Below are positions 1-64,000 of a stretch of DNA of 64,000 nt, in pieces. The DNA is from Phycisphaerales bacterium (lineage in GTDB: Bacteria; Planctomycetota; Phycisphaerae; Phycisphaerales; SM1A02). The position numbers and the translations under genes are program-made. Numbering within the stretch: position 1 is the first letter of the stretch; every line of letters starts with the position of its first letter. Below the pieces are notes generated by a model, which saw only the letters and a list, made by a program, of their open reading frames with translations, made no database searches and was not told where the DNA came from. Location of the stretch: assembly GCA_009691915.1 (NCBI GenBank), contig SIAD01000006.1:1-64000 (forward strand), read 5' to 3'.

Positions 1-294
1 TGGTACACAAGCAACTCAGGCAACGCGACTCACGCAGTCGCCACAAAGCTTCCAAACGCCTTCGGTCTCTATGACACTCTTGGCAACGTCTGGGAGTGGA
101 ACCAGGACTGGTACGGCGCGTACAGCGCTGCGGCAGTCACCAACCCCACAGGCCCCGCGAGTGGTTCGTATCGGCTCCTGCGCGGCGGCGCGTGGAACAA
201 CGTCTCCAACAACTGCCGCGCGTCGCAGCGCTACAACAACAAGCCGTACAACGCCAACAGCTTCATCGGGCTCCGTGTCGCCAGGACTCCTTGA
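1..294 (+). CDS. DGR target protein, C-terminal part (FGE-sulfatase / C-type-lectin fold), 5' truncated by window
   Basis: The last 97 codons of a gene entering from the left edge, ending at TGA 292-294. The fragment reads as the C-terminal half of a formylglycine-generating-enzyme (SUMF1/FGE-sulfatase) domain: FGLYDTLGNVWEW (residues 21-33), then [10 protein letters not shown] (58-67), CRASQR (72-77) and the closing IGLRVA (89-94). This fold is a known class of DGR-diversified ligand-binding protein. The last third (from codon 56) is the variable repeat. Compared with the template, residues 56 (Thr to Ser), 57 (Asn to Tyr), 68 (Val), 78 (Tyr), 81 (Lys), 83 (Tyr), 87 (Ser) and 88 (Phe) are changed, while eight other template Asn codons are kept. 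The N-terminus, and so any signal peptide or anchor, is outside the window. Fold and DGR-target role are well supported; the ligand is unknown. Catalytic FGE activity is unlikely to be its job, but this cannot be judged from the fragment. Confidence 0.93.
   Translation, partial: WYTSNSGNATHAVATKLPNAFGLYDTLGNVWEWNQDWYGAYSAAAVTNPTGPASGSYRLLRGGAWNNVSNNCRASQRYNNKPYNANSFIGLRVARTP
166..284 (+). repeat. DGR variable repeat (VR)
   Basis: A 119-base direct copy of the template repeat 1,676 bases downstream, in the same orientation and inside the 3' end of the target gene. Ten positions differ (VR/TR): 166 T/A, 169 T/A, 202 G/A, 203 T/A, 232 T/A, 243 G/C, 247 T/A, 260 G/A, 262 T/A, 263 T/A. Nine are at template adenines; the exception is 243. 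The last 20 shared bases (265-284) are identical. Beyond 284 the copies diverge (G285 against T, T288 against G), as expected where a DGR initiation-of-homing sequence differs between VR and TR. Confidence 0.95.
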
Positions 295-390
295 TTTCCT
301 TTTCTCTTTTTCCTCTTCCATTTTCGGCTGCGAGGCTGTTTTCCTGAGGCTGCCTTCCGAGGCTGTAGAACCAAAGCAAAAAAATTTTGA
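285..390 (+). other. Intergenic segment after VR: polypyrimidine tract, triple GAGGCTG, A-rich patch
   Basis: After the target stop codon the sequence becomes almost purely pyrimidine (about 295-323), out of character with the GC-rich surroundings. It is followed by three copies of GAGGCTG at 332-338, 346-352 and 359-365 (spacings 14 and 13) and an A/T-rich patch at 376-390. No clear hairpin was found by eye. By position this is where DGRs carry cis signals for target recognition, and the A/T patch could hold the avd-RT promoter. Both roles are inference. Confidence 0.4.
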
Positions 391-426
391 AAACTGGCAG
401 ATGCGCAACCCTCTGAACCGGCGGCT

Positions 427-789
427 GTGATCCTGGCGAGCGATCTCCTGAAGTGGATCATTCCCAAGGTCGGCAAGTTTCCAAGAACAGTTCGCTACGG
501 TCTTGGTGCTCGTATCGAAGCAGCACACTTGGATGTGCTTGAGGAACTCGTTCACGCGCAGTACACGCGCGGAGCCGACCGGACGCGATCACTCGACTAC
601 GCCAATCGCCGACTTCAGGTGGCGCGGCTGCTGGGACGGTTGGCCAACGAAATGGAATTGTTCAGCAACAAATCAGCGGTATATCTGGCAGGATTGCAGG
701 TCGATCTCGGAAACCAGGTGGGAGCATGGCGAAAGGCATCGGCAGAAACGGCGAACTCTTCAAGATCCTCTGTGACCCAGAGCACCTGA
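427..789 (+). CDS. avd: DGR accessory variability determinant (Avd-like four-helix protein)
   Basis: A 120-residue, mostly helical, basic protein between VR and the reverse transcriptase, where DGRs encode Avd, the pentameric partner that binds the RT and template RNA. Family-like features: WIIPKVGKFPRTVRY near the start, then RIEAAHLDVLEELVHAQYTRG, a long central helix (RRLQVARLLGRLANE) and a conserved-looking GAWRKA near the C-terminus. Length matches Avd (about 110-130 residues). The start is taken as GTG 427; the frame is open back to 391 without an ATG, and no strong ribosome-binding site is visible. The 3' end overlaps the RT start by 64 bases, suggesting translational coupling. Confidence 0.85.
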   Translation: MILASDLLKWIIPKVGKFPRTVRYGLGARIEAAHLDVLEELVHAQYTRGADRTRSLDYANRRLQVARLLGRLANEMELFSNKSAVYLAGLQVDLGNQVGAWRKASAETANSSRSSVTQST

Positions 790-1802
790 TTGAGAGTGCA
801 AGGGACGCGGCCCGTGGCAAGCGGCGAAAGCCGGATGTCGCGAAGTTTCTTCTAAACCTCGAACCCGAATGCTTTCGACTCGCCCGCGAACTTGCGTCCG
901 GAGTCTGGCAGCCCGGCGGATACCGATCATTCCACATCATTCATCCCAAGCCGCGGATGATCAGCTGCGCCCCCTTTGAGGATCGGGTCGTGCATCATGC
1001 CATCGTCTCGGTGCTGACCGCTCACTTCGAGAGGCGGTTTGTCGCCCACTCCTATGCCTGCCGAGTGGGCAAGGGCACCCACCGCGCTCTGGCGCGGGCC
1101 GCGCACCTGACCAAGACCCGCGCCTTTGTCCTGCGCGGCGATGTCGTCAAGTTCTTTCCCAGCATCGATCATGAAGTCGTGAAGCGCGAGGTGCGCCGGG
1201 CGGTGTGCGATGAGGCGCTGCTGCGGGTGCTTGATCAGATCATCGATGGCAGCAATCCTCAGGAGCCGGTGCAGGAGTGGTACGCGGGCGATGACCTGTT
1301 CTCACCGCTCGAAAGGCGGCGGGGTCTTCCCATCGGCAACCAGACTTCGCAGTTTCTCGCCAATGTGCTGCTCGACCGCCTCGATCACGCAGTCATGGAC
1401 CAGTCCGGCTTCGGCGACTACACCCGGTACTGCGACGACTTCCTGGTCTTCGCGGACGATCGGGAAGCGCTTTGGGACCTGCGCGCGAAGATCGAGGGGG
1501 TTCTGGAGACCCTGCGACTGAGCCTTCACCCGCGCAAGGGCGGGGTGCATGCGACGAAGTCGACGATTCCGTTCCTTGGGTTCACGATCAAGCGGGGGCA
1601 GCGGCGACTGAAGCACGACAGCGTGGTACGGGCGACACGAAGGCTGCGCGCGGTTGGCCGACAGGTCGCTGAGGGACTTATCTCGTGCGAGTCGTTGCGG
1701 GCAAGGATCGCCGCCTGGGTCGGGCATGCCTCGCACGCTTCGAGCCCGCGAGTCATTGACACCGTGCTGGCGAGAGCCAGGCTGGCGGGTGCTCCAGCCT
1801 GA
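726..1802 (+). CDS. DGR reverse transcriptase
   Basis: A 358-residue reverse transcriptase that copies TR RNA into cDNA with errors at adenines. Visible motifs: RGDVVKFFPSID (137-148, first catalytic Asp), GLPIGNQTSQ (200-209), YCDD (235-238, catalytic Asp pair) and HPRKGGVHATKSTIPFLGF (268-286). The IGNQTSQ form of the fourth RT block separates DGR RTs from group II intron RTs, which normally have QG there. There is no maturase or HNH domain, also typical of DGRs. ATG 726 follows a GGTGGGAG-like site and lies inside avd. TR begins 39 bases after the stop codon. The arrangement target/VR - avd - RT - TR is complete. Confidence 0.96.
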   Translation: MAKGIGRNGELFKILCDPEHLIESARDAARGKRRKPDVAKFLLNLEPECFRLARELASGVWQPGGYRSFHIIHPKPRMISCAPFEDRVVHHAIVSVLTAHFERRFVAHSYACRVGKGTHRALARAAHLTKTRAFVLRGDVVKFFPSIDHEVVKREVRRAVCDEALLRVLDQIIDGSNPQEPVQEWYAGDDLFSPLERRRGLPIGNQTSQFLANVLLDRLDHAVMDQSGFGDYTRYCDDFLVFADDREALWDLRAKIEGVLETLRLSLHPRKGGVHATKSTIPFLGFTIKRGQRRLKHDSVVRATRRLRAVGRQVAEGLISCESLRARIAAWVGHASHASSPRVIDTVLARARLAGAPA

Positions 1803-1841
1803 GACGAGCTACGCTGCCCGCGGCGTGATTCCGACATCGAC

Positions 1842-1960
1842 ACGAATCGGCTCCTGCGCGGCGGCGCGTGGAACAACAACTCCAACAACTGCCGCGCGTC
1901 GCAGCGCAACAACAACAACCCGAACAACGCCAACAACAACATCGGGCTCCGTGTCGCCAG
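1842..1960 (+). repeat. DGR template repeat (TR)
   Basis: Non-coding template for the variable repeat. Read in the VR frame it holds 15 Asn codons (14 AAC, one AAT) clustered at the surface-loop positions of the target: three before and two after a Ser codon, then runs of four, two and three. AAC is the usual DGR template codon because substituting its two adenines gives many residues and never a stop. Nine of its adenines are replaced in the VR copy. The lone non-adenine difference is C1919 (VR G243). Sequence beyond 1960 is not shared with the target gene. Confidence 0.95.
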
Positions 1961-2157
1961 TACGCCTCGCCTCGAACTGTCGCAAGTGATTGCGCGGGAA
2001 TAGCCGGCGAGGAGTCCAGGGATCAGGCCAGGGTCATTGACCCGAATCGACGACACCATCACCGCGCGCTGGGAACCCGGCTCGCTGTGGTGTGGGGGCA
2101 GCGTGTGTTCGCCGCGGGACAAGTTCGCCCGCGGCGAACACTCTGAGTCCGCGCGGA
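1961..2157. other. Non-coding region after TR
   Basis: No convincing reading frame. It probably holds the 3' part of the template RNA transcript and ends in the strong hairpin at 2105-2141. GC-rich, with no repeats to the rest of the window seen. Confidence 0.5.
2105..2141. terminator. Perfect 14-bp hairpin, likely bidirectional transcription barrier
   Basis: GTGTTCGCCGCGGG (2105-2118) pairs perfectly with 2128-2141 across a 9-base loop. It stands between the DGR template RNA region and the 3' end of the convergent zinc-ribbon gene (stop at 2158). There is no T-tract on either strand, so it is not a textbook intrinsic terminator. It could terminate or stabilise the TR transcript on one side and the zinc-ribbon mRNA on the other. 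Confidence 0.6.
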
Positions 2158-2481
2158 TTACTGCGCGTCGCGCTCCAGCGCCTTCGTGGCCATCGTGATG
2201 CAGCGCGTGCAGATGATCGCCTCTGGCCATGCGGCGCTGCGCCGTGCTGGCTCCTCGCGCGCCTCGCGGCACATGGTGCAGTCGAGTGCTGGCACGCCAT
2301 CGCGATCATCGATTCCGTTGAGAATGACCGCGCGGTAGGCCTCGGCGAGACACTGGCCACACACACACGCACCGAGATGCCCTTCGATCATCGGACGGGA
2401 GTCGGTCCACTCCGAGTGACAGAAGTCACACAGGACATCTGACATCGCGACATTCGCATGATCAGTTCCCTGGCGGCGCAT
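2158..2481 (-). CDS. Small protein with four CxxC zinc knuckles
   Basis: Up to 107 residues with CDFC, CVCGQC (containing CGQC), CTMC and CTRC, so four cysteine pairs able to bind one or two zinc ions. The spacing recalls treble-clef or ClpX-type zinc-binding domains, but no known family is recognised. The M at residue 13 (start 2445) is an equally good start and would open with MSDVLCDFC. It converges on the DGR across the 2105-2141 hairpin and is divergent from the histidine kinase at 2523. Function unknown; zinc binding is inferred from the cysteines. Confidence 0.65.
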   Translation of the reverse strand: MRRQGTDHANVAMSDVLCDFCHSEWTDSRPMIEGHLGACVCGQCLAEAYRAVILNGIDDRDGVPALDCTMCREAREEPARRSAAWPEAIICTRCITMATKALERDAQ

Positions 2482-2522
2482 GGTGTAAGAGTAGGCGCAT
2501 TCGGCTGAGCTACCCTTCGACC

Positions 2523-4103
2523 ATGGCCCGCGGACCGTCTCTTGCCACCAAGTGCCAACTGCTCTTCGGTGCCGCCGTTGTCCTCATCCTGGCGGGGGCG
2601 CTCGTCGTCCCCTGGCTGCGGCTTGAGAAGGTCGTTGAGGAGAGTCAACGGGAGATGTCCCGCCAGCTCGCCGAAACCTGGCTGCGCAACGGATTCGCCC
2701 TCTCGCGCACGGAGGGGATCCCCATCCCCATCAGAGTCGTGCCCGTTGAACTTCTGGAGGGGACAGCGACGGTCGACCCATTCGTGGAACAGGCGTACCG
2801 AAGGTTTCAGGCAGACCCAAGAGACACGGAGTCGTTTGCCTCGCAGCGGACCTCAGAGTCGGTCGTCTACCGATACGCCCGCGCCTTGCGCGAGAGCGAA
2901 TGGCGGGCGATACAGGACCGCCCGTTTGTTGACTTCTCCGCACGAGCTTCCGAGACTTCACTCGAGGATCCATTGCGCGCGATCATGGTGATCGAAAGGA
3001 CGAGCCAGTTCGCGGCCCAGCAGATCGCGTCGAATCGGTGGTCGATCATCCTGGGGGGAGCTGTCGCGGCCGTTCTGGCGACTGTCGTCTTCGCGCTGAT
3101 CCTGACCAAGCTGGTGTTTTCGCCTGTCAGGCGGCTGACAGATGTCGCCAAGCGGGTGGAAGGGGGAAACATCGCCTTGCGGACGGCACTGCTGACGGGG
3201 GACGAGTTCGAAGAACTCTCCCGCGCTTTCGACGGCATGCTCGACGAGGTCTCCAAGGTGCAGGTGTCGCTTCGGGCGATGAATGAGTCGCTCGACCTCA
3301 AGGTCGTAGAGTTGAGCGAGGCGAATGTCGGACTCTTCGAGAGCAACCGTCTGAAGAGCGAGTTTCTCGCCAATGTCTCCCACGAGCTGCGGACCCCACT
3401 CAATTCCATCATCGGCTTTGCGGAGCTGCTCGACGAGGTTGCACGCAACGACGCCGCGGCGGATCCCAAGAGGCGCCGGTACATCTCGAACATTCTGACG
3501 AGCGCGCGGACACTCCTCGACATGATCAACGAACTCCTCGACATGGCGAAGATTGAGGCGGGAAGGATGTCGCTGGCGATCGTCCCGGCAAGCGTCGTCG
3601 ATGTCCTTGAGGGACTCGAAACGATCATGCGCCCGCAGGCTATGGCGAGAGGGCTGACGCTCGCAGTCACCGTGACGCCGGAACTGCCAAGCGTCGAGAC
3701 CGATCCGGGAAAACTCCAGCAGATTCTCTACAACTTCCTGAGTAACGCGATCAAGTTTTCGCCTGAGTCGGGGACAATCCGCATCGAAGCGCGGCCAGGG
3801 GATCTCGACTCGCGCGGCGCGGTAAGAATCTCCGTCTCTGACGAGGGCCCGGGAGTGGCCTACGACCTGCAGGAGACGATCTTCGAGAAGTTCCGGCAGG
3901 TCGATGCGAGCCACACCAAGGCGCACGGAGGAACGGGGTTGGGGCTGGCGATCTGCCGCGAACTTGCGGAGATGCTCGGGGCGTCGGTGGGGATCGTGTC
4001 CGAGCCCGGCAGAGGATCAACCTTCTTCGTGGAAGTGCCGCTCTATCACCGGCCCCGAGAGCGCAAGCCACTCATCGGTGCTGCCCCAGCTCGTCAGCGA
4101 TGA
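2523..4103 (+). CDS. Membrane sensor histidine kinase (HAMP-HisKA-HATPase)
   Basis: A 526-residue two-component sensor kinase. One membrane segment lies at about 11-31, a periplasmic region of about 140 residues follows, and a second membrane segment sits at about 174-199. Then come a HAMP linker (about 197-250), a coiled coil, and the dimerisation/phosphoacceptor helix HELRTPLNSIIGF with His287. The ATPase domain shows the N box (NFLSNAIKF, 404-412), DEGPG (440-444) and GGTGLGLA (469-476). No response regulator or receiver domain is adjacent, so it is an orphan kinase here. The last 32 bases overlap the convergent gene at 4072. Confidence 0.93.
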   Translation: MARGPSLATKCQLLFGAAVVLILAGALVVPWLRLEKVVEESQREMSRQLAETWLRNGFALSRTEGIPIPIRVVPVELLEGTATVDPFVEQAYRRFQADPRDTESFASQRTSESVVYRYARALRESEWRAIQDRPFVDFSARASETSLEDPLRAIMVIERTSQFAAQQIASNRWSIILGGAVAAVLATVVFALILTKLVFSPVRRLTDVAKRVEGGNIALRTALLTGDEFEELSRAFDGMLDEVSKVQVSLRAMNESLDLKVVELSEANVGLFESNRLKSEFLANVSHELRTPLNSIIGFAELLDEVARNDAAADPKRRRYISNILTSARTLLDMINELLDMAKIEAGRMSLAIVPASVVDVLEGLETIMRPQAMARGLTLAVTVTPELPSVETDPGKLQQILYNFLSNAIKFSPESGTIRIEARPGDLDSRGAVRISVSDEGPGVAYDLQETIFEKFRQVDASHTKAHGGTGLGLAICRELAEMLGASVGIVSEPGRGSTFFVEVPLYHRPRERKPLIGAAPARQR

Positions 4104-4407
4104 GCTGGTCGGATCCACCGACGCGGCGGCGGACTGTACTGGCGTCAAAGTGAGCGGGGAGCTGGGATCCGTCGACGCTTTCAAGCGCACGAGCGAAAAC
4201 ACGCGCGACGGCGCGAGCGACGGAGGCGGGGGTGGCACTCCCGTCGGGGCTCCACCAGTCGTAGTCCGCCCATGCGAGGGTGATCTCTGCGGTGATCGAC
4301 GCGGTGGCGGCTGCCGCGCCAACTGTGTCCACTGCGCTCAGCGTGAGGCCGAACGACCAGCCTCGGTCGCCTTCGCGTTCCCAGGCGATTTCAAGGTCGG
4401 CGGACAT
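4072..4407 (-). CDS. Hypothetical protein
   Basis: A 111-residue protein with no signal peptide or membrane segment. It opens MSADLEIAWERE and carries several Trp residues (WADYDWW) in the first half and a charged C-terminus. No family is recognised. It converges on and overlaps the end of the histidine kinase by 32 bases, and sits 56 bases after the glycosyltransferase stop on the same strand, so it may be the last gene of that transcript. Reading-frame quality supports a real gene; function is unknown. Confidence 0.55.
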   Translation of the reverse strand: MSADLEIAWEREGDRGWSFGLTLSAVDTVGAAAATASITAEITLAWADYDWWSPDGSATPASVARAVARVFARALESVDGSQLPAHFDASTVRRRVGGSDQLIADELGQHR

Positions 4408-4440
4408 CGGCGCGAGGATAGTGATCGGGGGGCCGGTTGC

Positions 4441-4470
4441 GTGTCATGGCGAGTCATGGCGAGTCATGGC
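4441..4470. repeat. Three tandem copies of a 10-base unit
   Basis: GAGTCATGGC occurs exactly at 4451-4460 and 4461-4470, and with one change at 4441-4450. The stop codon of the membrane glycosyltransferase (4464-4466 on the complement) lies in the third copy. It looks like a small slippage expansion at the gene end. Confidence 0.85.
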
Positions 4471-6239
4471 GTGTTCTTGCGATACACGAGCACCGCGCCG
4501 TTGTCCCAGTCGACCCAGCCGTCAAAGGATGCCTCAAGAGTCCACTCGCGCGAGAGTGTCGTCGCGCATTCGGGGTCGAGTGAACGGGGATAGAGAACGA
4601 TGAGCCACTGGGGGGACGGCGTCAGTGAGGCGAGATCCCGTCCGCCGACACCCGCGTCGGCGATTTCGCGTTCGGCAAGGACTCCGTAGTACGCGGCGAC
4701 ATTGTCGGGAAGCCCGGCTGAGGCGATGGTGGCGGCGACCTGGGCGCGCGCGTCGAGGTACTCGACCGCATCACGGATGGGTTGCTTGGGAGGAAGGAGC
4801 AGTGCGGTAGTAATCCACATGGCTGCAAGCGCGCCGAGACCGACTGCGACGAGACGGGTCGCGCCGCGGCGACGGGATGCTTCCAGGAGATCGCTCGCAC
4901 CGAGTGCGAGAGCAAGGATGGCCCCCGGCAGTGCGAACACCGCGAAGCGCGCGTACATCCAGCTCCCCGAGATCGCGACGAAAGCCACGAGCAACGGGAG
5001 TCCGGCAAGGGAGACGGCGAGGGGGACTCGTCGGGCACTGTGGCGGCGGAGTCCCGCGAAGGCGATCGCGACTAGTGCAAGGCCCGGGAGCGCGTCCCAC
5101 CACCATGACTGCCCGAGAGAGAGCGCGATGCGAAGTCCCTCGAGCGAGATGAGTCTCGGTTCATTTCCATCGAGGGCGCTGAACTCCGAGCGGATGCTGA
5201 GAAGTTCGGGAAGGAGCGGCGCAAGGACGGCGAACGCGGTCACCGCGGCGAGGGCGAGGGCAAGGGCGAGGGCTAGTCCGGTTGCGAGTGCGGTGCGGCT
5301 GCCTTCGCGGCAGGTCGCGATGCGTGCGATGGCAACGAGGGCGTGACCGGCGGGGAGGGCGACGAATGCAAGGTGGGTCCACACGCCGAGCGCACAGACG
5401 ATGGCGTAGAGGGAGTACAGAGGCCACGCACTCAGCGGGGCCGCCCCGCGCGCCGCCCCGCGCGCCGCGCCCGGACGCCACGCCCGCAGGAGGAGCGCGC
5501 TCGCGAGTGCGGCGAAGAGGACCATCATCGAGTATCCGCGCGCTTCGACTGACTCAAGTACCAAGATCGGTGAGAGTGCGGCGGCGGCTGAGGACAGCCA
5601 CGCGACCAGCCACGGCGATGGCGACTCGTCGTCGCTGCGCCAGAGGGTCGCTTCGCGGGCAAGCCACGACACCGCGCCGATCGCCGCGATGCCCGCAAAG
5701 AGCGCCGGGATCCGAAGGATCGCCTCGTTGACTCCGCCGGCGAGTTCGATCATCCATCCTGAGAGCAGCGTGTGGAGCACATGATTGCTCTGCACGAAGT
5801 AGGTCCCGAGGATCGCCCCCGAGCCGTACTGCGCGTAGTCAAGGAGCGCGGAGATTTCGTCGAACCAGAAACTCTCGCCAAGACGCATGAAGCGAAGGGC
5901 GAGGCCGACGGCGACTGCGGCAAGAAGGGCGAGGCGCCAGCCTCTCATCGGTGCGGATGCTGGGCGCGCACTGGGAAGTGGCGGGGCCTCGGCGCCCCGT
6001 TGCGACGCTGCACACTGAGCGAGGGTCCACGGCAGCACGATCCACGCGAGCGCGGCGAGCGCGCACGCCAGGCGAAAGAGGGCCGCGCCCTCGAAGGAGA
6101 CCGCGCGGATTTCCACCCCGGCGCGCTCGGCAAGAAGCGGATGGGTGAAAAAGCGCGCGAGTGCTATGGTCGGAGTCGCCGCGAGAGCCGTGAAGGTGAG
6201 CGCGAGGAGACCGCACAACGAGGGGGCGATCCATCTCAT
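4464..6239 (-). CDS. Polytopic membrane glycosyltransferase (ArnT/PMT-like, GT-C fold)
   Basis: A 591-residue membrane protein with about ten hydrophobic segments. The first loop carries LGESFWFDEISAL, the acidic DE motif of the GT-C superfamily (dolichyl- or undecaprenyl-phosphate-sugar dependent transferases such as ArnT), followed by QSNHVLHTLL where these enzymes have a conserved His. It probably moves a lipid-linked sugar onto an extracytoplasmic acceptor. The start is taken as ATG 6239 (MRWIAPSLCG), because it overlaps the upstream MFS stop as ATGA and begins with a membrane helix; an open frame runs further upstream. The substrate cannot be told. Confidence 0.85.
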   Translation of the reverse strand: MRWIAPSLCGLLALTFTALAATPTIALARFFTHPLLAERAGVEIRAVSFEGAALFRLACALAALAWIVLPWTLAQCAASQRGAEAPPLPSARPASAPMRGWRLALLAAVAVGLALRFMRLGESFWFDEISALLDYAQYGSGAILGTYFVQSNHVLHTLLSGWMIELAGGVNEAILRIPALFAGIAAIGAVSWLAREATLWRSDDESPSPWLVAWLSSAAAALSPILVLESVEARGYSMMVLFAALASALLLRAWRPGAARGAARGAAPLSAWPLYSLYAIVCALGVWTHLAFVALPAGHALVAIARIATCREGSRTALATGLALALALALAAVTAFAVLAPLLPELLSIRSEFSALDGNEPRLISLEGLRIALSLGQSWWWDALPGLALVAIAFAGLRRHSARRVPLAVSLAGLPLLVAFVAISGSWMYARFAVFALPGAILALALGASDLLEASRRRGATRLVAVGLGALAAMWITTALLLPPKQPIRDAVEYLDARAQVAATIASAGLPDNVAAYYGVLAEREIADAGVGGRDLASLTPSPQWLIVLYPRSLDPECATTLSREWTLEASFDGWVDWDNGAVLVYRKNTP

Positions 6240-7567
6240 GCGACACGCTCCGGGCTCGCCACGACAGCTCCCAACGATCCAGCTTCGCCCGCTCCGGAGA
6301 AGTTCCCATGAACTGGGAGGATCACTGTCGTTCGCGTCGCGGCTTCTGCCGTCTTCAGCGGAGATAGGAGCCGCAGCGTCGCCAGTCGCGCCGCCGCGGA
6401 CGCCAGGAAGATCGCGGCGTAGCCCCATCGCCCTGTTCCGAACCACTCGAGCAGTGCGCCTCCGACAAGCGAACCCACCACCAGCGCGACGGCGTTGAGG
6501 AACGCGAGCGCTGTCAACACGCTCGTGCGTTCCTCGGGGACGGTTCGCTCAAGAAGCAGAATGAACGACGCGAGTTCACACGCGGCCCAGCACGCTCCAC
6601 TGGCGGCCATGAGGGCGATCATCAGGCCGAATGAAGGGGGGAGGGCGAAGAGGGCTGCGTGCACCGCCAGTGCGAGGGCGCCCAGGTGCAGAACATGCAC
6701 TGCCCCCATGCGGGCGATGAGCGTTCCGAAGAATCCCGATGCAATGCTCTTGGTTGCGAAGAGTGTGGCCGCGCCGATGAAGTAGTCCAACTGGGTGAAC
6801 CCGACATGCCGGATCAGGTACGAAGTCACGAATGGACTGGAAATCTGCGCCGCGAACTGGAATGAGATCAGAAAGACGACGAGTCGCCGCTCGTTGCCGG
6901 ACAGGAGGTGCGCGGAGAGGCGGCCAAGGGGAATGCGTGCATGCTGCCACGCGCCTGGCGGCGGCTCGCTCTGGCGATTGAGAAACCTGATCGAGACGCC
7001 GCGTCCCATCGAGCCCAGTAGAAAGATCGCGGCGAAGGCGAATAGGAGCCAAGGCCCCCCTTCGTGCTCGCCGAGAGTCAGGAGCGTCCCCGCAGTGGCA
7101 AGTCCAGCGAGCGTCAGAATCTGACAGACGCGATTACGCCGCCCGAAGTAGTTGGGCCTCAGTGCTCGCGGAAAGAGCGCGGCGACCCATGCGCTCCACG
7201 GCGGACCTGCGCCGATGGCGGCTCCCCAATAGAGAGAGAAGGCGACGACGACGAGCCATGTCGGCATGGAGCCATTGATCGCCCCCGCGACGAGCGGTAC
7301 GAAGCTCGCGCACTGCACCGCAGCGGTGACGATTACCCACCGGCGTGGACTCCCCATCCGTGATACCCCCCACGGCCCGACTAGTTGCAGCGTGGCACCG
7401 ATGAGGTAGGGGATCGTGAACGCGAGCCCGGCGGCGATCTCCCCCATTCCGAGGGCTAGGGTGAACGGAATGAAATAGGTCTCCGCGACCCCCACCATGA
7501 ATGAGTACGAGGCCCCGTCCCCAGTAGAGTTGGCAAGGTCGCTGCGCAGCGCGCGCGAACGGGTCAT
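6236..7567 (-). CDS. MFS transporter
   Basis: A 443-residue major-facilitator protein with about 12 membrane helices in two halves joined by a cytoplasmic loop near residue 200 (ISIRFLNRQSEPPPG region). Loop sequence such as SRMGSPRRW between helices 2 and 3 matches the general MFS pattern of basic residues there. The stop codon overlaps the start of the glycosyltransferase, so the two are co-translated and may act on the same glycolipid or envelope pathway (inference). It resembles the MFS protein at 12929-14299 in style. Substrate unknown. Confidence 0.85.
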   Translation of the reverse strand: MTRSRALRSDLANSTGDGASYSFMVGVAETYFIPFTLALGMGEIAAGLAFTIPYLIGATLQLVGPWGVSRMGSPRRWVIVTAAVQCASFVPLVAGAINGSMPTWLVVVAFSLYWGAAIGAGPPWSAWVAALFPRALRPNYFGRRNRVCQILTLAGLATAGTLLTLGEHEGGPWLLFAFAAIFLLGSMGRGVSIRFLNRQSEPPPGAWQHARIPLGRLSAHLLSGNERRLVVFLISFQFAAQISSPFVTSYLIRHVGFTQLDYFIGAATLFATKSIASGFFGTLIARMGAVHVLHLGALALAVHAALFALPPSFGLMIALMAASGACWAACELASFILLLERTVPEERTSVLTALAFLNAVALVVGSLVGGALLEWFGTGRWGYAAIFLASAAARLATLRLLSPLKTAEAATRTTVILPVHGNFSGAGEAGSLGAVVASPERVA

Positions 7568-7630
7568 GGAGTCATGTGTACAGGATCGCGGGGGAGTTGG
7601 CGCACGACTTGGCGCGCGACGGTCGCTCGG

Positions 7631-8740
7631 TCAGGGAGGCGGTCCGCCACCGGATCCGAAGCCGGTGCCGCCAGCACTTCCTGTGACAGTCGCGGGTGTG
7701 AATCCGCGCAGAGTCGAGAAGGTCATGGGGACGGTCATCGAGACATAGCGACCGCCGGACGCACTGCCGAGGCCCCCCTGATAGGGGTTTCGTGCAGGCG
7801 GGAGGAACGAGTAACCCGCGAGTGCACGATGAACATAGTCGGGCGCGCGCACGATGATGCAGTCCTGGGTGTAGTCGATGAATGCCCAATCAGCGGCCCA
7901 CGCCTCAGGCTCGACGGTCAACTTGATGAGTTCAATGAGGTTGCGCGCGCGGGTCTCGCGATCGAGCCCCACGGGACTCGGTCCGCCGTTTCCGAAGAGG
8001 CTGCCTCCGCCGCCACCGCCACCACCACCCGTTCCGCCACCGCCGCCACCGAACCCGCCGCCACCACCACCCATGCCGCCTCCGCCGCCACCGGTGCCGC
8101 CGCCACCGCCATTGTTCGAGCCCTGATTTAGGGCGGCGTCGATGTTGAAGTTGGGCGCGTTATTGAAGTAGGGAGTTTCGTAGAGGAGATCGTCGATCGG
8201 ATAGAGCGTCGTGCGCCGCGAGGCCGGCCGGGAGAGGTTCTCCTTCGTGCCGACTTCGAGGAAGCCGCTCCGCAATTGCCAGGTGCACTCCGACTCGGAC
8301 GAGAGCTCTTCGAGGATTCCTTCGAGCGCTGTGAGCGCGTTGATCCTCGGGAACTTCATGGTGATCGGAAGATCTGGATCCATGCCGGAGAGGTTCTTGT
8401 CGGAGCGCCAGCGGGCCATCATCTGAAATCCGATCGCCTGCTGGATGAAGTTGACCGCATCCTTGGCGGGGGTCTCGTCGAAGTCGACGGAAATCTCCGC
8501 GTTCATGAGCGCGAAGAGGATCGCGGCTTCGTTTGAGATGAGTTCGACCTGACTCGCGGCAGGTGGGCTTTGGTTCTGGAGCCGGGGCGCTTTCGGCGCG
8601 GCCGCGGGCGCGGGAGTCTTGGCGGTCGTTGGCGTCGACTGCCCGACGGCGGCTCCGGTAGTCAGGAGTGCAGCAGCGAGCGCGACCGCCCAGTGAGGGG
8701 CAGGGGCGGTGCGGATTTTTCGGGCGGAACTATCGCTCAC
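7631..8740 (-). CDS. Secreted protein with STN/secretin-N-like domain and poly-glycine linker
   Basis: A 369-residue exported protein. It has a signal peptide (about 1-34, ending near AAVGQ), an Ala/Pro-rich stretch, then a domain (about 75-165) whose VDFDETPAKDAVNFI phrase resembles the secretin/TonB short N-terminal fold, where substituted variants read phi-x-phi-x-x-x-P-L-x-x-x-L-x-x-phi. The motif YPIDDLL follows. A low-complexity linker of about 45 residues made mainly of Gly, with scattered Thr, Met and Phe, leads to a second small domain (about 265-310). The start overlaps the upstream gene as ATGA, so the pair is co-translated. Role unknown; a secretin-pilotin-like or envelope structural role is only a guess. 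Confidence 0.75.
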   Translation of the reverse strand: MSDSSARKIRTAPAPHWAVALAAALLTTGAAVGQSTPTTAKTPAPAAAPKAPRLQNQSPPAASQVELISNEAAILFALMNAEISVDFDETPAKDAVNFIQQAIGFQMMARWRSDKNLSGMDPDLPITMKFPRINALTALEGILEELSSESECTWQLRSGFLEVGTKENLSRPASRRTTLYPIDDLLYETPYFNNAPNFNIDAALNQGSNNGGGGGTGGGGGGMGGGGGGFGGGGGGTGGGGGGGGGSLFGNGGPSPVGLDRETRARNLIELIKLTVEPEAWAADWAFIDYTQDCIIVRAPDYVHRALAGYSFLPPARNPYQGGLGSASGGRYVSMTVPMTFSTLRGFTPATVTGSAGGTGFGSGGGPPP

Positions 8741-10680
8741 GGGGTGCCTCTCTGTGGTGCGCTGGTCGCTCCAGTCTCTACGGATGGTAGTTGGGCGTTG
8801 ATCCGTTCAATTGCCGAAGCCGACTCGGAAAGGCACAGAAGTGCCATCGCATTGCCTGCAACCGCCACCTCGCTGTCCCAAGGGGCGTTTCTCACGGCTC
8901 CGAGCGCACGGCGAGGATCGGGGCAGAGGTAGCAGGCGACCTCGTCGTAGATGAGTTGCGTGAGGAATCTAACGAGCGCGATCTGCATCGCGCGCGCGCG
9001 GTACCGCTCGCCCACCGGTGTGAGCACGGGGTCTGCAAGCATGAGCGCGAGCGCGTGGCCGGGGCGCGCCGACTGGCCGCTTGCGCCGCGTCCGCCGACG
9101 CCAGCGAGTGAAAACGCCCCCGCAAGATCCGCGCTGACTCTCTCGGATGGCGAGGCATCGGAGCTGCCCGGCATTCCGAGCTGCACTCGGGAAATGGCGA
9201 TGCGCGCCGCGCGCGCGAGCGACGCGTGGGCTTCCGGGATTACGCCGAGATTGCGGTCGGCGATGATGAGCCAGTCGAGGACGCCGACGAACTGCGCACG
9301 CGGCGGAGATTTCCACAAGTCGTCGACGATGGCGATGAGCTGATCCCGAGGGATCACGCCATGGCCGGCGCGCTCGAGGGTCGTTAGTGCTGCCGCAGTC
9401 ACGGCCTGCTCGAGGAGATCACCATTGATGTGCGTGCCATCGGCGGCCACCTGCTTCGAGATGAGTCCCCGTGCGTTCAACACGAGGCGCGCGGATTTCG
9501 TTGAGTCGGTGGTGGGGTCGCCCTTCGTGTCGTCGAGCGTGGCGTCCAGCGCGTCGGCGGCGAGGACAATCCAAGCGAGCGCCTTGGGATCCGCAAGGGG
9601 ATCCAGTTCAATCTCGGCGACGGTGTCGAGACCCGCGAGGATCGTCTTGGCGCACTGGCGCGCGGAAGCGGCTTCGATGGTGTCCGCGGAGGCGGATCCA
9701 GCAAGCGATGCGAATCGAGCCAATGCGTAGGCCGAAAGTGCCTGTTCTGCGGGGCGCGCAGCGAGCGGCTCGTCGCGTCCTTCGGCCGGGAGGTAATCCC
9801 CGCGAAGGCCGAGTGCGGCGAGCGAGGCGGACTGCTCGGACGGTGGGGGGGAACTGGCGGGAGATGGAGTGGATGGCGGCCACTGCGATGCGGCGGGTGC
9901 CTCAATCAGCGAGCGCTCTAGCCATGAGGCGATCGACGCCGCGGATGCGCGCGCGAGTGTCGGGGAGTTGCCGGGAGTCGGGTTGGGCACGAGGCGCAAT
10001 CCTCGATGGACAAGCGCCGGGCCTGAGTCTGGAGTTGGCTGCACGACGCGCTGCACTTCGAACTTGGATAGTCCGACTCTTTCGCTCGCGGGAATCTCCG
10101 AGAGTTCGCGTGCCGGCAGACCGTGCTGCATGACGAGGGAGAGGAATGTCTGCTCGGGGGCGCCGGCGGCGTCGAGCGCCTGGAGCACGCTGGGGTGGGC
10201 GAGAGTCCATTCGTCCCCACGCCTGACGGCGAGCCCTTCGCGCGCCGGGTCCACTTCGCCTCCGGCCTGCGCGTAGTCAGTGCCGATCACCGGAGTCGGC
10301 CGCTCACCAAGTTCGAGTTCCAGTGTGATGAGCCGCCATGTTGGGGGCGAGGACCCTTCAGCGAGCGCCGGAAGCCGAGTGCCCGCGTCGGCGATTGCCC
10401 GTGTCGCCGCGTGAAGGAGAGACGAGTCGTCGTGCGCCTCCCCGACACCGACGACGCGACCCCTCAGGCGGAGGATTACGACAGCAGACCAGGGGGCGAC
10501 GCCGGGTGGGGGTGTCCATGCCTTGGGGGCCGCAGCGCCATCTATCCAGCCCCGGACAACCCGCCACGAGTCATAAATCTGTTGCCTAGAGGGGCTTGTC
10601 ATTGCGGATGCACCACTTACTGATGCAAAAAGCATCAGAAATGATGCAGCAATGGTGGACAATCGCCAGAAACGGGCCAT
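8737..10680 (-). CDS. Large exported protein of unknown function
   Basis: A 647-residue protein. ATG 10680 begins MARFWRLSTIAASFLMLFAS, a clear signal peptide ending near GASA, so I prefer it over the far upstream in-frame start. The N-terminal part (about 30-140) contains VVILRLRGRVVGVGEA; the rest is Ala-rich and helical, with segments like LSAYALARFASLAG that suggest an alpha-helical repeat or toroid. No catalytic motif was recognised. It is translationally coupled to the glycine-rich protein downstream. The first codons carry an inverted repeat (7-bp arms, 10620-10626 and 10632-10638). Confidence 0.7.
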   Translation of the reverse strand: MARFWRLSTIAASFLMLFASVSGASAMTSPSRQQIYDSWRVVRGWIDGAAAPKAWTPPPGVAPWSAVVILRLRGRVVGVGEAHDDSSLLHAATRAIADAGTRLPALAEGSSPPTWRLITLELELGERPTPVIGTDYAQAGGEVDPAREGLAVRRGDEWTLAHPSVLQALDAAGAPEQTFLSLVMQHGLPARELSEIPASERVGLSKFEVQRVVQPTPDSGPALVHRGLRLVPNPTPGNSPTLARASAASIASWLERSLIEAPAASQWPPSTPSPASSPPPSEQSASLAALGLRGDYLPAEGRDEPLAARPAEQALSAYALARFASLAGSASADTIEAASARQCAKTILAGLDTVAEIELDPLADPKALAWIVLAADALDATLDDTKGDPTTDSTKSARLVLNARGLISKQVAADGTHINGDLLEQAVTAAALTTLERAGHGVIPRDQLIAIVDDLWKSPPRAQFVGVLDWLIIADRNLGVIPEAHASLARAARIAISRVQLGMPGSSDASPSERVSADLAGAFSLAGVGGRGASGQSARPGHALALMLADPVLTPVGERYRARAMQIALVRFLTQLIYDEVACYLCPDPRRALGAVRNAPWDSEVAVAGNAMALLCLSESASAIERINAQLPSVETGATSAPQRGTP

Positions 10681-10965
10681 TGTCGGATGGTACGGGGGGC
10701 GATCGAAGCGTTCGATCGGGCCTCGTATGTGTCCGAGAATCAAAGAATGAAGTGTTGAGATGTTGATACACCGACTCATTCCATACGAGATCACCAAGAG
10801 GCGGTTGGCCTTGCTCACCGTGCTGAGTTTCATCGCCATCCTCTGAACCCCGAACCATCCGCAACTCAAACTTCTGTTAGACGCCATTTTCGGCACGAAC
10901 ACCCCCCTGAGGGGGGCGGCGGGCGGATGGGGAGACACGTCCGGGCACGCGAGTGCAGGATGTGC
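10681..10965. other. Intergenic region between rpsA terminator and the 8737-10680 gene
   Basis: About 285 bases without a convincing gene, and less GC-rich than the surroundings between 10720 and 10890. It must hold the promoter and leader of the exported-protein gene on the minus strand. CCCCCC (10902-10907) and GGGGGG (10911-10916) could pair. TTTTCGGCAC (10887-10896) is the exact reverse complement of 10962-10971. No promoter could be assigned with confidence. Confidence 0.4.
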
Positions 10966-11003
10966 CGAAAAGCGCGACGGCCTGCGGTTTACCGCAGGCC
11001 GTC
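10966..11003 (-). terminator. Intrinsic terminator of rpsA
   Basis: GACGGCCTGCGGT (10976-10988) and its perfect complement at 10991-11003 give a 13-bp stem. On the minus strand it is followed by GCGCTTTTC. It lies 42 bases after the rpsA stop codon and is the clearest intrinsic terminator in the window. Confidence 0.85.
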
Positions 11004-11044
11004 GTTGCTTGTGGACTCTCGTTCGCCGCGCGAAGGCGGCTCTC

Positions 11045-12829
11045 TCAGTCGAACTTGATCTTGTCGGTCCCCATGGCGCCGTGATCATCCATGCCGCCCT
11101 TGGTGGGCTTCGCCCGTTTCGGAAGCGTGAACGCGGCATCTTCGCTGGGTGTCTCTGACTCGCGAGTCGTCGTCGCTCCGCCCCACTGAGCGCGCTTTAG
11201 GCTGAGACCGATCTTCCGGTCTTCGGTGTCGACGCGGAGGATCTTGACATCTACCTCCTGGCCGGCCTTCACAATGTCCATTGGATTCTCCACCTTCTGG
11301 TCGGAGAGTTCGGAGATGTGCAGGAGTCCCTCGAGGCCATCTTCGAGTTCGACGAAGACACCGAAGTTGGTGATCTTTGTGACCTTGCCCTTGACGATCA
11401 TGCCAGGTCGGTAGGCGCCGGGGATTGCTTCGATCCACGGATCTTCCGTCAGCTGCTTCAGGCCGAGGCCGACGCGCTGCTTTTCCTGGTCGACCTCAAT
11501 GACCACGCACTTGAGCTCGTCGCCCTTCTTGAGGAGTTCGTTGGGGTGGGCGATCTTCTTGGTCCACGACATGTCGGAGATGTGGAGCAGACCATCGATG
11601 CCCGCCTCGATCTCAATGAACGCCCCGTAGTTGGCGAGGTTGCGGACCTTGCCGGTGATGACGGTCCCGAGCGGATAGTGCTCGGCGACGAGATCCCAGG
11701 GATTGACCTCGCACTGTTTGAGTCCCAGTGAAATCTCCAGCTTGTCCTTGTTGAAGTCGAGGATGACCACATCAATCTGCTGATCGACCTGGACGATCTC
11801 GCTCGGGTGATTGACGCGGCGGGTCCAGGACATTTCGCTGACATGAACTAGACCCTCGATGCCGTCTTCCAGCCGCACGAAGGCTCCGTAGGACATGAGG
11901 CTGACGACTGATCCGTGGACGCGGGCGCCGACCGGGTACTTCTTTTCGATCTCCTCCCACGGACTCGGCTCGCGCTGCTTGAGCCCCAGCGCGACCTTCT
12001 CGCGTTCGCGGTCGATGTTGAGGACTTTGACTTCGAGCTCCTGCCCGATCTTGACGATCTCCGAGGGATGACCGACTCGGCCCCATGACATATCGGTGAT
12101 GTGCAGGAGACCGTCGATTCCGCCGAGATCGATAAACGCGCCGAAGTCGGCGATGTTGGTGACCGTCCCCTTGACGATGTCCCCTTCCTTCACGACTGTG
12201 AGGAGGTTCTTGCGGGCTTCCTCGCGCTCGGCCTCGATCAGTTTTCTGCGGCTGATGACGATATTGCGCCGCTCGAGGTCAATCTTGATGACCGCCGCAC
12301 GGATCGTCCTTCCGACAAAGTCGCCGACATCGCCGGGACGGCGGACATCGACCTGCGATGCTGGAAGGAAGACGGGGACGCCGATGTCTACGAGCAGACC
12401 ACCTTTGATCTTGCGCAACACCTTGCCCTCAACGACATCGTTTTCCTTCTTGGTTTGGAGGAGTTGTTCCCACCCACGGATCCGGTCGGCCTTGCGCTTG
12501 GAGAGAACGAGGTCACCGTTCTGGTCCTCGAGTTCTTCCAGCAGGACTTCAACCTCGTCGCCGGGGACGACGCCGCCGGCATCGTCGAACTCTTCGCGAG
12601 GGATCTGACCTTCGCTCTTCAACCCGACATCGACGATCACGAAGTCGCCGCTGATCGAGACCACTCGCCCCTTGATGACGCTGTTGGGGGCGCCGATCGA
12701 CGCGCCCGCCCGCTCCATGATGATGCTGAGATTGCCTGTCGTCGCGTCTTCGCCGAAGGCCTCACGGAGCATCCGTGCGGGTTCGTCAAGATCAAGTCCG
12801 ATGTCTTCGATGAGGTTGTAGTCGACCAT
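11045..12829 (-). CDS. rpsA: 30S ribosomal protein S1
   Basis: A 594-residue bS1 that binds mRNA on the 30S subunit. Six S1 (OB-fold) repeats follow in order, recognisable from phrases such as IKGRVVSISGDFVIVDVG, VEGKVLRKIKGGLLVDIG, VKGTVTNIADFGAFIDLG, VHGSVVSLMSYGAFVRL, ITGKVRNLANYGAFIEI and VKGKVTKITNFGVFVEL, each later copy ending in LLHISxxSW-like sequence. Repeats 3-6 are the most alike, as in other S1 proteins. The C-terminal tail is charged and acidic/basic. The start at ATG 12829 (MVDYNLIEDIG) is chosen over an upstream start because the extra 25 residues look non-coding. It is followed by a strong terminator, so it is probably monocistronic. Confidence 0.97.
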   Translation of the reverse strand: MVDYNLIEDIGLDLDEPARMLREAFGEDATTGNLSIIMERAGASIGAPNSVIKGRVVSISGDFVIVDVGLKSEGQIPREEFDDAGGVVPGDEVEVLLEELEDQNGDLVLSKRKADRIRGWEQLLQTKKENDVVEGKVLRKIKGGLLVDIGVPVFLPASQVDVRRPGDVGDFVGRTIRAAVIKIDLERRNIVISRRKLIEAEREEARKNLLTVVKEGDIVKGTVTNIADFGAFIDLGGIDGLLHITDMSWGRVGHPSEIVKIGQELEVKVLNIDREREKVALGLKQREPSPWEEIEKKYPVGARVHGSVVSLMSYGAFVRLEDGIEGLVHVSEMSWTRRVNHPSEIVQVDQQIDVVILDFNKDKLEISLGLKQCEVNPWDLVAEHYPLGTVITGKVRNLANYGAFIEIEAGIDGLLHISDMSWTKKIAHPNELLKKGDELKCVVIEVDQEKQRVGLGLKQLTEDPWIEAIPGAYRPGMIVKGKVTKITNFGVFVELEDGLEGLLHISELSDQKVENPMDIVKAGQEVDVKILRVDTEDRKIGLSLKRAQWGGATTTRESETPSEDAAFTLPKRAKPTKGGMDDHGAMGTDKIKFD

Positions 12830-12928
12830 GGTGAGTGTGGGTGCGTTGCAAAGTGCGCGAGACGGCCCAGTGCCGCGTCGCAAGGCGATTGCCGCCGGGA
12901 CCATCCCGGTGGCGGGTCGGCAACTATA

Positions 12929-14299
12929 TCAGACCTCGGCTGCGTCTTGCGGCGTCTGAGGGGAATTCGGCGGGGGAATCAGCCGTTTCATGGCGATGAA
13001 TCCTGCGAGCCCGACCAGATTCACAAGGAAGCAGATGAGGAAGAACCACGCGCCCATCCCGGCGGCGGCCATCGGCGCGTAGAGCGCGATGGCGACAAAG
13101 GGGGCGATCGCGCCTCGGATGCCGTTGAGCGTGACATGCAGCGCCATGTACTCGCTGTCGCGGTGGGCGGGGGCGAAGTCGTGGTGGCCGAGATTCCACG
13201 CGAGCGATCCACCGGCGAAGCCGAGACCCATCACTACGCTCGAGCAGTACATGATGGGGAGTGAGTGGAAGAGGTCGGCGAGGAAGATGAGCGCGGCGGC
13301 GGCGACGAAGGTCCAGCCGTGGATCGCGCGGAATCGGATGACATGCATCCGTGTGAGCAACCGACTCCACGCGGGGATCGCGATCGGCATGACCGCGATG
13401 GGAATGACGGTGGTGACGAGGATGCCCTCGAGGTAGCTCGTGTGGAACTCGTCATTGAGGAGAATGACCAGCGGCGGACCGAGCATCAGATTGCCGAAGC
13501 CGAAGACCGACATCCACCACATGAAGCGGGCATAGAGCCGGTCCTCACGGAGCAGCGCCACCAACCCGCGCGGGTCAAGGCGAGAGGTCATGGTGGCGCG
13601 GCCGTCCTGCTCGGCGCGCTGGAGGCGGCGCTGGCCGCGCAGGCGGACCTTGCGGTAGATGGAATTGCCGGAGTATCCCGCGAGTGCGAGAATCGGGAAG
13701 AGGTAACGGAAACTCGCCGGGGCAATGTCCATGGCTTCGCCGATGGCGAGACCGGCGATTGCCAGGATCAGCGCCTGGACGAAAGCCATCTTGCCGGCAA
13801 TGAGCGCGCGATTGGCGCGGGGATAGTTGTTGCGCCAGACCGCAGTGCGCACCGTGATGACACCGGTCCAGGCGATGCGGGCGATGGCGACGAGCGCGAC
13901 GAGGAGCCAGAGGCCCGAGGTGGAGATCGGCACCGCCGCGATCGCGGCGACGCAGGTGCAGGTGACTAGTTGCAGCGCGCTGATGAAGCGAATCTTTGTG
14001 CGTCCGTGAGCCAGTGCGGCCCAGATGAAGCTTGTGAGGTTCGCGGTGTTGGGGGCCGCGCTGATGGCGGCCACGGCGAGATCGAGGTCGACGGGGGAGA
14101 TGCCATCGACTCCTTGAAACATCTTCTTGACGATGATGGCCATCGTGCCGCCTTCGAGGGCGCCCAGCATGAGCGGGAGAAGGAGCCAGGAGAAGAACTC
14201 GCGTGCGTAGTTGGCCCGGAGCATCGGCGGCAGCGACTTCGGGTGGAAGTCGGCGACAAAGGCGTTGAGGGCGAGGAAGAAAGGGCGAGCGCCGAGCAT
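12929..14299 (-). CDS. MFS-type membrane transporter
   Basis: A 456-residue, 11-12 helix protein of major-facilitator type. A long cytoplasmic loop rich in Arg/Gln (RLRGQRRLQRAEQDGRATM, about residue 225) separates two six-helix halves, and PAWSRLLTRM in the second half has the usual basic loop. The first about 35 residues are less hydrophobic. It sits between rpsA and the HIT-protein gene on the same strand without overlap. Substrate unknown. Confidence 0.8.
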   Translation of the reverse strand: MLGARPFFLALNAFVADFHPKSLPPMLRANYAREFFSWLLLPLMLGALEGGTMAIIVKKMFQGVDGISPVDLDLAVAAISAAPNTANLTSFIWAALAHGRTKIRFISALQLVTCTCVAAIAAVPISTSGLWLLVALVAIARIAWTGVITVRTAVWRNNYPRANRALIAGKMAFVQALILAIAGLAIGEAMDIAPASFRYLFPILALAGYSGNSIYRKVRLRGQRRLQRAEQDGRATMTSRLDPRGLVALLREDRLYARFMWWMSVFGFGNLMLGPPLVILLNDEFHTSYLEGILVTTVIPIAVMPIAIPAWSRLLTRMHVIRFRAIHGWTFVAAAALIFLADLFHSLPIMYCSSVVMGLGFAGGSLAWNLGHHDFAPAHRDSEYMALHVTLNGIRGAIAPFVAIALYAPMAAAGMGAWFFLICFLVNLVGLAGFIAMKRLIPPPNSPQTPQDAAEV

Positions 14300-14353
14300 G
14301 GGGGAGTTGGCGAGCGTAGCGCGATGCCGGCGAGTTCTCCGCAGAAACGAGTG

Positions 14354-14944
14354 CTATGCGATACGGTTCCGCGTAGAGCAGGCGAGGGACGCAGAGCGGG
14401 CGTCACGGAGGCGCGTCCACGAGGCGTCGAGCGCGTCGGGGATCACACGGACATCGCCGATTGTCGCCATGAAGTTCGTGTCGCCGTTCCAGCGCGGAAC
14501 AACATGAGCGTGGAGATGTTCGGGGACACCCGCGCCGGCGGCGCGACCCTGATTGAGACCGACATTGAATCCTTGGGGCTCGAACGCCGCTTCAACGAGC
14601 GCCACGGCATGGTCGACGAGCGCCCAGAACTCGGCACGCTGCGTAGTCGTGTAGGCCATGAGAGATGAGCGGGGATCCCCGAGAGCGATCAGGACATGAC
14701 CGTTCGAGTAGGGATAGCGATTGAGCATGATGAGCCCATGCTCATTGCGGAAGACGACATGATGCGCGGCGAACGCGGCGTCGGAGCCGGGCGCGTCGTC
14801 GGCGGTCGCGTTCCACGCGGCGAGTAGAAAGTTCGACGAGCCGGACGGAGTCGGCGATCCGTGTCCACGGCACGCGGCCTCGCTCGCCTCAAGTTCACGC
14901 AGGTACGCCATGCGCCACGGGGCCCAGAGGTCACGATGGGTCAT
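14354..14944 (-). CDS. HIT-family hydrolase/transferase
   Basis: A 196-residue histidine-triad protein. The triad HLHAHVVPRW is intact at about residues 142-151. Upstream LNRYPYSNGHVLIAL is the typical beta-strand region of the Ap4A hydrolase/phosphorylase-like branch, and the opening DLWAPWRMAYLRE matches the 'W.pWR..Y' start of that bacterial subfamily. It probably acts on a nucleotide phosphate ester or dinucleoside polyphosphate in the cytoplasm. The substrate is not determinable from sequence. Confidence 0.93.
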   Translation of the reverse strand: MTHRDLWAPWRMAYLRELEASEAACRGHGSPTPSGSSNFLLAAWNATADDAPGSDAAFAAHHVVFRNEHGLIMLNRYPYSNGHVLIALGDPRSSLMAYTTTQRAEFWALVDHAVALVEAAFEPQGFNVGLNQGRAAGAGVPEHLHAHVVPRWNGDTNFMATIGDVRVIPDALDASWTRLRDARSASLACSTRNRIA

Positions 14945-14974
14945 CGCGGCATCGTAAGGAGCGAGGGCGACCCT

Positions 14975-16354
14975 CTATCGCGCTCTCGCCCAGCGGATCA
15001 GTTCGCGCGGGGTCGGGGGCTTCCCCTGCATGAGAACGCCGACCCGGAAGATGCGTGCCGCAGCCCAGACGAGTCCGACAGTGGCGGCCGCATTCACAAG
15101 CAGGGCGACGGCAATCTGCCACTCGGGAATCGGTTCCATCGCGCCCGTCGTGCGAAGAACCATCACGAAGGGGCCGCATGGCGGGATGAAACTTGCCACG
15201 GTGGCGAGCCACCCCGTGGGGTTCTCGGAGATGGGCAGCCAGAGCATCAGGGGCACCATCATGACGATCATCGCCGGCTGAACCAGCGACTGCGCTTCCC
15301 TGAGATCGCTGACGGCGCTGCCGATGGCGGTCATGATGGAGGCGACCATCAGGTAGGCCAGCACGAACCAGACGATGAAGAGGAGGAGCGTGGAGATTGG
15401 AACGAGATCCAGCGCGGCGATCATGGCTAGTCCCGAGAGACCGGCCACGCCGTAGGTCGACAGCATCAACGCGCTGACGAGGCTCTGACCGGCGATCTTG
15501 CCCGCGAGCAGTTCCAAGGGACTGGCCGCCGAGAGAAGCACTTCGATCACCTTGCTCGACTTCTCTTCGATCGTCGTCGTCAGTAGCTGATTCGCACTTG
15601 TGAAGGCGGCGATCCACATCAGCATCATGAACGCGCCCGGCAGGAAGTAGCGGATCTTGATGTCCTCGCGCGCTGTGTTTCCCTCGGCGTTGAGGCGCGC
15701 GGTGGCCGAGCGCGGATGCCGCAGGAGCGCGCGTGTGGCGTCGAGGTCGCCGCCGCTGCGCTCGACACGCGCGACGACCGTCGCCTCACGGGCGAGGCGT
15801 TCGATGAGCGCGGTCGTCTTGGTGGGGGAGCCAGAAGGCACGAGCAGCGAGATCTCGAGATCGTCCGATGGGTTCGATTCCAGCAAGCCCGCAGGGATTT
15901 CTACGAGTCCCAGCAGCGACCCTTCCTGAACCCGACTGCGGATCGGTGCGAGGTCGGAGTCGAGTGCCACTCGGGAGATGTCCACCTGCACTACACCGCG
16001 GCCCATGGCGTCGAGCGAGTCTGGGTCGAACTCGTCGAAGGGACTCCCCGTGGCTATCGCCGTGGGCGAGGGCTCGCGATACTGGCGGAACGCCTCGGCC
16101 ATGGCCTGCGCCACGGCGCCATCGCTGTCAGCGACGACGACCGTCCCAGTGACCGGCGTCGGCTTGTCGGAGAGAAGGAGCGGCATCAACCCGATCAGGC
16201 CGAACATGACAAGCGGAAACGCCAGCGCCCCAATGATGAACCCCTTGGTGAAGACCGTGTGCTTGAACTCGCGCCACGCGATGGTCATGATGCGTGACAG
16301 ACGGAATCCGCTGGACGAAGCCGCGGACGCGACGATGGTGACCCGCTCCATCAT
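14975..16354 (-). CDS. ABC-2 type permease (NatB-like)
   Basis: A 459-residue permease. It has one N-terminal helix (after IMTIAWREFKHTVFTKGF, characteristic of NatB/YhaP-type permeases), a large extracytoplasmic domain, and five or so C-terminal helices starting near MMLMWIAAFTSANQLLTTTIEEKSSKVIEVLLS. TTTIEEKS..VIEVLLSA is the ABC-2 signature loop. Its ATG overlaps the stop of the ATPase gene (ATGA), so the two form one transporter, probably an exporter of the Na+/drug or peptide type. Substrate unknown. Confidence 0.92.
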   Translation of the reverse strand: MMERVTIVASAASSSGFRLSRIMTIAWREFKHTVFTKGFIIGALAFPLVMFGLIGLMPLLLSDKPTPVTGTVVVADSDGAVAQAMAEAFRQYREPSPTAIATGSPFDEFDPDSLDAMGRGVVQVDISRVALDSDLAPIRSRVQEGSLLGLVEIPAGLLESNPSDDLEISLLVPSGSPTKTTALIERLAREATVVARVERSGGDLDATRALLRHPRSATARLNAEGNTAREDIKIRYFLPGAFMMLMWIAAFTSANQLLTTTIEEKSSKVIEVLLSAASPLELLAGKIAGQSLVSALMLSTYGVAGLSGLAMIAALDLVPISTLLLFIVWFVLAYLMVASIMTAIGSAVSDLREAQSLVQPAMIVMMVPLMLWLPISENPTGWLATVASFIPPCGPFVMVLRTTGAMEPIPEWQIAVALLVNAAATVGLVWAAARIFRVGVLMQGKPPTPRELIRWARAR

Positions 16355-17328
16355 GCCGACCCTCGCGCTTCTAGGCGCGCGTGGCCGCCATGCTCTGTGA
16401 CCAGGCGGATGAAGACATCGTCGAGCGAGACCCGCGCGATTTCCAGTCGCCGACAGCCAATCGCCGAGAGCGCGTGCGCCATTGTGTCCTGCGGGTTCGC
16501 GCCTTCACTGAGGCAGAGCACGAGGCTGCGCGGTGACGACCCCTCCTTCGTCGATTCCACCCCGGGGAGTTCACCCAGGTGCGCGGCGGCAAGCTGCGCG
16601 GCATCGCTGGCTTCCACTTCGATGGCTCGCGGCGCGAAGTCCGACAGCACCTGCTGGGTGTTGGCGTCGAGGATCTTCTCGCCGCGGTTGATGAGGACGA
16701 CCCGGTCGCAGAGCTGCTCGGCCTGCGACATCTGGTGGGTCGAGAGGAGAATTGTCCGTCCCTCGCGATGGAGATCCCGCACCGCGTTGATGAGGATGCG
16801 CGCGTTGACCGGGTCGAGTCCCGAGAATGGTTCATCGAGGACGATGAGATCCGGATCATGTAGCACGGCCGCGATGAACTGCACCTTCTGCTGCATTCCC
16901 TTGCTGAGTTCCTGGCACCTTGATCGAAGGACGCCTGGAAGTTCGATTCGCTCCAGCCACCTGGCCACCCGCAGCGCGGCCTCTGATTTCGAAAGCCCCT
17001 TGAGTCGTCCTATGTAGATCAGGAACTCACCGACGCGCATGCGGCGGTAGACCCCGCGCTCCTCCGGCAGGTATCCGATGCGATCCTTCATGTCGAGTGC
17101 GTCGCCGCCGAGGACGGTCAGTTCGCCGCAGTCGGGACGGATGAGCGACATGATCATCCGAATCGCCGTCGACTTTCCAGCACCATTGGGGCCAAGTAGC
17201 CCAATCAGCGAACCGCGCTCGACCCGAAGATCGAGACTCTTGACTGCTTCGACCGACCCAAAGCGTTTGCCGACTCCTCGCAGAGAGACCGCGAGGGTGG
17301 CGTCTTGAAGGGTGGGCTCGAGATTCAC
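16351..17328 (-). CDS. ABC transporter ATP-binding protein (NatA-like)
   Basis: A 325-residue ATPase with Walker A GPNGAGKS (46-53), the signature LSKGMQQKV, Walker B LIVLDEP followed by the D-loop SGLD, and the switch His in LLSTHQM. A C-terminal extension after about 225 is typical of ABC-2 exporters. The start is GTG 17328, overlapping the upstream stop (GTGA). It powers the permease encoded next. Confidence 0.95.
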   Translation of the reverse strand: MNLEPTLQDATLAVSLRGVGKRFGSVEAVKSLDLRVERGSLIGLLGPNGAGKSTAIRMIMSLIRPDCGELTVLGGDALDMKDRIGYLPEERGVYRRMRVGEFLIYIGRLKGLSKSEAALRVARWLERIELPGVLRSRCQELSKGMQQKVQFIAAVLHDPDLIVLDEPFSGLDPVNARILINAVRDLHREGRTILLSTHQMSQAEQLCDRVVLINRGEKILDANTQQVLSDFAPRAIEVEASDAAQLAAAHLGELPGVESTKEGSSPRSLVLCLSEGANPQDTMAHALSAIGCRRLEIARVSLDDVFIRLVTEHGGHARLEARGSA

Positions 17329-18215
17329 TGAGTGCCGGGGGAGGCGGGGGTCGGCGAGGAAGTAGTGGCAGGCGCGGGCGTTGCGGTCGCGGGCGTCTTA
17401 GCCGTCGTGACGAGTGCCTGGATTTCCGCGGGCAGTGCGAACGAGTCCGGCGTGAGCGGCGAAAAGTCGAGCGTGTCGATCGTCACCCGCTGTACCTGGC
17501 CCATCGCGACCGCCTCCTGCACCTTCGCCACCGTGCGGCCGGAGAAGGTTGCGAACTCCTTGTAGACCGTGACGACATCCATCGTGCCCATCGCGCTCTC
17601 GACAGAATCCTCGCTGCCTGCCAGAAGCCCGGTGTCAACGGCGTAGTACTTCGTCGAGCCGCCCTTTCCCTTGGCGAACCGGACCTTGTAGCACGGCGTT
17701 CCCTTGAACTTTGTCTTCTCGACGACGGTCACCGAGTCGAACCCAAATGACGGGTTGAGTTCCGACTCTACGCTGGCGTCGCGAACGACCTGCGCGAGTT
17801 CTTCAGCGGTCATGAGACTGGGTCCTCGCATCGGATCGATCGACCAGCCGATGTCCTTGTTCACTCCCTGAATGATCTTCCCGAACCCGGGAATCTCCGT
17901 CTCGACGAAGATGAAGTCGGGAGAGAGCGACTTGGTAACGATCGTTCCCTTCAACTTCTGCGCTGGCATTTCGATGATCCCCGTCTGGGTGCGCGAGGTC
18001 TGCTGACGGATGAGGTCAGCACCGCCCGATGCGGCGATGGCCTTGGCAAAGATTTCATTCGCGCTCGGCAGGGGGTCGGTCGGCGTAGTGGCGGCGGCTG
18101 GTGGTGGAGCGACGGCCGGTGCAGCTGGTGCCTGCGCGGTGGCGTGTAGTGCACCAGCAAGACCGAAGGCGGCGATGGTGGCGACGGCGAGTGTTCGGAT
18201 CGATGGTGTGGTCAT
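17325..18215 (-). CDS. Secreted LolA/outer-membrane-lipoprotein-sorting-like protein
   Basis: A 296-residue protein with a signal peptide (MTTPSIRTLAVATIAAFGLA) and a Pro/Ala linker. The body follows the pattern of LolA-like proteins: a conserved IAASGGADL helix, then GIIEMPAQKLKGTI, then KIIQGVNKDIGWSID (the 'G.dG..gW' element). A Thr/Pro-rich tail ends it. It probably has an open beta-barrel lipid-binding fold. ATG 18215 overlaps the S41 peptidase stop (ATGA) and its stop overlaps the ATPase start, tying it to both. Confidence 0.72.
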   Translation of the reverse strand: MTTPSIRTLAVATIAAFGLAGALHATAQAPAAPAVAPPPAAATTPTDPLPSANEIFAKAIAASGGADLIRQQTSRTQTGIIEMPAQKLKGTIVTKSLSPDFIFVETEIPGFGKIIQGVNKDIGWSIDPMRGPSLMTAEELAQVVRDASVESELNPSFGFDSVTVVEKTKFKGTPCYKVRFAKGKGGSTKYYAVDTGLLAGSEDSVESAMGTMDVVTVYKEFATFSGRTVAKVQEAVAMGQVQRVTIDTLDFSPLTPDSFALPAEIQALVTTAKTPATATPAPATTSSPTPASPGTQ

Positions 18216-19588
18216 CTGATGGTCCTTGGGTGTGACTGAATCCACGCGATCGCATCGCGAAGTTCTGGATCGGACGAAGCAGTGTAGTCCGCGCGCGTAG
18301 GTGCGTTGCCAGTCGACTGCGACACTCCGGTTCCCTCGATGTTGAGGCCCGACGGTGTCTTGAAGTCGCCGATGGCGTGAAGAAGGACATCACCGTTCTT
18401 GAGTCCGTGGGTCGTTGCGGGTAGGGCCGCGCCCGCGGAGGTCCGCCCGAAGCACTCCGCGCGCTTGGCATCGACAAGCCCGGCGGCGAAGATCTCCGAA
18501 GTACTACCCGTATGCGGGTCAATGAGAAGCGCGAGGGGTCCCGCGAAGGTGCCGACAGCGCGGCCAGTGCGATCAACCGTCCGTGGATTGGTCTTGAAGT
18601 TGATGGTCGACTCGCGTGAGTGCATCGTGCCGAGCGACACAGGGTCGGCGAGAAAGTGCCCCGCGACACCGGTCGCCATGAGACCGAGTCCGCCGGGATT
18701 GCCACGAAGATCGATCACCACGGCGTCGGAGCTTCGGAACTCAAAAAGCGCGTCGTCGATCCGTGTCGAGAGTGCGGGCATCCAGATGCTGAATCGCAGG
18801 TATCCGATTCTGCCGCACTTCGAGGGGTCGCCGCCGAGCGCGGAGATTTCCGGGGGGGACAGCCAGCGCGACTCTGCTTCGGCCGGAAACGGCGGGAGAT
18901 TTCCAAACGAGACCGCTTCCCCAGGCGGATCGTCAAAGGTGACCTGCACCGTGTGCTCAGCTCCCTCCGCGTCGACCAAGGTGTAGGTCGGGCTCATGCC
19001 GGGGCGTCCGCCGATGAAGCCAGAGAGTGCGCGCTCGCGCGAGAGTCGCTCGAGCGATGTGCGAGGTTCGCCGAAGGGCTTGAGGATCACATCTACCGAG
19101 TCGCCCTCAGACTTCGTGATTCTCCATCCGGTCTTGATGCCTGCCGCGGCGGCGGGCCCGCGAGCGTCAACCTGCGTGACGATCCCTTGGCCATCGATCA
19201 CCTGCACGGTCATGCCTGACCAGCCTCCGTTGGCTTCCGCAGTCCCCGAGACGGAATTGGGGATGATCGCAAAGTGGCTTTCCCCGAGTGTTTCGAGCAT
19301 GTCCTCGAGGACACCGCGTAGCTGAATGTCGTCGCGCGAGGCGATCGCGCGCTGCCTGAACTGGAGGCGGGCGTCGTTCCACGCGCCTAGGTTGATCGAA
19401 GGGTCAGGGTGGGTGTCTCGCACGACAACCCAGACTTGATCAAAGACATCTGCGTTGAGCTCGGCGAGAGAGCCCTCCGGCGGGCTTCGGGGCGCGGGTG
19501 CTGTCGGCGCGTTTGGAGTCGTGCAGGCGGCCGTCACGGCAGAGCCGGCAGCGATCAGAACGAGTTGGCGCAAGGAGACGCGTGGCAT
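18212..19588 (-). CDS. S41-family (C-terminal processing) protease, lipoprotein
   Basis: A 458-residue exported protease. The start MPRVSLRQLVLIAAG at 19588 gives a lipoprotein signal with lipobox TAAC, preferred to an upstream open frame lacking any signal. A helical cap leads to a PDZ-like region (SGMTVQVIDGQGIVTQVDA, AAGIKTGWRI) and the S41 core: IGYLRFSIW, VIDLRGNPGG, HTGSTSEIFAAGL with the probable catalytic Ser, and FGRTSAGA. It is first in a four-gene coupled operon with the LolA-like protein and the ABC-2 transporter, hinting at processing or maturation of the exported substrate. Confidence 0.9.
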   Translation of the reverse strand: MPRVSLRQLVLIAAGSAVTAACTTPNAPTAPAPRSPPEGSLAELNADVFDQVWVVVRDTHPDPSINLGAWNDARLQFRQRAIASRDDIQLRGVLEDMLETLGESHFAIIPNSVSGTAEANGGWSGMTVQVIDGQGIVTQVDARGPAAAAGIKTGWRITKSEGDSVDVILKPFGEPRTSLERLSRERALSGFIGGRPGMSPTYTLVDAEGAEHTVQVTFDDPPGEAVSFGNLPPFPAEAESRWLSPPEISALGGDPSKCGRIGYLRFSIWMPALSTRIDDALFEFRSSDAVVIDLRGNPGGLGLMATGVAGHFLADPVSLGTMHSRESTINFKTNPRTVDRTGRAVGTFAGPLALLIDPHTGSTSEIFAAGLVDAKRAECFGRTSAGAALPATTHGLKNGDVLLHAIGDFKTPSGLNIEGTGVSQSTGNAPTRADYTASSDPELRDAIAWIQSHPRTIR

Positions 19589-19689
19589 CTGGCGAGTATG
19601 GCAGAAGAGGTGAGGACTGAGCGGTGGAATCCATCCGTTCATGCGGATGAACGGTTGAAGAATGCCCGGAGCGGAGTTACCTTTGGCGC

Positions 19690-22600
19690 GTGGCGACATT
19701 CCTCGGCGAACTTGATCGGCGAACGCTCGTCTTTGACGGCGCCATGGGGACATCGATCCATGCATGCGCCGACTGTAAGGGCGAGGACTGGCTCGGCCGC
19801 GACAACTGCACCGACATCCTGGTGCGGTCGCGCCCCGACATGATCCAGCGGATTCACGAGGGGTTCCTTGCTGTCGGTGCAGATGTCGTCGAGACCGACA
19901 CCTTCGGCTCGAACCGTCTCGTCGCCGGCGACTTCGATCAGGAGATGGTCTCGTGGGTTCGCGATCTCAATGTCCGGGCCGCGCAAATCGCCCGGGCCGC
20001 GTGCCAACGGCATGCGTCGCCGGGCCGACCGCGATTCGTTGCCGGATCGATGGGGCCGGGGACGAAGCTGATCACGCTCGGACAGGTGTCGTGGGAGACC
20101 ATGCTCGCCTCATACCGCGAGCAGGCGTCGGGGCTCATCGAGGGAGGCGTCGATTGTCTGATCGTGGAGACCTGTCAGGACCTCCTGCAGATCAAGTGCG
20201 CGGTGACCGCATGCTTGGAAGCAATCGAACAGTCCGGGCGCACGGCGCGCGATCTGCCGGTGCTTGTCTCGGTGACGATGGAGACGAGCGGCACGACGCT
20301 CGTGGGGTCGGACATGACTGCGGTGGTGAATGCACTCACGCCACTGCCGATCGCATCGCTTGGGATCAACTGCGCGACCGGTCCGGTGGAGATGGCTCCG
20401 CATGTGGCGTACCTCTCCAAGCACTGGGATCGCGCCTTCTCGGTGATTCCCAATGCCGGGTTGCCGCTGTTGATCGAAGGGCGCACCGAGTACCCGCTGC
20501 GTGCATCCGACTTTGCCATTGCCATGCGCCGATTCCTGGAGGAGGATCACGCGGAGATCGTCGGCGGATGCTGTGGGACGACCACCGAGCACATCGCCGC
20601 GCTGCGCGAGGCGGTGCCGATTGCTGGGGCGCGCCAACGACGAGTCACGCAAGCCGAGCCTCCGGCGTGCTCCAGTCTCTACACCGCGACCGACTTCAAG
20701 CAGGACAGCTCGTTCCTGATCGTCGCCGAACGGACCAATGCCAATGGCTCGAAGAAGTTCAAGACGCTGCTCGATGCCGAGGACTGGGATGGCCTCGCCT
20801 CGATCGCCAAGGCCGAAGTGCGCGATGGGTCGCATGTCCTTGATGTCTGCGTTGACTTCGTCGGCCGTGACGGCGTGCGTGATATGTCGCAGACGATCGC
20901 ACGGATGGTGCGACAGGTGAATGCGCCAGTCATGATCGACTCTACACAGGCGGATGTGATCGAGGCGGGGCTTCAGCATGCTCCCGGGCGCTGCATCGTC
21001 AACTCGATCAACCTCGAAGATGGCGAAGAGCGCATGAACAAGATCTGCCCGCTGCTGCGGAAGTACGGCGCGGCCTGCGTCGCGCTGACCATCGATGAGG
21101 ATCCGCAGGCGGGGATGGCCAAGACCGCCGCGCGGAAACTGGAGATCGCGAGGCGTATCCACGATCTCTACACGAGAAAGTGGGGGCTTCCCGAGGAGGA
21201 TCTTTTCTGGGATCCACTCACCTTCACGATCGCCACCGGCAATGATGATGACCGCAGGCTCGGACTTGAAACGCTCGAGGGAATCCGGCTCATTTCAGAG
21301 GCGTTCCCGAAGTGTTCCCTGATTCTAGGCCTCTCGAACATCTCATTCGGTCTGAAGCCGACGGCGCGAGCGGTGCTCAATAGCGTCTTCCTTCACGAGG
21401 CGCGCGCGAGGGGGCTGACGGCCGCGATCCTGCACCCATCGAAGATCCTTCCTGAGGCGAACATCCCGCGCGAACAGTGGGAGGCCGCGGAGTGGCTCAT
21501 CTATGACCGGCGCGGGGCATCGCGCCCCGAGGGAAGGGACGAGTCATTCGATCCGCTGCTCTATTTCATCACGCTCTTTCCTGATGGCGCGTCCGGCACG
21601 CAACCAGCGGCCCCGATGGAGTCACTCACGCTGGACGAGCGGCTGCAGCATCACATCGTTGATGGCGAACAGAAGGGACTGGCCGAGACGCTGGAGGAAG
21701 CGCTTCTCTCGTACCCACCGCTCACCATCATCAACGAGCATCTTCTCGCTGGGATGAAGGTGGTTGGTGACCGGTTTGGGGCGGGGTCGATGCAGCTTCC
21801 GTTCGTGCTCCAGTCGGCGACGGTGATGAAGCGCGCGGTCGCCTACCTCGAGCCACATATGGCGAAGGTCGGAGTCGCCGCCAAGCCGAAGGCAACCGTG
21901 GTGCTGGCGACGGTCGCTGGTGATGTCCACGACATTGGAAAGAACCTCGTCGACATCATCCTCTCGAACAATGGCTACAAGGTGCACAATCTCGGCATCA
22001 AACAACCGCTGGCGAAGATCCTGGAGGCGTGGAAGTCGACTGGCGCCGACGCCATCGGGATGAGCGGTCTTCTCGTCAAGAGTGTCACGGTGATGGAAGA
22101 GAACATTCGCGAGATGAATCGGCAGGAGATCACCATCCCGCTCATGCTTGGCGGCGCGGCACTCACACGACACTACGCGGAGGGGCACCTGCGAAAGCTC
22201 TACAAGGGGTCGCTCTACTACGGACGCGACGCGTTCGAGGGGCTGGCGGTGTGTGATGCACTGGCCTCGGGCGGTCTCGAGGCGCTCGACCGTCAGATTG
22301 AAGTCCGTGAAGTAAAGCGCACGGCCAGCGAGGCGCGTGTGAAGGCGAGCGCGTTGCGGCAGCAGGCGGCGGCGGGTGCCACGGGAAGCGCATCGACAAC
22401 AGCCACAGGGGCGTTTGATCCCGCATTCCCGCAAACCGACGGTTCCGGCGCGGCGCCCGCGGTCAGTGCGATCACCCGCGGCAACCCGATCCCGGATCCG
22501 CCATTCTGGGGGACGCGGCTCGCGGAGCGAATCGACCTCGATCTTGTTTATCCGTTCGTCAACAAGATTGCCTTGTTCCGCGGCCAGTGGGGGTTCAAGC

Positions 22601-23283
22601 GGGGCGCCATGAATGACGCGGCCTACGCGGAGATGCTCGCAAACGAAGTTGAGCCCGCATTTGAGCGACTGAAGGTCGAGTGCCGGAGCGAGAAGATCCT
22701 CCGGCCGTCGGTCGTGTGGGGGTACTTCCCATGCAACGGCGACGGGAATGATCTCGTCGTGTTCGATGCCGTCGACCACGAGCGCGAGATCGAGCGGTTT
22801 TCGTTCCCGAGGCAGAAGTCCGGGCGTCGCGTGTGCATCAGCGACTTCTTCCTCCCCCTGACCTCGCTGAAGCGCGATGTGATCGCCCTTACCTGTGTGA
22901 CGATGGGATCCGAGGCCAGCGTGCGCGCGCGTTCACTCTTCGAGCGCGACGAGTACACGGAGTACCTCCTGCTCCACGGCATGGGGGTCGAGTGTGCGGA
23001 AGCGCTCGCGGAGATGTGGCACAAGCGCGTGCGCGCGGAGTTGGCTTTCGCGCATGAGGACTCGCCGCTCACCGAGCGGCTCTTCCAGCAGCAGTATCGG
23101 GGGAGTCGCTACTCGTTTGGCTATCCGGCGTGCCCGGAGATGGCCGACCAGGCCAAGCTCTTCGCGCTTCTTCAGCCCGAGCGGATCGGCTGCACACTCA
23201 CGGAGAACTTCCAGATCGATCCCGAGCAGTCGACGAGCGCAATTGTCGTCCACCACCCCGAAGCCAAGTACTTTTCTGTCTGA
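19690..23283 (+). CDS. metH: Cobalamin-dependent methionine synthase
   Basis: A full-length 1197-residue MetH that transfers the methyl of 5-methyl-THF to homocysteine through cobalamin. Domains in order: homocysteine/zinc barrel (Cys228 in NCATGP, Cys294-Cys295 in GGCCGTT), pterin-binding barrel (about 335-610), helical cap and B12 domain with GDVHDIGKN and cobalt-ligand His747, then the reactivation domain (about 950-1197, RPSVVWGYFPCNGDGND, FSFPRQ). A Ser/Thr/Ala linker near 900 joins the last two. The start is GTG 19690. No cobalamin riboswitch is visible in the 100-base gap to the divergent S41 gene, and no separate MetE or MetF lies nearby. Confidence 0.98.
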   Translation: MATFLGELDRRTLVFDGAMGTSIHACADCKGEDWLGRDNCTDILVRSRPDMIQRIHEGFLAVGADVVETDTFGSNRLVAGDFDQEMVSWVRDLNVRAAQIARAACQRHASPGRPRFVAGSMGPGTKLITLGQVSWETMLASYREQASGLIEGGVDCLIVETCQDLLQIKCAVTACLEAIEQSGRTARDLPVLVSVTMETSGTTLVGSDMTAVVNALTPLPIASLGINCATGPVEMAPHVAYLSKHWDRAFSVIPNAGLPLLIEGRTEYPLRASDFAIAMRRFLEEDHAEIVGGCCGTTTEHIAALREAVPIAGARQRRVTQAEPPACSSLYTATDFKQDSSFLIVAERTNANGSKKFKTLLDAEDWDGLASIAKAEVRDGSHVLDVCVDFVGRDGVRDMSQTIARMVRQVNAPVMIDSTQADVIEAGLQHAPGRCIVNSINLEDGEERMNKICPLLRKYGAACVALTIDEDPQAGMAKTAARKLEIARRIHDLYTRKWGLPEEDLFWDPLTFTIATGNDDDRRLGLETLEGIRLISEAFPKCSLILGLSNISFGLKPTARAVLNSVFLHEARARGLTAAILHPSKILPEANIPREQWEAAEWLIYDRRGASRPEGRDESFDPLLYFITLFPDGASGTQPAAPMESLTLDERLQHHIVDGEQKGLAETLEEALLSYPPLTIINEHLLAGMKVVGDRFGAGSMQLPFVLQSATVMKRAVAYLEPHMAKVGVAAKPKATVVLATVAGDVHDIGKNLVDIILSNNGYKVHNLGIKQPLAKILEAWKSTGADAIGMSGLLVKSVTVMEENIREMNRQEITIPLMLGGAALTRHYAEGHLRKLYKGSLYYGRDAFEGLAVCDALASGGLEALDRQIEVREVKRTASEARVKASALRQQAAAGATGSASTTATGAFDPAFPQTDGSGAAPAVSAITRGNPIPDPPFWGTRLAERIDLDLVYPFVNKIALFRGQWGFKRGAMNDAAYAEMLANEVEPAFERLKVECRSEKILRPSVVWGYFPCNGDGNDLVVFDAVDHEREIERFSFPRQKSGRRVCISDFFLPLTSLKRDVIALTCVTMGSEASVRARSLFERDEYTEYLLLHGMGVECAEALAEMWHKRVRAELAFAHEDSPLTERLFQQQYRGSRYSFGYPACPEMADQAKLFALLQPERIGCTLTENFQIDPEQSTSAIVVHHPEAKYFSV

Positions 23284-23398
23284 CGGGGTCTGTCCGACTC
23301 GGGGCCGCAGGGTGGTTGATCGCCGCGCACTTGTGCCGCTACCGTCCACCGTGGGAGACTCTGCTCGGCCCGGAAGTTTCCCAACAGGAGTCCACACC

Positions 23399-24112
23399 AT
23401 GAGTGACGCACCTTCAATCACCGGAGAGACCCACCGCGCGCCGGAGACCCCCCGTCTCGCAACATTGCTACCGCCTTTGACGGCGCAGGTGCTGCGCGGA
23501 TTGTGGAAGGAACGGCGCGACTCCTACGCGCAGGCCCACCTCTATGAAGAGGTGCGGATTCGCATCCACCGGGCATTGACCTGGCTCGCCGTCGCCGAGA
23601 GTCGACCGCAGACTGAGACCGATACGCGGCTCATAGAACTCTGGGCCGCGGCGAGCGCTCTCTTTGCACGGTGGAGCGCGGTGGCGCAACAGCCGCTGGC
23701 CGAACGCGAATCAACCGCATCGTTTGCGCGGCAGGTGCTGCAGTGGGATCGCGATGGCATCCTGCCGGGGGTGATTGCACAACTCCGCGAAGGAGCCTGC
23801 GCGATGTGGGCCGATGTGTATCTGACGCGCGCGCAGGGGATGTCGATCGTGGCAGGCGAGCAGTCGTCACGCGATCCCGAAGTCCCCGCCGAAGACGGCG
23901 CGTTCCTCGCGGGGATTCTGGAGCGCATCGGGCTTACCGTTCGACAACTCACACTCGGCGCCGCGGCTTACGGGGGTTCACAGAACCGTGCGGCGGTCGC
24001 GCGATCAATCGACGCACTCACCCTGGTCATTCCGGCAGTGATTCAGGTCATCACCGAACACGGGTATGTCGATGACTGGGGCGCGCTCTGCTCACCGCCG
24101 CGCACGCAGTAA
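23399..24112 (+). CDS. Hypothetical helical protein
   Basis: A 237-residue soluble protein, largely alpha-helical, without a signal peptide. ATG 23399 follows CAGGAG at good spacing and is chosen over upstream in-frame starts inside metH. It contains DVYLTRAQGMSIVAGEQ and ends in a Pro/Arg-rich tail. No family is recognised and its relation to MetH is unclear. Confidence 0.65.
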   Translation: MSDAPSITGETHRAPETPRLATLLPPLTAQVLRGLWKERRDSYAQAHLYEEVRIRIHRALTWLAVAESRPQTETDTRLIELWAAASALFARWSAVAQQPLAERESTASFARQVLQWDRDGILPGVIAQLREGACAMWADVYLTRAQGMSIVAGEQSSRDPEVPAEDGAFLAGILERIGLTVRQLTLGAAAYGGSQNRAAVARSIDALTLVIPAVIQVITEHGYVDDWGALCSPPRTQ

Positions 24113-24130
24113 ACGGGCGACTCTTCGACG

Positions 24131-24352
24131 CTAGAGCTCGCCCAGCAACACAGCGAGAAGATCGACCGTCGCGTTGAGGTCGCCTTTGTCGACCATTTCG
24201 GTGACAGTGTGGATGTCAAGAGATCCCATCGAGTCAGTCCGCGTCGAGTCGAATAGACCCTTGATCTCTTTCTTCACCATATCGCGTACCCGCTCCTCCC
24301 GACCGAGGACGCCAGCGATCTCGCACCGTCGCCGAAGAAGCTTGTAGTTCAT
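24131..24352 (-). pseudogene. Internally deleted M42 aminopeptidase remnant
   Basis: A 73-codon frame made of two ends of one family. The first 44 residues (MNYKLLRRRCEIAGVLGREE, then VRDMVKKEI and DSMGSL) match the start of M42 glutamyl-aminopeptidase/cellulase-like peptidases, which usually read L..L....G.sG.E..vr..i. The last 29 (DIHTVTEMVDKGDLNATVDL) match their C-terminus, normally preceded by RY in RYIHT/S. The middle, about 270 residues with all metal ligands, is missing, and the join near 24220 keeps the frame. A product could be made but cannot be a peptidase. An assembly deletion is the main alternative. Confidence 0.75.
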
Positions 24353-24371
24353 CAGGCGAGCCTATGATCGC

Positions 24372-25622
24372 TTGGTGGAACCTATCGCCTTCCGAACCGC
24401 GTCAGTTCTTCGCGCGTGCCACGATGAGTATGCGCGAACCGAGTCCGCGCGGCGGGCGGGTGCGGCGTCGGAGTCAGCGCGCGGTGGGGCGGCAACACGA
24501 ACCAGCGAAGTGCAGTGGATTCCGTGGGGCGAGAGTGCCGAAGTGGTCGGCGCCTATGACTCGGTCGAGACGGAGTACGCGGCGATTCGTGCGGGTGCGG
24601 CCCTGTGTGACCTTCCGCAGCGCGGGACGATCGAGATCACCGGGGCGGGCCGCCTTGATTTCCTCCAGCGGATGCTCACACAGGATGTCAAGGGGTGTGT
24701 TGCCGGAACCACGGCCGAGGCGTTCTGGCTGAACCGCAAGGGGCGCATCGACGCTGATCTTCTACTTGGTGAGCGTGGCGACCGGTTGTTCGTCGACTGC
24801 GCCGAGAGTGTCGTCGCATCCACCGCGTCCGCGCTTGCGGCGTTCGTCTTCTCGGAGGATGTGGTGATCGAGAACGCCACGGCTCGAACCTACCGCCTCG
24901 CGCTCCATGGGCCTCAGGCGATCGACCTTCTCTCGCGAGTCGGCACTGAACCTGAGGCGATCGCTGCGATTTCCGTGCCCAGCGCCTGCGCCGACGCGAC
25001 GCTCGCCTCCCATCGCTGCCTCTTGGTGCGGCGCGATCTCTGCGGCGAGATCGGGATCGAGATCATTGTGGCGAGGGACGCCGCCGCCTCGCTGTGGGGT
25101 GCTCTGCTGAGTGTTCACGACTTGACCGGCGGTGGCCGCCGCCGCGCCAAGCCCTGCGGATGGTTCGCGTTCAACATGGCGAGAATCGAGGGAGGCAGTC
25201 CACTCTTCGAGATTGACTTCGGCACCTCGAGTCTTCCGCACGAGACGGGTCTCATCGCGCGCCGAGTCTCGTTCACGAAGGGGTGCTATCTCGGGCAGGA
25301 GATTGTCGCGCGAATGCAGAGCCTCGGAAAGCCGAAGCAGGTGATCAGAGCGTTTCGGATGGCGGCCGATTCGCTCCCTACGGAGGGAGCACAAGTATTC
25401 CCGAAGGACTCTCTGGGTGAGGCCATCGGACAGGTCACGAGCAGTTCAGCAAGCCCGATGCTCGGCGCCGCATGCATCGGCTTCGCAACGATCCGCTGGG
25501 CCTTCTCCGCCGCAGGCAGTGAAGTGCAGATCGTTGCGGAAGGGGAGCCACGAAAGGCAACCCTCGCGGCCGAACTTGGCGTCCTCGATGGGTCCACTCG
25601 GGGACCGCAGGGGATCGAATGA
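24372..25622 (+). CDS. ygfZ: YgfZ/GcvT-like folate-binding protein
   Basis: A 416-residue aminomethyltransferase-fold protein. KGCYLGQEIVAR is the YgfZ/CAF17 signature that marks the folate-binding repair factor of iron-sulfur enzymes rather than the glycine-cleavage T-protein. Earlier FLQRMLTQDVKG and FWLNRKGRIDADLLL are the N-terminal GcvT-like strands. The start is TTG 24372 or the adjacent GTG 24375; the first about 45 residues are a weakly conserved extension. Its ATGA overlap with the small membrane protein suggests coupling. Confidence 0.88.
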   Translation: MVEPIAFRTASVLRACHDEYARTESARRAGAASESARGGAATRTSEVQWIPWGESAEVVGAYDSVETEYAAIRAGAALCDLPQRGTIEITGAGRLDFLQRMLTQDVKGCVAGTTAEAFWLNRKGRIDADLLLGERGDRLFVDCAESVVASTASALAAFVFSEDVVIENATARTYRLALHGPQAIDLLSRVGTEPEAIAAISVPSACADATLASHRCLLVRRDLCGEIGIEIIVARDAAASLWGALLSVHDLTGGGRRRAKPCGWFAFNMARIEGGSPLFEIDFGTSSLPHETGLIARRVSFTKGCYLGQEIVARMQSLGKPKQVIRAFRMAADSLPTEGAQVFPKDSLGEAIGQVTSSSASPMLGAACIGFATIRWAFSAAGSEVQIVAEGEPRKATLAAELGVLDGSTRGPQGIE

Positions 25623-25810
25623 CCGCTGCTTCAGCACTAGCCGCCATTCTCGTGCAGGGCCCGCCGTCAGTTGAGAGCGCGGCTCAGGCGGAATGGAGTT
25701 TCACGCCGGATGTCCTGCTCTTCATCGCCGCCGCCGTCATGACCGTGGGCGTGATCGCCTTTGGCATCTGGCTGTTCATGCGCGCCGCGCACGAGGAGCG
25801 CCGCGCTTGA
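25619..25810 (+). CDS. Small single-pass membrane protein
   Basis: A 63-residue protein with one strong membrane helix (about 31-53, LLFIAAAVMTVGVIAFGIWL) and a short charged tail (HEERRA). It starts within the ygfZ stop (ATGA), and its own stop overlaps the TTG start of HMG-CoA lyase, so it is read as part of a coupled trio. No family recognised. Confidence 0.6.
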   Translation: MTAASALAAILVQGPPSVESAAQAEWSFTPDVLLFIAAAVMTVGVIAFGIWLFMRAAHEERRA

Positions 25811-26703
25811 CTGGACATACAGAACCCGGTCGCGATCGGCTAGTGCGCGTGACCGAGGTCGGTCCCCGCGATGGGCTTCAGAATGAAGCGGTGCGCGTCC
25901 CGACCGCCGTCAAAGTGGAGTTCATCAACCGCCTGGCAGCCGCGGGCTTCCCCGAGATCGAAGCCACAAGTTTTGTCAGCGCCAAGTGGGTCCCCCAACT
26001 GGGAGATGCCGCCGAAGTCATGCGCACGGTCGCTCGCCGAGCGGGCACGATCTTCAGCGCACTCGTTCCCAACGAACGGGGGCTCGACGCGGCACTTGAG
26101 TCGCGCGTCGACAAGGTGGCTGTGTTCACTTCCGCGTCGGAGTCGTTCAGTCAGCGAAACACCAACGGCTCCATCGACGAAGTGCTGGCGCGTCTTGCCG
26201 GGGTCGTCGCGCGCGCGCGCGCCGTAGGACTTCCCGTCCGTGGATACATCTCGTGCGTCGTTCGCTGCCCATTCGAAGGGGCGATCGAGCCCTCGAAAGT
26301 CCGCGAGGTGGCGCAGCGGCTGCTCGCTATGGGGTGTCCAGAGATCGACCTCGGCGACACGATTGGCGCGGCCGAACCGGACGACATCTCCCGTCTCTAC
26401 GAGTCCCTTGGGGGCGTGGTCGCCCCCCACGAGTCGACCCTACACCTCCATGACACACGCCACCGCGCCTCAGCGTGTGTCGAGCGCGCGCTCACACTCG
26501 GCGTTCGGTCGTTTGACTCGAGCACCGCAGGACTGGGAGGCTGCCCGTTTGCGCCCGGTGCACCCGGCAACCTCGCCTCCGAGGCGCTGGTGAAAACCAT
26601 CGAGGGCGCAGGATTCGATGCGGGAATCGATACCGCCGCGCTCGCCGCCGCCGCTCAGTGGATTCGCCACGAACTCGGGGCACTGCGCGGCGCCAGCGAG
26701 TAG
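25807..26703 (+). CDS. Hydroxymethylglutaryl-CoA lyase
   Basis: A 298-residue HMGL-like TIM barrel enzyme that would cleave HMG-CoA to acetyl-CoA and acetoacetate in leucine degradation. EVGPRDGLQNE is the family N-terminal signature with the metal/substrate residues; FVSAKWVPQL and the DLGDTIGA strand with HLHDTR follow, and GLGGCPFAPGAPGN carries the catalytic-loop Cys. The start is TTG 25807 (overlapping the small membrane protein stop as TTGA) or GTG 25843. The end overlaps the convergent phosphoesterase by 49 bases. No other leucine-pathway genes are adjacent. Confidence 0.92.
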   Translation: MTGHTEPGRDRLVRVTEVGPRDGLQNEAVRVPTAVKVEFINRLAAAGFPEIEATSFVSAKWVPQLGDAAEVMRTVARRAGTIFSALVPNERGLDAALESRVDKVAVFTSASESFSQRNTNGSIDEVLARLAGVVARARAVGLPVRGYISCVVRCPFEGAIEPSKVREVAQRLLAMGCPEIDLGDTIGAAEPDDISRLYESLGGVVAPHESTLHLHDTRHRASACVERALTLGVRSFDSSTAGLGGCPFAPGAPGNLASEALVKTIEGAGFDAGIDTAALAAAAQWIRHELGALRGASE

Positions 26704-27485
26704 CGACCACTCCTCACGGAGATCCGGCGGAGCTCGATCTCGCTTCCTTCGCTCGTCGAAGTCACAATCGCCGCGGCCGGACGCGACGGGAATCCGAACG
26801 AGCCTGTATTGAGGATGACGCGTCGGGATGCGTCGCCCACCGCGCCGATCTTCCACGCGCCCGCGCGGTGCGAGTGCCCACAGACTACGAAACGGGTGGC
26901 CGGCGAGTAGCGCTGGGCAAACCGAGCGGCGTCGCACGGGTACTCACGCCACCATCTAAGCACGCTCAGCACGCGCATGGGCTGGGTGCCTATGGCCAAG
27001 AGCGCCGTCGGCTCTTCGAGCGAGCGCTCGTCGGACCACTGAACCATCGCTGCGTCATTGGCCGAGCGCACCGCCCCCGCAACGGTCTTTGGATACTGCT
27101 CGGCGGCCGACCTGAACACTCGGTTCATTTCCGCGGAGGCGGGGACCCACGGCAGCATCCGTTCGCTGAACGCATGCCCGTGCGTGACGAGTACCGCTCC
27201 GGACTCGAGTTCGACATGGGTCAGGGGCGACAGTCCGACATCGTGGTTGCCACAGACGGTGAGGAGCTGAACTCCCTTTCGCTCGGCCATCGACTCGAGT
27301 TCCCTGTACAGCTCGAGCGCGCGATCCTTCAGCCTCGGCTGATGGATATCGGCTGTGTCCCCGTTCAAAATGACGCAATCTGCAGCCTCCAGGAGTGGTT
27401 CAAGCGTGCGTGCGCTGCGCGCGAGGCGGCTCAGAGGAAAGTCGGGAAGCCCAAGATGGATGTCGGACAGGATGAGAGTTCGCAT
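26655..27485 (-). CDS. Calcineurin-like metallophosphoesterase
   Basis: A 276-residue phosphoesterase. Metal-binding motifs are in order: SDIHLG (7-12), NGDTAD (41-46), CGNHDVG (78-84), THGH (about 101-104) and CGHSHRAG. GNHD and GHSH are the classic dinuclear metal sites. It is soluble with no signal. The catalytic target is unknown. Its 3' end overlaps HMG-CoA lyase on the other strand. Confidence 0.9.
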   Translation of the reverse strand: MRTLILSDIHLGLPDFPLSRLARSARTLEPLLEAADCVILNGDTADIHQPRLKDRALELYRELESMAERKGVQLLTVCGNHDVGLSPLTHVELESGAVLVTHGHAFSERMLPWVPASAEMNRVFRSAAEQYPKTVAGAVRSANDAAMVQWSDERSLEEPTALLAIGTQPMRVLSVLRWWREYPCDAARFAQRYSPATRFVVCGHSHRAGAWKIGAVGDASRRVILNTGSFGFPSRPAAAIVTSTSEGSEIELRRISVRSGRYSLAPRSAPSSWRIH

Positions 27486-27549
27486 CAGGGGCCGTGCCGT
27501 TGGCGACGATCGTGTAGCCTAATCGGCTCGCCGCTCTCGGATGTTCCGA

Positions 27550-27568
27550 GGGCCCCCTTCGGGGGTCC
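27550..27568 (+). promoter_or_regulatory. Hairpin in the rpsR leader
   Basis: GGGCCCCC (27550-27557) pairs with 27561-27568 across a 3-base loop, 35 bases before the rpsR start, with one G-T wobble. It could be a terminator for an upstream transcript, or an attenuator or leader element of rpsR. There is no T-tract. Confidence 0.4.
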
Positions 27569-27602
27569 AGGGCGAACGACTCGATTCGAAAGACAGCACC
27601 AC

Positions 27603-27839
27603 ATGACCCAGTTCCAAGCGCCTCCCCCTCCGACCATCCGCCGCCAGAAGGACGCCAAGGGGCGATCGTTCATCGATTACAAGCAGGTCGAGGAGTTGAG
27701 ACGCGCAATGACCCAGAACGGCAAACTCCTGTCGCGTCGACGACTGGATCTATCGGCGGGTGATCAGTCGATGGTCGCGCAGGCGATCAAGCGGGCGCGC
27801 TTCCTCGCGCTCCTTCCATTCACCAACGCGGCAACCTGA
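27603..27839 (+). CDS. rpsR: 30S ribosomal protein bS18
   Basis: A 78-residue bS18. The diagnostic SFIDYKQVEELRRA, then LLSRRRLD, and KRARFLALLPF at the C-terminus, are intact. It stands alone, without rpsF, ssb or rplI. The N-terminus lacks the zinc-binding cysteines of some S18 forms. The last 20 bases overlap the convergent TPR gene. Confidence 0.96.
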   Translation: MTQFQAPPPPTIRRQKDAKGRSFIDYKQVEELRRAMTQNGKLLSRRRLDLSAGDQSMVAQAIKRARFLALLPFTNAAT

Positions 27840-29226
27840 TCGCACCCGCGATCGACGCCAGAGTCCGCGCATACTGGCGCAGCCTGGCAGTCACCCGCAG
27901 TACGAAGACCTTCACGCGAAGTTTGCGGAGTCCCTCGTCATGAGGCGAGTGGCCGATCCCACGGCGCAGCGCGGCCGTGGCGCGCCGAAGATCGCGCTGG
28001 GTTCCATTCCGAAGTGCGTCGAGGGCGATGTTGTGGAGCGTGTCGGGGCAGTGTCGATCAATGAGCAGTGCACGGCGCGCAGCGCGTCGGCCACCGAGGC
28101 GATCACCGCTCTCGAAGAGCGCGCGGGAGAGGCGCTTCCAGTGCCGCTGGTCGTCGGCAGCCAGGGCGACGGCAGCGCGCATCAGTTTGACGGCAATGAT
28201 CGGCGTGCCGCAATCGAGTGCGGCCCCCGCCGCGCCGTAGGCAACACTCGCATCCGAGATAATCAGGCCGGTCTGGGCCGCCGGGCTGCGTCCGAACAGG
28301 TCCTCGAGCTGCCTGCGCGCGTCTGAATGCATTCCAAGGCGCGACAGCACCTCGACCAGTCGCAGCCGCACCGGGAGATCCCGCATCCCCAGCGACACAA
28401 CGAGCGTGTACGCCGCGCGCGCCTCATCGAGCCTGCCCGCACGCAGCGCGAGGTCGCCTAGCCGCACATGGGCGAGTGGATTGGCCGGTTCAAGTTCGAT
28501 GATGTGGCGATACTTTTCTTCCGCTTCGTCGGGTCGCCCGAGCGCCTCAAGCGCGGTTCCCAACGCGAGCATCGTGGGGGCATCTCCGGGCTGCTCGCGG
28601 AAGGCTTGAAGCAGCACTTGGTGCGCGCCCTCTGGCTGGCGCGCGCGCAGCATCACGATGCCGAGCCTTGTCTTGACGGTGGAGAGTTTCGGATTCTGCG
28701 CGATCGACTCGCGATAGCACCAGATCGCGCGGTCGAACTTTCCCCGATTAGCGAGGACGGTCGCCATCTCGGCTAGGCAGAGGGGCATCTCGGGTAGATA
28801 CTGCTGCGCCAGAAAGTAGACCGACTCCGCCTCTTCGTGGCGGCCAAGCATCCCCAGCGCCATGATGCGCAGGGAGTAGGCAGGCTCCAGCTTCGAGTCG
28901 ATCCGCACGGCGTGCTCGCAGTGCTTGACGCATGCCTCGAGCTTGCCCAGGCGGATCGACCCCTGCGCTGCTCCGATGCTGGCGTGCGCGTGATTCGGAA
29001 CGAGTTCCAGCGCACGCTCGTAGGATGCCATCGCTTCGGCGTGACGACCTAGTGCGTCAAGGGTGACCGCAAGATTGTGATGCCAATCGCCCCGCTCGGG
29101 GTCGGTCGCAAGTGCGCGACGGATCTCCATTGCTGCTTCTTCAAGCTTGCCAGATTGGAAGAGACCGCGAGCGCGGTCGACCCGTGCTTGCGCGGCATTC
29201 CATTCGGCAGGTTCGTCGTGCGCCAT
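27820..29226 (-). CDS. TPR-repeat protein
   Basis: A 468-residue protein with about eight tetratricopeptide repeats in the first 300 residues (for example ALATDPERGDWHHNLAVTLD, YERALELVPNHAHASIG, RHIIELEPANPLAHVRLG). The C-terminal part is Arg-rich and basic (RRATAALRRGIGHSP). No signal peptide is seen, so it is probably a cytoplasmic scaffold. Partner unknown. Confidence 0.85.
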   Translation of the reverse strand: MAHDEPAEWNAAQARVDRARGLFQSGKLEEAAMEIRRALATDPERGDWHHNLAVTLDALGRHAEAMASYERALELVPNHAHASIGAAQGSIRLGKLEACVKHCEHAVRIDSKLEPAYSLRIMALGMLGRHEEAESVYFLAQQYLPEMPLCLAEMATVLANRGKFDRAIWCYRESIAQNPKLSTVKTRLGIVMLRARQPEGAHQVLLQAFREQPGDAPTMLALGTALEALGRPDEAEEKYRHIIELEPANPLAHVRLGDLALRAGRLDEARAAYTLVVSLGMRDLPVRLRLVEVLSRLGMHSDARRQLEDLFGRSPAAQTGLIISDASVAYGAAGAALDCGTPIIAVKLMRAAVALAADDQRHWKRLSRALFESGDRLGGRRAARRALLIDRHCPDTLHNIALDALRNGTQRDLRRATAALRRGIGHSPHDEGLRKLRVKVFVLRVTARLRQYARTLASIAGAIRLPRW

Positions 29227-29300
29227 TGGGAGTCAAATCCTAGTATGCCTCGTCGGGAGAGTACGGTGGCAGAACCAGCATGGTTTTCCCTTTTTTCGAC

Positions 29301-30320
29301 TCAGTAGACCTCAAGCATGCACCTATGGGTCGGGCGGACGCGGCGCTTGATCTGCTCCGTGGTCCACGAGTGAGGATCGACCCCGGCGATCTCATTCCCG
29401 AGGGTCAGGTACCCGTCAGCCAGTCCGCCCTTGGCGAGCGCATGGAATACGCCAACCTGCATTCCAGCGAGGCCGCAGACATAGATGAGCGTGCCCGTCG
29501 AGCGCAGGAGCGGCGCAAACTCTTCGAGCCTCGACTCGAAGTAGTGGTGCGCGTGCGGACCTAGACCCGGAGTCGCCAGAGCTTCGCGGCTGATGACCCG
29601 GTGGTAGGTGAAGTTCGGGTGGGCGGCCTCGAGGGAACGGATCCATTCGTCATAAAGCAGATCGGTGTTGTAGGGCGCCCCCATCACAAGATGGATCCGT
29701 TTCCGGCAGGGGCCGCGCCACGCGGCACGCCACTTGGATCCCTCCGGAGGACCGATGAGCAGTTCATGGAGCATCCCTCGGAAAGGCGCGATTCCGGTAC
29801 CGGTTGCAAAGAAAAGGTAGTCGTGCGCGGAGTGATCGACGGGAAGGACGAAGCGTTTGCCGTTGGGGCCGGAGACCTGAATGGGCGCCCCGAGAGGCTG
29901 GTCGCATAGGAAATTGCTGCAGACCCCGAGAAGCAGGGGATGGCCGTCACCGCGCGTCGGGTTGTAATCGTCAGGTCCCTCTTCAATGGTCCGCTTGCAG
30001 GTCGTCGAGATGATGCACCCGTTGCCGTCTTCTCCGTACGAGGGGCTAGCGATGGAATAGAGGCGGACCTTGTGGGGGCGGCCCTTCGGATCGTGGCCAG
30101 GGACGATGACACCGAACGACTGCCCAGCTAGGAATGTCCCCGCGAGCGGCGTCCCCGCGAGATCGACCGCGATGTGCCGCACGAAACTCGCTGACTTGCC
30201 CCTCATGCAGGAGCCGCTGGAGTGAATTCGCGCGACGACCGGAGACCCGGGGAGGACGATGTGCATCTTCGCCGGTGGAAGGCGCGGATCGTTCGGGTGC
30301 TCAACCATCAAGGCTGGCAT
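29301..30320 (-). CDS. Plant-type ferredoxin-NADP+ reductase
   Basis: A 339-residue FAD enzyme. RLYSIAS (86-92) is the FAD-binding RxYS motif, GVCSNFLCD (132-140) the plant-FNR C-S-N loop, ATGTGIAPFRGM (172-183) the NADP-binding site, and VCGLAGMQ near the end. The protein ends in EVY, with the C-terminal Tyr that stacks on FAD in plant-type FNRs. It transfers electrons between ferredoxin and NADP(H). ATG 30320 is preferred; ATG 30308 is possible. A much longer upstream frame is rejected as non-coding. Confidence 0.93.
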   Translation of the reverse strand: MPALMVEHPNDPRLPPAKMHIVLPGSPVVARIHSSGSCMRGKSASFVRHIAVDLAGTPLAGTFLAGQSFGVIVPGHDPKGRPHKVRLYSIASPSYGEDGNGCIISTTCKRTIEEGPDDYNPTRGDGHPLLLGVCSNFLCDQPLGAPIQVSGPNGKRFVLPVDHSAHDYLFFATGTGIAPFRGMLHELLIGPPEGSKWRAAWRGPCRKRIHLVMGAPYNTDLLYDEWIRSLEAAHPNFTYHRVISREALATPGLGPHAHHYFESRLEEFAPLLRSTGTLIYVCGLAGMQVGVFHALAKGGLADGYLTLGNEIAGVDPHSWTTEQIKRRVRPTHRCMLEVY

Positions 30321-30494
30321 CCTAATCCCGCATCGGCGACCCAGAGCAGGGTGCGAAAAGTCGCCCCCGCGGCTCCCGGGAGCCGACAAGAGTATGGCCG
30401 ATGCGCGCGGAGCGCAGCGGTTCTGCCGCGCGGATATGCGGTGAATTCGCGTGCGCCAGGTGGTGGTAGTTACGCCGCGGTCAAGGAGGATCGC

Positions 30495-31853
30495 ATGGAT
30501 CGTTTTGTCATCACGGGCGGGCAGAGGCTGTCGGGACGGATACGGGTTGAAGGCGCCAAGAACGCAGCGCTTCCGCTCATGGCGACATCGCTCCTCACAG
30601 ATGAGGAAGTGACGCTTACCAATGTGGCGAGCCTCCGGGACATCAAGAGCATGCGCGATCTTCTTGAGAAGCTCGGGGTGAAGTCGCACATCGGCGACGA
30701 CCGCGTCGTGATGCAGACCGTCGATCCCAACGCGATCGAGGCGCCCTACGACCAGGTGCGGGTCATGCGGGCGTCGATCTGCGTGCTGGGCCCGATGCTC
30801 GCGCGTCGCAGGAAGGCGACGGTCTCGATGCCCGGTGGGTGCGCATTCGGCGACCGGCCCGTCGATCTCCATCTACGCGGCCTTGAAAGGCTCGGCGCGA
30901 AGATTGAACTGCGCAATGGCTACATCACGGCGACCGCCGACCGGTTGAAGGGGGCCACGGTGTTCCTCGGCGGCCCGTTCGGATCGACCGTGCTCGGAAC
31001 CGCGAATGTCATGAGCGCTGCCACGCTTGCCCTAGGCCGGACGGTCATCGAGTGCGCGGCCTGTGAGCCCGAGATTGTCGACCTCGCGAATCTGCTCAGC
31101 TCGATGGGAGCAAAAATTCGCGGCGCCGGCGGGCCACGCATCATCATCGAGGGGGTCGAGGATCTCCATGGGACGAGCCATCGCGTGATGCCTGACCGGA
31201 TCGTGGCTGCGACCTACGCCATCGCCGCCGCCATCACCAATGGCGAAATCGTGATCGATGACTTCCCGCTGGACTCGCTGCTGGCGGTCGTTGACCGGCT
31301 GGCCCTCATCGGCGTGCATGTCCACAAGGTCACGCCCGACGCCGACGATGCCTGCTGCACTGTGCGCGTCACCAGCGAACGGATTCTCAGGCCGACCGTC
31401 ATTACGACGCAGCCCCATCCCGGATTCCCCACCGACCTGCAGGCGCAGTTCATGGCACTCTTGTGCAACGCGGTCGGCAATTCCGTAATCACCGAGAAGA
31501 TTTATCCGGAGCGGTTCATGCATGTGGCCGAACTGTCACGCATGGGAGCCCAACTCCTTCGCCACGGCCCAACCGTCGTCGTCTCCGGCGGCGGGCGATT
31601 GGTCGGCGCCGAAGTAATGGCCAGCGACCTGCGCGCCAGCGCCAGCCTGGTGCTCGCGGGTCTCGCCGCCGAAGGTGAGACGATCGTCAATCGCGTCTAC
31701 CACCTCGACCGCGGCTACCAGCGGATGGAAGAGGTCCTTCGGCAACTTGGTGCGAAAATCGAACGAGTCAGCGACAAGCCGGCCGAGGCGTCAGAGGCGC
31801 GTGGCGCGGGAATGCGCGTGGGCGTGCCGAATTCCATGCAAGAGGAGGGCTGA
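30495..31853 (+). CDS. murA: UDP-N-acetylglucosamine 1-carboxyvinyltransferase
   Basis: A 452-residue MurA, first committed step of peptidoglycan synthesis. Lys22-Asn23 (EGAKNAAL) and the catalytic Cys116 in PGGCAFGDRP are present, so the fosfomycin-target Cys is intact. ATG 30495 follows a near-ideal AAGGAGGA. The final 63 bases overlap the convergent SpoU gene. Confidence 0.98.
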   Translation: MDRFVITGGQRLSGRIRVEGAKNAALPLMATSLLTDEEVTLTNVASLRDIKSMRDLLEKLGVKSHIGDDRVVMQTVDPNAIEAPYDQVRVMRASICVLGPMLARRRKATVSMPGGCAFGDRPVDLHLRGLERLGAKIELRNGYITATADRLKGATVFLGGPFGSTVLGTANVMSAATLALGRTVIECAACEPEIVDLANLLSSMGAKIRGAGGPRIIIEGVEDLHGTSHRVMPDRIVAATYAIAAAITNGEIVIDDFPLDSLLAVVDRLALIGVHVHKVTPDADDACCTVRVTSERILRPTVITTQPHPGFPTDLQAQFMALLCNAVGNSVITEKIYPERFMHVAELSRMGAQLLRHGPTVVVSGGGRLVGAEVMASDLRASASLVLAGLAAEGETIVNRVYHLDRGYQRMEEVLRQLGAKIERVSDKPAEASEARGAGMRVGVPNSMQEEG

Positions 31854-32714
31854 CGCCACCGCGACATTGAGGCTCGGTCGGTCGTCGGATTCGACGAGTC
31901 CGCCTGGTGGGCGCATCGGAATCGCGGTGACGAGGTCGCATTGAGAGAGCGTCGCGTTGGAGACACCCGATCCCTCCGCACCCAGGACAATCGCCACTCG
32001 TTTGCAGCGCGCAAAGGCGGGGCAGTCCTCGAGGCGTTCCATGGGGACCGAGTGTGGCGTGTCTTCGCCGGCGACGATGGCGAAGCCGAACTCGGTGCGA
32101 AGCCTGGCGAGATCTTGAGGGAGGTCCTCGGAGACGGCCCACGGGACACTGAACACTCGGCCCGCCGAGATCCTGATCGTCTTGCGATGAAGGGGGTCGG
32201 ATGAACCTTCGGCGAGCAGCACTCCACAATGTCCGAGGCTCCCGGCGTTTCGGAAGATCGCGCCAATGTTGTCGGTCAGGACGACGCCGACGGGAATGAT
32301 GAGGTGGTCGCACTCGCCGAGCGCGCGCACGAGGAGATCGAGGCTCGACCGCTCTGGCCTGACCCCAAGCGCCAGCGCTCCCTTGTGCATTCGGTAGCCG
32401 GCGATTTCAGTGAGCACCGACTCCGGGGCAAGATAGATGGGGACTTCGCCCAGCTGCGAGGCGAGTGCTCCGTCCAGCGGATCCCGCAGGGTCCGGAAGA
32501 TCTCCGGGGTCGTCAGGAGTGAGTGAATCGTGACGCGCGGGACCATCGCCACTACATCGGTCTGCATTCGAAGCGCGTACAGGAATCGTCGGACCACTCG
32601 GGGGCTCTCGACGCAGAACAACCCGTCACGGCCGCGCAAGTCGGCGTCACGGACATTGCGAAACGACTCGATTCGCGGATCACTGGGATCGTCGACCGCC
32701 GTCGGCGTCGTCAT
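31791..32714 (-). CDS. SpoU/TrmH-family RNA 2'-O-methyltransferase
   Basis: A 307-residue SPOUT methylase. The knotted C-terminal domain shows LTDNIGAIFRNA (motif 1, N..A..R.A), VLGAEGSGV (motif 2) and SLNVAVASALLL (motif 3). It modifies tRNA or rRNA ribose with SAM; the exact site is unknown. ATG 32714 overlaps the MCE gene stop (ATGA), so it is co-translated with that gene. Confidence 0.92.
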   Translation of the reverse strand: MTTPTAVDDPSDPRIESFRNVRDADLRGRDGLFCVESPRVVRRFLYALRMQTDVVAMVPRVTIHSLLTTPEIFRTLRDPLDGALASQLGEVPIYLAPESVLTEIAGYRMHKGALALGVRPERSSLDLLVRALGECDHLIIPVGVVLTDNIGAIFRNAGSLGHCGVLLAEGSSDPLHRKTIRISAGRVFSVPWAVSEDLPQDLARLRTEFGFAIVAGEDTPHSVPMERLEDCPAFARCKRVAIVLGAEGSGVSNATLSQCDLVTAIPMRPPGGLVESDDRPSLNVAVASALLLHGIRHAHAHSRATRL

Positions 32715-33958
32715 GGCGCGGGCGGGCCGATGAGCTGATTGAGCAGCATTGTCCCGGCTACTTCATGCTCGGCGGACGCCTTCTCGATCCATGAGTTGAG
32801 AAGGGCCACAAGTTCTGGATGCTTGTGGCCAAGCTGTGGGTCGCTCTCAAGAAGCGACTGGGCCATGAGGACCGCCAAGTGCAATTCGGCCGCACTTCGC
32901 ACGATCTCGCGGGCGAATTTCAGAAACTGCGCCCGTTCTCCCTTGTTCTCGAACCCGCCGCCGAGCAGAGTCCACGGCATCAACGTGACTTCACGCATCA
33001 GTCGGCCGATCTGGTCTCCGGCGATAGAGAGGTCTGCCGATGCGGATTGGCTCGCGTCAACCGACTCTCGGAGAATCGCCTGAATCCGTGCGGCATCATT
33101 CTTCATGACAGCGACGCTGCGACCGATCCGGTCGAAGAGGTCGCCCAGCCGTGGGGCCGCCTGAAGGCCCATCCGTGTCTTGAGCGTTTCGAAGAGTTCG
33201 TCGGCAGAGGCCCAATTCTCACGGAGCATTGCGATGGTCGTTTCAAGTCGCGCTGCGTCGAGCGGCTTTCCCGCGGCGAACAACCCCCTGATCTCGTCGA
33301 GCCGTCGTTCCGAGGCTTCTCTGGCCGCGAGCAGGCCGTTCAGCTGCGGTTCCCACACGGCCCAGTCTTCGCGCACTCCTCGTGCGGCCTCGCTCGCCTG
33401 ACCCGAGAGGGTGGCGAATCGTTCACGGACTTCGAGGAATCTCTCGGCGAACTCAGGCGAGGCGAGAGACGCGTACACCTCTTCGAACTTCTGGGCCCGC
33501 TCAGCGCCAAGCACCAATGCCAGCGGGCTGTGCTCAGGGGACACCACGAGAGTGTCCCCGGATTGTGCATGCTGCCCGGCAGTGTCGCGGGGCAACTCGA
33601 TCGTCAGGCTGGCAATGCCTCCGGTGATCGGACGCGAGACGGACACTGTCGCGTTACGCGGCACGCGGATTCCTGGCAGAAAGCTGAGGTTCGCATCGAC
33701 GAACGAGGCATCAGGAGAGCCGGCCCCAGGGAGCGAGAGTGAGTCGACATGCCCCACATGGAGGCCGCCCAGATTCACGGGACTTCCCGGACAGATTCCT
33801 TCGACTCCCGCCCAGAATGGAAACTTCACATGAACATGAAACGACTCTGGCGAGAAGAGTTCTGTGGAACCGAGAAGCGCTCCGACGAACGCCGCGATGG
33901 AGAGCACAATGATCGCGCCGGTACGAAGGTCAGCGGTTTTCGCACTGCCCGCACTCAC
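32711..33958 (-). CDS. MCE/MlaD-domain protein (downstream copy)
   Basis: A 415-residue protein with one N-terminal membrane helix (about 13-33), an MCE domain (about 40-120; SPVNLGGLHVGHVDSL is the conserved 'G..V...G...G.V' strand) and a long helical C-terminal region. MCE proteins form hexameric lipid-binding barrels in envelope lipid transport. It is exactly as long as its neighbour at 33962-35209, and the two are probably a duplication. No MlaE-type permease or MlaF ATPase lies nearby. Confidence 0.88.
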   Translation of the reverse strand: MSAGSAKTADLRTGAIIVLSIAAFVGALLGSTELFSPESFHVHVKFPFWAGVEGICPGSPVNLGGLHVGHVDSLSLPGAGSPDASFVDANLSFLPGIRVPRNATVSVSRPITGGIASLTIELPRDTAGQHAQSGDTLVVSPEHSPLALVLGAERAQKFEEVYASLASPEFAERFLEVRERFATLSGQASEAARGVREDWAVWEPQLNGLLAAREASERRLDEIRGLFAAGKPLDAARLETTIAMLRENWASADELFETLKTRMGLQAAPRLGDLFDRIGRSVAVMKNDAARIQAILRESVDASQSASADLSIAGDQIGRLMREVTLMPWTLLGGGFENKGERAQFLKFAREIVRSAAELHLAVLMAQSLLESDPQLGHKHPELVALLNSWIEKASAEHEVAGTMLLNQLIGPPAP

Positions 33959-33961
33959 GGG

Positions 33962-35209
33962 TCACTTGGCCTGCGACTCGCCGGCGGGAGCAGGCCCCAT
34001 CAGCACATCGTTCAGCTGCTGCTGCGCCCGCTGGTACTTGTCGAGCGCATCCATAACCGAGGTCTGCACCGCCTCACGGAACTTCATGTCGGTCTCGTAG
34101 CGGCCGGGGTCTCGTTCGATGACCAGCCGCAGCGAGTCCCCCGCAGCGCGGAGATCACCCGCGGCCATCGCGAAGCTTCGAGCGGCGTCGTAGAGGTTCT
34201 CGTGTGCGACCTGATCAGTCGACGGTTGGTACAGGATCTTCCACGGGCTGCGGCGAATCTCGAGCGCGGCCAGTTTCAACTGCCCCGCGGCCGTGCGGAT
34301 GTTCGAGAGGGTCTCGGAGATGTCCGGAGTGCGCTCCAGAAGCAGCGTATGGACGATCTCCATAGACTTCTCAATGCTGTCGACCGCCGCCTCGGCCTTG
34401 CTCAAGCCAGTGTCAAGAAGCGGCATCGTGGTCTGATTCAGATGCGTCAGCGTGTCCCTTGCGGCGAGCACCGCGCTGTCCAGATTGGAAATCGTTGAGT
34501 CGATCTTGGGTCCGTCGCGCTCGAGCAACTGCTGCGCCATTCCCATGGTCGCGTCGAGTTTCTTCATGGACTCCGCCGCCGCCACAAGGGCCCCAGACAC
34601 CTTGATACGCCAGTCGGTGTAATCGGTCCGGAAGTCAGCGACCACCACCTGGGCACTGTCCAGGATCGGGACGATGCGAGTTTGGTACTCCTGGGGAACG
34701 CTCGCCAGGAAGGCGGCAAACTTGAGAGCGTCGTCGATCATCTGGTCGGCCTTCGTAGCGTTCGTCAGGCCGACGATTGCGGCCAGCACGCCGCCCGACG
34801 GTATCGCCTTGATGGAGCCGTTGGCCTGCAGCACGGGCTCTTCCGTACTTCCGAGTGAGCTGAAGTTGAGCCACGCCGATGTTCCCAGGAGCGGCATCAT
34901 GCGCATTGCTACGGCATCAGTGTGCAACACAACTCCCGAGTCGAACGCGATCTGCACATCGATTGAGGATATCTGCCCTCCTGCGTCAAGCACCGGGACC
35001 ACCGATGTGACCGAGCCGCGCACCAATCCGCCGATGCGGACATCGGAGCCCTTGCTGAGTCCAAGTACACCATCCCTGACCGCAAAACTGACGGTGTATG
35101 GGGTCGTCTTGGCGAAAACATCGAGCTTGGCAAGCACGAGTCCGACCGCGCCAATGAGGAGTATCCCGCTCCCGAGAAAAAACCCAGTCTTGAGAGCCGG
35201 GATGTTCAT
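33962..35209 (-). CDS. MCE/MlaD-domain protein (upstream copy)
   Basis: A 415-residue protein with an N-terminal helix (KTGFFLGSGILLIGAVGLVL), an MCE domain with SDVRIGGLVRGSVTSVVP, and a long coiled region after about 150. It is paired with the following MCE gene three bases away. As with that gene, lipid transport between membranes is the family role; the substrate is unknown. Confidence 0.9.
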   Translation of the reverse strand: MNIPALKTGFFLGSGILLIGAVGLVLAKLDVFAKTTPYTVSFAVRDGVLGLSKGSDVRIGGLVRGSVTSVVPVLDAGGQISSIDVQIAFDSGVVLHTDAVAMRMMPLLGTSAWLNFSSLGSTEEPVLQANGSIKAIPSGGVLAAIVGLTNATKADQMIDDALKFAAFLASVPQEYQTRIVPILDSAQVVVADFRTDYTDWRIKVSGALVAAAESMKKLDATMGMAQQLLERDGPKIDSTISNLDSAVLAARDTLTHLNQTTMPLLDTGLSKAEAAVDSIEKSMEIVHTLLLERTPDISETLSNIRTAAGQLKLAALEIRRSPWKILYQPSTDQVAHENLYDAARSFAMAAGDLRAAGDSLRLVIERDPGRYETDMKFREAVQTSVMDALDKYQRAQQQLNDVLMGPAPAGESQAK

Positions 35210-35253
35210 TCTCGGAGACTACCTGAACAAGACGAAACGGTCCGCTGCCTCGT

Positions 35254-36375
35254 CTAGCTGTTGACGAGTTGCTCGTTGGTGGGGAAGCGCTTGAGCGCGG
35301 CCAGAAGTTGCTCGATCTGAACATGTGGTGGCATCGACATAAGCCTGCGCCGCAGTGCTGTCACCGTCTTGAGTTCGCGCTCAGAAAGCAGGAGGTGCTC
35401 CTTCCTCGTTCCGCTGGCGGCGAGATTGATGGCGGGAAAGATCCGCTTCTCGGCGATCGAGCGGTCAAGGATCAGTTCCATGTTGCCGGTCCCTTTGAAC
35501 TCCTCGAAGATGATCTGGTCGGCGCGGCTTCCGGTATCGACCAGGCAGCTGGCGATGATCGTGAGCGAACCACCCTCTTCCGCCTTGCGTGCGGCACCGA
35601 AGAGCTGCTTCGGTACCTCAAGTGCGCGCGAGTCGAGCCCTCCGGACATGGTGCGACCGCCCGACCCATACTTGCGCGAATTATTGAACGCGCGGCCGAG
35701 TCGGGTGATCGAGTCGAGCAACACTACGACATCGCGGCCGGCCTCAACCATCCGCCGAGCTCGTTCGATGGCGAGAATCCCAAGCGCCGTGTGCCGATCG
35801 ACATCCTGGTCATTGCTGGATGCGAGCACCTGGGCAGGAACATTCCGCTTGAAGTCGGTGACCTCTTCGGGGCGCTCGTCGATAAGGAGTGCGACGAGTT
35901 CGATATCCGGGTGGTTCTTCTTGATCCCGAAGGCCAGATTCTGCAGGAGAATCGTCTTGCCCGCCTTGGGAGGCGAGACGATCAATCCCCGGGTCCCGTA
36001 ACCGATGGGGCAGAAGAGGTCGATCAGTCGACAGGCGGGTGGGCAACCCGGGTACTCGAGTGAAATCCGCGGGCTGGGATCGAGTGCCGTCAGGTCGGCG
36101 AAAGGCTTGCGCGCGGCATACTGCTCCGGCGCGAGTCCTTCGATCTCGACAAGTCGGTCGACCATGTGCTTTGAGCGCCGCTGGCCGCGACGGCTCTTGG
36201 TCTCGACCATGCTCGTCTCGACGAGAAGACTGGCGCAGGGGCGCAAGGGATATGCGTTGGCAAGGTCCTGCGTGATGACTGGGTCATCCGGGGACTCCAC
36301 CAAGCCGTTGCTGAACTGTCGGATGCGGCCCTCTGGGCCGGGAACCCATTCAAGGATCCCGCGCACGGTACTCAT
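35254..36375 (-). CDS. rho: Transcription termination factor Rho
   Basis: A 373-residue Rho: hexameric RNA-dependent ATPase that terminates transcription. It has a cold-shock-like RNA-binding domain (GILEWVPGPEGRIRQF), Walker A PPKAGKT, Walker B VALLIDERPEEVTD, LLDSITRLGRA and the R-loop/Q-loop region through DRSIAEKRIFPA. The usual N-terminal helical domain of E. coli Rho (419 residues) is missing, so this is a short form. ATG 36375 is chosen; an upstream TTG at 36420 would add 15 residues. Confidence 0.96.
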   Translation of the reverse strand: MSTVRGILEWVPGPEGRIRQFSNGLVESPDDPVITQDLANAYPLRPCASLLVETSMVETKSRRGQRRSKHMVDRLVEIEGLAPEQYAARKPFADLTALDPSPRISLEYPGCPPACRLIDLFCPIGYGTRGLIVSPPKAGKTILLQNLAFGIKKNHPDIELVALLIDERPEEVTDFKRNVPAQVLASSNDQDVDRHTALGILAIERARRMVEAGRDVVVLLDSITRLGRAFNNSRKYGSGGRTMSGGLDSRALEVPKQLFGAARKAEEGGSLTIIASCLVDTGSRADQIIFEEFKGTGNMELILDRSIAEKRIFPAINLAASGTRKEHLLLSERELKTVTALRRRLMSMPPHVQIEQLLAALKRFPTNEQLVNS

Positions 36376-36444
36376 AGGTGTGTCGAGCGGAACGGAAACG
36401 CCTTCGCGCCGACGCGCCAAGTAGAGCAGGCAATCGAGGGTGTG

Positions 36445-37452
36445 TCAAGCGCCTGAGTGCGGACCGATCATGGCCGCGATCGACCCCGCGACCTGGGCAG
36501 CCAGTCGCGCGTTGGAAATGAGAAGTGCCAGATTGGCGCGGAGTGCTGCGAGTCCACCCTGTGCGTTCCCCGCCAGCTGCGCGAGCAGAAAGGGGGTCGT
36601 CTTCGCTCCCGTGATGCCTCGGACGCGCGCCTCGCGAAACGCCGCGTCAAGTGAGCGCTCCACACTCTCAGCGCGCAGCGCGAAGGCGGCCGGGCAGGCG
36701 TTGAATACGAGCAGTCCGCAGTGCGGGACTATTCGCCAGTGGGAAGTGGCGACTTCGGCCGCGTCCGCGGCTGACTTCACGCAGTCGGGGAGCGAGTCAG
36801 TCGCCTCAGGTTCGACCGTGAATCTTGGGAGAGCGCGCGAAGAGACGCCGAGGAGTGGAATCCCCAGCGACTCGATCGCTTCAAGAGTGGCGGGAAGATC
36901 GAGGATGATCTTTGGTCCTGCGCTCACAACGACTACCGCGTTCGTGGCGACTGCGCGAAGATCCGCAGAAATGTCCATCGTGTCACGCCACCCCCGGTGA
37001 ACGCCGCCGATGCCACCAGTGGCGAATACCCTGATCCCCGCACGGGCCGCGATCGCCGTGGTCGCGGCGACGGTCGTGCCGCCGGACCTTCGCCGAGCGA
37101 TGGTCGGTCCCAGATCGCGCAGTGAAACTTTCGCCGGTGTTTCGAGCGCGGCGAGGGCCGTGAGTTCGTCGTCGGAGAGTCCCACGCGCACTTGTCCATC
37201 GAGAATCGCGATGGTCGCTGGCGTCGCGCCCAACGCACGCACCGCGCGCTCGCAGGCGCGTGCGCACGCGAGATTGACGGGAGCGTCGCCATCCCACTCC
37301 CGGAATGCGTCGCAGAACTCTGAACCCAGTGCACGCGGGGACCGAGGTAGGCCATGGGTGATGACTGTCGACTCGAGTGCCACGACGGGTGCGCCGCTGC
37401 GGATCGCCTCGTCGACTTGAGGAGAGAGCGTGAGTGAGTGAGCCTGCGCCAT
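36445..37452 (-). CDS. psuG: Pseudouridine-5'-phosphate glycosidase
   Basis: A 335-residue PsuG/indigoidine synthase A-family enzyme that reversibly splits pseudouridine 5'-phosphate into uracil and ribose 5-phosphate. VALESTVITHG near the N-terminus, GGTTVAATTAIA and FATGGIGGVHRG are family signatures. No PsuK kinase is adjacent, so the pathway's second gene lies elsewhere or is absent. Confidence 0.94.
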   Translation of the reverse strand: MAQAHSLTLSPQVDEAIRSGAPVVALESTVITHGLPRSPRALGSEFCDAFREWDGDAPVNLACARACERAVRALGATPATIAILDGQVRVGLSDDELTALAALETPAKVSLRDLGPTIARRRSGGTTVAATTAIAARAGIRVFATGGIGGVHRGWRDTMDISADLRAVATNAVVVVSAGPKIILDLPATLEAIESLGIPLLGVSSRALPRFTVEPEATDSLPDCVKSAADAAEVATSHWRIVPHCGLLVFNACPAAFALRAESVERSLDAAFREARVRGITGAKTTPFLLAQLAGNAQGGLAALRANLALLISNARLAAQVAGSIAAMIGPHSGA

Positions 37453-37462
37453 AGCGCCCCCG

Positions 37463-38839
37463 TTACCGTCGGCGCGATCCGAGCCGACCGCCGAGCCGCC
37501 GTGGGGGAGGCTGTGTGGGAACGAGTCCGCCCGGGAACTTCGTCAAGTCCGCCGCGTCAGGTTTCGTCGCTTGCAGATCACGCGACTTCGACTCCATCGA
37601 CGCGGTCTTTCGCTGCGTCTCGAGTTCCCGCCGGGCGGCGACATCGGGCGGAATCTGAGTGGGAACGAAGTCGTTGTAGTGCGCCTGCGGGATCTCGATG
37701 TTCGCCAGGCTCTCGATGGCAGTCAGCAACTCCCCTTGGTCGGGACAGACAAAGGCCCACGCCACGCCGTTACGGCCTACCCGAGCGGTACGGCCGATGC
37801 GGTGAACATAGACCTCAGGATCTTCCGGCAGGTCGTAGTTGATGACATGCGAGATGTCGTCAACATCTAGGCCGCGCGCGGCGAGGTCGCTGGCGACTAG
37901 GACCGAGAGGCCGCCTTCGCGGAGCTTGCCCATCACCTTGTCGCGCTTGGTCTGATACATGTCGCCGTGCATCGTGTGGGCATCGATTCCATGATGGGCG
38001 AGGTACTTGGCGACATCATCGACGGTGCGCTTCATCCGGCAGAAGACAAGCGTGAGTGCCGGGGTCTCCTTCTTGAGCAGATGTAGGAGCAGTGGTCGTT
38101 TGTCCCAGTGCTCGACGCGGAAGTAGGACTGGCGCACCTGCGAGACGGTCAGGCTGGCTGCCGTGGTGACGATCTTCTCCGGATCCTTGAGGTACTGGCG
38201 TGCGAGCCTTTCGATTTCCGGCGAAATCGTCGCCGAGACGAAGACGGTCTGAGGATGCCGCTTCAGTGACCCAAGGATCCGCCGGATGTCGTCGCGGAAT
38301 CCGATGTCGAGCATGCGGTCGACCTCATCGAGCACTGCATACCTGACATGGTCGTAAGAGAGGACGCGCCGCTCATGGAGATCCATCACCCGGCCCGGGG
38401 TGCCGACGATGATGGCGGGGCTCCGAGCCAGCTTCTGTACCTGCGTGGGGATCGGCTGTCCGCCATAAATCGGGACGACATGGTGTCCCGTGAACTTGGC
38501 GAAGTCGTGGATCTCCTTGGCCACCTGAATCGCCAGCTCGCGCGTGGGGACGAGGACGAGGACGCTGAGGGCGTCGTCCTTGCTGAAAAGCTGGAGTGCG
38601 GGGAGTCCGAAAGCAGCCGTCTTGCCGGTGCCGGTCTTGGCCTGCCCCAGACAGTCGCTGCCCCTAAGGACGATGGGGATCAACTCGGCCTGGATCTTGG
38701 TGGGATGCTGGAATCCTCGGCCTTGGATGGCGCGAAGAATGGGTTCCGATAGGCCGAGGGAGTCGAACGAGCGGTCCTCAGAGAATATGTCCTGAGACCG
38801 GTCCGGTGCTGCGCCCGGTGGCGTTTCTTGAGTTGACAC
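37463..38839 (-). CDS. DEAD-box ATP-dependent RNA helicase
   Basis: A 458-residue helicase: Q-motif region (GFQHPTKIQAELIP, 43-56), Walker A AKTGTGKT (67-74), PTRELA (98-103), TPGR (147-150), motif II DEVD (171-174) instead of DEAD, SAT and HRIGRTAR. It ends in a basic Pro-rich tail (PPPRRLGGRLGSRR), typical of RNA-binding extensions in this family. It is related to RhlE/DeaD-type remodelling helicases. Confidence 0.95.
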   Translation of the reverse strand: MSTQETPPGAAPDRSQDIFSEDRSFDSLGLSEPILRAIQGRGFQHPTKIQAELIPIVLRGSDCLGQAKTGTGKTAAFGLPALQLFSKDDALSVLVLVPTRELAIQVAKEIHDFAKFTGHHVVPIYGGQPIPTQVQKLARSPAIIVGTPGRVMDLHERRVLSYDHVRYAVLDEVDRMLDIGFRDDIRRILGSLKRHPQTVFVSATISPEIERLARQYLKDPEKIVTTAASLTVSQVRQSYFRVEHWDKRPLLLHLLKKETPALTLVFCRMKRTVDDVAKYLAHHGIDAHTMHGDMYQTKRDKVMGKLREGGLSVLVASDLAARGLDVDDISHVINYDLPEDPEVYVHRIGRTARVGRNGVAWAFVCPDQGELLTAIESLANIEIPQAHYNDFVPTQIPPDVAARRELETQRKTASMESKSRDLQATKPDAADLTKFPGGLVPTQPPPRRLGGRLGSRRR

Positions 38840-38901
38840 GAACCTTCATGATAGCGGCGATTCGCAGCCGATACAACTAAGACCTTTCGGAGCTCGCACG
38901 G

Positions 38902-40155
38902 ATGCGCAGCACCAGTTCTCTCACTGTCAACCTCTCGGCGATCACCCGCAACATCGCGGCCCTTCGCGACACGATTTCACCCGGATGCGCCCTCTGCGCC
39001 GTCGTGAAAGCCGATGGTTACGGTCTCGGTGCCGCGAGAATTGCCCAGCAGCTTGCTGAGAGTGGGGTCTCGATGCTCGCCGTGTACACACTGGGCCAGG
39101 CGGAGGCGATCGCGGCCGCGGACATCACGCTGCCAATGCTTGTGCTCATGCCGATTCGGGAGATCGAGAGCGGGGGGCCGATCCATCGGCTTTTCCTGAC
39201 AGGACGACTCCACCTGACGGTGCATGGTGTCTCTCACGCTCAGGATCTCTGCGAACTCTCCGAGCGGCTTGGCGGTGGACCACTGCCAGTGCATCTCGAG
39301 GTCGACACTGGTATGTCGCGTGGGGGCGCGCGCCCTGACGAGGCCGCACGGACTCTCGCACTCATTGGCGATGACCGCAGGCTGAGGCTGGCTGGGGTCT
39401 TTACCCACTTTTCCAACAGTGTCGCCGACGGTTCTCGCACACACGACCAGATGGACGAGTTCGAACAGTTGCTCGAGAGATGCGGAGAGGGGATCCCTGG
39501 CGACGCCATCATTCACGCCGCGAACTCGCATGCACTGACGCGCGGCAAGCGTTTCCATCGAACCATGGTGCGCGTCGGACTGGCGTGGACCGGGCTTGCA
39601 CAACCAGAAGATGCGCCGGAGTTCGCCGCCAGACTTGAACCGATCTTGACATGGGAGTCGTCGATCGTTCATGTGAAGAGTGTTCCTGAGGCAGTGCCGG
39701 TCGGGTACGGCTCGCTCTTTCGCACGCATCGACCGACACGGCTCGGAACGATTCCCGTCGGATACTTCGATGGGTATCCACTGGGTGGCGCAAGCAGTGA
39801 TGGGCGGTTCGTGCGGATCGTCGCGGACACACCATGCGGGGAGCGTTCGTGGGACGCACCAGTCGTCGGGGCGATCAACATGGATCAGATCGTCGTGGAT
39901 CTCACGAGTTGCGAGCCGTCCATCGGGTATCCAGACGGCTTCATCGGAATGAGGGCGGAGCTATACGGCAGCGACCGGGCTCGGAGCAACTTCATCCCGA
40001 AACTCGCGGCGGCAGTCGGCGCCCACCCATATGAGCTCCTCTGTCGGTTGCACCCTAGGATCCCGAGGCAGTTCGTGACGGAGAGTGCCATCGAGTCTCT
40101 CGTTCCCGCGCGCGAGATCTTCGAACGCGGCGTGACCGAAGCGATCGCCTCGTAG
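38902..40155 (+). CDS. alr: Alanine racemase
   Basis: A 417-residue PLP enzyme that makes D-alanine for peptidoglycan. The Schiff-base Lys36 is in VVKADGYGLG, the other catalytic base Tyr269 in PVGYGSLF, and DTGMSRGG (135-142) matches the family. It diverges from the helicase gene; alr and murA together argue for a normal peptidoglycan pathway. Confidence 0.96.
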   Translation: MRSTSSLTVNLSAITRNIAALRDTISPGCALCAVVKADGYGLGAARIAQQLAESGVSMLAVYTLGQAEAIAAADITLPMLVLMPIREIESGGPIHRLFLTGRLHLTVHGVSHAQDLCELSERLGGGPLPVHLEVDTGMSRGGARPDEAARTLALIGDDRRLRLAGVFTHFSNSVADGSRTHDQMDEFEQLLERCGEGIPGDAIIHAANSHALTRGKRFHRTMVRVGLAWTGLAQPEDAPEFAARLEPILTWESSIVHVKSVPEAVPVGYGSLFRTHRPTRLGTIPVGYFDGYPLGGASSDGRFVRIVADTPCGERSWDAPVVGAINMDQIVVDLTSCEPSIGYPDGFIGMRAELYGSDRARSNFIPKLAAAVGAHPYELLCRLHPRIPRQFVTESAIESLVPAREIFERGVTEAIAS

Positions 40156-40171
40156 CGACGGACCCAGGGCG

Positions 40172-41821
40172 ATGCCACGCCAGCGACAATTCAGGAACCA
40201 GGAGATGGCCAGCCTGGCGATGCAACTCGCGTTTGTCCCGCCCACGGTTGCCCGGCGTCAGATCGAGGCAATCCGCGGGCTCCTCCAGTCGATCAAGCCA
40301 GCCGCCCTCGTTCCTTGGTCGCGCGTCGTGCGTGAGATCACGCAGTTTCCGGTGGCGCGGCGAGCCGCCTCCGCGGAGCCGGAACTCGTCGGCGGTCCGC
40401 TGTGCGATGACCTGCGCCTTCTCGCGCTGCGCCTGAGCCGCCGCGCGCCCGAGACCATCGCGACCGCTGTCACGATTCCTCAGCTGGCGGCGCAGTGGAA
40501 AGTGACCGCCCGGACTATCGAGCGCTGGCGAAGCCTCGGACTTCTCTGTTGCTACACGAACGCGGCGACACGCACTCACGCCCGTGGGCGCATCCGGATC
40601 GGCGTTCGGGTTGCCGACGCGAAGGCATTTCGCGCCGCGCATCCGGAACTCACCGTGGCGGTCCGCCGCACGCGACTCTCTCCCGAGGGGACTGCGGCAA
40701 TCCTCTCACTCGGGCGCGAGGCGGCTTTGCGCGGAGCTCGCCGGATCTCGGTAGTTGCCGCGGAGATCGCCACGGCGACGGCGAGGAGTCGGGAGACCGT
40801 GCGCAGGATCCTCGCCGCGAATCCGCAGGCATCCGGCGGAAGACTCGTGGGGCGAGATCCTCTGGCAACACGCGCCGAACGCTGTGCGCTGGCATCGCAC
40901 TTGCGGGCCGAAGGGGTGGCTCGACTCGCCGCTAGGCTCCGGATCACTTCCTCCAGGGCCGATCGACTCCGAGGACGGGTCGTACAGCGGGTGATCGTTG
41001 CGCATGCTGTATCGGCTCTCCCTACCGACTCGACCATTCCCGCGACCTTCGCTCGCGGCGATGCGAGGCAGGTGCTGCTGGCACCCGTCTGGGTGCGCGT
41101 TGGGCTTGACGCTGCCTCGCGCCCTCGCTCGGGGGACGAGTGGCTGCGTATCACCCGCACAAGTGCGGGTCGACCGCAGGAGTGTTCGAACGCGCAATTG
41201 ATGGCCTGCCGATTCCTCCTCTACAGCGTGCGAGTGTGGGCGTCGAAGCCCGGGAGCGAGCGCGAACGGGTCGAGGCGATCGACCGCGCCGAGACCGATC
41301 TTCGCTGGGCCGCAGCTCTTCTGCACTCACTGCTTGGGAGCGCGATGCCCGCGGTCTCGCGGCGCATGCGCCTCTGGCTGAAACGCGATGAGATCTCGGT
41401 GCCTCCACAGGTTGCCCAGGCGATCGTGCTCGCATCTGCCGCCGCGCTCTTCGAACTGGTTTCCCATGCGCCACCTGAACAGATCGCGCAGCGACGCGTG
41501 AGAGTCGACCGTGCCGTCGCGCTCGCGGTCGATCGCGCGCTCTCCTCCATGGAACCGCCCCTTCGTGATGGGCCGCAGGGCGGGAGAGGGCCGTCCAGGT
41601 TCGATCCCTTCCATGCTGTGGCCCCGTGGATTGCATTCGTCAATGCTCTGTCGCGCCGAGTCGCGGGCGCGCCGGCCGCGAGAAGCGAATCCGCGCTCTG
41701 GGACCTGCGGCTTGGACTATCAGGTACAGCCCCCCTAACGCTCACCGAGATCGCGATCACGCAACGAGTCCCATCGCGCATCGTCGCTCGACGGCTTGCG
41801 CGATCCCTGCGAGTTCCTTGA
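40172..41821 (+). CDS. Large HTH-rich, possibly sigma-like DNA-binding protein
   Basis: A 549-residue, Arg/Ala-rich protein. Several helix-turn-helix-like segments can be seen: IPQLAAQWKVTARTIERWR (about 108-127), VAAEIATATARSRETVRRIL (about 196-215) and, at the C-terminus, LTLTEIAITQRVPSRIVARRLAR (about 524-546), which resembles sigma region 4. The middle is helical. It is 17 bases downstream of alr and probably co-transcribed. No family is recognised with confidence, so the sigma link is only a suggestion. Confidence 0.55.
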   Translation: MPRQRQFRNQEMASLAMQLAFVPPTVARRQIEAIRGLLQSIKPAALVPWSRVVREITQFPVARRAASAEPELVGGPLCDDLRLLALRLSRRAPETIATAVTIPQLAAQWKVTARTIERWRSLGLLCCYTNAATRTHARGRIRIGVRVADAKAFRAAHPELTVAVRRTRLSPEGTAAILSLGREAALRGARRISVVAAEIATATARSRETVRRILAANPQASGGRLVGRDPLATRAERCALASHLRAEGVARLAARLRITSSRADRLRGRVVQRVIVAHAVSALPTDSTIPATFARGDARQVLLAPVWVRVGLDAASRPRSGDEWLRITRTSAGRPQECSNAQLMACRFLLYSVRVWASKPGSERERVEAIDRAETDLRWAAALLHSLLGSAMPAVSRRMRLWLKRDEISVPPQVAQAIVLASAAALFELVSHAPPEQIAQRRVRVDRAVALAVDRALSSMEPPLRDGPQGGRGPSRFDPFHAVAPWIAFVNALSRRVAGAPAARSESALWDLRLGLSGTAPLTLTEIAITQRVPSRIVARRLARSLRVP

Positions 41822-41841
41822 CTAACTCTTGGTGGCGTGGC

Positions 41842-42294
41842 CTAGCGCTTCGAGAACTGGAAGCGGCGACGGGCGCCGGACTGGCCGTACTTCTTGCGCT
41901 CGACCTTGCGAGCGTCGCGGGTGAGCACGCCATTGGATCTGAGGATCGGCTCGAGATTCGCGTCGTAGGACAGGAGGCCACGGGCGAGTCCCATGAGGAC
42001 CGCACCCGTCTGGCCTGTGAAGCCTCCGCCCTTGACTGACGCCCGAACATCGATCTTCGATTTCAGATTGCACTTCTCGAGAAGGCCACCGAGAATCTTC
42101 TGGTCGCGGTCTTCGACAAAGAACTCAGGCATCGCCGTCTCATTGATGACGAACTCGCCGCTGCCTGGGCGCACGCGGACGCGGGCGGTGGCAGTCTTGC
42201 GGCGACCGGTTCCCCAGTGCCATCCCTTGGGGTCGGCACCGCGGCTCAGGGATACTTTCGTCGTTCCAATCGTCGTCGTGCTTGGGGTCGTCAT
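41842..42294 (-). CDS. rpsI: 30S ribosomal protein uS9
   Basis: A 150-residue uS9. GTGRRKTATARVRV, the GGGFTGQTGAV loop, LTRDARKVERKKYG and the C-terminal FQFSKR that reaches the P-site tRNA are intact. The first about 25 residues are an extension before the core. It follows rplM by 17 bases, the usual rplM-rpsI order. Confidence 0.97.
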   Translation of the reverse strand: MTTPSTTTIGTTKVSLSRGADPKGWHWGTGRRKTATARVRVRPGSGEFVINETAMPEFFVEDRDQKILGGLLEKCNLKSKIDVRASVKGGGFTGQTGAVLMGLARGLLSYDANLEPILRSNGVLTRDARKVERKKYGQSGARRRFQFSKR

Positions 42295-42311
42295 GGTCTG
42301 TGCCAGCGCGG

Positions 42312-42749
42312 TCAGCGAGTGGTCATCACGCTAGGCTGTTGTGCCTGGTGATCGTGGGTTGGTCCGGAGAAGACCCGAAGATTGCGCGTGATGCGGCGGC
42401 CGAGCCGTCCGCGGGGGAGCATGCGGACGATGGCCTGGGTCACCATCAGTGCCGGATCCTCCTGCTTCAGTGTGTCGTAGGTGCGCACACGCAGTCCGCC
42501 TGGGTAGCCGCTCCAGCGGCGCAGTGTCTTGAGTTTTCCCTTTGATCCGGTGATGACGATCTTCGCCGCGTTGGTGATGATGATCGAGTCGCCGCAGAGG
42601 ACATTCGGGGTGTAGTCGGGTCGGTGCTTTCCCATCAGCGCGGTGGCAACTTCGGTGGCGAGGCGCCCGAGGATCTTGCCATCGGCGTCGACGACGCGCC
42701 AGGTGGTGGGGAGCTGTCCTTGCTTGACAAATGTGGTCTGGCGAGGCAT
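42312..42749 (-). CDS. rplM: 50S ribosomal protein uL13
   Basis: A 145-residue uL13. WRVVDADGKILGRLATEVA, then MGKHRPDYTPNV, GDSIIITNA, LRRWSGYPGGLRV and MLPRGRLGRR, are all standard. It is first of the rplM-rpsI pair and is divergent from the CPBP protease gene. Confidence 0.97.
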   Translation of the reverse strand: MPRQTTFVKQGQLPTTWRVVDADGKILGRLATEVATALMGKHRPDYTPNVLCGDSIIITNAAKIVITGSKGKLKTLRRWSGYPGGLRVRTYDTLKQEDPALMVTQAIVRMLPRGRLGRRITRNLRVFSGPTHDHQAQQPSVMTTR

Positions 42750-42838
42750 TGTGGATCCTTCCGAAGTGGCGGATTGACAAGCCTACCGGAACCAGCGCTA
42801 CTGTCAAGCCAATGGGTCCCTTGGTAGCGTCCGACTCC

Positions 42839-44317
42839 ATGATCAAGGTCGGTTCCTCAAGACTCGCGGCGTGGAGCGTGATCGCCGGCTGCGTTGGTCT
42901 GACGCTGTGGCTCAATTCTCCGGACCATCCGGTGGATCCCGTCGATTCATCGGTCGAAGTAGCCGCGGGGGAAGAACCGCCCGGCGCCGACGAGTCGAAA
43001 GAGACCCCCGATCCGCCAGGGTCGTGGGTCGCATTCAGAACAACCTTGACTGCTCGGGTAGTTCTCATGCTCAGCGCCTTGGAGCAGATCGCTCCCGGAA
43101 CCGAGGCCGCGGCAATCGATCAGCACATCAACCCGCTGATCGACTCGAAGAAATCGATCGACAGAATATGCGGAGCGATCCTCCTAGCCCGCTTGGGCCA
43201 GTACGAGGACGCTCGCGCCGCGGCCAACGACGCGGTGAGGAGTGCGAAGGAGGATCCCGCTCCGTGGCGAGAGCGGATCGTCGAATTGGCCAAAGCCACC
43301 TGCCGGATCATTGACCGACTTGATGCGACTTCGGTCGGTCACCTGGAGATCGCGCCCAGTGACCGCGAACTTATCGAGAGTCGACTGGGATGGACGGGTC
43401 AGGTGCTCATCTCGACGGCCTCGACCGATCCCGACTTCGAAGCGGAGGTTGCCGCAATTCCGTGGAAGATGGGATCGGCGCTCGCGCTCTTCTTTCTGAT
43501 CGCGGGACTGGCTGGCCTCGGCGGGTCGATCTGGCTTGTGGTGCTCCTCGTGCGCGCCGCAAGGGGCACGCTCGCGCTACCCATCAAGGCACAGAGTTCC
43601 TCTGGTACTGCGCTCGTATGGATCTTCGCGATCTGGTTCGCTGCCACACTTCTCGTGTCACAACTGGTCTCCCAGATCGTCGATCGCGAGCATCGCCTTT
43701 CGGAGGCGGCAGGGATCGCGCTTCAGTTGCTGGTGATGATTCTGCCGTTGGCGGCGATCGGCCTTCCGCTGCTTCGCGGGACTCGGTGGTCGACGCTGCG
43801 GCGGGATCTCGGAATCCACTCTGGGGCCGGAGTGATGCGGGAGATCGGCTACGGGTTCGTGGTGTACGCGACGGCTGTACCGATGGTCGTTGTCGGCGTG
43901 TTGATCGCGTTAGTCGCGTCGGTCCTGGCCGGCGGGGGGATCGAAGACGCGAGCCACCCAATTCAGGAGGTACTCGCCGAAGGGGGGATCGGTCAACGGC
44001 TGATGCTCCTTGCCATCGCCGCGATCTTTGCGCCCATCATCGAAGAGATCGTCTTCCGCGGGGCGCTCTACCGGCACCTTAGGGATGTGTCGCGGGTGTT
44101 TGGGATTGGGGTCAGCGTCGCGGTGAGCGCTGTTGGCTCGAGCCTGATCTTTGCGGCGATCCATCCGCAGGGGATCTTTTTCATTCCGATCCTCGGTGCA
44201 CTGGCTGTCGCGTTCTGTCTGGGGCGCGAGACTCGTGGGAGTCTCATCGCGCCGATGGTCGCCCACGGATTCAACAACGCGCTGGTGCTCTCCCTCGGCT
44301 TGGCGATGGCCTCCTGA
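42839..44317 (+). CDS. CPBP-family intramembrane protease-like protein
   Basis: A 492-residue membrane protein. A signal-anchor helix (about 10-25) is followed by a hydrophilic domain (about 35-210), then about seven helices. The Abi/CPBP motifs are present: EEIVFRGALYRHL (EExxxR), FAAIHPQG and HGFNNALVLS (HxxxN). The family contains intramembrane metalloproteases. The large extra N-terminal domain is unusual. ATG 42839 is preferred; ATG 42812 is possible. Confidence 0.88.
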   Translation: MIKVGSSRLAAWSVIAGCVGLTLWLNSPDHPVDPVDSSVEVAAGEEPPGADESKETPDPPGSWVAFRTTLTARVVLMLSALEQIAPGTEAAAIDQHINPLIDSKKSIDRICGAILLARLGQYEDARAAANDAVRSAKEDPAPWRERIVELAKATCRIIDRLDATSVGHLEIAPSDRELIESRLGWTGQVLISTASTDPDFEAEVAAIPWKMGSALALFFLIAGLAGLGGSIWLVVLLVRAARGTLALPIKAQSSSGTALVWIFAIWFAATLLVSQLVSQIVDREHRLSEAAGIALQLLVMILPLAAIGLPLLRGTRWSTLRRDLGIHSGAGVMREIGYGFVVYATAVPMVVVGVLIALVASVLAGGGIEDASHPIQEVLAEGGIGQRLMLLAIAAIFAPIIEEIVFRGALYRHLRDVSRVFGIGVSVAVSAVGSSLIFAAIHPQGIFFIPILGALAVAFCLGRETRGSLIAPMVAHGFNNALVLSLGLAMAS

Positions 44318-44326
44318 GGTGGAGCG

Positions 44327-44956
44327 CTACTCGAGTTCGACCGTCCAGTAGGCCTCGTCGAGGAAGCTCTTCCAGCTCTGGTACTTGGGACTTCCGAGCC
44401 GCAACGCAATCGCGGGATTGCGCTTGGGCTTCATGGGAGTGCGCACGAGTTTCATGTGCGCCTGCGCGGGGGTTCGGCCACCCTTGCGGGCGTTGCAGCT
44501 CACGCACGCGCACACGAGATTGCCCCACGAATTAGCCCCCTCCTGTACGCGCGGGATCACATGATCGATAGTGAGTTCGCGGGTCGAGAAGTGTCCGCCG
44601 CAGTACTGGCACTGGTTGGCATCGCGTGCGTAAACATTGCGGCGATTCAGTTTGACCTGCTCGCGCGGAAACCGGTCATACCCAAGGAGTCGGATTACCT
44701 TCGGGACAGCGATGACGAGGCGCGTCGTAGTCACCCAGTCGTGGACATCGTTTTCGTGCGCTCGTTGGTACTCGGCGGCGTCTGCCCAACTGGCGAAGTC
44801 GTAGGAGACATAATTGCCGTCCTCGACGGAGATGACTTCTGCGACTTCCTTGGCAAGGAGAGTGAAGGCGCGTCGCCCGTTGACTACCCGTAGGGCGGTG
44901 TACAGCTTGTTTAGTACGAGAACCTTCGAGTCCAATCCGGTTGCGAACGCAGTCAA
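44327..44956 (-). CDS. HNH endonuclease-domain protein
   Basis: A 209-residue protein. An HNH/zinc core (CQYCGGHFSTRELTIDHV, then NLVCACVSCNARKGG) has both CxxC pairs and the catalytic His. A roughly 100-residue N-terminal domain (LVLNKLYTALRVVNGRRAF) matches a widespread bacterial HNH subfamily. There is no restriction partner nearby, so it is likely a stand-alone housekeeping-type HNH. Confidence 0.9.
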   Translation of the reverse strand: MTAFATGLDSKVLVLNKLYTALRVVNGRRAFTLLAKEVAEVISVEDGNYVSYDFASWADAAEYQRAHENDVHDWVTTTRLVIAVPKVIRLLGYDRFPREQVKLNRRNVYARDANQCQYCGGHFSTRELTIDHVIPRVQEGANSWGNLVCACVSCNARKGGRTPAQAHMKLVRTPMKPKRNPAIALRLGSPKYQSWKSFLDEAYWTVELE

Positions 44957-45041
44957 CTCATTCTCCTGTGATCGCCCACTGTGGCCGTGTGGGTCCCCAA
45001 GAGTCTAGCCGCCTGGGAGTCGACGCTCAGAGATGCGGCGG

Positions 45042-45698
45042 CTACTTCGACAGCGCTGTCGAAGGGACCGCAATCGGAGTATGCACCGGCAAATGCTCCG
45101 TGAGCATCTGAACGACGGAATCTCGGAGAATTTCGCCTTGGAGCCACGGGACGCGCACGGGCGCGGAAGGAGGAGTGCCGTCGAATCTCAAGTCTTCAAG
45201 GACGCAGATCGCGCACCGTGGCGCGCACATCTCGATCGCGCGGCGCAGGTGATCGTCGAGATCCTTGCGCATCGATCCGGCGATGAGTGACGCGGGGGAG
45301 AGGACCGTCACGAGTCCAGCCTCCGAGTGCTCGTGCCAGTGGCGCATCTGTCCCGCGACATCACTGAGAAGATGCGCATGGTGCGGGATGAACCCGATCG
45401 ACGCGCCAGCGGCGCGTGTGACGCCAAGGAGATCGATGACGAGCGCCGCAAGCGCCTCGCGCCCCGGTCTCATCCAGTTCCCGATCGCCGGGTCGAAGAG
45501 TCCTAGGCCGAGCGTCCCGCTCCAGACGAGAAAGGTCGTCGGGTTAGATCGGTCATGGGTCGCCAAAAGGCAGTCGAATCCGCTCGCGGTTCGCCACTGA
45601 GGGTCGAGCGGATTCCCCCCCACAAAGCGAAACCGCGCGCAGCGATCATCGATCGAGACGCGCGGATTTGGAAGTTTGCTGAGCTGGTCCTGGCTCAC
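45042..45698 (-). CDS. Hypothetical protein coupled to rplS
   Basis: A 218-residue soluble protein. It starts inside the rplS stop (ATGA), so it is co-translated with bL19. Landmarks are FRFVGGNPLDPQWR, DLLGVTRAAGASIGF and, near the C-terminus, RVPWLQGEILRDSVVQML. No family recognised. Its link to the rpsP-trmD-rplS transcript suggests a translation-related or housekeeping role, but this is inference. Confidence 0.65.
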   Translation of the reverse strand: MSQDQLSKLPNPRVSIDDRCARFRFVGGNPLDPQWRTASGFDCLLATHDRSNPTTFLVWSGTLGLGLFDPAIGNWMRPGREALAALVIDLLGVTRAAGASIGFIPHHAHLLSDVAGQMRHWHEHSEAGLVTVLSPASLIAGSMRKDLDDHLRRAIEMCAPRCAICVLEDLRFDGTPPSAPVRVPWLQGEILRDSVVQMLTEHLPVHTPIAVPSTALSK

Positions 45699-46075
45699 TC
45701 CGCCTTGCCGGAGCTATCGCCACGATCCTCGCGGAGGCGACGCGCCTTTCCGGTCAAGCCTCGGAGGTAGTAGAGCTTTCCACGGCGAACTTCAGCGTGA
45801 CGTAGCACTTCGATCTTGCCGACGCGGTTGGAGTGAATCGGGAAGATACGCTCGACCCCTTCGTTGGCGACGATGCGGCGCACTGTCATGACGCGGTTGA
45901 TGCCGCGACCCTTGAGGGCAATGAGCACCCCCTGAAAGACCTGGACTCGCTCCTTGTCCCCTTCGATGATGCGGTAGTGGACATCGACCGTGTCGCCGAT
46001 GTGCAGGACTGGAATCTCGGTGGCGGGCTTGAGGTGCTTGGCCTCGACGCTATCCATGATGGCGGTACGGTTCAT
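45695..46075 (-). CDS. rplS: 50S ribosomal protein bL19
   Basis: A 126-residue bL19. GDTVDVHYRI, ERVQVFQGVLIALKGRG, FPIHSNRVGKIEVLR and the C-terminal RRGKLYYLRGLTGKAR are standard. Its ATG overlaps the trmD stop (ATGA). The C-terminal tail is charged. Confidence 0.97.
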   Translation of the reverse strand: MNRTAIMDSVEAKHLKPATEIPVLHIGDTVDVHYRIIEGDKERVQVFQGVLIALKGRGINRVMTVRRIVANEGVERIFPIHSNRVGKIEVLRHAEVRRGKLYYLRGLTGKARRLREDRGDSSGKAE

Positions 46076-46830
46076 GACAGGTTCCTCTGTTGGGATGTGG
46101 GCCCGGTGTGGGCCTGGAAGGCAAGGTCAGGACGGCGAAGGCGCGTCCGTCGAATTGATTCCTCGTGACGCCACTGGGCAATCGCCTCATGGTCGCCGGA
46201 GAGGAGGATGTCTGGAACGATCCGGCCGCGCCACTCGCGCGGGCGGGTGTAGTGGGGGCAGTCCAGGAGCGGCTCGCCGCTGGGACCTTCGATCGAAAAC
46301 GAATCCTGACTCGCGGAGTCGGCATGACCGAGCGAGCCGGGAAGTAGGCGCGTCACCGCATCAACGATGGCGAGTGCGGGGATCTCGCCTCCGGAAAGGA
46401 CGAAGTCTCCGATGGAAATCTCAGTGAGGGCGAGTTCCTCGATAGCGCGTTCATCGACTCCCTCATAGTGCCCGCAGATGAGCATGAGTCTCGTCGATGC
46501 AGCGAAGGCACGGGCGGCGGGCTGCGTGAACGGCGCGCCAGCGGGAGAGAGAAGCACACGGTTCGATGGACGCTGATCCATCCCCTCGACGGCCTCAACC
46601 GCGGCGGTGAGCGGTTCGCACATGAACACCATGCCCGGCCCGCCACCAAAGGGACGGTCATCCACCTTGTTGTGACCACCAGAGGACCACTCGCGGATGT
46701 CGTGGACATGCACCTCGACGATCCCCTGGGCGATCGAGCGCGCGACGATGCTCGTCGACAGTGGCGTCGCGAACATCTCGGGGAAGAGGGTGAGGATGTC
46801 AATGCGCAGCGGCATCGGTGAAGTCGGCAT
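46072..46830 (-). CDS. trmD: tRNA (guanine-N1)-methyltransferase
   Basis: A 252-residue SPOUT enzyme that makes m1G37. DILTLFPEMF, DDRPFGGGPGMV, the knot LICGHYEGVDER and the SIGDFVLSGGE loop are all present. ATG 46830 or 46815 are both possible starts. It lies 31 bases after rpsP; the rimM gene usually between them is absent. Confidence 0.97.
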   Translation of the reverse strand: MPTSPMPLRIDILTLFPEMFATPLSTSIVARSIAQGIVEVHVHDIREWSSGGHNKVDDRPFGGGPGMVFMCEPLTAAVEAVEGMDQRPSNRVLLSPAGAPFTQPAARAFAASTRLMLICGHYEGVDERAIEELALTEISIGDFVLSGGEIPALAIVDAVTRLLPGSLGHADSASQDSFSIEGPSGEPLLDCPHYTRPREWRGRIVPDILLSGDHEAIAQWRHEESIRRTRLRRPDLAFQAHTGPTSQQRNLS

Positions 46831-46861
46831 GGCGGCGATACGAGTCGACTCGGGTCTCTGG

Positions 46862-47209
46862 TCAGCTCTTGGCGGCAGGTTCTGCTGGCGGAGCCTTCTT
46901 CGGAGCGTTGCGACGCGCCTTCGCATGTGTGGCGGAGAGCGATGCTTTGCCCTTCGGCCCGACCGTATTGGTGATCTCGGCGCGATGGAGCAGCGACAGG
47001 ACGGTTTCAGACGGTTGCGCACCCACTGAGAGCCAGTAGGTGACGCGAGGGGCATCGAGTTTCCACTGCTTTCCCTCGCGGGCGGTTGGACTGAACCAGC
47101 CGAGTTCTTCGATCACCCGACCATCGGTGGGCGAGCGCCGATCAGCGGCGGCGAGGCGATAGAAAGGCGAGTGAGTACGACCGTAACGCTTGAGACGGAG
47201 AACGACCAT
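46862..47209 (-). CDS. rpsP: 30S ribosomal protein bS16
   Basis: A 115-residue bS16. MVVLRLKRYGRTHSPFYRL, then RVIEELGWFSP, DAPRVTYWLSVGAQPSETV are diagnostic. A Lys/Ala/Pro-rich tail extends it past the usual about 80-90 residues. It heads rpsP-trmD-rplS-(unknown). ATG 47209 (MVVLRL) is chosen over upstream in-frame starts. Confidence 0.96.
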   Translation of the reverse strand: MVVLRLKRYGRTHSPFYRLAAADRRSPTDGRVIEELGWFSPTAREGKQWKLDAPRVTYWLSVGAQPSETVLSLLHRAEITNTVGPKGKASLSATHAKARRNAPKKAPPAEPAAKS

Positions 47210-47398
47210 TGGGGGACTCCCATGAATCATGCCGTCCTCGGGGAGGCGTGTCGTCCACTTGGACGGCGCCCCTCGGATCCCCCGTGGAACTCGATGTCGT
47301 GTCGAGTCGTGCGGGAGATCTTTGGATGGCTGGTTGCGAGCCCCGAACGATAGCAGAAACCCCGCTACCCTCCAACCCCTCATGAAGGGCACGCGAGC

Positions 47399-48073
47399 AT
47401 GACGGGATGGTGGATCGCAGATCTCTGGCAGCAGGGAGAGAAGGTTCTCTTGGTGAGCTGGATCGCCTGGGTCATTGGGTCGATCGTCCTGCATGAGCTT
47501 GGTCATGGAGTTGCCGCACTGTGGGAGGGTGACTCGACGCCGAGGGACACTGGTCACATGACGATCAATCCGGTGGTGCACATGGGATGGGTCAGCTTGG
47601 TCGTCTTCCTGATCTTTGGAATTGCGTGGGGATTGATGCCGGTCAATCCATCGAGGTTCCGGCACGGACGGCGCGGCTGGTCGATCGTGGCAGCCGCGGG
47701 TCCTCTCGTCAACTTGCTCCTGTGCATCGTGTGCGTCGTCGCGTGTGCGCTCTCGGTCCGGTATGGCCCGCAGACCAAACCGCTCGCACACAACCTGCAG
47801 TTGTTCTTCCTCGCGGGGGCGTGGCTCAACCTCTACCTGATGGCGTTCAATCTGTTGCCCGTTCCGCCGCTCGACGGCGCCGCGATTCTCTCGGGACTAT
47901 CTCAGGGCGCACTGCGCCTCTATTCAAAGCCGGGCGTTCAGCAGTTCGGGTTGCTGGCACTATTCATGGTGGTCTTCTCGACCGACCTCGCGAGTGGGGC
48001 GATCAATCGGATTCAGGACTTGACAATGTGGTCAGTGCAGGAAGTCGTGCGGATGCTTCCAAGCGCGTCGTAG
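47399..48073 (+). CDS. Site-2-protease-family membrane peptidase (M50)
   Basis: A 224-residue membrane protease. HELGH (residues 32-36 region) supplies the zinc ligands and NLLPVPPLDGA the conserved Asp. About five to six helices fit a small M50B/Rip1-like protein. It could cleave signal peptides or membrane-bound regulators. Its last 61 bases overlap the convergent amidohydrolase. Confidence 0.92.
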   Translation: MTGWWIADLWQQGEKVLLVSWIAWVIGSIVLHELGHGVAALWEGDSTPRDTGHMTINPVVHMGWVSLVVFLIFGIAWGLMPVNPSRFRHGRRGWSIVAAAGPLVNLLLCIVCVVACALSVRYGPQTKPLAHNLQLFFLAGAWLNLYLMAFNLLPVPPLDGAAILSGLSQGALRLYSKPGVQQFGLLALFMVVFSTDLASGAINRIQDLTMWSVQEVVRMLPSAS

Positions 48074-49578
48074 CGAACAGTACCGCCGACGACGGTCGCA
48101 AGAACCTGCGGTGCATCGTCGACCCAGTCACAGGAGAGGGGATCGCGGTCGAGCACTGTGAAGTCGGCGAAGAAACCGGGGGCGATCCGTCCGAGTGTGT
48201 CGGACACCCCAAGGCACTTTGCAGCGCCGGTCGTGTAGGCGGAGATTGCTTCGGCGGCAGTCAGGTTCTGCGATGTTCCGTGGACCTTGCCATCGAGCGC
48301 GAGTCCCGTGATGGCGGCTCGCATGCCCTCCATGGGATCGGCCGACGAGATCGGCCAGTCGGATCCGAAGGCGAGGCACGCGCCGGCGCGCAGGAAGTCG
48401 CGGAACCGAAAGACTCGGTTCTCCCGATGGCGACCGAGTCGGACTGTGGCAATCGCGGCGTCAGTCGCCTTGTGGAATGGCTGCATGCTGACGATGCGGT
48501 TTCGGAACGACGGCAGAGAGTCGGGGTCGACCGTTTGCGCGTGTTCGAAGCGAACGCGGCGCGCGGGGTCGCAGCGCGTCGCGGCGCGAAGAACTTCCGA
48601 CAGCGCCCGGTCGCCGATAGCGTGGACGCTGGGCGAGTAGCCCGCCGCGAGCACTTCGCGCATCCACGCCTCGAGCTCTCCGGCGAGCGCGTGTTCGACC
48701 AGCGATCCGCTGCCAGTTCCGTCGCAGTAGGGCTCGATGACTGCGGCGGTCGAGGATCCGAGTGTGCCATCAGCGAAGCTCTTGAAGCCGACGATGCTGA
48801 GAAAATCATTGGCGCTCAGCGCGCGCGCTCGGAGAAAGGGCAGCGGACGATCGCGATCGAGCACCGTGGCAAGCGTGCGAAGTGAGAGCGTGCCGAGGCG
48901 AGATGCTGGCTCCAGCACCGACTCGAGATCTTCGAGGTACTCCATCGCACCGGCGCTCGTCACCCCGACGCTGTGAAGGTGGGCGCAGGCTGCGGCGCAA
49001 GCGGCGCGCCTCAGGTCGAGAGACGGCTGCGGAATCCGCGGTGCGAGCAGTCGCCACGCCGCCTGCTCGTAGAGGAGTCCGGTCGGCCGTCCGGTGTCGT
49101 CGCGTTCGATGCGCCCTCCTGGGACCTCGCTGCTCAAGTCGAGTTCCGAGAGCGCCGCCGGGTTGACGAGCGCGACATGCTGGTCGCAGCGCCACGCGAC
49201 GGCGGGGCGATCGCCCGCCTTTCGCAGCCACGACTTGTCGGGAGCTGAGCCGCCCCACGCGGTTTCGTTCCATCCGAAGGACTCGAGCCACGCGCCTGGC
49301 GGGAGTATCGACTCGCGCTCGGCAACGAGCAGTTCGAACTCTTCGCGAGAGCGGGCGCCCGAAAGGTCGAGTCGTGCGAGCGATAGTCCGCCCATGATGA
49401 GATGGATGTGCGCATCAATGAGTCCGGGGATGACCCATCCATCGGGGAAGTGCTGGATGCCTGCCGTTGGGCATGGGGCGCGGGCGAATTGATCCCCATC
49501 GATGGCGATCGACGGCCCCCAAGGTGCTGACGAGTCGCCCGTCCAGATCCCGCGAGCCGCAACGCCGTGCGTCTTCAT
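48013..49578 (-). CDS. Amidohydrolase-family (YtcJ-like) hydrolase
   Basis: A 521-residue metal-dependent hydrolase. DAHIHLIMGGL near residue 55 gives the first two metal His; further His residues occur in VHAIGD and FEHAQT, and a catalytic Asp region in FGSDWPISSADP. Length and arrangement match the YtcJ/AepA branch (N-substituted amide/formamide hydrolases). Substrate unknown. Confidence 0.88.
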   Translation of the reverse strand: MKTHGVAARGIWTGDSSAPWGPSIAIDGDQFARAPCPTAGIQHFPDGWVIPGLIDAHIHLIMGGLSLARLDLSGARSREEFELLVAERESILPPGAWLESFGWNETAWGGSAPDKSWLRKAGDRPAVAWRCDQHVALVNPAALSELDLSSEVPGGRIERDDTGRPTGLLYEQAAWRLLAPRIPQPSLDLRRAACAAACAHLHSVGVTSAGAMEYLEDLESVLEPASRLGTLSLRTLATVLDRDRPLPFLRARALSANDFLSIVGFKSFADGTLGSSTAAVIEPYCDGTGSGSLVEHALAGELEAWMREVLAAGYSPSVHAIGDRALSEVLRAATRCDPARRVRFEHAQTVDPDSLPSFRNRIVSMQPFHKATDAAIATVRLGRHRENRVFRFRDFLRAGACLAFGSDWPISSADPMEGMRAAITGLALDGKVHGTSQNLTAAEAISAYTTGAAKCLGVSDTLGRIAPGFFADFTVLDRDPLSCDWVDDAPQVLATVVGGTVRYDALGSIRTTSCTDHIVKS

Positions 49579-49609
49579 GCCGCGAGGATATCTCTCCTAT
49601 CCTTGGTTG

Positions 49610-50293
49610 ATGCTGCGCGCTGCAATCGTCACGGTCTTTGTTCTAGGAATCAGCGCGTGCGGGGGTACGACTCCTGCTCCCAAGCCGCCGACACCGATCG
49701 TCGCGAAATCAACGAGCGCACGCGCACCGCAGGTTGCGCCTCCCATCAATCACGCCGCCGCGTCTTCGGTTCCGCCCAAGGCAGCGAATGCGGCGGGGAT
49801 GATCTCGACGGCAACATCGGCCAATCTGATTGTCGAGATCGCGGGAGTCGAGATGCCCAAGCCGGTGTCGTGGACCTGGGAAGCGCCCACGATGCAGTTC
49901 CGTGCGCTGCAGTATGCGGTGCCTGCACCAGCTGGAGCGTCAGGAGCCGCCGAACTGATCTTCAGCGTCTTTGCCGCGGGTGACGGCGGACCCATTGACG
50001 CGAATGTGAAGCGGTGGGAGTCGCAGTTCCGCACCGAGGATGGCGCGTTCGCTACGGCGCTGACCGAAGACCATCTCTTCGGCGGGATCAAGGTGAAACT
50101 CGTTCACCTGAGTGGTGGGTATCAGGGGATGGGCCAGGCGGCACCACGACCGGGCTATGAGCAGCGTGCGGCGATCATCCAGCTGGAGGGGACGACCATT
50201 TACGCGCGGCTCGTGGGGCCGAAGGCGACAGTCGGGTCCGCGCGCATCGACTTCATGACGATGATCGAAGGCGTGCGACTCGCCCCGAAGTGA
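49610..50293 (+). CDS. Predicted lipoprotein
   Basis: A 227-residue lipoprotein. MLRAAIVTVFVLGISAC gives a lipobox ISAC ending at Cys17, then a Pro/Ala/Thr-rich linker to about 60 and a globular domain with repeated beta-strand-like segments (IVEIAGVEMPKPVSWTWEA; LIFSVFAAGDGGPID). ATG 49610 follows no strong ribosome site but gives the lipoprotein signal. No family recognised. Confidence 0.72.
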   Translation: MLRAAIVTVFVLGISACGGTTPAPKPPTPIVAKSTSARAPQVAPPINHAAASSVPPKAANAAGMISTATSANLIVEIAGVEMPKPVSWTWEAPTMQFRALQYAVPAPAGASGAAELIFSVFAAGDGGPIDANVKRWESQFRTEDGAFATALTEDHLFGGIKVKLVHLSGGYQGMGQAAPRPGYEQRAAIIQLEGTTIYARLVGPKATVGSARIDFMTMIEGVRLAPK

Positions 50294-50304
50294 TGCCAAT
50301 CGAG

Positions 50305-50347
50305 TTCGGGAAGAAACAGGCCCCAATCGGGCAGAATTGTTCCCGAA
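50305..50347. terminator. Possible bidirectional terminator-like inverted repeat
   Basis: TTCGGGAA (50305-50312) and its exact complement at 50340-50347 flank a loop that can form a small inner hairpin (GCCC with GGGC). It lies between the converging lipoprotein and superoxide dismutase genes. There is no T-tract, so this is only suggestive. Confidence 0.3.
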
Positions 50348-50389
50348 GTTGGTGGCGGCGTAGAGGCAGCCGCACCGTCTAGTTGACCA

Positions 50390-51022
50390 TCACCCCTTCG
50401 CGGCAGTGAACCGGCGGTTGACCTCGTCCCAGTTGACGATCTCCCAGAACGCTGTGAGGTAATCCGCGCGGCGATTCTGGTAGTTGAGGTAGTACGCGTG
50501 CTCCCACACATCGACGCCGAGGATGGGAGTCCCCGCATTGTCGACGAATCCCTTCATGAGAGGGTTGTCCTGATTGGGTGTTGATGAGACTGCAAGCGTC
50601 CCGTCCCGCTTCGCGACGAGCCACGCCCATCCCGAGCCAAAGCGCTTCATCCCCGCTTCCTGAAACGCCTTCTTGAAGGCGTCGAACGACCCGCACGCCG
50701 CGCCGATCGCCGCCGCAAGGTCGACGCTGGGCGCTCCACCCTGTCCCTTGGGGGCGATCACCTGCCAGAAGAACGAGTGATTCCAATGGCCGCCACCATT
50801 GTTGCGAACTGCGGCGCGGATCGTCTCGGGGAGCGATCCCATCTGTTCGCACACTTGGTCGAGCGTCCAGTCGGCATATTCAGCCTGGCCGTCGAGCGCC
50901 TTGTTCAGGTTGTCGACATACGCCTGATGGTGCTTGGTGCGGTGGATGTTCATGGTCTGCGCGTCAATGACCGGCTGGAGCGCGTTCTCGGCAAAGGGAA
51001 GCGGTGGAAGTGTGAATGCCAT
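50390..51022 (-). CDS. sodA: Superoxide dismutase, Mn-type
   Basis: A 210-residue Fe/Mn-SOD. Metal ligands His27, His82 (in NHSFFW), Asp171 and His175 (in [15 protein letters not shown]) are intact. GGGH before NHSFFW and the Gln in [10 protein letters not shown] are the features that separate Mn-type from Fe-type enzymes. No signal peptide, so cytoplasmic. Metal preference is inferred from these signatures only. Confidence 0.96.
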
Positions 51023-51060
51023 GGCGCGTTGAGGATAACCGCGCGGGCTACTCTGCTGTC

Positions 51061-52113
51061 ATGCGCCATCCCCACAGAATGCTCGACGCGGCGGCCAATC
51101 GCGCCATGGAGGCCGCGCGGGTGCTAGAGGACCTCGCGCGGTTCGTCGTCGAAGATCGCGATCTTGTCGCTGGTTTCAAGGAAATCCGGCACACGCTCGC
51201 GGGGGTTGTCGAGGGGCTGGCGGGGGCGGGGCGGACTGCACATCGGGATGTCGCGGGGGATCCTGGGACCACGCTCCAAGGGGAGCGCGAAGGAACACGG
51301 AGGAGTCTGGGGGAAGTCGCCGCGGCCAATGCCTCTCGGCTGACCGAAGCTCTCCGCTCGATCGAGGAGTGTGCGAAACTGGGGGGCGCTCGGGGCGTTG
51401 GGGGCGCCGGGGAGTCGCCAGCGGCCAAGATCGAGTCGCTTCGATACCGCGCGTACACCCTGTGCGCGACGCTCGCACTGCGGCTCGCGCCCAGCGAGCC
51501 GAAGCAGTGGAAGGTGTGCCTCCTTCTGACACGCTCGATGTGCCTGGGTCCGTGGCGCGAAGTCCTCGATGTGTCGCTTGCGGCGGGACTCGACGCGGTT
51601 CAAGTGCGCGAGAAGGAGGGTTCGACCGCCGAACTTGTCGCTTACGCGCGCGAAGTCGTCGCGCTCGCCCACGCGAGGGGCGCGAGCGTCATGGTCAATG
51701 ATCGTGTCGATGTCGCCCTCGCCTCGGGTGCCGATGGCGTGCATCTCGGGATCGACGATCTAGGAGTGTGCGATGCGCGCGCCATGGCGACGCGGCCGCT
51801 CATCATCGGGGCGACTGCTCACAACGAGGCTCAAGCCGAGGCGGCGCTTGCGGCCGGCGCCGATCTCTGTGGCGTTGGCGCGATGTTTCCGTCGGCGACG
51901 AAACCGAACGCCACTGTGGCCGGTCCTGCGTGGATTGAACGGTTCGTCGAGCGGTGGCCGCAGGTGCCGCATCTGGCGATCGGTGGTGTCACCGTGGAGA
52001 ATGTCAGGGACCTTGTCGCCAAGGGGTGCCGTGGGGTCGCCGTCTCGTCGGCCGTGCTCGGCGCCGTCGATCCCGGAGAGGTTGTCTCGCGATTGCGCGA
52101 GGCGATTCCGTGA
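51061..52113 (+). CDS. thiE: ThiD2-ThiE fusion: thiamine-phosphate synthase
   Basis: A 350-residue two-domain protein. Residues 1 to about 145 (RMLDAAANRAMEAARVLEDLARF) match the ThiD2 domain (PF17792) often fused ahead of ThiE in such bacteria. A Gly-rich linker follows, then the ThiE TIM barrel: VQVREKEG, VMVNDRVDVA, GADGVHLG, GVGAMFPSATKPN and AIGGV. ThiE joins thiazole and HMP phosphates to thiamine phosphate. It diverges from the SOD gene and overlaps the following MBL gene (GTGA). Confidence 0.93.
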   Translation: MRHPHRMLDAAANRAMEAARVLEDLARFVVEDRDLVAGFKEIRHTLAGVVEGLAGAGRTAHRDVAGDPGTTLQGEREGTRRSLGEVAAANASRLTEALRSIEECAKLGGARGVGGAGESPAAKIESLRYRAYTLCATLALRLAPSEPKQWKVCLLLTRSMCLGPWREVLDVSLAAGLDAVQVREKEGSTAELVAYAREVVALAHARGASVMVNDRVDVALASGADGVHLGIDDLGVCDARAMATRPLIIGATAHNEAQAEAALAAGADLCGVGAMFPSATKPNATVAGPAWIERFVERWPQVPHLAIGGVTVENVRDLVAKGCRGVAVSSAVLGAVDPGEVVSRLREAIP

Positions 52114-52970
52114 GCGCCGTCACGCGCGCCCAGCTCGAACTCCTCGGAACAGGAACGAGTTCTGGCGTGCCGGTGATCGGGTGCGAGTGTCCGACCTGCA
52201 CCTCCAAAGATCCGCATGACCGGCGGCTCAGAACGAGCGCGGCCCTGAGGTTTACAGACCCCGAGGGTGCCGAGCGGCTCTGGCTCCTCGATGTCTCGCC
52301 AGATCATCGAGAGCAGGCGCTGCGATCGGGCATCACTCGGTGCGACGGAATCCTCATCACCCACTCGCACATGGATCACATCTGGGGACTCGACGAAGTA
52401 CGCCGCTACAACGCGATCATGCGTTCTTCGATCGAACTCTTCGCCGACGACGAGTCGCTTGTCGACCTCCAACGGGTTTACAGGTACATCTTCCGCAAGC
52501 ACGAGAATGCGAATGATTCGTTCGTCGCCGACCTCATGCCGAGGCGAGTGGATCCGGACACTCCGATTCTTCGCCACGGACTGAAGATGACCCCGTTCAC
52601 GCTGCTGCACGGGCGTGTGGAGGTTCTGGCCTGGCGCATTGAAGCGGCCGATGGCGGCGATGGCGGGGGTCTTCTGCCGCTCGCCTACTGCACCGATGTC
52701 TCCGGCATTCCGCCCGCTTCGTGGAAGCACTTGCGCGGGCTGAGAACGCTCGTGCTTGACATGCTCCGCTATCGCGCGCACCCAACCCACTTCACCGTCG
52801 ATGAGGCGATCTCGGTGGCCTCGGAGATTGCCGCCGGGGTCACGCTGTTCGTGCATATGACCCACGACATCAGGCACGAGGACCTCAATGGACGACTTCC
52901 TGCGGGAATGCGCCTTGGATACGACGGACTGAGGACTCCGGTAATGGCAGATCCCGAGGCGAGCCGCTAG
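52110..52970 (+). CDS. MBL-fold metallo-hydrolase (PhnP-like)
   Basis: A 286-residue metallo-beta-lactamase-fold enzyme. THSHMDHIWGLDE is the main metal motif; GTGTSSGVPVIGCECPTC and the CxCxxC at the N-terminus match the PhnP/ElaC-like branch of phosphodiesterases. The start is GTG 52110 overlapping thiE. It ends about 15 bases before atpG. Substrate unknown; cyclic-ribose phosphodiesterase activity is only a family possibility. Confidence 0.88.
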   Translation: MSAVTRAQLELLGTGTSSGVPVIGCECPTCTSKDPHDRRLRTSAALRFTDPEGAERLWLLDVSPDHREQALRSGITRCDGILITHSHMDHIWGLDEVRRYNAIMRSSIELFADDESLVDLQRVYRYIFRKHENANDSFVADLMPRRVDPDTPILRHGLKMTPFTLLHGRVEVLAWRIEAADGGDGGGLLPLAYCTDVSGIPPASWKHLRGLRTLVLDMLRYRAHPTHFTVDEAISVASEIAAGVTLFVHMTHDIRHEDLNGRLPAGMRLGYDGLRTPVMADPEASR

Positions 52971-52984
52971 GATCCCCCTCCCCA

Positions 52985-53890
52985 ATGGCGCAGATCCGTG
53001 AAATCAAGAAGCGAATGGTTGCCGTGCGCACCATTCAGCGCATCACCAAGACGATGCAGATGATCGCCACCGCGAAGTTCACGGCATCGCTCGGGCGAGC
53101 GAAGGCAACTCGGCCATACACAGAGCGCATCCGTGCGCTCGTCTCGGAGGTCTCTGCGGCGGCGGGAGATGTCTCGAATCCACTGCTCGGGCGAGGTGGT
53201 TCGGGTGCCACCACGCGCGAAGGCACAGCCTCCGCTCATCATCAACGAGAGGTTCTGCTTGTCGTCACGAGCGACCGCGGGCTCTGCGGGTCGTACAACG
53301 GCGGAGTACTTCGAGCCGCGATGGGGGAAGTCCGCAAGCGCCGCGCTGGGGGCCGCGAAATGATCGTGGAGACTGCGGGAAAGAAGGCCACCGCGTTTTT
53401 CCGTTTCCAGAGAATGGAGGTCGCGCAGAAGCATGCGTTTGGCGACAAGCCGTCGTTCGAGGCGGTAGGGGCTCTGGCGGATCGCTACATCGCCGACTTT
53501 GTGGCGGGAAAAACCGACGCGGTGTTCGTGGCTTACATGAGGTTCGTGTCCCCCGCGCGCCAGGTCCCGGAGGTGATGCAGCTCCTGCCGCTCACCGTCG
53601 AGGAGGGTGCGGCGGAGGCGAAGGGTCCGTCCACGGTCTACGAGTTCCGTCCGGACGCCGAGGCGATCCTCAATGACCTGCTGCCGCGCTCGGTGCGCGT
53701 CTCGCTCTTCCAGGCGATGAATGATGCGGTCGTCAGCGAGAATGTGATGCGCATGGTGGCCATGAAGGCAGCCACCGACAACGCCAGCGGGCTCAGCCGC
53801 ACCCTGAAGCGCAACTACAACCGCGCCCGTCAGGCGAAGATCACAACGGAACTGACCGAGATCATTTCCGGCGCTGCCGCGCTTGAGTGA
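52985..53890 (+). CDS. atpG: ATP synthase F1 gamma subunit
   Basis: A 301-residue gamma subunit of F-type ATP synthase, the central rotor shaft. N-terminal IREIKKRMVAVRTIQRITKTM and C-terminal MKAATDNASGLSRTLKRNYNRARQ form the antiparallel coiled coil; the conserved SDRGLCGSYN begins the globular part. No other atp gene is nearby. Confidence 0.97.
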   Translation: MAQIREIKKRMVAVRTIQRITKTMQMIATAKFTASLGRAKATRPYTERIRALVSEVSAAAGDVSNPLLGRGGSGATTREGTASAHHQREVLLVVTSDRGLCGSYNGGVLRAAMGEVRKRRAGGREMIVETAGKKATAFFRFQRMEVAQKHAFGDKPSFEAVGALADRYIADFVAGKTDAVFVAYMRFVSPARQVPEVMQLLPLTVEEGAAEAKGPSTVYEFRPDAEAILNDLLPRSVRVSLFQAMNDAVVSENVMRMVAMKAATDNASGLSRTLKRNYNRARQAKITTELTEIISGAAALE

Positions 53891-53908
53891 TCGCCCTCGG
53901 TCTCCTTG

Positions 53909-54394
53909 CTACCGAACGGGTTTGTCGGGAAGTTGGGGTGCGTTTCTTGGCACGCCGGTCTGAACTTCATTGCCCGCCTTCTTCCACGCCTTCAATCCAC
54001 CCTCAAGCGTGTAGACCTCCTTGAACTTCAGTTCAAGCAGCCGCTTGCTCGCGGACTTGGCGATCACATCCTCATAGTCGGTGTCGTAGACGACTAGGGC
54101 TTCGTACGCGTCGAGCACCCCATGCGCCTCAAGGGTCATGTCGGGAAATGGGAGGCTGATCGCTCCGGCAATGTGCTCCTTGGCGTATTCCTCGCGGCTC
54201 CTTGGATCTACGAACGCAGAAGTCCTCGCTGATTGGAAGGCCCCGGGGGGTTTGTTCAGCATCGCCACCGTCTCGTACGGGTCGAGGAAGACAATGTCGC
54301 GATCGGTGGTTCGCATCTCGCACGCCGAGATCCATGCGGCGGCGCCTGCGATCGCTGCGAGCAGAGGAAGCGTGTGGAAGTATCGTGCGTTCAT
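53909..54394 (-). CDS. Rhodanese-like lipoprotein without the catalytic cysteine
   Basis: A 161-residue exported protein. MNARYFHTLPLLAAIAGAA is a signal with lipobox ISAC. The rhodanese fold is clear (FVDPRSREEYAKEHIAGAI; VYTLEGGLKAWKKAG), but the active-site loop is VVYDTDYE where catalytic forms have VVYCxxGxRS, so Asp replaces Cys. It is therefore probably non-catalytic, a binding or sensing domain. It is divergent from the DsbD-N-like gene, whose nearest in-frame ATG overlaps its own start. Confidence 0.88.
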   Translation of the reverse strand: MNARYFHTLPLLAAIAGAAAWISACEMRTTDRDIVFLDPYETVAMLNKPPGAFQSARTSAFVDPRSREEYAKEHIAGAISLPFPDMTLEAHGVLDAYEALVVYDTDYEDVIAKSASKRLLELKFKEVYTLEGGLKAWKKAGNEVQTGVPRNAPQLPDKPVR

Positions 54395-54416
54395 GAGAAG
54401 TGGGCTCGTGTGTGCA

Positions 54417-55265
54417 ATGCGGTTGGGAGTGTACGGAGGTCTTGTGGCGCTGGCGCTTGGCGCGACCGACGATGCGGTGCCATCAACGGCATCACCCGCC
54501 GTCGCGTCGCTCGCACCGACCTTCGTCAAGACTCCCGACGGCGCGCTCGCAGTTGCCGTGCGATTCTCGATGCTCCCGAACTGGCACATCTACTGGTCAA
54601 ATCCAGGCGACAGCGGGGGTCCGGTGCGCGTCAGTCTCACACTCCCTGAGGGATGGAAGGCGGGATCCCTTCGATTTCCAAGACCGGAAATCCTCGGCAC
54701 CGCAGAGGAGCGCGCCTACGGGTATCAGACGATGGCAGAGTTCCTTGTCCCGATCGTCGCGCACCCGTCACCTCTGCCTGCTCAGGTTGAAGTGTCGGCG
54801 GTGATCGACTGGATGGTGTGCAAGGAGGCGTGTTTCCTAGGCCATCGGGAACTGAAGGCGCCCGTGGCGACGACTCCGGCGTTGGCTCCACTTCCGGTTC
54901 TGCCCTCACGCGCCTGGGCAACGGCGCTCCCCTCGGGCGCGAAGGCCACCATCGAAGGGACGGGAGCGTCGCGGACGCTCGTAGTAAGCATTCCGCGATC
55001 CGCATCCGCGGACCCGATGACCTTTGTTCCTGACGGCAATCCTGGCGTCGCGTTCGACCAAGGCACGGGTCCATTTGTCCCGGAGTCCACTTCGGCGACA
55101 CACATGTGGCGGATACCATTCACCCTTCAGGCCGAGCAGGCGCTCGACGGGATCCCGCGGATTCGGGGACTCGTGCTGTCTGGGTCGAATTCGACAGACC
55201 CCGCCTACCAGATCGACATGGCACTCTCGGTCGTTCCGAGGGAGCCCGTAAAAAGCGCGCCGTAG
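54417..55265 (+). CDS. DsbD N-terminal-domain-like exported protein
   Basis: A 282-residue protein. After a signal peptide (MRLGVYGGLVALALGA) it reads as the DsbD/DsbC-type alpha domain (PF11412): FSMLPNWHIYWSNPGDSGGP, GYQTMAEFLVPI and WMVCKEACFLG with its cysteine pair. In full DsbD this domain passes electrons to periplasmic partners; here it stands alone without the transmembrane and thioredoxin domains. ATG 54417 is preferred; ATG 54393 is in frame and shares bases with the divergent start. Confidence 0.85.
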   Translation: MRLGVYGGLVALALGATDDAVPSTASPAVASLAPTFVKTPDGALAVAVRFSMLPNWHIYWSNPGDSGGPVRVSLTLPEGWKAGSLRFPRPEILGTAEERAYGYQTMAEFLVPIVAHPSPLPAQVEVSAVIDWMVCKEACFLGHRELKAPVATTPALAPLPVLPSRAWATALPSGAKATIEGTGASRTLVVSIPRSASADPMTFVPDGNPGVAFDQGTGPFVPESTSATHMWRIPFTLQAEQALDGIPRIRGLVLSGSNSTDPAYQIDMALSVVPREPVKSAP

Positions 55266-55297
55266 ACAGCAACCACCAACGATTCAGGAGCTCCACC

Positions 55298-56101
55298 ATG
55301 CGACTCAGGACAATCATCTTCGCGGCATCGTTCGCCGCCGTGTCAGCTTTCGTCACTGCCTCCGCGCAAGACACCAAGCCACAGCCCGACCAGGGCGTCA
55401 GCGACCAGCACCAGAACTTTGGAGGAGCGAAGTTCACGGGACGAAAGTCCAAGGATGGTCAGGCGGGCCGCAAGCATGCGGGAGCGACTGTCGGCCAGAC
55501 TGCCCCCGACTTCACCCTTAGTGGTGTCGATGGCAAGACCTACCACCTCGCCGACTACAAGGGGAAGACGGTCATCCTTGAGTGGTTCAGCCCGTACTGC
55601 CCGGTGAGTGGCGGCGGTGAGGGCTCCTACTGGGGCAGCGGCAACGCGAGCAAGGTGCTTGCCGGGGTGAAGGCGGCCGATCCCAACGCGGTCTATCTGA
55701 CGATCAACTCCACGAAAGACGGATACGACGGCAAATCGACTTCACAGAACGGCGCGGACTCGACCGCGGTCATCACTCAAGCAGCCCAGACCACTCCTGT
55801 TCTGCTTGATGCCGACGGCACAGTTGGCCGTGCGTACGGCGCGAAGACCACGCCGCACATTTACATCATCGATGGCACTGGGAAGCTCGCGTACATCGGC
55901 GCCCCGACGAGCGAGGACGGGGCGACCGACTACATCACGAGTGCGGTGACGCACCTCAAGGCGGGAACACCGGTCGATCCAACAACGACGAAGAATCATG
56001 GTTGCGGCATCAAGTATGCGTCCCCTGCGAAAGCCGCGACACCGCCTACACAACCGGCCACGCCTGCCGCACCAGCACCAGCACCGGCACCGACGACATG
56101 A
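55298..56101 (+). CDS. Exported thioredoxin-fold (AhpC/TSA-like) protein
   Basis: A 267-residue exported redoxin. A signal peptide (to about ASAQ, residue 24) is followed by a basic segment and a thioredoxin-fold domain: GQTAPDFTLSGVDGKTYHL, LEWFSPYCPVS with a single active-site-like Cys, and TTPHIYIIDG with cis-Pro. It resembles a one-Cys redoxin rather than a thioredoxin. The C-terminal about 25 residues are Pro/Ala-rich. It follows the DsbD-N-like gene with AGGAG before ATG 55298. Confidence 0.88.
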   Translation: MRLRTIIFAASFAAVSAFVTASAQDTKPQPDQGVSDQHQNFGGAKFTGRKSKDGQAGRKHAGATVGQTAPDFTLSGVDGKTYHLADYKGKTVILEWFSPYCPVSGGGEGSYWGSGNASKVLAGVKAADPNAVYLTINSTKDGYDGKSTSQNGADSTAVITQAAQTTPVLLDADGTVGRAYGAKTTPHIYIIDGTGKLAYIGAPTSEDGATDYITSAVTHLKAGTPVDPTTTKNHGCGIKYASPAKAATPPTQPATPAAPAPAPAPTT

Positions 56102-56110
56102 GCGCGAGCG

Positions 56111-57244
56111 TCAGCCGGGAAGATTCACCGGCATGATGACATAGGTGAAGTCGCTTCCGACTTTCACGACGCCCGGTCTGTTGGGCGCCTTGAGTTCGAC
56201 GGTGACTTCGGTCGTATCCGCAATCCGCAGGACATCGGTGATGAATCCGGGATTGAAGCCGATCTCTACATCGCCGCCACTCCAGGAGAGGGCCGGGAGG
56301 TGAATCTCCGCATCACCCATCTCTGCGGCGCGGGAAGAGATCACGATGCCCGTGGCTCCGAATGCCATCCGCACTCCGCGGCTCTCTTCATTGGTGAGGA
56401 GCGCGGCGCGCTTCACGGCGGCAGCGAATTCCGCCGTATCAAAGGTTCCGCTGAGGTCGTGGTCCTTGGGAAGGACATCGTCGAAGGGCGGAAAACTCCC
56501 CTCGATCAGCGAGGACACGAGCGTCGCGCTCTCTCCGACCGTGAAGCAGATTCGGTTTCGGTCGCGTGCGACTCGGACCCCAGCTTCCGGGTCGTCGAGG
56601 AGCCGATTGAGGACATTTAGCGCCTTGGTGGGGATGATGCAGGTGGCATCACCGTCGGCTGGACCGGAGCACTCGCCTCGCGCAAGCGCGAGCCGCCGCC
56701 CATCTGTGGCAACCATACGCAACTTGCGCGCCTTGCGCTCGAGTAGCACACCGTTGAATGCATAGCGCGTGTTGTCGGCGGCGGTCGCGAAGACAGTGCG
56801 CGTGATCATCCGTCGCAGCGCCCCGGCACTCACTTCAAATTCCGTCGGCATGTCGGTGTGGTTGCGGTCGCTCGGGAACTCCTTGGGGTCGTAGCCGTAA
56901 ATCCTAAACTTCGCATCATCACCCTTGACTGTGACGATGTGTTTCTCCATCTCGATCGCCAGCGTGCTGTCGTCGCAGGAGCGGACAATCTGTGCCAGCT
57001 TGTCGGCGGGGATCAGGGCCTCGCCATCCGAGTGAATCTGAACGCTCGGTAGCGAGAGCGAGAGTCGGATGTCCTGGTCAGTCGACTCGACGCGAAGCGA
57101 GCCGTCGGACGCCGTCAGCTTCACACACAGGAGTACGGGCACCGTCGTCCGACTTACGACGACGGAACTGGCCATCGTCAGGGCATCAACGAGCGAGGTG
57201 CGGTCGCAGACGATCTTCATTGGGGCAGTTGCTGTAGTGGCCAT
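56111..57244 (-). CDS. dnaN: DNA polymerase III beta clamp
   Basis: A 377-residue sliding clamp of three repeats. TVPVLLCVKL, STDQDIRLSLSLP, the second domain ending with ATDGRRLALARGEC, and the C-terminal TYVIMPVNLPG are standard. ATG 57244 follows AGAGGAA at good spacing; an upstream open frame is ignored. It is not next to dnaA in this window. Confidence 0.97.
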   Translation of the reverse strand: MATTATAPMKIVCDRTSLVDALTMASSVVVSRTTVPVLLCVKLTASDGSLRVESTDQDIRLSLSLPSVQIHSDGEALIPADKLAQIVRSCDDSTLAIEMEKHIVTVKGDDAKFRIYGYDPKEFPSDRNHTDMPTEFEVSAGALRRMITRTVFATAADNTRYAFNGVLLERKARKLRMVATDGRRLALARGECSGPADGDATCIIPTKALNVLNRLLDDPEAGVRVARDRNRICFTVGESATLVSSLIEGSFPPFDDVLPKDHDLSGTFDTAEFAAAVKRAALLTNEESRGVRMAFGATGIVISSRAAEMGDAEIHLPALSWSGGDVEIGFNPGFITDVLRIADTTEVTVELKAPNRPGVVKVGSDFTYVIMPVNLPG

Positions 57245-57295
57245 GGGTTCCTCTGAACCGAATATACCCGTCGATTCCGGGCCTATGATTCGCCC

Positions 57296-57676
57296 GTGTT
57301 CCACACGGTCGTGAGGCAGATCCGCGTTGCCTACCCCATGGTGGTTTTTGGCTGCTATCTCCTGGCGTTCGTCACCGCGTTTGCGATGGTCTTCATGCTG
57401 CCCGTCGGTGCGCTCCTTCTGGTGTTTGTCGGGCTGATGGGGCTCATTCCAGTGGTAACGGTCGCGGTCGCCCTGCGAGCCTTCGAGCGGCCTCTGGCGA
57501 GGGCAAAGCTCCAGCGCGGCGACTGCCCCGCGTGCGGCGAGCACGCAATCGAGTCGGTGTCGGGCGCACTTGAGTCCGCCGGCGCGGGTGGCGCCGCGCA
57601 CTTCTGCCGCGCGTGCGGCACGGGATTCTCTCAGCGCGGGGAGGACATGGTTCTCCCCGAGCCCACGACCTTGTGA
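57296..57676 (+). CDS. Small membrane protein with zinc ribbon
   Basis: A 126-residue protein with two membrane helices (about 14-34 and 38-60) and a C-terminal zinc ribbon (CPAC, then CRAC about 30 residues later). The start is GTG 57296. No family recognised. It is divergent from dnaN. Confidence 0.68.
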   Translation: MFHTVVRQIRVAYPMVVFGCYLLAFVTAFAMVFMLPVGALLLVFVGLMGLIPVVTVAVALRAFERPLARAKLQRGDCPACGEHAIESVSGALESAGAGGAAHFCRACGTGFSQRGEDMVLPEPTTL

Positions 57677-57688
57677 TCGGCAGCGGAG

Positions 57689-58315
57689 CTACTTCCTAGC
57701 CTTGGCGCGCGCAGCCGCGGCGGCGGGCAGAGCCCCGGTAGACGCATGAATCACCAGTTCGCGGACGACAGTCGCGAGGTCTGTCCGCCCGGTATAGACA
57801 ACGACCTCGCCTGCAGGCATCACTTCGACGAGGATCGCTTGGCCAGAGGTCGCGATGGCGATCCCGTGCGCGGGGTCGGTGCCGCAGGTGAGAACGCACC
57901 GCACCAGGTCACGCAGGATGTGGAAGTCCGCCGGCAGGAACTGAAGCGCGTCGCGCGTGTTGAGCTCGATGGTCGCCTCGCTGTCGGTCGCACGCCATTT
58001 CTCATTGGCGGCCATCCCCTCAGCGACGGCATCAAACAGTTGTCGCCAGTGGCCGACGGGTACGACGAGCGCGGCGGTCAAGTGGAGCTTGTGGACGATC
58101 GCCTCCACCACCGTCGGCAGTGTGGCACGGTCGATGCGGGGCATGTCCGCAGGAAGTCGTGCCGCGGCCTTGTGATCGATGGCGGCAATCTCGATGCAGG
58201 AACTCTGCGGTCCCTCAACCAATGAAAGCCGAAGTTCGCTCGGGGTGCGGCTGGATTCTTCCACGCCGACCGGTCGCAGCATCCTCCACGCTTCGTCAAA
58301 CTGTACGAATTCCAC
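57689..58315 (-). CDS. Hypothetical protein
   Basis: A 208-residue soluble protein, start GTG 58315 (VEFVQFDEAWRML) with CAGAGG upstream; an upstream open frame without a start lies in the divergent phosphatase promoter region. The core has mixed alpha/beta pattern (LVVPVGHWRQLF; IAIATSGQAILVEVM) and the C-terminus is Ala-rich (ALPAAAAARAK). No family recognised. Confidence 0.65.
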   Translation of the reverse strand: MEFVQFDEAWRMLRPVGVEESSRTPSELRLSLVEGPQSSCIEIAAIDHKAAARLPADMPRIDRATLPTVVEAIVHKLHLTAALVVPVGHWRQLFDAVAEGMAANEKWRATDSEATIELNTRDALQFLPADFHILRDLVRCVLTCGTDPAHGIAIATSGQAILVEVMPAGEVVVYTGRTDLATVVRELVIHASTGALPAAAAARAKARK

Positions 58316-58375
58316 CAGTGGCCTCTGAGCGATGAGAGTATCCGAATCGCCTGAGGCGGGCAGTACTCTGCCACA

Positions 58376-58837
58376 ATGAGGACGGTGCTCTTTGTCTGCA
58401 CTGGGAACACCTGCCGCTCCCCCATGGCGGAGGCGATCGGGAGGCACTTGCTCGATTCGGGCGCAATTGACGGGGTTTCTGAGCGAGTGTTCACGGTGTC
58501 CGCCGGAGTCGCAACGATGGACGGCCTGCCGGTCTCGGGTGACGCAGTGGCGGCATTGGCACGCTTGGGGATCGAGCACACCGGGCGGAGCACGCGGCTA
58601 ACCGAGCTAATGGTCCGTCGTGCTGATCTCGTGCTCGGAATGACTGCGGGGCATGTCGCTGCGGCGCGTGCGCTCGTTGCACGGGAGCCCGACCAGATCG
58701 CAAAGATTCGCCCCATGGACGATGCAGGAGACATTGAAGATCCCATCGGGCTCGGGCGCGAGGCGTACGATCAGCTGGCGAGTTCACTCAAGGAGTTGAT
58801 ACCTCGGAGGATTTTGGAGATGCTGAGGTCGACATGA
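58376..58837 (+). CDS. Low-molecular-weight protein-tyrosine phosphatase
   Basis: A 153-residue LMW-PTP. Cys8 and Arg14 in VCTGNTCRS form the P-loop, and the catalytic Asp region is near DDAGDIEDPIG. It is coupled to rpiB by ATGA. Such proteins may be arginine- or tyrosine-phosphatases (YwlE/Wzb types); the exact target cannot be told. Confidence 0.94.
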   Translation: MRTVLFVCTGNTCRSPMAEAIGRHLLDSGAIDGVSERVFTVSAGVATMDGLPVSGDAVAALARLGIEHTGRSTRLTELMVRRADLVLGMTAGHVAAARALVAREPDQIAKIRPMDDAGDIEDPIGLGREAYDQLASSLKELIPRRILEMLRST

Positions 58838-59289
58838 GAGTTGCCATCGGCGCTGATCATCGTGGTGCCGCGATCGCTCAGGCGGTCGAGCAGCAGTTGC
58901 GTATTGACGGACACCAGGTCGCGTTGCTAGGAGACAACTCAGGGACGAGCACCGACTACCCCGACAGCGCCTGGTGCGTGTCGCAGGCGATCGTCAGGGG
59001 ACAGGCCGATCGGGGCATCCTCATCTGCGGCACCGGCATCGGAATGGCCATCGCCGCCAACAAGGTCGACGGGATCCGCGCCGCGCTCGCACTGGACGAA
59101 CTCTCGGCGCAGCTCTCGCGCAGTCACAACGATGCGAATGTGCTCTGCCTGTCCGCGGATCTCCTCGGGCACACGCTTGTCCGCCGAATTGTTGAAGTGT
59201 GGATGCGTTCAACCTATGAGGGAGGGCGCCACGCACGGCGACTGGCCAAGATCGCGCGTATCGAACATGGCGAGGATCCCAAGTCCTGA
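58834..59289 (+). CDS. rpiB: Ribose-5-phosphate isomerase B
   Basis: A 151-residue RpiB/LacAB-family isomerase that interconverts ribose 5-phosphate and ribulose 5-phosphate. GADHRG at the start, catalytic Cys65 in ICGTGIGM and the SHNDANVL loop with active-site His are intact. It is translationally coupled to the phosphatase, a pairing seen in many bacteria. Confidence 0.95.
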   Translation: MRVAIGADHRGAAIAQAVEQQLRIDGHQVALLGDNSGTSTDYPDSAWCVSQAIVRGQADRGILICGTGIGMAIAANKVDGIRAALALDELSAQLSRSHNDANVLCLSADLLGHTLVRRIVEVWMRSTYEGGRHARRLAKIARIEHGEDPKS

Positions 59290-59319
59290 TCGGATGCCGT
59301 CACACGAGGCCGCGCCGTC

Positions 59320-60795
59320 CTACACCTTTTGGACGAGATCGACCAGCAACCTGACGCCCCAACCGGTCGGCCCGGTCCCGGTGAGGTCGTTCCCACTCTC
59401 AGAGACCGCCATCGACGCGATGTCGAGATGCGCCCAAGGGAGTTTCGGCTCGACAAAGTAGGAGAGGAAGGCCGCTCCCTGGATCGGGTGGGCGCTGCGC
59501 AGGGGATTGGAGTTGATGATGTCCGCGTGCTGACTGCGCATGAACTCCCGGTGCGCGTCCCACAGCGGGAGCCGCCAGACAAGTTCACCGGTCGACGCCG
59601 CTGAATTCTCAACCAGAGCGGAAAGTGCCCGATCCTCGCAGAAGTATCCAGCGCAGAAGTTTCCGAGCGCGACCCCAACACCTCCGGTCAGCGTCGCGAT
59701 GTCGATGATCGCGGTCGGCTTGAGCGTAGCGCAGGCATAGCTCAGTGCGTCGGCCAGAACGAGGCGCCCCTCGGCATCGGTGTTCGTGACTTCGACGGAC
59801 ACGCCGTTGTAGAGAGTGATGATGTCATCGGGACGGTAGGAGCGCTCGGAGACCATGTTCTCGGCGACGGCAAGCACCGCGGTCACCCTAATGGGAAGTT
59901 TCAGCGAGGCGATGGCTCGCATCGCACCAAGCACCGCCGCGCCTCCACTCTTGTCGTATTTCATCCCCTTCATGCCGTTGTTGACCTTGAGCGAGTATCC
60001 GCCGGTGTCGTAGGTGATCGTCTTGCCGACCAGAACGACATGCTGATCCCTGCTACGCGAGGGCACCCGTCGAGGCGACCACTCGATCATGACGAGGCAT
60101 GGACTCGCGGACGATCCCTGGCCAACGGCCACGAGTCCGCCCATGCCGAGCTTGGCCGCTTTGCGGTGGTCGATTACGCGCACGCGCATGCCGAGTTGGC
60201 GCCCGAGCTTGCGCGCCTCACTGGCGATCCATGGGGGATTGGCGACATTGGGAGGAGTGGCTGCCACCGTGCGCGCGGCGTTGACTCCTTCCCCAATGGC
60301 GAGCCCAGCGCTGAAGCCCTCGCGGGCCGAGCGATCTCCGAGGAAGACCCTGAGGGTTGCCAGCTTCGGTTCCCGGCGCGATGCGCTCCCGTCGAGCGAA
60401 TCGAAGCGCCAGGAACCAAGGAGCATCCCTTCCGCCAGTGCTTGGCCCATCGAGCGCCTCACTGCTGCGTCGGCGCTCCACGACCGGACATCGTCGATGG
60501 CAATCGTCGAGGCCGCCATCCTGACGAGAGTCCGGGCGAGCTTCGCGCCGACGACGCGCAGGCGCGCAGCGTCGAACCCAGCGGCCGGACCCATGGAAAG
60601 TGCCAGTCGGCCAACATCAAGTTGCAGCGTGGCACCGGTCTCAGTCGGCAGGTCGACCCCGCGCATGGATGGCGCTAGTGCGCCCGCGTCGCGTCGCCTT
60701 CGCGTAGCGCCTGACGACACCGGGGGTGCGAATGTAGGCATGACTCGGAGCTTGCCAGGGGATGACGCGAGCGCGATGTGGCGGTACATGGGCAA
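59320..60795 (-). CDS. pepA: Leucyl aminopeptidase (M17)
   Basis: A 491-residue M17 peptidase. VGKTITYDTGGYSLK holds the first metal/catalytic Lys and Asp, and NTDAEGRL the metal motif; FFxxGTGPTGWGVRLL near the end closes the active site. ATG 60795 is possible; ATG 60741 (MPTFAP) is also good and would leave space for the divergent mnmG promoter. Confidence 0.95.
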   Translation of the reverse strand: MPMYRHIALASSPGKLRVMPTFAPPVSSGATRRRRDAGALAPSMRGVDLPTETGATLQLDVGRLALSMGPAAGFDAARLRVVGAKLARTLVRMAASTIAIDDVRSWSADAAVRRSMGQALAEGMLLGSWRFDSLDGSASRREPKLATLRVFLGDRSAREGFSAGLAIGEGVNAARTVAATPPNVANPPWIASEARKLGRQLGMRVRVIDHRKAAKLGMGGLVAVGQGSSASPCLVMIEWSPRRVPSRSRDQHVVLVGKTITYDTGGYSLKVNNGMKGMKYDKSGGAAVLGAMRAIASLKLPIRVTAVLAVAENMVSERSYRPDDIITLYNGVSVEVTNTDAEGRLVLADALSYACATLKPTAIIDIATLTGGVGVALGNFCAGYFCEDRALSALVENSAASTGELVWRLPLWDAHREFMRSQHADIINSNPLRSAHPIQGAAFLSYFVEPKLPWAHLDIASMAVSESGNDLTGTGPTGWGVRLLVDLVQKV

Positions 60796-60821
60796 AGCAT
60801 CGTAAGGTCTATGCTTCGGGA

Positions 60822-62876
60822 ATGACGCACTGGTCGGTTGTCATCATCGGTGGTGGGCATGCGGGAGTCGAGGCGGCGTGGGCCGCCTCAAGCGTGTTCG
60901 CCTCCGCAGGGGCCATCGACGCTCAGGTCCTGCTCGTCACGATGGATGCGTCGAAGGTGGGTGCGATGAGTTGCAATCCTGCGGTGGGCGGACTCGCCAA
61001 GGGACAGATGGTGAGGGAGATTGACGCGCTCGGGGGTCTCATGGGGCTCGCTGCCGATCGGACTGGCATCCAGTTCCGAGTGCTCAACGCCAGCAAGGGG
61101 GCGGCGGTTCGCGGGCCACGCGCGCAGTGCGACCGTCACCACTATCAGGCGGAGATTCAGCGTCTCTTGGCCACGCGCGCTGACGCGAGGATCCCCATCA
61201 GGGTCATTGAGGGGATGGTCGAAAGGATCGATGTGATTGACGGAGTGTGTGTTGGCGTAGTCCTCGCGGAGGGCGCGGCATGGGTGACCGCAGATCCCAC
61301 TGCGGAGGCGGCCAATCTCCTGGCAGTCTCCAAGATGCACGACGGGATTCGCGGCCGTGAAGTCGCCCCGGTTCTTCCTTTCGGGTCGGGGGCGAGCCGC
61401 GTTCCGGCGCCAACTTCGATCCCCGCCCGAGCATGCGTTCTCACGACTGGCACATTCATGCGCGCACTCATGCACACCGGAGAGTCGCGCAGCGCCGGCG
61501 GGCGCGTCGGGGAAGGCAGTGCCGTGGGGATCTCGGCGATGCTCACGGCACTTGGGTTTGAGCTCGGCCGACTCAAGACCGGTACGCCGCCGAGGCTTGC
61601 GCGCGACTCAATTGATTGGGACTCCCTTGAGCCGCAGTGGGGTGACACGCCTCCAGTGCCGTTCTCTACGGCTTCGCCGGAGTCGCGCGACACAGGTGGA
61701 TTCCCCCGTTTCCCACAGGTCGAGTGCCGAGAGTCCGCGACCACCCCTGAGATCCACGCCCTCGTGGCCGCGAATCTCCACCGCGCCCCGATGTATGCAG
61801 GAGCGATGGAGGCTGAGTCCGGCCCGCGCTACTGCCCGAGCCTTGAAGACAAGATTGTGCGCTTCCCGCAGCGCGAGAGTCATCATGTATTCCTCGAGCC
61901 CGAGTCGCTCGCGACTGACGACATCTACTGCAACGGGATCTCGACAAGTCTTCCGGCGGAGATTCAGGCGCGGATCATCCGCGGGATGTCCGGATGCGAG
62001 CGAGCTGTCGCCAGACGATGGGGGTACGCAGTCGAGTACGACATGGTCTGGCCTCATCAGATCGACGCCACCGCACAGACGAAACTCGTCAGTGGGCTCT
62101 ACCTGGCGGGGCAGATCAACGGCACCAGCGGCTATGAGGAGGCGGCCGCGCAGGGACTCGTCGCCGGGCTCAACGCCGCACGGGGCGCGCTGGGGCTCGA
62201 CGCCATCCGCCTCGGCCGCGACGAGGCGTACATCGGAGTCCTCATGGACGATCTCGTCACGCGCCAGCCACGCGAACCCTACCGAATGTTCACGAGCCGC
62301 GCGGAGTATCGCCTGCTGTTGCGCGCCGACAACGCGGAGGACAGGCTCACACCGCGTGGCGTCGAAGTGGGGCTCGTAGGCAGCGAGCGCGCCGCGCGGG
62401 TTGCCTCGCGTTCAGCTGAGCTTGATGCGCTCCGCCGTGCACTCCGCATGGCTGTCGCGCCGGCGCAATTCGGTTCTGGCAAGCATCTCGAGGAGGTTGC
62501 GAGGAGACCGGAGGTGACGCCCGTGATCGTCGGTGCACTCCTGAATCAATCCCGTCCGGGAGCGGCTTTCACAAGGCGCGCCTGGAGCAGTGACCTCCTT
62601 GAGCGAGCGATCACCGACATCCGCTACGAGGCTTACTTGCCGCGGCAGGGGGCGGAGAACCGTCGGGCGCGCGAGTCAGAGCACGCGCCCATTCCACCAG
62701 ACTTCGATGTGCGCTCGGTGAAGGGGCTCAGTGCTGAGGCGGCCGAGGTGTTGTCAAGAATGCGTCCGGCGACACTGGGGCAGGCATCTCGACTGGCCGG
62801 GATGTCTCCAGCCGATGTCTCTGTGCTCGAAGTGACGCTTCGCCGCCGTGGGAAAGCGCAGCGATCAACTTGCTAG
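60822..62876 (+). CDS. mnmG: tRNA uridine-5-carboxymethylaminomethyl modification enzyme (GidA)
   Basis: A 684-residue FAD protein that, with MnmE, makes the cmnm5/s2U34 modification. IIGGGHAGVEAA is the FAD-binding Rossmann motif, MSCNPAVGGLAKG and QFRVLNASKG are family signatures, and YNGTSGYEEAA-like NGTSGYEEAAAQG carries the conserved Cys/FAD region. An insertion of about 45-50 residues (ADPTAEAANLLAVSKMHDGI and following) interrupts the middle before RACVLTTGTF. No mnmE is nearby. Confidence 0.96.
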   Translation: MTHWSVVIIGGGHAGVEAAWAASSVFASAGAIDAQVLLVTMDASKVGAMSCNPAVGGLAKGQMVREIDALGGLMGLAADRTGIQFRVLNASKGAAVRGPRAQCDRHHYQAEIQRLLATRADARIPIRVIEGMVERIDVIDGVCVGVVLAEGAAWVTADPTAEAANLLAVSKMHDGIRGREVAPVLPFGSGASRVPAPTSIPARACVLTTGTFMRALMHTGESRSAGGRVGEGSAVGISAMLTALGFELGRLKTGTPPRLARDSIDWDSLEPQWGDTPPVPFSTASPESRDTGGFPRFPQVECRESATTPEIHALVAANLHRAPMYAGAMEAESGPRYCPSLEDKIVRFPQRESHHVFLEPESLATDDIYCNGISTSLPAEIQARIIRGMSGCERAVARRWGYAVEYDMVWPHQIDATAQTKLVSGLYLAGQINGTSGYEEAAAQGLVAGLNAARGALGLDAIRLGRDEAYIGVLMDDLVTRQPREPYRMFTSRAEYRLLLRADNAEDRLTPRGVEVGLVGSERAARVASRSAELDALRRALRMAVAPAQFGSGKHLEEVARRPEVTPVIVGALLNQSRPGAAFTRRAWSSDLLERAITDIRYEAYLPRQGAENRRARESEHAPIPPDFDVRSVKGLSAEAAEVLSRMRPATLGQASRLAGMSPADVSVLEVTLRRRGKAQRSTC

Positions 62877-62911
62877 ACTTCGGCGCGGTTTGCAGGACCG
62901 CCTCGTCGACC

Positions 62912-62983
62912 GCCGCTGTAGCTCAATGGTAGAGCACATGATTTGTAATCTTGAGGTTGTCGGTTCAAGTCCGATCAGCGGCT
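62912..62983 (+). tRNA. tRNA-Thr (anticodon UGU)
   Basis: A 72-base cloverleaf. Acceptor arms 62912-62918 and 62976-62982 pair fully; D-stem GCTC/GAGC (62921-62924, 62932-62935); T-stem GTCGG/CCGAT with one G-U. The anticodon loop 62942-62948 has TGT at 62944-62946, reading ACA. The anticodon stem CATGA/TCTTG has a T-T mismatch (62939/62951). CCA is not encoded. Confidence 0.94.
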
Positions 62984-62986
62984 CTC

Positions 62987-63005
62987 GGCTCCCCGTGGGG
63001 GGGCC
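62987..63005 (+). terminator. Hairpin after tRNA-Thr
   Basis: GGCTCCCC (62987-62994) pairs with 62998-63005 across a 3-base loop, with one G-T pair, four bases after the tRNA. Likely a processing or termination structure; no T-tract. Confidence 0.5.
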
Positions 63006-63023
63006 AAGGGACCCGTGCTCCAA

Positions 63024-64000
63024 ATGACACTTCGCCTAAAGACACAGCTGGTTGCCGCAACGATTGCCATCGTCTGCATGGTCGTAATGGCCCTCCTGGC
63101 CCTCGGAATTGCGCGTCGCGCGCTCATCGCGAGCCTGGAGGAGCGAGTTCTATCGGTGGCACAGGCGGTCGCTGCCGGGATCGATCCAAGCGATCTTGCC
63201 ACCATCAACGATCGCGGGTCTTTGGGAACGCCTCAGTATCAGCGGCTCGCTGAGGTTGTGCGCGAAGTGACGGCTGCGAATCAGGCAGGGCTATTCCCCA
63301 TCCGCTGGGTCTACTTGATGCGCCCGACGACCCACGAGGCCACTTCCGGCTGGGACTTCGCGGTCGATGCCGAGCCCGAATCTTCAAAGGACTGGACCGC
63401 ACCTGGAACTCCATACTCCCCCACAATGGATGATCGGACGGACTTGGTGGCGATCCCACCGACACCGACAGCGATCTATATCACTGACCCGTGGGGCGAC
63501 TGGCTCTCGGGCTTCGCCCCCGTGCGCGCGGGCGACGGTCGGGTGGTGGGACTTGTGGGCGCGGACATCAATCACAAGGTCATCACCGATGTGATTCTCG
63601 CCGGCTCGGGGAGCATCATCCTCGTCACCGCGATCCTGTCGATTTCCGCCTACATCGCGGCGGGGATGAGTGTCGCGAGACTCCTGCGACCGGTCGAGAG
63701 CATTCGCAGATTCATTGCAAGAGTTGGCACAGGCGAGTTCGACGAGCGGCTAGTCCTTCCACCGACCGAAGAGCTCACCGTCATTGCCGAGGACCTCAAC
63801 GCCATGGCCATGAAACTCGCCGACCGCGAGCGACTCTCCTCCGAGAACCGAGCGCTGTCTGTCAATGTGGCGCGCAAGGAGGAGCAGCTGGTTGCAATCG
63901 CGCGCGTCGATGTTCAGCTGCACGAGATTCAGGACATCGACATTCTCATCGAACGGATCCTGCTCGACGCGCGGCGACTCCTGCGCTGCGATGCCGGCAG
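63024..64000 (+). CDS. Membrane sensor protein with HAMP and GAF regions, 3' truncated by window
   Basis: At least 325 residues. An N-terminal helix (about 9-34), an extracytoplasmic region with several Trp (about 35-180), a second helix (about 185-205), a HAMP linker (about 205-260, ending in a coiled coil) and the start of a GAF domain (after QDIDILIERILLDARRLL, about 300) are seen. The output domain (HD-GYP, cyclase or kinase) lies beyond the edge. ATG 63024 is the only reasonable start; the frame is open to the edge. Confidence 0.85.
   Translation, partial: MTLRLKTQLVAATIAIVCMVVMALLALGIARRALIASLEERVLSVAQAVAAGIDPSDLATINDRGSLGTPQYQRLAEVVREVTAANQAGLFPIRWVYLMRPTTHEATSGWDFAVDAEPESSKDWTAPGTPYSPTMDDRTDLVAIPPTPTAIYITDPWGDWLSGFAPVRAGDGRVVGLVGADINHKVITDVILAGSGSIILVTAILSISAYIAAGMSVARLLRPVESIRRFIARVGTGEFDERLVLPPTEELTVIAEDLNAMAMKLADRERLSSENRALSVNVARKEEQLVAIARVDVQLHEIQDIDILIERILLDARRLLRCDAG

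Follow-up and report, generated by a model that had tools for sequence, protein, structure and literature searches.

In the Bordetella phage BPP-1 (mtd-avd-TR-brt), an element directly 3' of the VR is needed for efficient homing, and the accessible text describes the BPP-1-type target site as a GC-rich stem of 7-10 bp with a 4-nt loop, 4-34 bp from the VR (Guo 2011, PMC3240598). Among cyanobacterial diversity-generating retroelements (DGRs), many C-type-lectin (CLec) targets are remote and often kinase-linked, and the survey authors considered that cis-acting features may activate remote targets; the accessible part of that paper names cruciforms and the IMH, and no pyrimidine tract (PMC7517822). 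The DiGReF and MetaCSST surveys report DGRs in which one TR serves several paralogous targets, including FGE-type ones, and the available text of both makes no mention of a shared tract (PMC3521204, PMC6642488). In nanoarchaeal DGRs, as far as the accessible text goes, the VR is accompanied by a conserved cis feature, which there is a hairpin with a GRA triloop located within the target gene (PMC4372165). The locus studied here, at the start of a 64,000-nt stretch of DNA (the window), is a chromosomal DGR with several targets in a planctomycete host. Like BPP-1, whose RT has the motif IGSLTSQ, it combines such an RT with a TR/VR pair and an element directly 3' of the VR, and its Avd and IMH/IMH* correspond to those described in the available text of PMC12875486. 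It differs in that the TR follows the RT, the targets are several, and the RT is only ~32% identical to that of BPP-1. Furthermore, the post-VR element is a stem-loop in BPP-1 (GGGGCC-GAAA-GGCCCC, in a flank with a tract score of 12) and a pyrimidine tract in the window. With the cyanobacterial systems it shares FGE/CLec targets, many of them remote, and the plasmid-borne ones examined here had the same kind of tract. Searches of an open-access library turned up no description of a VR-adjacent pyrimidine tract.

It is virtually certain that the locus is a DGR. A sequence-only reading had proposed an FGE-family target and the order target 3' end with VR, Avd, RT, TR; all parts were found in that order (Table 1), and the assignment is borne out by the Pfam FGE-sulfatase match, the Avd and RT profiles, the RT tree and the adenine bias. 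The RT protein contains both motifs read from it earlier, IGNQTSQ and YCDD, of which the IG..SQ pattern is a mark of DGR RTs. A profile search gave phrog_1423 RT at 5.8e-100, and its closest solved structure was a reverse transcriptase, 8ub7 (E 2.2e-36), which we take to be BPP-1 bRT. In a 103-row tree the RT grouped with BPP-1 and other DGR RTs (a placement outside the DGR clade had been named as speaking against a DGR); the outgroup was a single long branch, the non-DGR RT L117 (TGSPLSP), taken in place of group II intron RTs, which were found in 0 of 61 genomes at E 1e-60. Avd matched NCBIfam NF033474 with 60.5 bits and Pfam bAvd with 33.4 bits, below the curated cut-offs of 80 and 40, and matched PHROG 3206, 'Avd protein of DGR'. 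A 48-nt match to the RT on another contig (C6, 79%) was discarded as chance. The contig begins at window base 1, and the cis target is therefore truncated, its N-terminus missing. The TR lies where it had been placed, but the repeat runs 7 nt beyond the proposed end at 1960; its 15 Asn codons were counted correctly (14 AAC and one AAT). The hairpin in the spacer 3' of the TR shows compensatory changes in relatives, and the spacer is likely the RT/Avd-binding part of the template RNA. At gathering scores, Rfam returned one tRNA and nothing else in the whole window. Among the best 25 of 80 PADLOC matches were generic RT-model matches and none for avd or the target, and the locus was not taken for a defence system. 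That the locus is undescribed held insofar as we found no literature account of it, but DGRs with several VRs, remote targets and targets of the FGE type have been well documented, as the accessible text of PMC3521204, PMC6642488 and PMC7517822 shows.

Table 1. Coordinates of the DGR features at the start of the window
Feature	Position	Strand	Remarks
cis target gene, 3' end	1-294	+	97 aa visible; stop TGA 292-294; Pfam FGE-sulfatase 5.7e-21
VR of cis target	167-291	+	repeat pair with TR; 8/9 core differences at TR adenines
IMH, invariant VR 3' end	264-291	+	same in C4, C18-tip and C27-tip targets; two fixed differences from TR copy
Pyrimidine tract, candidate homing element	295-325	+	directly after stop codon; identical in 4/4 recognised targets of the genome
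3' flank and avd start	326-483	+	repeated at 98% in C27-tip target; to 527, at 94%, in C18-tip target
avd, accessory variability determinant, 120 aa	427-789	+	NF033474 1.6e-16; phrog_3206 3.8e-16
DGR reverse transcriptase, 358 aa	726-1802	+	motifs IGNQTSQ, YCDD; overlaps avd
TR	1843-1967	+	34 adenines; 15 Asn codons in VR frame
IMH*, TR 3' end	1940-1967	+	compared with IMH
Conserved structured spacer 3' of TR	1968-2035	+	hairpin 1981-1994, GTGA loop

The VR and TR, 125 nt each, are 91% identical, and their differences concentrate at template adenines: 8 of 9 in the first 118 nt (hypergeometric p 1.4e-4) and 8 of 11 over the full 125 nt (p 1.3e-3). The bias reported earlier is thus confirmed, while its count of nine in ten is not. 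The three non-adenine differences comprise one C-to-G change and two in IMH/IMH*, the latter shared with the C4 target and both contig-tip targets (C18, C27), that is, the same in 4/4 recognised targets. In the C4 VR, 19 of 20 core differences fell at adenines (p 3e-12) when its 3-nt gap was positioned to minimise non-A differences; BLAST's own gap gave 18/21 for the entire repeat (p 8e-10). This VR contains one T-to-C change at a non-adenine, plus the 3-nt insertion.

The source genome very probably holds several DGR targets. The earlier picture of a machine diversifying one binding protein was not supported: four recognised target 3' ends have the same IMH, on the window contig (C16), on C4 and at the tips of C18 and C27, and rewriting has gone further in the C4 target (19/20 at A) than in the cis target (8/9). 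C4 carries a second full target with a Pfam FGE-sulfatase match, whose 130 nt preceding the VR agree with C16 at 127 positions; judged by their sequences, both appear to be C-type-lectin/FGE-fold genes with the VR at the 3' end. At the C18 and C27 tips the sequence begins past the final altered position, which leaves IMH and flank as the grounds for calling them VRs; by our own reading, the avd copies there are cut short after about 37 codons (C18) and 19 codons (C27). C15 contains a degraded former VR, with 22 of 43 differences at A. Dispersed adenine-mutated VRs also occur in two genomes of the same genus, each set against its own TR: 16/18, 20/25, 23/27 and 20/37 differences at A in G012 (4 of 12 matches checked) and 16/18, 22/24 and 24/29 in G016 (3 of 9 checked); VRs of a further relative, G090, treated alike, gave 15/17 and 22/24. 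The missing 5' half of the cis target was sought among 68 contig tips, none of which joins the start of C16 by an exact overlap of 15-399 nt. N-terminal halves of FGE targets run off the contig at the start of C25 and the end of C15, and would, on our reading, encode secreted, dockerin-like proteins. In a zone fixed beforehand (200-700 nt from the RT), contig tips numbered 7 upstream versus 4 downstream, no clear excess; a 1.1-kb limit picked afterwards gave 23/44 upstream versus 8/42 downstream (Fisher p 0.001), and an excess upstream of the cassette is suggestive only.

Each of the four recognised targets has the same 31-nt pyrimidine tract directly after its stop codon, and the tract is absent 3' of the TR. 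The sequence-only reading had made no mention of this unexpected feature. C4 and C16 are identical for these 31 nt and diverge exactly at the tract end. In 304,129 bases of the genome, only one distinct stretch with at least 28 of 30 pyrimidines exists, and it is VR-adjacent. Upon scoring flanks by their best 25-nt pyrimidine count, the four targets reached 25, versus 14-19 for five FGE-family ends without an intact VR (C15, two in C21, C33, C23). For a BPP-1-type stem-loop 3' of the IMH, a scan of window positions 1-2600 showed only a 5-pair stem at 325-338, and such sites were no commoner than in shuffles. The tract is almost certainly a real, DGR-linked feature and not chance.

We applied the same score to other DGR loci, where adenine bias revealed 65 VRs at 51 of 101 loci; the pair in the window was not one of them. 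At a cut-off of 20, set after the flanks had been inspected, 39 of 65 VR flanks carried a tract, compared to 1/65 for TRs and 11/211 for the ends of other genes; at 22 or more the counts were 25, 0 and 1, respectively. VR flanks exceeded TR flanks and other gene ends in pyrimidine count (MWU p 2e-14 and 2e-12), and CCCTTT occurred in 31/65 VR flanks versus 3/207 controls, the number of control ends varying slightly (211, 207, 210) with flank length. When RTs were thinned at 60% identity, a tract was seen in 13 of 31 clusters versus 0 for TR (Wilcoxon p 1.6e-4). Repeats were dropped if they had fewer than 6 mismatches, lay outside 70-260 nt, had an adenine share below 0.6 or were the weaker of two directions. 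Fifty of the 101 loci gave no VR/TR pair, those of the window and BPP-1 being among the missing, probably owing to the low-complexity filter. Some VR ends were placed too early, by anything from a few nt to some tens (e.g., L245), which lowered their scores. The tract goes with the VR and not with the cassette: it is present at the inverted VR of L148 and at second VRs or targets of L132, L139 and L153. Perfect stems of at least 7 bp were found in 8/39 tract-bearing and 6/26 tract-less VR flanks and in 14/207 controls (window not included).

The tract is not universal, as 26 of the 65 VRs scored below 20. Nor is it confined to ends with a detected VR: 17 of 27 FGE-type ends with none still reached at least 20, although most of these adjoin DGRs and may be missed targets. 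The tract was present at 9/9 VRs scored on four plasmid records from cyanobacteria and at 0/9 scored phage or viral VRs. The four VRs scored on non-cyanobacterial plasmids all fell below 20, two of which (Prosthecochloris, L245) had their VR end set too early and reached 19 when scored from the stop codon. Low scores also marked three loci scored in a single Myxococcota/delta branch, as well as three VRs from a Chloroflexota/Desulfosediminicola branch. One VR of G016 (L233, 24/29 differences at A) shows hairpins but lacks a tract, and a hairpin breaks the tract of two others there. On the tree, the trait changed 7 times for 57 loci versus a mean of 18 when shuffled, with six window-clade loci added by hand (window, L120, L123, L124, L125, L127); it is inherited, and independent origins are therefore few.

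This inheritance would also be expected if target 3' ends were simply copied together, the flank hitch-hiking and being kept alike by gene conversion among targets. The near-identical sequence upstream of the VR in C4 and C16 together with their identical tract, and the flank and avd start common to C18 and C27, fit such passive copying. We nevertheless consider it unlikely: the RTs are mostly 40-47% identical to the window's, and the letters of the tract have changed while its pyrimidine make-up and position were kept; moreover, TR flanks of the same loci lack it. Similarly unlikely is an ordinary DGR whose tract is a 3'-UTR or transcription-termination element (e.g., a Rho-utilisation site) that limits read-through from the target gene into avd-RT or neighbouring genes and is unrelated to homing. 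Like Rho-binding RNA, the tract contains little G and much C and T; it sits on the sense strand immediately behind the stop codon and, in the cis cassette, upstream of avd-RT. Yet it is also found behind remote targets on contigs other than that of the RT, it is rare at other gene ends (the 11 and 1 of 211 given above), and the nine cyanobacterial plasmid VRs have it in hosts that are not known to possess Rho. An ordinary intrinsic terminator was rejected: its T-tract would come after a hairpin, whereas here the tract comes first, and terminator-like sites in window positions 1-2600 showed no excess (2 versus 1.9 in shuffles).

Two further alternatives appear improbable. The near-pure pyrimidine runs of ~30 nt in the window clade could be homopurine-homopyrimidine elements that form a triplex (H-DNA) and open the target site, but sister-clade tracts are often interrupted by an A (TTTTACCCTTT-like), and A interruptions disfavour long triplexes. 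The DGR could also be decaying or inactive, its VR differences old and the element no longer working, as the non-adenine changes in C16 and C4, the 3-nt insertion in the C4 VR and the degraded former VR at C15 would suggest. Against this, RT, avd and TR are open and intact and the adenine bias is clean; two target contigs break off no more than 3 nt from the final altered position of the VR, which a sample with mixed VRs would produce, although repeat collapse could do the same. The DGR is likely active or recently active.

On balance, we lean towards reading the locus as a multi-target DGR in which the tract beside the IMH helps homing as a substitute for the stem-loop. The association of tract and VR was observed directly; the chances that the tract acts in homing we hold to be even. 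In the mechanism we propose, TR RNA with its structured 3' spacer would be copied by an RT-Avd complex into cDNA carrying random bases opposite adenines, and this cDNA would anneal to the sense strand of any IMH-bearing VR. The tract may leave the DNA beside the IMH unable to self-fold and easily kept open, although its low single-stranded folding is largely a matter of composition. In this DGR branch it would therefore stand in for the BPP-1 stem-loop and make a remote gene a usable target. More tentatively, and with somewhat less than even chances, the tract may serve non-phage DGRs in general as a cis-acting homing element that has so far gone unrecognised, replacing the phage stem-loop and being kept across planctomycetes, cyanobacteria, Bacteroidota, Verrucomicrobiota and others. 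IMH and tract together would license near and far targets, and duplicating this module would recruit genes to hypermutation. A tract that accompanies VRs whether cis, remote or inverted, but seldom a TR or other genes, would give a concrete, easily testable answer to how a DGR finds scattered targets, and it could help to bring chosen genes of laboratory strains under targeted mutagenesis. It could also aid in finding hidden targets.

The contig that carries the cassette (C16, 128 kb, with the window as its first 64 kb) belongs to a 2.27-Mb genome in 34 contigs, 96% complete, whose host we infer to be a planctomycete; among named relatives, the RT is closest to planctomycete MAGs, and the closest genome (G012) is listed in the same genus. 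The RT has the IGNQTSQ and YCDD motifs, its best solved relative is 8ub7, presumably the enzyme of BPP-1 (the Bordetella phage DGR), and a 103-RT tree, with a single RT from outside the DGRs as its root, places it among DGR RTs including that of BPP-1. VR and TR are 91% identical over 125 nt. Within the core, the first 118 nt, 8/9 differences fall at template adenines (p = 1.4e-4), and over the whole repeat 8/11 do so; the remaining three include the two fixed differences between IMH and IMH*, the 3' ends of VR and TR. The cassette is a new instance of a known design; published accounts already cover FGE targets, a TR after the RT, several VRs per system, and remote targets (PMC3521204, PMC6642488, and PMC7517822).

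Features of the cassette, in window coordinates
Feature	Position	Remarks
cis target 3' end	1-294	FGE-sulfatase domain
VR	167-291	125 nt
Pyrimidine tract	295-325	reads TTTCCTTTTCTCTTTTTCCTCTTCCATTTTC; right after the cis target stop codon
avd	427-789	
RT	726-1802	overlaps avd
TR	1843-1967	125 nt; begins 40 nt past the RT stop
Structured spacer 3' of TR	1968-2035	conserved hairpin, GTGA loop; also in L120-L127, L113

The sequence-only reading had the system diversify one binding protein, a claim not supported by a search of the genome with the cassette and TR: a second, complete target, rewritten at adenines, lies on contig C4, and the tips of contigs C18 and C27 hold further target ends with IMH. 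The C4 protein combines a thrombospondin-3 repeat with an FGE domain and, from its sequence, likely has a signal peptide. Its VR core differs from TR at adenines in 19/20 cases (p = 3e-12, with the gap set for the fewest non-adenine differences), and the whole repeat does so in 18/21 under BLAST's own alignment (p = 8e-10). Since the C4 VR (L031:3713-3840) has one codon more than TR, placed where the AAC run begins, VR length can change. C18 and C27 break off no more than 3 nt from where the window's VR has its last changed site, and their tips comprise IMH, stop codon, flank, and a shortened avd start at 94-98% identity to the window, with no variable site in the visible part. These avd starts, about 37 codons long on C18 (L030) and 19 on C27 (L029), point to duplication of a target together with the beginning of avd from a cassette. 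N-terminal halves of targets lie at the ends of contigs C25 and C15. A complete FGE paralog on C15 (L032:1519-2709), with a worn VR (22/43 differences at adenines) and without the tract, is probably a retired target; its C-terminus runs on beyond the point where the targets stop.

A pyrimidine tract with the same letters as the window's follows the VRs of C4, C18, and C27. Upstream of the VR, C4 and C16 are alike at 127/130 nt; past the stop codon 31 nt are identical and divergence starts exactly where the tract ends. In 304,129 bases (the window and fetched stretches of the genome, some overlapping), the tract is the sole distinct stretch with 28/30 pyrimidines. When each flank of 60 nt was scored by the number of pyrimidines in its richest 25-nt stretch, the FGE ends of the source genome that form a clean within-family control (C15, two in C21, C33, and C23; a small set, n = 5) reached 14-19. 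Relatives have alike but non-identical tracts after many, not all, VRs, both cis and remote.

A first scan of 85 related loci (671,086 bases) for tracts of 23/25 pyrimidines gave 22 on the RT strand, at least 15 of which adjoin a VR or FGE-target end on its 3' side, and 26 on the opposite strand, where the L148 tracts, and one or more in each of L141, L149, and L156, come after inverted VRs. Detection of VR/TR pairs blind to the flank in 101 loci (the 85 related loci, 15 phage or plasmid records, and the window) yielded 65 VRs from 51 loci, with adenines making up about 1082 of 1291 mismatches. At a cut-off of 20, fixed only after the flanks had been looked at, the tract was scored next to 39/65 VRs and 1/65 TRs, and at the ends of 11/211 other genes; at 22, the counts were 25/65, 0/65, and 1/211. 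The 6-mer CCCTTT occurred in 31/65 VR flanks versus 3/207 gene ends, and the sister-clade tract resembles TTTTACCCTTTT. Upon thinning the RTs at 80%, 60%, and 50% identity, 25/48, 13/31, and 7/16 clusters had the tract, with VR exceeding TR at p = 1e-6, 1.6e-4, and 0.007, respectively. On the tree, the trait required 7 changes over 57 loci versus a mean of 18 with shuffled labels. By source, the tract followed 30/43 VRs on genome contigs, 9/9 on cyanobacterial plasmids, 0/4 on other plasmids (two of these, from Prosthecochloris, score 19 if counted from the stop codon), and 0/9 on phages or viral contigs.

The tract does not count among the features that define DGRs, and hairpin and tract may be alternatives, because 26/65 VRs score below 20, a clearly adenine-mutated VR of the relative G016 (L233) has hairpins in place of the tract, and two further G016 VRs have a hairpin within it. 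BPP-1, with a stem-loop in that place, has a score of 12 when counted from the annotated end of its VR and gave no VR/TR pair in the 101-locus detection. FGE-type ends without a detected VR score at least 20 in 17/27 cases and are no clean control, since they include known targets of the window's clade and other DGR-adjacent ends. A 25-nt hairpin, GCAGGCTCCGC-CAA-GCGGAGCCTGC, stands inside or before the tract at several VR-like target ends of G016 and G005 (L224, L230, L225, and L213).

As single strands, the tract flanks are unusually unstructured (-1.25 vs -4.03 kcal/mol), and as a candidate homing element the tract would keep the DNA beside IMH open for the cDNA. It is also possible that the tract is a Rho site, or that it is a flank hitch-hiking with the targets. 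We found no description of a VR-adjacent pyrimidine tract in the open-access DGR literature searched, and this is not proof of its absence from print.

On the template side, the conserved GTGA-loop hairpin of the TR 3' spacer and compensatory changes in 8/22 predicted pairs across 10 sequences (a count without shuffle control) would fit a spacer that binds RT/Avd; the spacer has no Rfam match at gathering scores. A palindrome, TCGCCGCGGGACAAGTTCGCCCGCGGCGA, lies at window 2109-2137, 142 nt past TR. Its exact 22-nt core recurs upstream of the C4 target (L031:5187-5208) and nowhere else among 249 loci, both occurrences being at DGR loci.

For the relatives, each VR was set against the TR from the same genome. 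Differences fell at adenines in 16/18 (cis), 20/25, 23/27, and, more weakly, 20/37 cases for G012 (4/12 matches checked); in 16/18, 22/24, and 24/29 for G016, none of them on the RT's contig (3/9 matches checked); in 22/24 (cis) and 15/17 for G090; and in 16/33 for the single weak VR of G023. An RT match at E 1e-20 was present in 13/150 relatives, some matches being of other lineages and one (L117) not a DGR RT; the system is therefore patchy. Contig tips on the target side may be concentrated close to the RT, in which case assemblies could give too low a count of remote targets. Across L120-L196, 23/44 target-side tips lay within 1.1 kb of the RT vs 8/42 on the other side, a limit chosen afterwards; the zone named first gave 7 vs 4. 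The same genus also contains another RT lineage, DGR-like but distant at 42-43% identity (L112, L118, and L119, in G015, G002, and G016); for G002 and G016, there are matches to both.
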